This document shows, piece after piece, positions 1 through 20,050 of a stretch of 20,050 bases of DNA. The stretch is from positions 1 through 20,050 of the IMG/VR virus record IMGVR_UViG_3300008448_000883. One strand, 5' to 3'. Both the position numbers and the translations under genes were made by a program. Numbering within the stretch: position 1 is the first letter of the stretch; each line of letters begins with the position of its first letter. The DNA comes from a virus. The notes under the pieces were generated by a model. It had not been told where the DNA came from and made no database searches. It saw only the letters and a program-made list of their open reading frames with translations.

Positions 1-612
1 ATCTCCAGTTACAGGATCAATGCGCTCTCCGCCGCGACTAAAAAGATTGCCAAGAATGTCGGGCAATGTACTGGCATAACGCACAGACGGCTCAGGCAGA
101 TCCTCAAAGCGCATCCCATATCTAGGAACCATGCCTTGATTTTGGAAACGAACAGCACCACGGTCGTCATAATGAATATCTCCACCGCGAGCAAACGCCA
201 CCGCGCCTCCGCCAGCCATGCGCACTGCCGGTTGAGCGCCCATAACATCCTGAGCGGCCAAGGCTTGAGATGCTTGAGGTGCTGCCATGATCCCCGGAGC
301 GTTTAAACGTTGAGCCTGATTCTGGATCAGGCTCATGGGATCAGTCATGGGCTGGGCCATCATGGCCTGAGCCTGCTCTGCCTGACGCCGAGCCATTGCC
401 GCCATCAATTGCTCCCGGGTCGGGCGAGCAAGGTCTTCGGTGACCGTGGTTGACGGTGCTTCTTGGGCAGCCTGATCGCGCATCCGTTTGCGACGACCCA
501 TCTCGGTCACAATAAGATAGGCGGGATACGCGCCACTGGGAGTCTGAACTTCTTGGAGCAGCACTGAATCTTTGACATCCTTCAGTCGCTCTGACAATTG
601 AATCAGATTCAT
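1..612 (-). CDS. N-terminal part of a probable large virion protein, cut by the left edge
   Basis: An uninterrupted reading frame of 204 codons runs from an ATG at 612 to base 1 without a stop, so the C-terminus lies outside the window. The protein starts MNLIQLSERLKDVKDSVLLQ, is highly charged and Gln/Ala/Met-rich to about residue 120, then has a motif MAGGGAVAFARGGD (about residues 128-141) and a region DRGAVRFQNQGMVPRYG. The 5' flank AAGAGAG lies 4 bases before the ATG and serves as ribosome binding site. The gap to the preceding gene is 9 bases. A very similar Gly-Gly motif occurs in the 742-aa protein at 1972-4200, which suggests a shared role in the particle. Large ejected or internal virion proteins of environmental phages often start like this, but no catalytic domain is visible in this fragment, so that assignment is inference. 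Confidence 0.6.
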   Translation of the reverse strand, partial: MNLIQLSERLKDVKDSVLLQEVQTPSGAYPAYLIVTEMGRRKRMRDQAAQEAPSTTVTEDLARPTREQLMAAMARRQAEQAQAMMAQPMTDPMSLIQNQAQRLNAPGIMAAPQASQALAAQDVMGAQPAVRMAGGGAVAFARGGDIHYDDRGAVRFQNQGMVPRYGMRFEDLPEPSVRYASTLPDILGNLFSRGGERIDPVTGD

Positions 613-621
613 AACGCTCTC

Positions 622-1536
622 TTATTTCATGAACTCTCGGTAGATACCGAGGCCCAACAGACCCGGGCCAACCAACTGAGACAACTGACTTGGAGGCGCG
701 TCATACACTGCCTTGCCGCCAGTGGCCGCAAGATTTGCACTACCGCGAAGAATGTCTGACATGAAGCCAAGTTGTTTATACGGGTACTGCTCTTGGGTCA
801 GGAAGTCTTGATATGCAAGGTCTTTTGCTCTCTGCTGCTCTGCCTGCTCAAGACCGCCAAACGCTTCCTGAGCCTTTGCCAGATCAATGCCTGCCTGTTG
901 CTGCGCAGTGCCAAGTTGCCCAAGGGTTTGCCCAGCCTGAATGCCAGTGGCAGCACCGCGAAGGCCAGCCTCTGTTCCAAACTGCATATTCTTCATGGCC
1001 TGCTCATAAGCAGACTGAGTGCCCTTGGCTTGGATGTCCGCCAATTGACCGCCCAAAGCCTTCTCGCGCTCTGTGCTTGCCAAAAGTTGGCGAGCGCCGC
1101 CGTAAGTGCCTTGACGGGCAGCGCCAAGATCAGCGCCCAGTTGAGATTTCTGAGCATCCCGAATAGCCGCCGCCTTTTGCAGTTCAACAACATTCTGCAT
1201 ATACGGAGACATGAATTGCTGCGTAGCGCCGGGGTCTCTGACAGCGTTTAAATATTGCTGACCAGCGCCAAGGGCTGAGATGCCTCCAGCGCCAGCCATG
1301 CCAGTGCCCATATCAAACTGGCCCGGAAGGCCCATGCCTCCAATGGAGGTACGCGCTTGTGTCTGCAGTTCACTGGGGCCGGCAAGCCGTTCTTCACCAT
1401 ACACTTGGTATGGCTTGCTTGTCAGGGCTTCTGTTTTCCCAAGAACGGTTTCCATGTACGGTTTTGCGTACTCTGGAATGGTAACCGTACTCGTTTGAGT
1501 GGGCGCAGAACTGCCGCCGCCGCTGTCAAATGGCAT
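622..1536 (-). CDS. Gln/Ala-rich helical virion-associated protein, function unknown
   Basis: 304 aa. The N-terminus is a short Gly/Ser stretch (DSGGGSSAPTQTS) followed by IPEYAKPYMETVLGKTEALT, then YQVYGEERLAGPS. Residues of about 105-260 are long Ala/Gln/Glu/Lys-rich helices (SPYMQNVVELQKAAAIRDAQ, later EKALGGQLADIQAKG), likely coiled coil. Near the end come an aromatic block YQDFLTQEQYPYKQLGF and a hydrophobic tail LVGPGLLGLGIYREFMK that could pack against a membrane or partner. The gene overlaps the preceding gene by 11 bases, and its AAGGAG ribosome site, 7 bases before the ATG, sits inside that gene's last codons, so the two are translationally coupled. I recognise the general pattern from environmental phage structural regions but know no assigned function. 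Internal or ejection protein is the best guess from composition and position. Confidence 0.55.
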   Translation of the reverse strand: MPFDSGGGSSAPTQTSTVTIPEYAKPYMETVLGKTEALTSKPYQVYGEERLAGPSELQTQARTSIGGMGLPGQFDMGTGMAGAGGISALGAGQQYLNAVRDPGATQQFMSPYMQNVVELQKAAAIRDAQKSQLGADLGAARQGTYGGARQLLASTEREKALGGQLADIQAKGTQSAYEQAMKNMQFGTEAGLRGAATGIQAGQTLGQLGTAQQQAGIDLAKAQEAFGGLEQAEQQRAKDLAYQDFLTQEQYPYKQLGFMSDILRGSANLAATGGKAVYDAPPSQLSQLVGPGLLGLGIYREFMK

Positions 1537-1975
1537 TTAAATGCTCCTTGCGATACTCATCGAATCGCTCAAAAAATGCAGCCTTCCACATTTCTGGCAA
1601 AAATTGTTTTGCCTTCTCCGGGCCTACGCATACATGAATTGCAAAAGCAATGATGTGCCCCGCCGCATATCTCAAAGAATGCGCGATCTCAATTCCATGC
1701 GGATCTTTTTCTTTTTCAAAATGGTTGGCCGTTTCATAGGCGGACACAACCGTAATCCACATTGGGAGAATTGAGTCTTGAATCTTTCTGTAAAAAGGGT
1801 TTGAAGGCAAGTAAACAAGAGCGGTCAAAAACAAATGGTTAATTTGATTGTCGGAAACCGGCTTGTCTTTGTCGATCAGATCATCCCATCCATGCGATAA
1901 ATCGATAAGGGCTTGACACATTTGGAATGCGTCTTGATTGCCGCCAAACCATTCAGTTTTTACTTGGGCATTCAT
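1526..1975 (-). CDS. 149-aa helical phage protein with a DDxxD-like motif, function unknown
   Basis: The start ATG forms a 4-base ATGA overlap with the stop of the 742-aa gene before it, and its end overlaps the next gene by 11 bases, so it is made in coupled fashion within this block. The sequence predicts an all-helical soluble protein without signal peptide. Residues 28-40 read HGWDDLIDKDKPV, followed by a hydrophobic helix NHLFLTALVYLPSNPFYRK. Later parts are IAHSLRYAAGHIIAFAIHVC and a charged C-terminus. The Asp-rich motif (D31, D32, D35) resembles the metal-binding DDxxD signature of isoprenoid synthase-like folds, but the length is about half of such enzymes and the second metal motif is missing, so enzymatic function is unsupported. 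Position suggests a late-expressed, possibly particle-related protein. Confidence 0.5.
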   Translation of the reverse strand: MNAQVKTEWFGGNQDAFQMCQALIDLSHGWDDLIDKDKPVSDNQINHLFLTALVYLPSNPFYRKIQDSILPMWITVVSAYETANHFEKEKDPHGIEIAHSLRYAAGHIIAFAIHVCVGPEKAKQFLPEMWKAAFFERFDEYRKEHLNAI

Positions 1976-4200
1976 GCCGGCATAGACCGTCGAGCATTAA
2001 CCGCAGGGGCTTGGCGCTTTTTGCCTGTGCGTTGCTGACGAATGCGATCCATCATGGCATACAGTTGCTTTGCGCCTGCTTTGCTTGAGCCGTTGCCAAG
2101 ATGACTCACAACATCCGCCGGGATCACAAACTCTCCATCTGCCAGTCGAGCAGGCTGACGGTTGTTGATCGTCGCAGGGATGGAGTCGCTCATGCCATCC
2201 CCGCCGCCCGACAGAAACCTTGGCACAGAGTTTAAACCTCCTCCTGCAAAGTTCTTCATGGCCGCTTGAGACATGGCGCGGGGGTTGCGGTAGTCGGCAA
2301 AATCATACGGATCTGCCATTCGGTTGATGGGCTTACGGACATCGCGGTAACGGGCAATTCCGCCATCGGCCATTTTTTTCTTAATTAAACCGCCGGCTCG
2401 CTCTCCGTCACCGCCGCCACCGCCGTCACCGCCACCACCGCCGTCACCGCCGCCACCGCCACCGTCACCGCTGCCGTCACCGCTGCCGGCATCGCCGGAA
2501 TCACCGGAATCACCAAATCCGCCAAAACCTGTGCCAGCCCCAAGACCTGAGCCAAAACCACTGTCGGCAGATGAAGCATCGCTACCATCGCTACCAAATC
2601 CGCCAAAACCTGTAGCGGCTCCAAGACCCGAGCCAAAACCACTGTCGCTTCCAACGTCACCAAAACCAACGTCCAGCCCGCCAAGGGCGGCGTCAAGACC
2701 GCCTAGTTCTCCCGGGTCGCTGCCCAAACCAAACCCGCCGAAACCCGTATCAGCACTAAGGCCGGAGCCAAAGCCGGAGTCTGGAGATGCGTCTGCGTCT
2801 CCATACCCAGCAAATCCAAGTTCTGCATCAATGCTCGGCCCGGGGTCAGAGTCAACGCCGCCATACGGTGCAAAGCCCAGTTCTGCATCTATTCCTGCAT
2901 CCGGCGCTCCGATGTCGCCCCCTTCGCCTCCCGCGCTTTGGTTTGCCGCTGCTGCCGCTGCTGCTGCCTCTGCTTCCCTAGCGGCGTTGTAGAGACTTGA
3001 ATCTGTTGCTTTCGGCATATAAACGCCGTGATCTTTGCTGCGATACCCTGTAAACGCTTTGAGAGAAATCGGGTCGCGAGCCATCACTTGCATTTTAGAC
3101 AGGTCAAGCGGATTGAGTCCCGCCTGAAGTTGTGTCTGCTGAATGGAACGATATACATTAGCCAACTCAGGGCTGACCCTTGTCGGGCTTGTGTTTAACT
3201 CCAAGCCGTTTGTCGTTTGCTCGGAGCCAAGGCCGGTTGCGCTGACATCCGCCGGCCCGCCTTCAGCAAAAGCCACAATGCCGCCTTGCGCTGCGCGATA
3301 AGGCGTGCCTGCCGTGTATCGATACCGCAGTCGCTCGCGCTCAATGCCGCCGGGATCGGCTGGAGCATCTGATGTATTTGTTACATCCAGTGAGTACGGA
3401 CGGATATAAGACTCTGGTTTTTCAGGTTGCTCAGGCTCCGCAAACATTGCCGGCGCTGTAGCCATTGCAAGGTTCATTTTGTTGCCGCCCAGAAACTCTC
3501 CTGCGGCTTTTGTTGAACCAAATGCCTGTTTGCCGCCCTCAATCAGACGATCAAACTTTTGAGTTGCCGTAAGAGGTTCTGCCAGCGCGGAACTCTCGAA
3601 AGATCCAACCGTCGAATACCCCGGGGCGGAAGCCGGCAAACTGCCAAGGCTAGGAGCCTGCAATCCAGCGGCCTGACTTCCAGAGAGACTTGCTCCGATT
3701 TGAGGCATTGTTGTTTGAGTTGCCGCCTGCGTTGCCGCAGGAGCGGCGTATGCGCCAGTCTCAAGTCCCGGGGTTGCAAACCCGGATGCGGCTGGTGTTG
3801 CATTTGCAACAGACAGGCCGGCAGCGGGGGCGGCAGCAGCAGGGGAGGCAAGATTAGCCATAGTCCCGCCAAGACCAGCACCGCCAGCAGCACCAAGACC
3901 CGCCATCAGGCCTTCTTTTAAACTGCCGGTTGCCAAAGCGCCAAGACCGCCAGTAACCATGCCTGCTTGCAACGCGCTCAATCCAAGCCCAGCAGGGCCG
4001 AGAGCAATACCAGCAATCATAGGCAGCAGGTTTTTGAGGCTGAACGCCTCCGGCATACCCGTATCAGGGTTGACCGTCAGGGTCGTCCCTCCGCTACGCG
4101 CAAGAGCCTGAAGACCACCGACTTCTTGAGGGGACATATGCACCAGCATCGTGTCCCCATGCCTGCCTCGACTTGCCAAGTATTGAGCGGCTTGGTTCAT
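1972..4200 (-). CDS. Large modular Gly-rich virion protein with conserved-looking C-terminal block
   Basis: 742 aa. Residues 15-60 form an opening module (DTMLVHMSPQEVGGLQALA, then NPDTGMPEAFSLKNLLP). Residues 57-115 are hydrophobic and Gly/Ala-rich (MIAGIALGPAGLGLSALQAG) and could enter a membrane. Residues 116-250 are Ala/Pro/Ser/Gln-rich. AQGGIVAFAEGG is at 304-315, a poly-Ala helix at 409-419, Asp/Gly/Phe-rich repeats at about 434-570, and an almost pure Gly/Asp tract at 570-600. The C-terminus has MADGGIARYRD (610-620), FAGGG, and a folded-looking block DGMSDSIPATINNRQPARLA to about residue 725 (LADGEFVIPADVV, LGNGSSKAGAKQLYAMMDRI). I have seen similar C-terminal blocks in environmental phage structural proteins. 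A tape-measure-like or DNA-ejection role is possible but unproven. An AGGG lies 11 bases before the ATG, a rather distant spacing. Confidence 0.55.
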   Translation of the reverse strand: MNQAAQYLASRGRHGDTMLVHMSPQEVGGLQALARSGGTTLTVNPDTGMPEAFSLKNLLPMIAGIALGPAGLGLSALQAGMVTGGLGALATGSLKEGLMAGLGAAGGAGLGGTMANLASPAAAAPAAGLSVANATPAASGFATPGLETGAYAAPAATQAATQTTMPQIGASLSGSQAAGLQAPSLGSLPASAPGYSTVGSFESSALAEPLTATQKFDRLIEGGKQAFGSTKAAGEFLGGNKMNLAMATAPAMFAEPEQPEKPESYIRPYSLDVTNTSDAPADPGGIERERLRYRYTAGTPYRAAQGGIVAFAEGGPADVSATGLGSEQTTNGLELNTSPTRVSPELANVYRSIQQTQLQAGLNPLDLSKMQVMARDPISLKAFTGYRSKDHGVYMPKATDSSLYNAAREAEAAAAAAAANQSAGGEGGDIGAPDAGIDAELGFAPYGGVDSDPGPSIDAELGFAGYGDADASPDSGFGSGLSADTGFGGFGLGSDPGELGGLDAALGGLDVGFGDVGSDSGFGSGLGAATGFGGFGSDGSDASSADSGFGSGLGAGTGFGGFGDSGDSGDAGSGDGSGDGGGGGGDGGGGGDGGGGGDGERAGGLIKKKMADGGIARYRDVRKPINRMADPYDFADYRNPRAMSQAAMKNFAGGGLNSVPRFLSGGGDGMSDSIPATINNRQPARLADGEFVIPADVVSHLGNGSSKAGAKQLYAMMDRIRQQRTGKKRQAPAVNARRSMPA
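2401..2472 (-). repeat. Gly/Asp codon microsatellite inside the 742-aa gene
   Basis: The plus strand shows alternating CCGTCACC and CCGCCACC units. In the coding frame they give runs of Gly interrupted by Asp (residues about 577-600). Units of about 15 to 18 bases repeat imperfectly, so the tract can change length by slippage while keeping frame if whole codons are lost or gained. Confidence 0.85.
2513..2781 (-). repeat. Three copies of a DSGFGSGL/TGFGGFG protein repeat
   Basis: The unit DSGFGSGLGAxTGFGGFG occurs at residues 474-491, 519-536 and 546-563 of the 742-aa protein. The two copies nearest the C-terminus are nearly identical in DNA over about 50 bases (starting near 2513 and 2594 on the plus strand), so they duplicated recently. 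The third (around 2727-2781) has drifted. A related shorter unit, IDAELGFAxYG, occurs twice just before them (residues about 437-446 and 457-466). Confidence 0.8.
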
Positions 4201-4221
4201 GTTGACATTATCCCTGTTAGT

Positions 4222-4229
4222 GTTTAAAC
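4222..4229. promoter_or_regulatory. GTTTAAAC palindrome in the gap before the 742-aa gene
   Basis: The 30-base gap between the genes at 4231-5571 and 1972-4200 contains this perfect 8-base palindrome. Such gaps are rare in this window and two of them hold this sequence. A regulatory role is a guess; no sigma-70 promoter or terminator hairpin is evident beside it. Confidence 0.3.
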
Positions 4230-4230
4230 G

Positions 4231-5571
4231 TCAATCAGTTAGATCGAAGAATGACAAAGCGCCAATGATGTTGTCGCTGCCAGATATTGTTCGTGCGGCC
4301 AGTGTGTACACATCACTTGTGCCGGAGATTGATGCGCCAAGTTGCAGGTCAAAATTGTAATCCGCCCCGGAAGACGCTGCGCTGGAGCCTTGATTACTGC
4401 CTGCGACAAACGAAGTCTCGACAATAGTACCTCCGGTCATCGCTGTTGAGGCAATGTCGTATTCAACATTTGTCGAAAGACTTGACCAAGAGGCTCCCGT
4501 CAAAGCGGACGGGTTCTTGATTAGAGCCACCTCAAAGTCACCCGTAGCGCCGATTGGAAGGGCGGTAAAAATAGACGGGATGACCACCGCACCAAGCGCG
4601 GTGCTTTTCAGGCGGATAGATACCAGCGGCTCAAATGTCGTGCTGACAGATGTTGCCGAAGTCATCCGCGCCCATGTCAGTGCAGACTTTTGATCGTAAC
4701 CGCCTTCTGAAACAACGGAAGAACAAATTTGCGTCAGAGTGGATGCGGATGCAGTGACGCCAGTGTTTTCTATTTCATAACGAACCGGCAGGATTGCCGT
4801 CGTCATGTACACCTTGTCGATATCGTTTGCATTGTTAAACGTGTGGCAAACAATAAACTGACCATTGATCACAAAGCCACATCGAACCGAACCAACTCCA
4901 AGCCATTCAAAGTCCATGTACAGGATTTGAGCCTTGGTGACATCGAGGATTAATTGAGACTCCCCGGTTCCGTCTAATTTGTCGCCATTCCAATTCGCTT
5001 GATCAACGGTTCGCGTGTCGCTTGGCGTCCCTGATGTGTTTGTTCTCAGAACAAAAGACTTGGTCGTGCCGTTGAGTTGGAAAAATACCCCGTTGCTTGT
5101 GTTGAAGTAGCCGACACGCTGCCGAAGGTTGGTCTTGCCCGCATTCATTACGAACGTAGCAAGCACCTCCAAACTTTTCCCGGGCTGATACGGGAAAACC
5201 CGAAATGACTGCCTTACCGCCTTGCTGCCTAACGATGTCGTGACCGCCAAGTCAACGCTCGACTCATTCGCAACGTAAGTGGCAGTGCCGCCAGTGACCA
5301 ACTCTTCGCTGAATTGTGGATCTTTTTGATACCTGTTTTGGCTATCAAAGATCGTGTATGGCTGAGAAATTCTGAGCCTGCCGAACGCATCAAAAGATGT
5401 AGCAGAGAAGGGCTGCATAAACCCGTTGACCTCGTTCGTTAGTGTGTTAAGGAAGTCGTCAAGCAAATTGAAGTAAAGCCGCAACGCACGGACATGGTCT
5501 GTTTGTTGCAGACGGTCATACGCCGGCGGCGGAATTGAAAGAGCCGGCGCTTTGAAGTTTTTGATAATCAC
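4231..5571 (-). CDS. Phage structural protein, probably tail or appendage
   Basis: 446 aa, starting with GTG at 5571 in a GTGA overlap with the stop of the 620-aa gene before it. An AAGGA lies about 9 bases upstream. Residues 1-55 are a helical entry segment (AYDRLQQTDHVRALRLYFNL), as seen on proteins that dock to a tail. From residue 58 the sequence turns beta-rich: SFDAFGRLRISQPYTIFDSQ, then ATYVANESSVDLAV, VRQSFRVFPYQPGKSLEVLA, RQRVGYFNTSNGVFFQLNG. These look like strands of a jelly-roll or lectin-like sandwich. The C-terminal third is Ser/Thr/Ala-rich and ends with SDNIIGALSFFDLTD. The FDAFGRLR...QPYTIFDSQ block resembles virion proteins of cyanophages and other aquatic phages as I remember them. 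No enzyme motif is seen. A coupled partner of the putative hub protein is the most economical reading. Confidence 0.5.
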   Translation of the reverse strand: MIIKNFKAPALSIPPPAYDRLQQTDHVRALRLYFNLLDDFLNTLTNEVNGFMQPFSATSFDAFGRLRISQPYTIFDSQNRYQKDPQFSEELVTGGTATYVANESSVDLAVTTSLGSKAVRQSFRVFPYQPGKSLEVLATFVMNAGKTNLRQRVGYFNTSNGVFFQLNGTTKSFVLRTNTSGTPSDTRTVDQANWNGDKLDGTGESQLILDVTKAQILYMDFEWLGVGSVRCGFVINGQFIVCHTFNNANDIDKVYMTTAILPVRYEIENTGVTASASTLTQICSSVVSEGGYDQKSALTWARMTSATSVSTTFEPLVSIRLKSTALGAVVIPSIFTALPIGATGDFEVALIKNPSALTGASWSSLSTNVEYDIASTAMTGGTIVETSFVAGSNQGSSAASSGADYNFDLQLGASISGTSDVYTLAARTISGSDNIIGALSFFDLTD

Positions 5572-7430
5572 CGCTTGCCGTCCTTGCGCCCGTCAACCCT
5601 CGGGAGGCCCATTTGCCACATCACCCCAAGATCCTCGGAGTAGATTTTAAGGCCCATTTGCCGCGCCCTAGCCCGGATAAAAATTTGCGCCGTGTACTGC
5701 TCAACGGGCACTGTGGTTGACAGTTCAATTTCCGGCTGATTTGCGCTGATGTAATCAGATCCGGGGAAGTTCCTTGGCTTAACGGTCATGTAAACCTTGG
5801 GCGCAAGAGATGTTGAGCCGGCAAAGTTGATGTCAGGAATAATTCTCCTGATCAAAAGAAACTCTTCGCCATCAACAAGGTCAGAGTCGGCAGATGTGAT
5901 GTAAGAGATCATCGGCGCATCGTCATCGTCTACGCCGTATTCATGGTTGTAGAGATAAGGCCTCTTAACTGCCATCGGATATTCACGCAAAGCGGAGTCA
6001 AGCCAAGCGGTTCTTTCCAGTGTGCCGTAGTACCAAAGTTGTTCTGCGTAGTTGTAAATGACATAACTGTCAGGAACCAAACTTCCGCCGGTCGGATAGA
6101 ACCACCAAACCTCATTCCATTTTTCGTTTGTTCCTGAAATAACCTGCTCTCGCTGGGCGTAATTCAGGTTATTAAATACTTGATTTCTCAATGTACATGG
6201 CAGCGTTTCAACCCTGCCGTTGTACGCATAAAACTTGTCAATGCCCATCCAATATGCAACGTTGTTTGCAACCGAAATGGACTTTGCGCTTGCAACAGAA
6301 ATGTTCTCCCCGGTTTCTTGGAATGCAAAAACATCGGTCGTCCCAGTAAATTGCATTGAGTAAAAGGTTGAGTCGGTGAGGACGAAAATCTCTTGCCGTG
6401 TTGTAATCGCCCGGACAATTTTTGAGCCGCGAGACAGTCTGTAAAAACCAGCGGAATTTGTTGGAGACGGCGTCCAGTTCAATGGCTGTCCTTGAGATGC
6501 CCATCGAATTAGCATCGGGTCAAAATCAGCAGACCCAAATTGAGTTGCTCCGAACGCGCAAAGATGCCGGTCGTTTTGAGAAACAAGTAACTGCATAACC
6601 TCTGCCGGAACATCAGCCCCGACAAAACCTGCGGATGTCGCGGCGGTTGCCATTGCAATGGCTCGCGTTGTAAACGAAGAGTCGTATGCCCAGTAATACG
6701 GAGTGCCATTTTTGATGTTCATGACCGTGTCGTCATCGAACTGGTCATACCACCAATCACGCTGTTGGATGTTTAGGGGTTCTATAGTGCCCGTACCCCA
6801 TCCCAAACGGCTCCAAACGCCAGAACTCCAGCCGTATCCAAAGTAACCAACCTCTGCCCCAACATCAATTAAACAGGTTGCCGTTATCCCTGTTCCGCCG
6901 CCAGTCGCCGTGCTGGTTGCTTCTGTTGTGACTTGAACCTGAAAGTTGTCGCTGTCGATGACCGAGTAAACGGTAAATTCTGTATTAAATTCGCTTGCCG
7001 GTATTCCGCCAATTGGGCCAACAACGCCAGAAAAAATTACCAACTGGCCTTCATTTGGGATGTTGTGCCCCACGATGTTGACATTGACAATGTTTGAGCC
7101 AATCGATGTATCAAAACAGTTGTCAGTGGCAGGTGACGTAAAAACATCGCGCACCGGAGTCAGGTCTTTAAGATTGCCGCCAACCTCTGCGTACAGATGA
7201 TTGTTTGTGCCAAGCCAGAGAATGTTGTTGCTGTCGCTCGAAACGTAATTGAACATATTCCGGCATACGCCGGTCATCGATATCGTGGGCTGACGCGCCC
7301 ACCCGCCAATCTTTTGCGGGTAGCCAGACAAAAAGCGAATCTTCTCTGACTCGTAATAACCGCCTTCGTTCGAGTAATTGGTTGTGTCGCGATTGATTCC
7401 GGGCTTGAGTTTGAATTTGCTAAATGTCAT
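5568..7430 (-). CDS. Putative tail hub / packaged-DNA stabilisation protein (P22 gp10-like)
   Basis: 620 aa. It opens with FKLKPGINRDTTNYSNEGGY and YESEKIRFLSGYPQKIGGWA, a beginning typical of the phage stabilisation/tail hub proteins that close the portal channel in short-tailed phages. Repeated strands with aromatic pairs follow (NILWLGTNNHLYAEVGG, VGYFGYGWSSGVWSRLGWG, DRHLCAFGA, ITTRQEIFVLTDSTFYSMQF, VAYWMGIDKFYAYNGRVETL), consistent with propeller-like blades. Residues of about 96-190 (VNIVGHNIPNEGQLVIFSG, FTVYSVIDSDNFQVQV) look like an inserted beta-sandwich. The C-terminus (VPVEQYTAQIFIRARARQMG) is strand-rich. No Shine-Dalgarno is visible before the ATG; the 18-base gap upstream holds GTTTAAAC. 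The assignment to this family is from pattern memory, not a search. Its position after the lysis genes and before the coupled 446-aa protein fits a tail module. Confidence 0.5.
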   Translation of the reverse strand: MTFSKFKLKPGINRDTTNYSNEGGYYESEKIRFLSGYPQKIGGWARQPTISMTGVCRNMFNYVSSDSNNILWLGTNNHLYAEVGGNLKDLTPVRDVFTSPATDNCFDTSIGSNIVNVNIVGHNIPNEGQLVIFSGVVGPIGGIPASEFNTEFTVYSVIDSDNFQVQVTTEATSTATGGGTGITATCLIDVGAEVGYFGYGWSSGVWSRLGWGTGTIEPLNIQQRDWWYDQFDDDTVMNIKNGTPYYWAYDSSFTTRAIAMATAATSAGFVGADVPAEVMQLLVSQNDRHLCAFGATQFGSADFDPMLIRWASQGQPLNWTPSPTNSAGFYRLSRGSKIVRAITTRQEIFVLTDSTFYSMQFTGTTDVFAFQETGENISVASAKSISVANNVAYWMGIDKFYAYNGRVETLPCTLRNQVFNNLNYAQREQVISGTNEKWNEVWWFYPTGGSLVPDSYVIYNYAEQLWYYGTLERTAWLDSALREYPMAVKRPYLYNHEYGVDDDDAPMISYITSADSDLVDGEEFLLIRRIIPDINFAGSTSLAPKVYMTVKPRNFPGSDYISANQPEIELSTTVPVEQYTAQIFIRARARQMGLKIYSEDLGVMWQMGLPRVDGRKDGKR

Positions 7431-7433
7431 GGC

Positions 7434-7441
7434 GTTTAAAC
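7434..7441. promoter_or_regulatory. GTTTAAAC palindrome 3 bases before the hub gene start
   Basis: It occupies most of the 18-base gap between the endolysin stop and the ATG at 7430, where a ribosome binding site would be expected but none is seen. It could affect initiation or be a recognition site for a protein; this is inference. Confidence 0.3.
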
Positions 7442-7448
7442 TTTGTGT

Positions 7449-7907
7449 TTAGCCTACAAGTTCAAAATGAGGCCCATCAATAAACGGCCTCTGGCCCTGC
7501 TTGCGCCGACTATCGATGTAGTAATTCATGGCCTCTTCCATTGTTCCGCCCCATGAACGAATGTCCGGAACATTCCAAGCCGCCCCCCATCGAACGCCAA
7601 CGCCTTTTTCGATTGCCGCTTGTTTCATCGCGTCGGCAATGTTGTCGTACAGATTCAGTTCCCAACTGCCGCGATCATCAATGTAGGCCATGAGGTCTAC
7701 TGCCCGACCTTCGACATGAGTTCCGCCTTCTCGGATTTGGCTTGCGCCCTTCTCAAACAGTTCGATCTGCCGTTCTTTTGTGCGTAGCCCTTCGACCACG
7801 CCAAAGTCAACGGTCGTGATTTCAATGGCTCGCTTGACCACTTCAACCAATTTTGGGTTGACGCCCTCAAGTTTGCTCAGGCTGCGCTGCGAAAGTTGGA
7901 AAGCCAT
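7449..7907 (-). CDS. Endolysin, M15-family zinc peptidase
   Basis: 152 aa from ATG 7907. The family cleaves peptide cross-bridges of peptidoglycan (L-alanyl-D-glutamate or D-Ala-D-Ala type) to lyse the host. The zinc site is recognisable: His64 and Asp71 in GTHVEGRAVDL, His147 in DGPHFEL, with Asp144 three residues before it as the likely catalytic acid/base. GLRTKERQIELFEKGASQI is the usual upstream substrate-groove segment. The stretch RWGAAWNVPDI replaces the more usual RWGGDW, so one acidic residue seen in many relatives is absent here. There is no signal peptide, so it depends on the holin. I prefer ATG 7907 to the in-frame GTG at 7913 because AAGGAG (7913-7918) then lies 5 bases upstream. 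The gene starts 2 bases after the holin stop, so the two are coupled. Confidence 0.85.
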   Translation of the reverse strand: MAFQLSQRSLSKLEGVNPKLVEVVKRAIEITTVDFGVVEGLRTKERQIELFEKGASQIREGGTHVEGRAVDLMAYIDDRGSWELNLYDNIADAMKQAAIEKGVGVRWGAAWNVPDIRSWGGTMEEAMNYYIDSRRKQGQRPFIDGPHFELVG

Positions 7908-7909
7908 GA

Positions 7910-8335
7910 TCACTCCTTGTCGCGCTTTTGTGCGCGGATGTCCATGATTTTTTCAAGAGTCCTGCCGCCAAAGTAGGCAGACATCACAAGCATCCCCCAC
8001 TGCCCAAGCAGGGTGACGTAAGCCTCTGCCACTTTAAACCCAAAGCCGTCCAGCACGGCAAGCGCAAGGTATGCGCTCAGGATATACGCAAGAGTGGCAG
8101 GTCGAATGTTCTTGGAAAGCCAAGAATCAGAACCCATGTCGGCAGACCATCGACTTGAAACACCGGACTGCTCGATCTCATAAAGTTTGGTGTCGTTTGC
8201 AATCTTTGCGAGTTCGCCGTCTTGGGCCATCTTCGCGAGATCGAGTTGAGCCTTTGCTTTTGCCTCTGGATCCGGGATAAGTTTGTCAATTAACTTGCTG
8301 CCGATATCCAATAAAGCGCCGACGACTGGAATCAT
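7910..8335 (-). CDS. Holin, three-TM GTA-type
   Basis: 141 aa. Holins form membrane lesions that release or activate the endolysin. The layout matches the 'holin of 3TMs, for gene-transfer release' family: a short hydrophobic/amphipathic N-terminus (MIPVVGALLDIGSKLIDKLI), a charged Ala/Lys/Gln helix (residues 22-55), the marker WLSKNIRPATL at 72-82, a membrane segment at about 79-98 (LAYILSAYLALAVLDGF) and another at about 105-122 (YVTLLGQWGMLVMSAYFGG). The basic C-terminus is IRAQKRDKE. Its last codons carry the AAGGAG that serves the endolysin. Upstream of its own ATG only a weak GGGTG is present, so holin translation may be held low, which would suit a timing protein (inference). No second start giving an antiholin is obvious. 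Confidence 0.75.
   Translation of the reverse strand: MIPVVGALLDIGSKLIDKLIPDPEAKAKAQLDLAKMAQDGELAKIANDTKLYEIEQSGVSSRWSADMGSDSWLSKNIRPATLAYILSAYLALAVLDGFGFKVAEAYVTLLGQWGMLVMSAYFGGRTLEKIMDIRAQKRDKE
7913..7918 (-). promoter_or_regulatory. Ribosome binding site AAGGAG for the endolysin
   Basis: On the minus strand AAGGAG is followed by five bases and ATG 7907. It overlaps the last codons of the holin gene (Asp-Lys-Glu-stop) and decides in favour of ATG over the upstream GTG. Confidence 0.8.
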
Positions 8336-8347
8336 AAAGACACCCGT

Positions 8348-9748
8348 TTACATTGGGGTTAAAAGATTTGTGAGTGACACAAAATTCACTGACGGGATGC
8401 CGCCGGCAGATGACAGTGTCGATATAGAAGAAAACGTATGGGACAGCGAGGACATTGTGCCCGTCGCACCGCCGCCGCCAATTGATACGGCAGAATATGT
8501 AAAAGGCGTGTAAGTCCCGATCAAAGATCCATCAGTTGGGGCTTTAAATATTACAGGCCTATCTGCATTACTCATTGGGATATAAAAATTATTCCCATAA
8601 GCATAAGACCTGCTGCCGCCGCCAGTTGGCGTATAAACGCCACCCAATGCCGACAACGATCTTGCAAAAAAAATTGATCCGCCGGTTGTGTATTTGATAA
8701 ATAAAATGGTATCGCTTGATGTGTTGCAGGATACGTTAACACTTCCACCAGAACTGCTGATTCCGGTAATTACATAAGGTATTAACTGTGACCAATCAAT
8801 AGAAAGGCCAGAAGTAAATTTGCACAAAAACCCTTGGGTTTCGCCGTTAACAGGAAGAGCAGTTGCGCTTAAATAAACACTTCCAAAATCATCAAGCGCA
8901 ATGCTTTTTACTGAGTAATCGATATAAAAATCTTCGTTTATATATCCACTGCCTAGTTCGCTGCCGTCAAAACCCATTTTTAAAATCAGTGGATTGTAAT
9001 AATAACTGTAAGTGCCACCTACATAAACGGCAGCGGGGGTGTTGTTAACACAAACACAAGCAAAACTAACAAACTCACCCGGTGTTGTGGATTTGTATCC
9101 ATTCTTAAAAGAAAGGCCTCCTGCGCTGGTGCATTTAACAACCAAGCCATAATATTCGTCATCATCTGTGTCAAAACCAACCCCTGCGCCGTAAACACTG
9201 CCAGCCGAATCAATGGCAATTGAATTTAAACTAACCAAATGATCGCCGGGAATATAAAAATCCGTTTGCCACAAACCCTGCCCCAAAGAATTGAATCGTG
9301 CTAAAAATCCAATCGGGGTGGATCCGGCGTAATAATTGCCAGACACAACAACATCATTGTTGTTCATTGAGTCAACAACAACGCCAGTCAAAACAAAAGA
9401 TGAGTCAGGGAACTGAACTGCCCACTCCAAAGAGCCGGAAGAATTTTGTTTTACCAAAATTCCTGCATTTGATCCTGTGCCTGAATTTTCGATTATTCCG
9501 TAAATATTTCCACTGGAATCAACCGCAACTCCACTGTATGCACCTGAAGAAGATCCAGTGCCGCCAGTGATGGTAGAAAACCAATTTGATGGCTTGCCGT
9601 ATCCATCACTCAGGGAAATGGTTCCGCTTAGAACTTCAAAAAGTGAGCGGACATTTGCATCGTTCAGGGACACGACCCCAGTCGATGATTGACTCAACTC
9701 CACGTTTACATCTTGCATGGAGATAGTTCCGGATGAGGGCAGAGTCAT
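8348..9748 (-). CDS. Propeller fibre protein 2 (SBBP-type seven-bladed), probable receptor binding
   Basis: 466 aa. Residues 1-56 are the attachment domain: MTLPSSGTISMQDVNVELSQ, VSLNDANVRSLF, GTISLSDGYGK, a header common on phage tail and appendage proteins. Seven imperfect repeats follow, each with a IAxDxxGxxYxxG strand pair and a closing KFxSxGxxxW strand (examples VAVDSSGNIYGI, IAIDSAGSVYGAG, IALDDFGSVYLS). This is the pattern of the SBBP beta-propeller repeat. The C-terminus (TPFTYSAVS, then SSISTLSSAGGIPSV) resembles that of its neighbour. It is the downstream member of a tandem paralogous pair, 2 bases after the other gene. No Shine-Dalgarno is seen before its ATG (CTGTATAAAA), unlike the upstream copy, so it may be translated mainly by coupling and in lower amount. 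Host surface binding is inferred from architecture. Confidence 0.65.
   Translation of the reverse strand: MTLPSSGTISMQDVNVELSQSSTGVVSLNDANVRSLFEVLSGTISLSDGYGKPSNWFSTITGGTGSSSGAYSGVAVDSSGNIYGIIENSGTGSNAGILVKQNSSGSLEWAVQFPDSSFVLTGVVVDSMNNNDVVVSGNYYAGSTPIGFLARFNSLGQGLWQTDFYIPGDHLVSLNSIAIDSAGSVYGAGVGFDTDDDEYYGLVVKCTSAGGLSFKNGYKSTTPGEFVSFACVCVNNTPAAVYVGGTYSYYYNPLILKMGFDGSELGSGYINEDFYIDYSVKSIALDDFGSVYLSATALPVNGETQGFLCKFTSGLSIDWSQLIPYVITGISSSGGSVNVSCNTSSDTILFIKYTTGGSIFFARSLSALGGVYTPTGGGSRSYAYGNNFYIPMSNADRPVIFKAPTDGSLIGTYTPFTYSAVSIGGGGATGTMSSLSHTFSSISTLSSAGGIPSVNFVSLTNLLTPM
9696..9724 (-). repeat. 29-bp direct repeat, copy in propeller gene 2
   Basis: Identical over 29 bases to 11087-11115. It lies in the attachment-domain coding part (ISMQDVNVELS region), where the two genes are most alike. 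Confidence 0.95.
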
Positions 9749-9750
9749 TT

Positions 9751-11139
9751 TTATACAGAAATCAAATTGTTTGTAATTCCAAGATTAGAAACAGTTACAG
9801 AAGAAGTGCCTCCGACAAGAGATGAAGTCAAAAAATTATAAAAAGAAAACGCAACAGTAAACGCGCTCACACTATCCGGATATGACGTTGAAGAATATGT
9901 AAACGGGGAATAAACCCCAGTTTTTGTCCCGTCTAATGGCAATTTTGCTAAAAATGCATCGTAAATGATAGATGTGAATGGCTGCGGTGTTTTGCCAAAT
10001 ACATAAAAATCTGACCCAAATCCAGCGCCCAATCTTCCATTCCAGTCAACAGAAGCGGTTGCAATATTTCTTTGTAAAATTAAATTCCCGGAAAGATCGT
10101 ATTTTGAAATCAATAATTCATCTGGCACGGGAGAGCCGGTAACATAAATGTATCCGTTAAAAATATTTATAGAACCGACTGGGACATCTGTTTTTTGCCA
10201 TTGCATTGTCCCACTGGAATTAAATTTACAAAAAAGCCCGCTGGGGCCGGGATATACTGTCGGTGCAAGAATGTAAACATTTCCGGATGAGTCAAAGTCA
10301 ATGGAGTTAAGTGCATTTGTATCAGGCTCAACTTCCACCAATCTTTGAAGCAAAACACCGCCAGAAGAATTTAAAATCAAAAACAAAACCTTTGGAAACT
10401 CAAGAACTGTGTCTATATACTGACTGCCAGATACATAAATGTTTCCAGTTGATTGATCGATTTTTATGTTTTTGAAATAATGATAAAAATATGTGCTTGT
10501 TGTTGAGTATTCTTTTTGCCACTGCAAAGTTCCGGATGAATTGTATTTGACCAAAATGCCCAAAACATTTCCAGTGTACCCAGTTTCGTAAGAGTATCCG
10601 GCTACATAAACATCGTCTGATGCATCAATTGCAACACCGTTAAACCCAGCGTCATCACTTGGGCTATCAAGTGTTTTTTGCCAAACAATTGATCCGGAAG
10701 AATTAAATTTCAATAAAATTGCCGATGTAATGCTTGTGAAATAAGAGCCGGCAACATAAATGTTTCCGATGGAATCTGTTGCAATTGAATCGATATATAC
10801 TGCGTCATCAAATAACTTTGCCCATTGCAGACTGCCAGCAGCGTTGTGTTTTGTAATTGCGCTCGCCGTGATTGTATAAATAACAGAATAAAGATTTCCG
10901 TTTTGGTCTACGGCGATAGATGTTGCATACGTTTCAACAGAAGCGCCCAAATTTAAATAAGCCATCCAGTTGTTAATTGATGGCTTCCCGTACCCGTCAC
11001 TCAAAGAAATCGTTCCACTTGGAACTTGAAACAAAGACCGGACATTAACGTCATTAAGCGCAATCTCATTTGTTGGAGACTGGCTTAACTCCACGTTTAC
11101 ATCTTGCATGGAGATCGGGCCTGAAACCGGGAGGGTCAT
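9751..11139 (-). CDS. Propeller fibre protein 1 (SBBP-type seven-bladed), probable receptor binding
   Basis: 462 aa. It shares the attachment domain with its neighbour (MTLPVSGPISMQDVNVELSQ, IALNDVNVRSLFQVPSGTIS, LSDGYGKPS). Seven blades run from about residue 57 to 408: SIAVDQNGNLYSV, SIATDSIGNIYVAGSY, VAIDASDDVYVAGYS, IKIDQSTGNIYVSGSQ, IDFDSSGNVYILA, FNGYIYVTGSP and GSDFYVFGKT, each closed by a strand such as KFNSSGSIVWQK or KYNSSGTLQWQK. The C-terminal 54 residues (VYSPFTYSSTS onward) are a separate module with a counterpart in the other copy. The ATG overlaps the stop of the S74 fibre gene as ATGA and has a strong GGAGG four bases upstream. Propeller strands are AT-richer than neighbouring genes and use more AAA/AAT codons, a hint of separate origin. 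Receptor binding is inferred. Confidence 0.7.
   Translation of the reverse strand: MTLPVSGPISMQDVNVELSQSPTNEIALNDVNVRSLFQVPSGTISLSDGYGKPSINNWMAYLNLGASVETYATSIAVDQNGNLYSVIYTITASAITKHNAAGSLQWAKLFDDAVYIDSIATDSIGNIYVAGSYFTSITSAILLKFNSSGSIVWQKTLDSPSDDAGFNGVAIDASDDVYVAGYSYETGYTGNVLGILVKYNSSGTLQWQKEYSTTSTYFYHYFKNIKIDQSTGNIYVSGSQYIDTVLEFPKVLFLILNSSGGVLLQRLVEVEPDTNALNSIDFDSSGNVYILAPTVYPGPSGLFCKFNSSGTMQWQKTDVPVGSINIFNGYIYVTGSPVPDELLISKYDLSGNLILQRNIATASVDWNGRLGAGFGSDFYVFGKTPQPFTSIIYDAFLAKLPLDGTKTGVYSPFTYSSTSYPDSVSAFTVAFSFYNFLTSSLVGGTSSVTVSNLGITNNLISV
11087..11115 (-). repeat. 29-bp direct repeat, copy in propeller gene 1
   Basis: Partner of 9696-9724, about 1.39 kb away in the same orientation. Recombination between the two would delete or swap one propeller unit in frame. 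Confidence 0.95.
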
Positions 11140-11864
11140 TTCGCCTCCAGTTTCTCAATACGGTCAGACAACTCCTTGATTGCCTCGACCAGCAGACCAA
11201 CCATGTTGCCGTATGCAAGCGCCAAATGCTCGCCTTGCACAACCGCTTCGGGCAGCACCTTCTCGACGTCCTGCGCCACAAGGCCCGTCTGACGCTCGCC
11301 GGTATCTGTGCGCGTGTAGGTGTACCCGGTCAGACTCTCAACCTTTGCGAGAGCGTCCGGGATTTGTTGAAGATTTGTTTTGAGCCTAATGTCAGAGTAG
11401 GCGGTGACATTGCCCCCGGCAATCAAATCACCCGCAAGAGACAGTGCGCCAGCGTAGTCAAACTGGAAAGAAACGTTTGTGGCATCGTTGTACAGAATAG
11501 CCGTCTTGCCACTGGGGATGGTCACCCCAGTGCCAACAGAGATAACCCGAATACTCTGACCGCCAGTCGTAGAGTTCTTGACGATGTAGGTCTTGTTGAT
11601 TGCCGGGACAATCAGGTCTCTTGTGGCAGAAAGACTGACACTGGACGTAGCCTCCAAAAACAAAGCCCGCGCATCCTGCGCCGCATTTGTATTAGTGAAG
11701 TTCAGCGTCTTGTTGGCGTCTGTTGAAAAGTTTACGGTTGCCTTTCCAACAATGGCCTGCTCAATCGTTGTGCCAAGATTGGTGTTGGTTGTGGTTCCCC
11801 AAGTGCCAACTTGTTCGCCAAGGCCGATCAGTTCGATTTTGAGGCCGGAGTATGTGGATGCCAT
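11136..11864 (-). CDS. Tail fibre/appendage with C-terminal S74 intramolecular chaperone
   Basis: 242 aa. Residues 1-150 form the fibre part (MASTYSGLKIELIGLGEQVG, TWGTTTNTNLGTTIEQAIVG), with a beta-rich stretch YNDATNVSFQFDYAGALSLA and GGNVTAYSD. Residues 157-242 are a peptidase S74 chaperone: SDIRLKTN gives the nucleophile Ser157 and Lys162 five residues later, the spacing of the Ser-Lys pair in endosialidase-type domains. GLVAQDVEKVLPEAV follows, then YGNMVGLLVEAIKELSDRIE, a trimerising coiled coil. The domain helps the fibre trimer fold and then cuts itself off before Ser157. The fibre part is short, so most of the mature protein is an adaptor-like head. Only a weak GGA lies before the ATG. 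The gene sits directly between the repeat fibre and the propeller pair, in the host-recognition cassette. Confidence 0.85.
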   Translation of the reverse strand: MASTYSGLKIELIGLGEQVGTWGTTTNTNLGTTIEQAIVGKATVNFSTDANKTLNFTNTNAAQDARALFLEATSSVSLSATRDLIVPAINKTYIVKNSTTGGQSIRVISVGTGVTIPSGKTAILYNDATNVSFQFDYAGALSLAGDLIAGGNVTAYSDIRLKTNLQQIPDALAKVESLTGYTYTRTDTGERQTGLVAQDVEKVLPEAVVQGEHLALAYGNMVGLLVEAIKELSDRIEKLEAK

Positions 11865-11893
11865 GTTTTTTCCAGTCGATATTTACTGTTTTG

Positions 11894-13435
11894 TCAGTTG
11901 GTGTTTATTGGAACCCAGACAACTGATTGGCCGTCATTGATGACTTGCCATGTCACTGATTGACCATCATTGATAACCTGCCACGTTACCGATTGACCAG
12001 TGTTTACACCCTGCCATGTTACCGACTGGCTGTCGTTGACCCCAGACCAAATGACGGTCTGAGAATCATTGATCACTTCCCATCTAAGCCTGACACTTAT
12101 TGAGTCAGATCCTGTGGCGCTCTGCTCTGATACCACAAAAAACAACGCAGATGCAGAGTTTATTTCACTTGCAACGGCGGAGTCAGAAACCTCAACAAGC
12201 ACACTCAAGTTGCTCAAGGCAACGTCAGTTCCCGAAGCGGCTTCTAAAATTACCCCGACGTAGACCGGGCTTCCAGCCAGTGCATCAGACGCCGAAGATG
12301 ACTCAGATACGCTGCCGTCAAAAACCTTGATAGCCGCAATCGTTTCGGAAACAGAGTTGGACTCTGTGATCGTTACGATAAAACTTGCGCTTGCCTCCGG
12401 GGCATCGATTGCCGATGACTGCTCCGAGACTTGGCCGAAATAACTTGCCAGACTCAAGACTTCGTCTGTAATACCCCCCGACTCCAGAATGCTTGGAGCG
12501 TATTCCAGTGATGCATCGTTCTGATCAGAGCCAGACGCCGTTTCGGCAACACTGGCAAAAATAAGTACGGTGACTATCTCCGCAATTATTTCGTCAGAAG
12601 CCGAGCCGGTCTCAAGGACGACCGCAAAAAAAGTAACCGATGCCGCGCTTTGATCGGAAATGCTTGCCGTGTCCGAAACGGCAACTGCAAAATTAACTGC
12701 GGAAAAATTTTGGTCAGAGGCGCTCGCCGTGTCCGCAATGGAAGCGCCAAAAACAACCGCCGCTAAAGTTTGATCGGCAGCGGAACCGGACTCTTGTACG
12801 CTTGCAGAGGCACTGAGCGAAGCGTTTAAACTGTCAGAGCCTGAAGCACTTTCGGAAACTTCTCCAGAAAGCGCAAAAACACTAAAAATCTGGTCTGACC
12901 CGGATGCGCTATCAGAAATAACGCCAGAAAAACTGAGTCCACCAATTACCTCGTCAGCGCCGGACGCCGTGTCCGAAACATCGCTTGCAAAACTTGCGGC
13001 AGCAAAAGGCGCATCAGAAACGGATGCGCTTTCAGAGGCTACGCTGGCAAAATTAGCGACACTGGAGGCCTCGTCTGATATGGAGGCGCTGTCCGAAATA
13101 ACGCCAGAAAAAACTGGCGAAGCGGAGGTTTCGTCGGTGCCAGAAGCGTTATCCGATACCGAATTGTCAAAACTTAACCCAGCAGATACCTGATCAGAGC
13201 CAGAAGCAGTTTCGGATGTTTCACTGCTGATATCTTGGGATGCCGATGTTTGGTCGGAGCCAGAGGAACCCTCTGAAACGCTGACCAAAAATACGGCATT
13301 AGATGAAACCGAATCCGACCCTGTGGCAGTCTCAGCGACACTGCTTTCGAGCGCCGTTGCCGGTTCGATACGAAGCCATGAGACCTCGACAGTCTCGACT
13401 GCTGCGCCACCCTTGAAGAACAGCAGTAATGACAT
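11894..13435 (-). CDS. Tandem-repeat fibre protein (20-residue repeats plus C-terminal Trp repeats)
   Basis: 513 aa. Residues 1-30 are unique (MSLLLFFKGGAAVETVEVSW). Residues 31-450 are about 21 copies of a 20-residue acidic Ser/Ala repeat with consensus xVSDSASGSDQxSAxxxFxx. Residues 452-513 are five copies of an 11-residue repeat W-x-x-V/I-N-D-x-Q-S-V-T and a short tail VPINTN. There are no Cys residues and few Lys/Arg in the repeat region, as expected for a long, thin, strongly negative beta-structured shaft with the Trp repeats as tip. No enzymatic motif and no S74 domain are present in this protein; the neighbouring gene carries one. It starts at ATG 13435, with only GAG nearby as ribosome site, 13 bases after a 49-aa ORF. 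A fibre shaft or a flexible surface decoy are both possible; the first is favoured by its neighbours. Confidence 0.65.
   Translation of the reverse strand: MSLLLFFKGGAAVETVEVSWLRIEPATALESSVAETATGSDSVSSNAVFLVSVSEGSSGSDQTSASQDISSETSETASGSDQVSAGLSFDNSVSDNASGTDETSASPVFSGVISDSASISDEASSVANFASVASESASVSDAPFAAASFASDVSDTASGADEVIGGLSFSGVISDSASGSDQIFSVFALSGEVSESASGSDSLNASLSASASVQESGSAADQTLAAVVFGASIADTASASDQNFSAVNFAVAVSDTASISDQSAASVTFFAVVLETGSASDEIIAEIVTVLIFASVAETASGSDQNDASLEYAPSILESGGITDEVLSLASYFGQVSEQSSAIDAPEASASFIVTITESNSVSETIAAIKVFDGSVSESSSASDALAGSPVYVGVILEAASGTDVALSNLSVLVEVSDSAVASEINSASALFFVVSEQSATGSDSISVRLRWEVINDSQTVIWSGVNDSQSVTWQGVNTGQSVTWQVINDGQSVTWQVINDGQSVVWVPINTN
11897..12082 (-). repeat. Five 33-bp (11-residue) Trp repeats
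   Basis: Units begin at each Trp: WEVINDSQTVI, WSGVNDSQSVT, WQGVNTGQSVT, WQVINDGQSVT, WQVINDGQSVV, then a terminal WVPINTN. The last two full units are nearly identical in protein and very similar in DNA, while the first ones have drifted, so expansion has been more recent at the C-terminal end. Confidence 0.95.
12086..13345 (-). repeat. About 21 copies of a 60-bp (20-residue) coding repeat
   Basis: The anchor S-(D/E)-(S/T)-A-S-G-S-D-(Q/E) returns every 20 residues with one exception, a unit lengthened by three residues (IAEIVTVLIFA). Good matches include ISDSASISDE, VSDTASGADE, ISDSASGSDQ and VAETASGSDQ. Copies differ at many synonymous and replacement positions, so the array is old and not being homogenised. 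Confidence 0.95.
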
Positions 13436-13448
13436 GCGCTACTCGGGT

Positions 13449-13598
13449 TTAATTGGGCCTAGACCACCACACGCGCCACGGATGCTCGGGGTCGCCGTCC
13501 TCGACCACCGCAAGTTCTTCCTGCGGCTCTGACCGCGCTGCCTTTGCGTCTAGAGCATCCTGCTCAGTCGGGTACGCCCCAAGACAAATGTCGTCCAT
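13449..13598 (-). CDS. Small acidic protein, 49 aa, function unknown
   Basis: The space between the 201-aa gene and the repeat-fibre gene holds an ORF starting MDDICLGAYPTEQDALDAKA, continuing with a Glu/Asp-rich centre and ending HPWRVWWSRPN before TAA. It starts 2 bases after the previous stop, with AGGG seven bases before the ATG, and ends 13 bases before the next ATG, so it fits the tight packing exactly; without it there would be a 165-base gap unlike any other here. The Trp-rich tail suggests a binding surface. There is no signal peptide or membrane segment. It may be a small assembly partner of the adjacent fibre (inference). Confidence 0.65.
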   Translation of the reverse strand: MDDICLGAYPTEQDALDAKAARSEPQEELAVVEDGDPEHPWRVWWSRPN

Positions 13599-13600
13599 GA

Positions 13601-14206
13601 TTAAACCCTGTATCCGTTTGAACCGTAAATTTCAGGTTGCTGCACATCAATCACTTCGTCGGTGCGGATGTTCTCCGCAAAGCGAACATAAGTGTCGCCA
13701 GAGGCACCAGCCGCAGGCCCGTTGTATGAGTTGAAGACAGTTCCCGCTGCCATCGTGCCTACGTTTCTTACCTTCAGTGTGACCTTGATCCTCTCACCGA
13801 CCGCCATAGCCGTACTGGTCGGTGTTAAGTTGGCCGTCCTTGCAGCATCGGACGTTCCATACTCAGCGCCCACAACCGTGTCAGCGACGATGGTGCTTTG
13901 AACCGCGCCTGCGTTGTTGCATCGCTCAATCAGAACGCCTGCTCCTGCATTGACAGTATTCGCGCTCTCGTTTCCTCGAATGTTTGGCGTGACCGTGCCG
14001 CTGATGGTCACAGTCTCGGTGATCGGTTCACTAAACCATTGCAGAGCCTGACCTCCTAATGAAATCGTCACCTGAATGTTAGTGCCGCCTGCTGTCGCGG
14101 ATGTGCCCGCAGTACTGGCCGCACGCCCTCTGCGCTGACTGAGAATGCGATCACCAGCCCCTCCGACTGACGATGTAGTCCCCCGCAAGAAGAAGTCGGT
14201 CGCCAT
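13601..14206 (-). CDS. Beta-rich virion appendage protein
   Basis: 201 aa. The N-terminus MATDFFLRGTTSSVGGAGDR is followed by a basic Ser/Arg stretch ILSQRRGRAAS and a Thr/Gly-rich linker, then strands of a probable beta sandwich (NIQVTISLGGQALQWFSEPI, TETVTISGTV, AGVLIERC, GERIKVTLKVRNVGTMAAG, DTYVRFAENI). The end DEVIDVQQPEIYGSNGYRV looks like an interface tail. The start overlaps the previous stop by one base (TAATG), with only a weak, distant GGGG upstream, so it relies on coupling. The pattern matches structural proteins often found in clusters near phage fibres. I know no assigned function; jelly-roll or carbohydrate-binding fold is possible. Confidence 0.5.
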   Translation of the reverse strand: MATDFFLRGTTSSVGGAGDRILSQRRGRAASTAGTSATAGGTNIQVTISLGGQALQWFSEPITETVTISGTVTPNIRGNESANTVNAGAGVLIERCNNAGAVQSTIVADTVVGAEYGTSDAARTANLTPTSTAMAVGERIKVTLKVRNVGTMAAGTVFNSYNGPAAGASGDTYVRFAENIRTDEVIDVQQPEIYGSNGYRV

Positions 14207-15054
14207 TAGATTTCATAGCCCCAGACGTTGACCGTGATGCTCTGAGCATTCGTCGTCGTCAGTCGCAGCACATAGTCCGCAGTGCCACGCATCGGAGTCG
14301 GGAAGGCCACATAAACACCGGGCTTGTTGGTCGCACTTGGCGCAAACTCGCCATCAAATATCGCGCCGTCAGTGCCTCGCGTGTAGGTCGTGTCAGCCGT
14401 CGCGCCGAACCATAGGATCGCCGTGCCTGCGGTTGTGCCGTAGGACTGAATTTGCATGGCAGTGATAACCACTGCTTTTGTGCTCGCCGGAGTCCAGATG
14501 GCTACACCAGTCTGCGCGGTAGTGAACTGGTTGGCCTTGAAAGTGAGGGCGCTGGATCGCGTTCTGTCCCATGTCGTGCCGTTAAACCCGTACATCCGCG
14601 CTTGCGTGTGCAGTTGGTTTACAGCGTTAGTCTCAGCGTCAGTGCCCGCAGTGTCTACGCTGACAGCGTTAGTGCCGTCACCAACTTGAACCTGACCCTG
14701 AACCCTACTGACATCAACCAGCAAGCCGTTGCTGATATTGCCCCGCGCCCGATCCCAAGTCGTACCGTTGTAGACGTAGGTACGGCCCTCAACGTGCATT
14801 GCATTGCCTGAATTGGCCTCGCCGTCTGTTGGGTCAACGTCAATGGTGACGTTGTTGGTTCCATCTCCAACCGGCACAGAGGCGTTGCTGATATCGACCA
14901 GCAGGCCGTCTGCCGCAGTCGCTGGGATCAGAGTCCTGTCGCCGTCTGCGCTGATAGCGATTTTGAACAACTGGACTTGTTCGCCCGTGCCAGTAACCTC
15001 ATCCGTGGCAATTAGAGTGCCGCTGCCCGCTGTGATTGGTACGTTATCAGCCAT
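14206..15054 (-). CDS. Virion appendage protein with internal duplication
   Basis: 282 aa. Residues 50-109 and 110-170 are two copies of a unit of about 60 residues: GLLVDISN, then PVGDGTNNVTIDV, TDGEAN, and YNGTTWDRARG in the first; GLLVDVSR, QVGDGTNAVSVD, TDAETN and FNGTTWDRTR in the second. The last 110 residues form a separate beta-rich domain (FTTAQTGVAIWTPASTKAVV, ITAMQIQSYGTTAGTAILWF, YVLRLTTTNAQSITVNVWGY). The start is a TAATG overlap with GAGG seven bases upstream. NGTTWDR repeats are common in tailed-phage structural proteins. A decoration or appendage subunit is likely; no enzyme motif is seen. Confidence 0.55.
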   Translation of the reverse strand: MADNVPITAGSGTLIATDEVTGTGEQVQLFKIAISADGDRTLIPATAADGLLVDISNASVPVGDGTNNVTIDVDPTDGEANSGNAMHVEGRTYVYNGTTWDRARGNISNGLLVDVSRVQGQVQVGDGTNAVSVDTAGTDAETNAVNQLHTQARMYGFNGTTWDRTRSSALTFKANQFTTAQTGVAIWTPASTKAVVITAMQIQSYGTTAGTAILWFGATADTTYTRGTDGAIFDGEFAPSATNKPGVYVAFPTPMRGTADYVLRLTTTNAQSITVNVWGYEI

Positions 15055-15566
15055 TACTGAACCTCAATCTTTACTTGAGTTGCGGTGCCGGTGGTGGTGA
15101 GGGAGATGGGGTACGTTGTGAACGCCCCTGTGACGGCAGTCCAAGAAGATGTGCCAACGCTGGTTCCGCCAGAGTCCAGCATACTGACTCTGAACTGTCC
15201 TGCGGTAAGCCCGTATTTTGCCCGAACATTGACCGTGTAGGAGCCTGCTGCGGCACTCTGATTCAACCCAAATACCGCTGGCCCCGGAGTCGCAGCCAAG
15301 TTAGGGCTGACAATGTAATCAGAGTCGTTTGGAGTTACTTCGTCAATTACAGCGTAAAGCGGGCCGGGTGGAACTGCGCTCCATCCGGTAGTTGTTACGT
15401 CGGAGTTTGGGTAGATGCCATCGACAGTAACCCCCCAGAACCAATTACCTTGCACCGTTGCTTCTGTAGGGTCTGGGTCGGCAAACTGGATGACCTGCCG
15501 CAGTGCAAGACTCGGCTGTTTAAACAGCAGAGTGGAGTTAAACGGCGGTCTACCATACCCGCTCAT
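15054..15566 (-). CDS. Small beta-rich virion protein, function unknown
   Basis: 170 aa. The N-terminus MSGYGRPPFNSTLLFKQPSL is followed by a Trp-rich segment GNWFWGVTVDGIYPN and a C-terminal half that looks like one Ig-like or CBM-like sandwich (AAAGSYTVNVRAKYGLTAGQ, FRVSMLDSGGTSVGTSSWT, TYPISLTTTGTATQVKIEVQ). AGGGG precedes the ATG by six bases, and the end overlaps the next start (TAATG). The C-terminal domain resembles carbohydrate-binding modules in strand pattern, which would fit a surface-exposed appendage, but this is inference. A GTTTAAAC palindrome sits in its coding region. Confidence 0.5.
   Translation of the reverse strand: MSGYGRPPFNSTLLFKQPSLALRQVIQFADPDPTEATVQGNWFWGVTVDGIYPNSDVTTTGWSAVPPGPLYAVIDEVTPNDSDYIVSPNLAATPGPAVFGLNQSAAAGSYTVNVRAKYGLTAGQFRVSMLDSGGTSVGTSSWTAVTGAFTTYPISLTTTGTATQVKIEVQ
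15515..15528. repeat. 14-bp perfect palindrome around a GTTTAAAC core
   Basis: GCTGTTTAAACAGC is a perfect inverted repeat with no spacer, inside the 170-aa gene (codons Leu-Leu-Phe-Lys-Gln). It is the longest palindrome among the seven GTTTAAAC sites. Confidence 0.9.
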
Positions 15567-15569
15567 CTT

Positions 15570-16400
15570 CTACCCCTGAGCGTACTGAACAGTAATTGCG
15601 CCGCCGTCTACCGCTCCGTTCGTTGCCGGGATTGATACGTTTTGAGGAACGCTATTGTTCCAAAGTTGAGGCATTGCAAGTGTCAGCGCGTCATCAACGC
15701 TGTAGTTTGAAGCAGCAGATGCGTTGTTAATCATTGCAATCGGTCGATACGCAACCAGATGGATTGCCCCAGTCGATACCGCGACGGAAAAAGTAATTGA
15801 CTGAACCGAACGAACACCCTTGTCCCCTGTGTCAAGCCCAATCGGAAACACATGGCCTTGTGGAGCGGCAGTCCTAAAAGACATAAGAAGTGAGCCAGTT
15901 CGTCCAGCAGTGCCCGCGCTGTTGGTGTAATCAACAGTAACGGCTGGCAATCCCGCGCCCAGTTGAGAACTAACCTCAAGCCACAAGTAGACACCCTCTC
16001 CATTGGTGGATTGGTTTAAGTCTCGCGCCGGGAAGGTAACCGAGTTGACTGTCTGTGCCGTAGTAACCGTTAAATCAATCCCGGAGTTATGCCAAAGCCG
16101 GTCAACGATCATCAAAGTCCGCTGTGAGGCATTGACTGTGGTTGCCAAAAATGCCCGACGAAGCCCCGCGAGGTAGGTATTACCGCTTACCGGATTTGTA
16201 AAAGGAATTTGCCCTTCATAACTTGTAAGAGCCGCACCCGATAAACCGGGAGAGGGGGTGGCTGCTGCTGGCGGGTATCCAGCCGCATAAAAAGAAGTGA
16301 GCCAGTAATTTTGACTATCTGTTTGATTGGCTGAAGTCTTGGCGAAAATACCCGCTGGAACAAGCCCCGCTTCAACTCCTGCAAGTGTGGTGATCGCCAT
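15570..16400 (-). CDS. Virion structural protein, paralogue B of a tandem pair
   Basis: 276 aa. It shares with the gene before it a start MAITTL.GV, a segment YAAGYPPAAATPSPGLSG, GQIPFTNPVSGNTYLA, a signature VDRLWHNSG (about residues 99-107), QTVNSVTFPARD, TNGEGV, FPIGLDTGDKGVRSVQSITF and IHLVAYR. Between these blocks the copies differ, mostly in loops, as in surface subunits. Gly/Thr/Ser-rich strands suggest a beta-sandwich. It lies 3 bases after its paralogue with AGGG seven bases before the ATG. The arrangement suggests two subunits of one ring or two alternatives of one position on the particle. I recognise the family pattern (VDRLWHNSG, GVRSVQSIT) from phage structural gene clusters but no function is established to my knowledge. 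Confidence 0.55.
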   Translation of the reverse strand: MAITTLAGVEAGLVPAGIFAKTSANQTDSQNYWLTSFYAAGYPPAAATPSPGLSGAALTSYEGQIPFTNPVSGNTYLAGLRRAFLATTVNASQRTLMIVDRLWHNSGIDLTVTTAQTVNSVTFPARDLNQSTNGEGVYLWLEVSSQLGAGLPAVTVDYTNSAGTAGRTGSLLMSFRTAAPQGHVFPIGLDTGDKGVRSVQSITFSVAVSTGAIHLVAYRPIAMINNASAASNYSVDDALTLAMPQLWNNSVPQNVSIPATNGAVDGGAITVQYAQG

Positions 16401-16403
16401 GCC

Positions 16404-17210
16404 TTAGCCCTGCGTCACAGTCATCGAACCCTGCAAAGATGACGTTGGGGTTGTACTGGGGACAAAGATCAGAAACGGCACGGTGTTGTTAAACATCTGA
16501 GGCATCCCCCCCGTTACCGCATCAATCGCCGTAGAAATGCCCCCCGCCCCCAACTGAATTACCGACAGAACCCGGTAAGCAACCAAATGGATTGTGCCGC
16601 TTGTCCAAGTGGCGCTAAGCGTAATGGACTGAACCGAACGAACCCCCTTGTCCCCCGCTTGCAGACCAATGGGGTAAAAAGTGCCGATTGGAGATGTGGC
16701 ACTTGTGGCAATGATGTTCGTGCCAGTCCTAGAGCCAGTGTTATCGCTGTTTGTGTAGGTCACGGTAATCGTTGGGGTGCCAGCGCCGGTGGCAGTAGAC
16801 ACATCAACCCCAAGCAACACCCCCTCGCCATTAGTCGTTCCGTTTTCGTCTCTAGCAGGATAGGCCACTGAGTTAACGGTCTGCGATGCAGTTGAAGTGA
16901 TGGTGATTCCGCTGTTATGCCACAGACGATCAACCAACATTATCTGACCCGACTGACCAGACGAAAGGCCCACGAAGCGGGCGAGATACGAAGTACCACT
17001 CCCCGGGTTACTAAACGGGATCTGCCCTGCGTAAGTAGTAAGCGCCTCGCCCGCCAGCCCCGGAGTTGGTGCAACGGCAGCGCCGGGAATACCTGCTGCG
17101 TAAAACGGCGTGTAGGGTCTGCCTGCAACCAACGTACCCGACAACGCCTTAAAAAAGAACTTAGGCGTTTGGCACCCTGCAATAACACCGTCAAGGGTTG
17201 TGATCGCCAT
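16404..17210 (-). CDS. Virion structural protein, paralogue A of a tandem pair
   Basis: 268 aa. Marker blocks: FFYAAG-like PFYAAGIPGAAVAPTPGLAG, GQIPFSNPGSGTSYLARFVG, MLVDRLWHNSG (91-101), SQTVNSVAYPARDENGTTNG, TYTNSDNTGSRTGT, FYPIGLQAGDKGVRSVQSIT, GTIHLVAYR and a C-terminal SLQGSMTVTQG. It differs from paralogue B chiefly at the N-terminus (CQTPKFFFKALSGTLVAGRP) and in the segment after PARD. The ATG follows the preceding TAA directly (TAAATG), with GGAGG eight bases upstream, a stronger site than that of paralogue B. No signal peptide or enzyme motif is seen. Confidence 0.55.
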   Translation of the reverse strand: MAITTLDGVIAGCQTPKFFFKALSGTLVAGRPYTPFYAAGIPGAAVAPTPGLAGEALTTYAGQIPFSNPGSGTSYLARFVGLSSGQSGQIMLVDRLWHNSGITITSTASQTVNSVAYPARDENGTTNGEGVLLGVDVSTATGAGTPTITVTYTNSDNTGSRTGTNIIATSATSPIGTFYPIGLQAGDKGVRSVQSITLSATWTSGTIHLVAYRVLSVIQLGAGGISTAIDAVTGGMPQMFNNTVPFLIFVPSTTPTSSLQGSMTVTQG

Positions 17211-17603
17211 TTACACTGCCTCCAAATACTGCGGAGCAAACTGCGCCCCGCCCTCGATAGTCAGCGCAGAGGCTGTCGGATCAATGCCAATCAGCAAGTA
17301 AGTGCCCGGATAGGCCGTAGCAAACGGCACAAGAACACGGACGGATTGACCCAATGCCCACCCGTTCCAACTACTAACAGACCCAAGGATTTCATCGGCC
17401 CGAGCCTGCGTGAGCAAGCCCTTTGAGACAAACAGTTCCAGCCCCGCAATCGTGCGGAGATCTGTCGTATCAATCGGGTTGTCCGCATTATTGAATCTGA
17501 ATAGCCAGCCTTCGACCTGAACATCGGTCTTAGCCGCAGTCAGGACGCCCGTAAACTCAGCGTCAGTAAAGCGGTCAATGAACTGCTGCTTAGTGAGTTC
17601 CAC
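17211..17603 (-). CDS. Small virion-associated protein, function unknown
   Basis: 130 aa, starting with GTG at 17603; AGG eight bases upstream is the only candidate ribosome site. The N-terminal half is helical (ELTKQQFIDRFTDAEFTGVL, TAAKTDVQVEGWLFRFNNAD, IDTTDLRTIAGLELFVSKGL), and the C-terminal part ends in strands VRVLVPFATAYPGTYLLIGI. The short helix-rich head with a beta tail resembles small adaptor-type proteins between appendage subunits. It stands immediately before the paralogue pair with no gap. I know no function for it. Confidence 0.45.
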   Translation of the reverse strand: MELTKQQFIDRFTDAEFTGVLTAAKTDVQVEGWLFRFNNADNPIDTTDLRTIAGLELFVSKGLLTQARADEILGSVSSWNGWALGQSVRVLVPFATAYPGTYLLIGIDPTASALTIEGGAQFAPQYLEAV

Positions 17604-17615
17604 AGGCCGTGCCTA

Positions 17616-18194
17616 TCAACCGGCAAGGCTAAACGTGTAGGTGACGTTCAGTACGTCGCCGCTGACAACACTGCGGTCTCCCGGCGACTGGAAGTCAGCC
17701 GCAGAAAACAGAGTGCCGGTTGTGCCGCTCTTTGTATTGCTGCTGGTCAAAAATGCGCCGCCAACCGTGGTTGTGCCGTTCATCGTAAACACTGCCTTGC
17801 TGGCCGTATTTGTGACAACTGACGGGTTGGCATTTGTTGCCGCAGCAAATGTGGCCGCTGGCCGGTTGGCCTCGGAATAGGCCGTAACTTCAGTCCAGCC
17901 TCCGTGGCTTGACATCGTGTCGCCTGCGGCGGGGTTGTTGCTGGAGGCAGCGCCATAAAGACCGACGTACCACGAAGTAATTTGCGCGGTTGATGTCAAC
18001 GCAACGCCAGCCATGTACTGCAAGCCAACGTTTACAACAAGGTTCTTGGACTCGGCAGTCCATTTCAGGTTGCCGTCTTTATCAAAACATTCGACCACAT
18101 ACTTGCCGGTGGCAAGCATTTTTTCTCCGGAACCAGTATTGGCAACGAGACCCCCGGAAACCAGTTCTTCAACTTTTGCTTTTTCAAGACCCAT
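17616..18194 (-). CDS. Virion structural protein (appendage or decoration), function unknown
   Basis: 192 aa. After a short helical lead (GLEKAKVEELVSGGLVANTG) there is a clear strand block GKYVVECFDKDGNLKWTAES, then KNLVVNVGLQYMAGVALTST and ITSWYVGLYG, followed by Thr/Ala/Ser-rich strands (SKAVFTMNGTTTVGGAFLTS) ending in VSGDVLNVTYTFSLAG. The ECFDKDGNLKW...NLVVNVG pattern occurs in many tailed-phage structural proteins. AAAGGAG seven bases before the ATG is among the strongest ribosome sites here, so the product may be abundant. Confidence 0.55.
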   Translation of the reverse strand: MGLEKAKVEELVSGGLVANTGSGEKMLATGKYVVECFDKDGNLKWTAESKNLVVNVGLQYMAGVALTSTAQITSWYVGLYGAASSNNPAAGDTMSSHGGWTEVTAYSEANRPAATFAAATNANPSVVTNTASKAVFTMNGTTTVGGAFLTSSNTKSGTTGTLFSAADFQSPGDRSVVSGDVLNVTYTFSLAG

Positions 18195-18205
18195 GATGCG
18201 CTCCT

Positions 18206-18622
18206 TTAAGGAAAACGAATTAAAGCGGAGATGTTTGTGTTGGCGGGGAATTGCAATTGGAACGTGGTTGTTGATGTCCTGTCAGCACCAAAATCAAGAA
18301 CACAAATTGCACCCCCGCCATTTTTGTAGATCAATGCGCCACGGGCAGTAAGCGCCGCGCTCCAAGACACATCTCCAAAATCAATAAAAGTCACCCCGTC
18401 CGCACTTGATACGGTCGGCGACAAAACTTGCCCGCCCGCAGAATACCCAGAGGCAGACACTTCCCCGGTGGCAGTATAAGCAGAGGTCGTTGCGTCTAGG
18501 GTTGCATTGTTTGTATACAGGGCAACCTTGAAGACATCTGTTGTGCCTGTTGCAAAATTGAACAGCGCACTTGGGAGTCCAAGTTTAAACGTATTGCAAA
18601 GGTAGTTTCCGGTGAAGGCCAT
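18206..18622 (-). CDS. Small virion structural protein, function unknown
   Basis: 138 aa. It starts MAFTGNYLCNTFKLGLPSAL and contains VFKVALYTNNATLDATTSAY, TGEVSASGYSAGGQVLSP, VTFIDFGDVSWSAALTARGA and a final strand block TTFQLQFPANTNISALIRFP. The FKLGL...FKVALYTN...TGEV...GYSAGG succession is familiar from small phage structural proteins and predicts a compact beta-sandwich. The start is a TAATG overlap with GGAGG seven bases upstream. It shares the beta-rich, Ser/Thr-rich character of the following gene, and they may form one sub-complex (inference). Confidence 0.5.
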   Translation of the reverse strand: MAFTGNYLCNTFKLGLPSALFNFATGTTDVFKVALYTNNATLDATTSAYTATGEVSASGYSAGGQVLSPTVSSADGVTFIDFGDVSWSAALTARGALIYKNGGGAICVLDFGADRTSTTTFQLQFPANTNISALIRFP

Positions 18623-19329
18623 TACTTAACCTCCATCCTGTACTGACCAGACCTGTAGGCGTCTTGACGTTCCATGCCATCGCCGAGTCGCTTGGCAAGA
18701 AGCAGTGCTTCGTTGTACCTGCCCGTGTAAACGTCGGTAACGTCTTTTTCAGACTTCATGAATGAAGCGGCCTCAAGCATGGAGCCGTAGAGCAATACGG
18801 AGTCCATGTTGTCCCCGAGCCATGTTTCTCCGCTTGCGACAACGGTGATCGATGTCGGGTAGTAGTAGTAATGCAACTCTACCGTGTACGCTTGATTAGG
18901 CGTAGGCCCAAGCAAAAACGTCAGTTCGTTGGTAATTGCCGGAGGCGTGGCACTCGTCGTCGTCGGGCCAAACAGGGCGTAGTAGTTGGGCTTGCCTTGA
19001 TCTGTTGGACTCGGGAAAGACTCACGAATAAAGTTGACATCCTTGTTCAGCAAATACAGGTATTCGCCAGAAGTCGGGTCAATCACCGCAAGAGAATAAA
19101 CGGCCAAAAAATCATCCGGCGCTGAAAGGTATTTGTTTGACGCCGTTGTCAGTCCCGTGGAGTTTTTCCGGAGCGAAGGAAACTGAACCGTGTTGTAAAT
19201 GCGCTGCTCTGCCTGACGAACAAATGTTGCGATCTGTTCATCAGATGTCAGCCCACCAGACCCAACAACCTGCGGAAAATCATTCTCACAGTACGCTTTG
19301 ATTCGCGCTTTCAGTTCAGTGTAATTCAC
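18622..19329 (-). CDS. Putative phage adaptor / head-tail connector protein
   Basis: 235 aa, GTG start at 19329 with GGGG seven bases upstream. The helical N-terminus (MNYTELKARIKAYCENDFPQ, DEQIATFVRQAEQRIYNTVQ) leads into FPSLRKNSTGL. A central beta part has YLSAPDDFLAVYSLAVID and YLYLLNKDVNFIRESFP, then ELTFLLGPTPNQAYTVELHY and YYYPTSI. Two C-terminal helices follow (WLGDNMDSVLLYGSMLEAAS, RYNEALLLAKRLGDGMERQD). A helix bundle plus a beta insertion with a conserved-looking YPTSI matches the adaptor proteins that dock below the portal of short-tailed phages (phiEco32/SU10-like). This is pattern recognition only. The place at the start of the tail gene series supports it, but no portal gene is visible in the window. 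Confidence 0.55.
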   Translation of the reverse strand: MNYTELKARIKAYCENDFPQVVGSGGLTSDEQIATFVRQAEQRIYNTVQFPSLRKNSTGLTTASNKYLSAPDDFLAVYSLAVIDPTSGEYLYLLNKDVNFIRESFPSPTDQGKPNYYALFGPTTTSATPPAITNELTFLLGPTPNQAYTVELHYYYYPTSITVVASGETWLGDNMDSVLLYGSMLEAASFMKSEKDVTDVYTGRYNEALLLAKRLGDGMERQDAYRSGQYRMEVK

Positions 19330-19332
19330 TGA

Positions 19333-19524
19333 TTACCCCATTTTCTTGCTGTGCCCAAAACCACGCTCCGTGTTTTTTGTGCCACGGGTGCGTTGCGTCT
19401 GAGTGTTTGCAATGGCGTTCGGATAACCTGTACTGGGAGTTGGCTTTGTGTACGGTTTAGGCTGCGCGTACTTGCCAATCGGATCGCCCGTCAGGGAGCA
19501 GTATTCAAATTTATCGGTATTCAT
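19333..19524 (-). CDS. Small basic protein, 63 aa, function unknown
   Basis: MNTDKFEYCSLTGDPIGKYA is followed by a Pro/Thr-rich middle and a basic Gly-rich end RGTKNTERGFGHSKKMG. The ATG overlaps the preceding TAA (TAATG), and GAGG lies six bases upstream. Low hydrophobicity and many Lys/Arg suggest a disordered peptide that could bind nucleic acid or a structural partner. It sits in a tight row with two other small genes ahead of the adaptor gene. Confidence 0.5.
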   Translation of the reverse strand: MNTDKFEYCSLTGDPIGKYAQPKPYTKPTPSTGYPNAIANTQTQRTRGTKNTERGFGHSKKMG

Positions 19525-19694
19525 TACCCACCTCGCGAGGTCGAACGCTGATTCATGGTGCGAGCAACATTGCGCCCGTACTTTTTCATGGACTCTGAAG
19601 TCACGCCGCCCTTGGCATAGCCTTTGCCATGCATGGACTTTTCGTGCTTCTTCACTTCATCCTTTGCAATCTTTTTCATTTTGCCGGTTTCCAT
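19524..19694 (-). CDS. Very small basic protein, 56 aa, function unknown
   Basis: Reading the minus strand from ATG 19694 gives METGKMKKIAKDEVKKHEKS, then MHGKGYAKGGVTSESMKKYG and an Arg/Asn/Ser-rich tail to TAA. Nearly a third of residues are Lys, Arg or His. The N-terminal half predicts one charged helix. AGGAG lies five bases before the ATG and overlaps the preceding stop. YAKGG echoes the Gly-Gly motifs of the large proteins at the left. It resembles small basic proteins found near structural genes of aquatic phages; role unknown. Confidence 0.65.
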   Translation of the reverse strand: METGKMKKIAKDEVKKHEKSMHGKGYAKGGVTSESMKKYGRNVARTMNQRSTSRGG

Positions 19695-19702
19695 TTTCAC
19701 TC

Positions 19703-20050
19703 CTATGTGGTTACCACGGTAACGGTTCCGAGTTCAATACCAAGAACAAGATTATTTGGGGTCAGCCCATCATCATTTGCCCTTGACCCACCAACAGGGG
19801 CAAACCCCCACTGAAAGATCCTGCTGCCCCCCTCTGGTGTTCCTGCTTGATTTAAACCAGAGGTGATGTAACTGGTGTCCGGCCTTGGGTTGCGTATGGC
19901 CTGCGGATCATCTACAGGATACATCCCAAGTTGCAACTGAGGTTGATCAGGCTCCCAGCATTCATTGCAGACCAAGATGTTTACATTCTTTGTCTTGATT
20001 ACCAAGCGTTTCAGTGTTTTTAACTGAAAGCGGAAACCGCAGCGATCACA
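19703..20050 (-). CDS. Cys4 zinc-ribbon phage protein, cut by the right edge
   Basis: The frame is open to base 20050, whose first complete codon is Cys, so the true start lies outside the window. The visible N-terminus is CDRCGFRFQLKTLKRLVI; a second pair CNEC follows 28 residues after the end of the first, making a four-Cys zinc site with CxxC...CxxC spacing. The rest (WEPDQPQLQLGMYPVDDPQA, a Pro/Gly/Ser-rich middle with RIFQWGFAPVGGSRAN, then LVLGIELGTVTVVTT) is partly extended, with a hydrophobic beta end. An apparent TTG start at 20005 would remove the first CxxC and is rejected. The stop TAG forms part of the AGGAG of the next gene. Nucleic-acid binding or a structural zinc knob are both possible. 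Confidence 0.65.
   Translation of the reverse strand, partial: CDRCGFRFQLKTLKRLVIKTKNVNILVCNECWEPDQPQLQLGMYPVDDPQAIRNPRPDTSYITSGLNQAGTPEGGSRIFQWGFAPVGGSRANDDGLTPNNLVLGIELGTVTVVTT

Follow-up and report, generated by a model that had tools for sequence, protein, structure and literature searches.

Gene order and the tandem adhesin-like genes

The window, that is, the whole stretch of DNA that was analysed (20,050 bases), consists of one whole IMG/VR record and is probably a fragment of the genome of an uncultured phage. All window genes discussed here are carried on the minus strand, including the two adhesin-like genes PROP1 and PROP2 and a tail-fibre gene ending in a Peptidase_S74 chaperone (S74 fibre gene). 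In the direction of transcription the order is as follows: the gene of a 513-aa repeat protein, the S74 fibre gene, PROP2, PROP1, holin, endolysin, and virion structural genes. The S74 fibre gene (11136-11864, minus strand) was recognised by its C-terminal chaperone (PF13884, E=6e-16) and by a match to the phrog long tail fibre distal subunit (E=1e-42). It shares a 4-bp overlap with the start of PROP2, which thus lies immediately downstream. Promoters and terminators were scanned for between 7900 and 12000: promoter-like sites were rarer than in shuffled sequences, and terminators were found without clear excess.

The 513-aa protein (11894-13435) is composed of about a dozen Ser/Ala-rich repeats (e.g., VSDSASGSD), followed at its end by short INDGQSVTWQV repeats; the syntenic counterpart in a related phage (L013) is laid out in the same way with different repeat wording. 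A further tandem pair of paralogues, 51% identical over 261 positions and without Pfam or PHROG match, is located at 15570-16400 and 16404-17210.

PROP2 (9751-11139, minus strand) encodes 462 aa, arranged as an N-terminal module of 54 codons (10978-11139), a linker, a beta-propeller part (residues 70-383; 9991-10932), and a tail. In the AlphaFold model (mean pLDDT 77.6) the propeller strands extend from residue 70 to about 383, and the tail is of low confidence from about residue 400 onwards. PROP1 (8348-9748, minus strand; 466 aa) is the tandem paralogue, assigned from its similarity to PROP2 and from its SBBP repeats, and carries the corresponding 54-codon module at 9587-9748. The SBBP repeats scored 50.1 bits in PROP2 (E=2.7e-13) and 20.8 bits in PROP1 (E=3.6e-4), relative to a Pfam cut-off of 20.5. 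When the PROP2 propeller was submitted to Foldseek, many solved propellers were matched, both propeller lectins and enzymes, including sugar-binding lectins from Photorhabdus. The polyglycine GP38 tip domain (PF05268) was not found in either protein by Pfam search. The repeat family and the propeller fold are shared with the Leptospira LipL53 family (NF047494) and with the Leptospira phage protein AGS80660; the latter, however, is without the module, and the window proteins score far below the cut-off of the former.

Over their alignment (440 positions, 188 bits), PROP1 and PROP2 are 34% identical. The modules share 44 of 54 residues (81%), with 77% identity of the DNA over 142 nt, so that "near-identical", the term used for the attachment domain in a preliminary description of this DNA, is too strong. 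The strong divergence of the propellers that was reported there is borne out: from residue 55 to residue 462 the proteins are only 28% identical. Because this part nevertheless aligns over its full length, PROP1 and PROP2 are full-length paralogues of some age, and not one anchor joined to two unrelated propellers.

The N-terminal module, a probable anchor, and its family

The starts of PROP1 and PROP2 matched the profile of phrog_26817 (E=7.1e-10 over positions 1-90 and E=1.7e-8 over positions 1-54, respectively) and a custom HMM of the module (E=4e-26 and 2e-25); the PROP2 module was delimited additionally with the aid of the family alignment and the helices of the AlphaFold model. As the matches of PROP1 and PROP2 both cover at least positions 1-54, phrog_26817 corresponds to the module itself. 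That family is without assigned function, to which the present analysis adds a gene context and a probable role.

Viral contigs were searched with module consensus sequences: 63 phage records and, in a first scan, 210 IMG/VR contigs carry the module, as against only 2 loci in 84,980 bacterial and archaeal genomes. Most distinct modules (77/85) start behind a closely spaced open reading frame, commonly overlapping it by 1-4 bp or separated from it by 1-12 bp. As in the window, the upstream gene ends in Peptidase_S74 in 27 of 58 cases tested, and tail fibre families account for most of the PHROGs matched by upstream genes. In Vibrio phage EniLVp02 and Pseudomonas phage Milchi, the module gene is annotated behind a gene for a long-tail-fibre distal subunit, and in Vibrio phage vB_VmeM-32 it is found a short way downstream of one; in Rhizobium phage RHph_Y68 it follows an S74 gene and is annotated as a putative tail fibre adhesin. 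The C-terminal tips are diverse: among 78 module proteins, Gly_rich_2 was found in 17, the GP38 adhesin in 9, and the SBBP propeller in 3, together with single cases of FG-GAP, BNR, laminin G, and fn3 tips. Since GP38, polyglycine, propeller, and lectin tips are all borne by the same module, it probably serves as an anchor for exchangeable adhesins on fibre tips, and looks like a tail-fibre socket into which evolution plugs new tips. The module is not described in those parts of the tentaclin paper (PMC10743442) and of the LSH1 paper (PMC13243795) that were available.

Tips are replaced cleanly at the end of the module in relatives. The DNA of two collinear phages (L127 and L172) shows 82% identity as far as base +152 of the module gene, the module end, where similarity is lost, to be resumed at +524, just past the gene; the module DNA is 92% identical, and the tips give no BLASTP match at E<=10. 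For L136 and L140 the module is the sole DNA similarity (86% over 160 nt), for L111 and L158 the similarity at the module locus is almost confined to the module, and L117 (GP38 tip) and L145 (Gly_rich_2 tip) retain 90% identity of the module DNA. These comparisons establish that module-anchored tip replacement is real in the family. Copy number in related phages, a check that had been proposed in the preliminary description, varies together with the tips: in L013-L015, three phages related to that of the window, the slot is occupied by a single module gene, which bears another tip, and no module gene was detected in a further relative (L010).

Two further observations were made in these relatives. 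Between the module gene and the holin, L013-L015 carry a gene for a 232-aa protein (L013:7373-8068), which by eye is sulfotransferase-like (RHPVNRFISGYKHK motif). In L010, the closest other relative of the window phage, a protein that by eye is methyltransferase-like is encoded among the tail genes (L010:309-1742).

In the AlphaFold model of PROP2 the module forms short helices at residues 11-17, 31-37, and 46-49, with block means of pLDDT of 83-93 over residues 1-50. An internal repeat, SGPISLS/SGTISLS, was detected at an offset of 35 (score 7.7 vs. a 99.9% quantile of 4.7 for shuffled sequences); only the first and third motifs are significant, the middle copy (offset 17) not being significant alone. 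The module was not linked to any solved fibre-binding domain by sequence or structure searches: its profile gave only weak matches to unrelated proteins in the PDB, and no match was returned by Foldseek for the module model alone.

Among the closest known systems are the Gp38 adhesins of T2/S16-type phages (GP38, PF05268; Gp38_N, PF21721), the genes of which also lie directly downstream of a distal fibre gene and in which a short attachment domain at the N-terminus likewise precedes a variable tip that binds the receptor. A GP38-type tip is moreover present on some module proteins, and three short N-terminal helices, predicted in the module, are seen in the solved S16 gp38 tip (6F45, PMC6851490). 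In that protein the trimeric fibre offers three equivalent pockets, each of which receives a tryptophan from one of the three helices (PMC6851490); a three-point docking of the module in a similar manner is attractive, but as an analogy only. The systems differ in that the fibre upstream of module genes often ends in an S74 chaperone, that the tips in the window are propellers, and that the window gene is duplicated; the module also has neither a detectable sequence relation to Gp38_N nor its conserved tryptophans. The layout of PROP1 and PROP2 is that of two fibre-tip adhesins with a common anchor, akin to adhesins in the gp38 position.

A relation of the module to Gp38_N was looked for by profile comparison and gained no support: hhalign against 8 Gp38_N sequences gave a probability of 0.5%, and comparison with S16 gp38 did not favour a relation either, although three helices and, by eye, a somewhat similar C-terminal end are common to both. 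PF21721 was absent among the families with E<0.001 in 78/78 module proteins, whereas S16 gp38 does match it.

The 29-bp block and tracts shared by tandem copies

The sequence AACTCCACGTTTACATCTTGCATGGAGAT occurs at 9696-9724 in PROP1 and at 11087-11115 in PROP2 (both minus strand), as an exact match in direct orientation, 1391 nt apart, so the exact repeat of the preliminary description was recovered as given. In both genes it starts at codon 9 and runs through codon 17 into codon 18, most of which it includes. It exceeds every other exact repeat in the window in length; 60 first-order Markov sequences with matching composition gave maxima of 12-18 nt. Part of this excess is due to coding constraint, because the block encodes ISMQDVNVE(L), which is common to both proteins. 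Outside the block, 23 of 34 conserved non-Met codons of the module differ synonymously and 11 are the same, and at the block edges nearly all of the adjacent conserved residues have different codons.

Two calculations were performed with the coding constraint taken into account. In a simulation with fixed amino acids and the codon usage of this phage, a run of at least 29 nt was obtained with P = 0.0006-0.0014 (median run of simulated pairs: 11 nt), and a permutation of conserved codons, calibrated on between-phage pairs (P<0.05 in 27/545), gave P = 0.0016-0.0033 for PROP1 and PROP2; as it was the repeat that drew attention to the pair, the values are post hoc and suggestive for the window alone.

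Tandem copies were compared in an enlarged sample of 223 loci with 236 modules, in which only 9 distinct tandem sets are present. Exact tracts of at least 24 nt were found in 3 of 11 tandem pairs, which are not mutually independent, and in 7 of 2287 divergence-matched between-phage pairs (Fisher P=1e-5). With the window pair omitted, the result was 2 of 10 tandem pairs (P=6e-4). The statistic rests on few events, since the tandem sets number 9 and tracts of at least 24 nt occur in three phages only. The tandem sets other than that of the window contain independent tracts of 24, 33, and 44 nt. Two of these belong to Vibrio phage 1.081.O, the best case, where a 44-nt tract is shared by two copies and a 33-nt tract, elsewhere, by another two. 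The long tracts of these sets lie at codons 1-7, 10-20, 32-46, 41-48, and 47-53, which suggests that short conversion tracts arise at arbitrary places of the module in tandem copies. The excess of tracts in tandem pairs, together with the variation in their positions, gives the 29-bp block the look of a short conversion tract rather than that of a dedicated switch site, and it is probably one such tract.

In Vibrio phage 1.081.O (L177:5001-9473) there are three module genes, with mosaic exact tracts between copies; two of the module genes are separated by other genes, one of which encodes a COG0603 protein.

Possible tip exchange in this phage and alternative explanations

The reading that we consider likely, with a fair margin for doubt, is that of tandem fibre-tip adhesins on a module docked to the S74 fibre, with tips that diverge or are replaced and with the block as a conversion tract. 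PROP2 and PROP1 would then be fibre-tip adhesins that arose by tandem duplication. Through its 54-residue module, one adhesin is probably docked on the end of the trimeric fibre encoded by the S74 gene at 11136-11864, and the beta-propeller would be the exposed receptor-binding tip. Tips may diverge freely or be replaced; the module would be held by selection, because it must fit the fibre. Homologous recombination would act at the module, because this is the only conserved stretch: between phages it would swap the tip at the 3' end of the module, and between tandem copies short conversion tracts would remain, the 29-bp block probably being among them. Shared complexes with several or interchangeable receptor-binding parts on conserved anchors are described, in the available text, for the tail spikes of Ackermannviridae (PMC11414711), and receptor-binding parts exchanged by homologous recombination for Pectobacterium tailocin fibres (PMC13195805); these belong to other protein families and are likened here by description only.

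A broader proposal is put forward tentatively, with slightly less than even confidence: the module may be a previously unrecognised, widespread fibre-tip adaptor that stands in for Gp38_N without detectable homology to it, with three helix-cap motifs spaced by about 17 residues (ISM..., IAL..., ISL...), possibly one for each fibre chain, with propeller, lectin, or polyglycine tips, and with tandem copies that swap short tracts by gene conversion. If this is true, the module is a sequence tag for host-recognition genes in many uncultured phages with tips that lack similarity to known adhesins; very different binding folds at one fibre end would be accounted for, and the natural tandem sets would permit recombination between receptor-binding genes to be measured.

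The identity of the block could also be a coincidence, nine conserved residues having chanced to keep their codons after an ancient duplication. This is unlikely, yet it is the strongest of the alternatives: the block residues are conserved anyway, the synonymous sites elsewhere in the module look saturated, the P values (about 0.001-0.003) are post hoc, and 6 of the 2287 between-phage pairs reach 27 nt or more. It is opposed by the short median run of the simulated pairs and by the independent tracts in other tandem sets. Retention in both genes of an element acting at the nucleotide level (RNA structure, regulator, or site-specific recombination site) would fit the identity of all synonymous sites over nine consecutive codons and the sharp edges, but is very improbable. 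A degenerate pattern of the block was matched in contigs of this same phage only, and no recombinase gene was recognised in family searches of part of the open reading frames of the window; such a site was rejected because the tract positions vary between tandem sets.

In the preliminary description the layout was regarded as that expected for the recombinational exchange or loss of receptor-binding modules, with a possible switch of host range. The attachment module and the C-terminal swaps in other phages agree with the general layout; a conserved or dedicated role of the block as crossover site is not supported, since other tandem sets have their tracts at different places of the module and the degenerate pattern of the block is confined to contigs of this phage. 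A block that is actively used for frequent deletion or exchange of propeller genes, so that host range is switched in the living population, is improbable, more so than coincidence and less so than a nucleotide-level element. Such use would draw on the direct repeats at the same codon, as a crossover would remove 1391 bp while a single adhesin gene stayed intact and in frame, and on the tip replacement that is real in relatives. On the other hand, the repeat, at 29 bp, is short, and the module DNA on its flanks reaches only about 77% identity. Two other contigs of this phage were available: IMGVR_UViG_3300042691_006191 matches the window without a difference over 13.6 kb around PROP1 and PROP2, with both copies kept in the parental arrangement, and IMGVR_UViG_3300032116_011579 is identical until it ends inside the PROP2 module. 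No recombinant junctions at the block were seen in the two contigs, which have parental flanks only; as the contigs are few and nearly identical, this absence is weak evidence. A host-range switch in this phage is a possibility, unproven.

Over 15 kb, the window and IMGVR_UViG_3300042691_006191 show five differences, all of which fall within 39 bp (646-684), near the 3' end of the gene at 622-1536.
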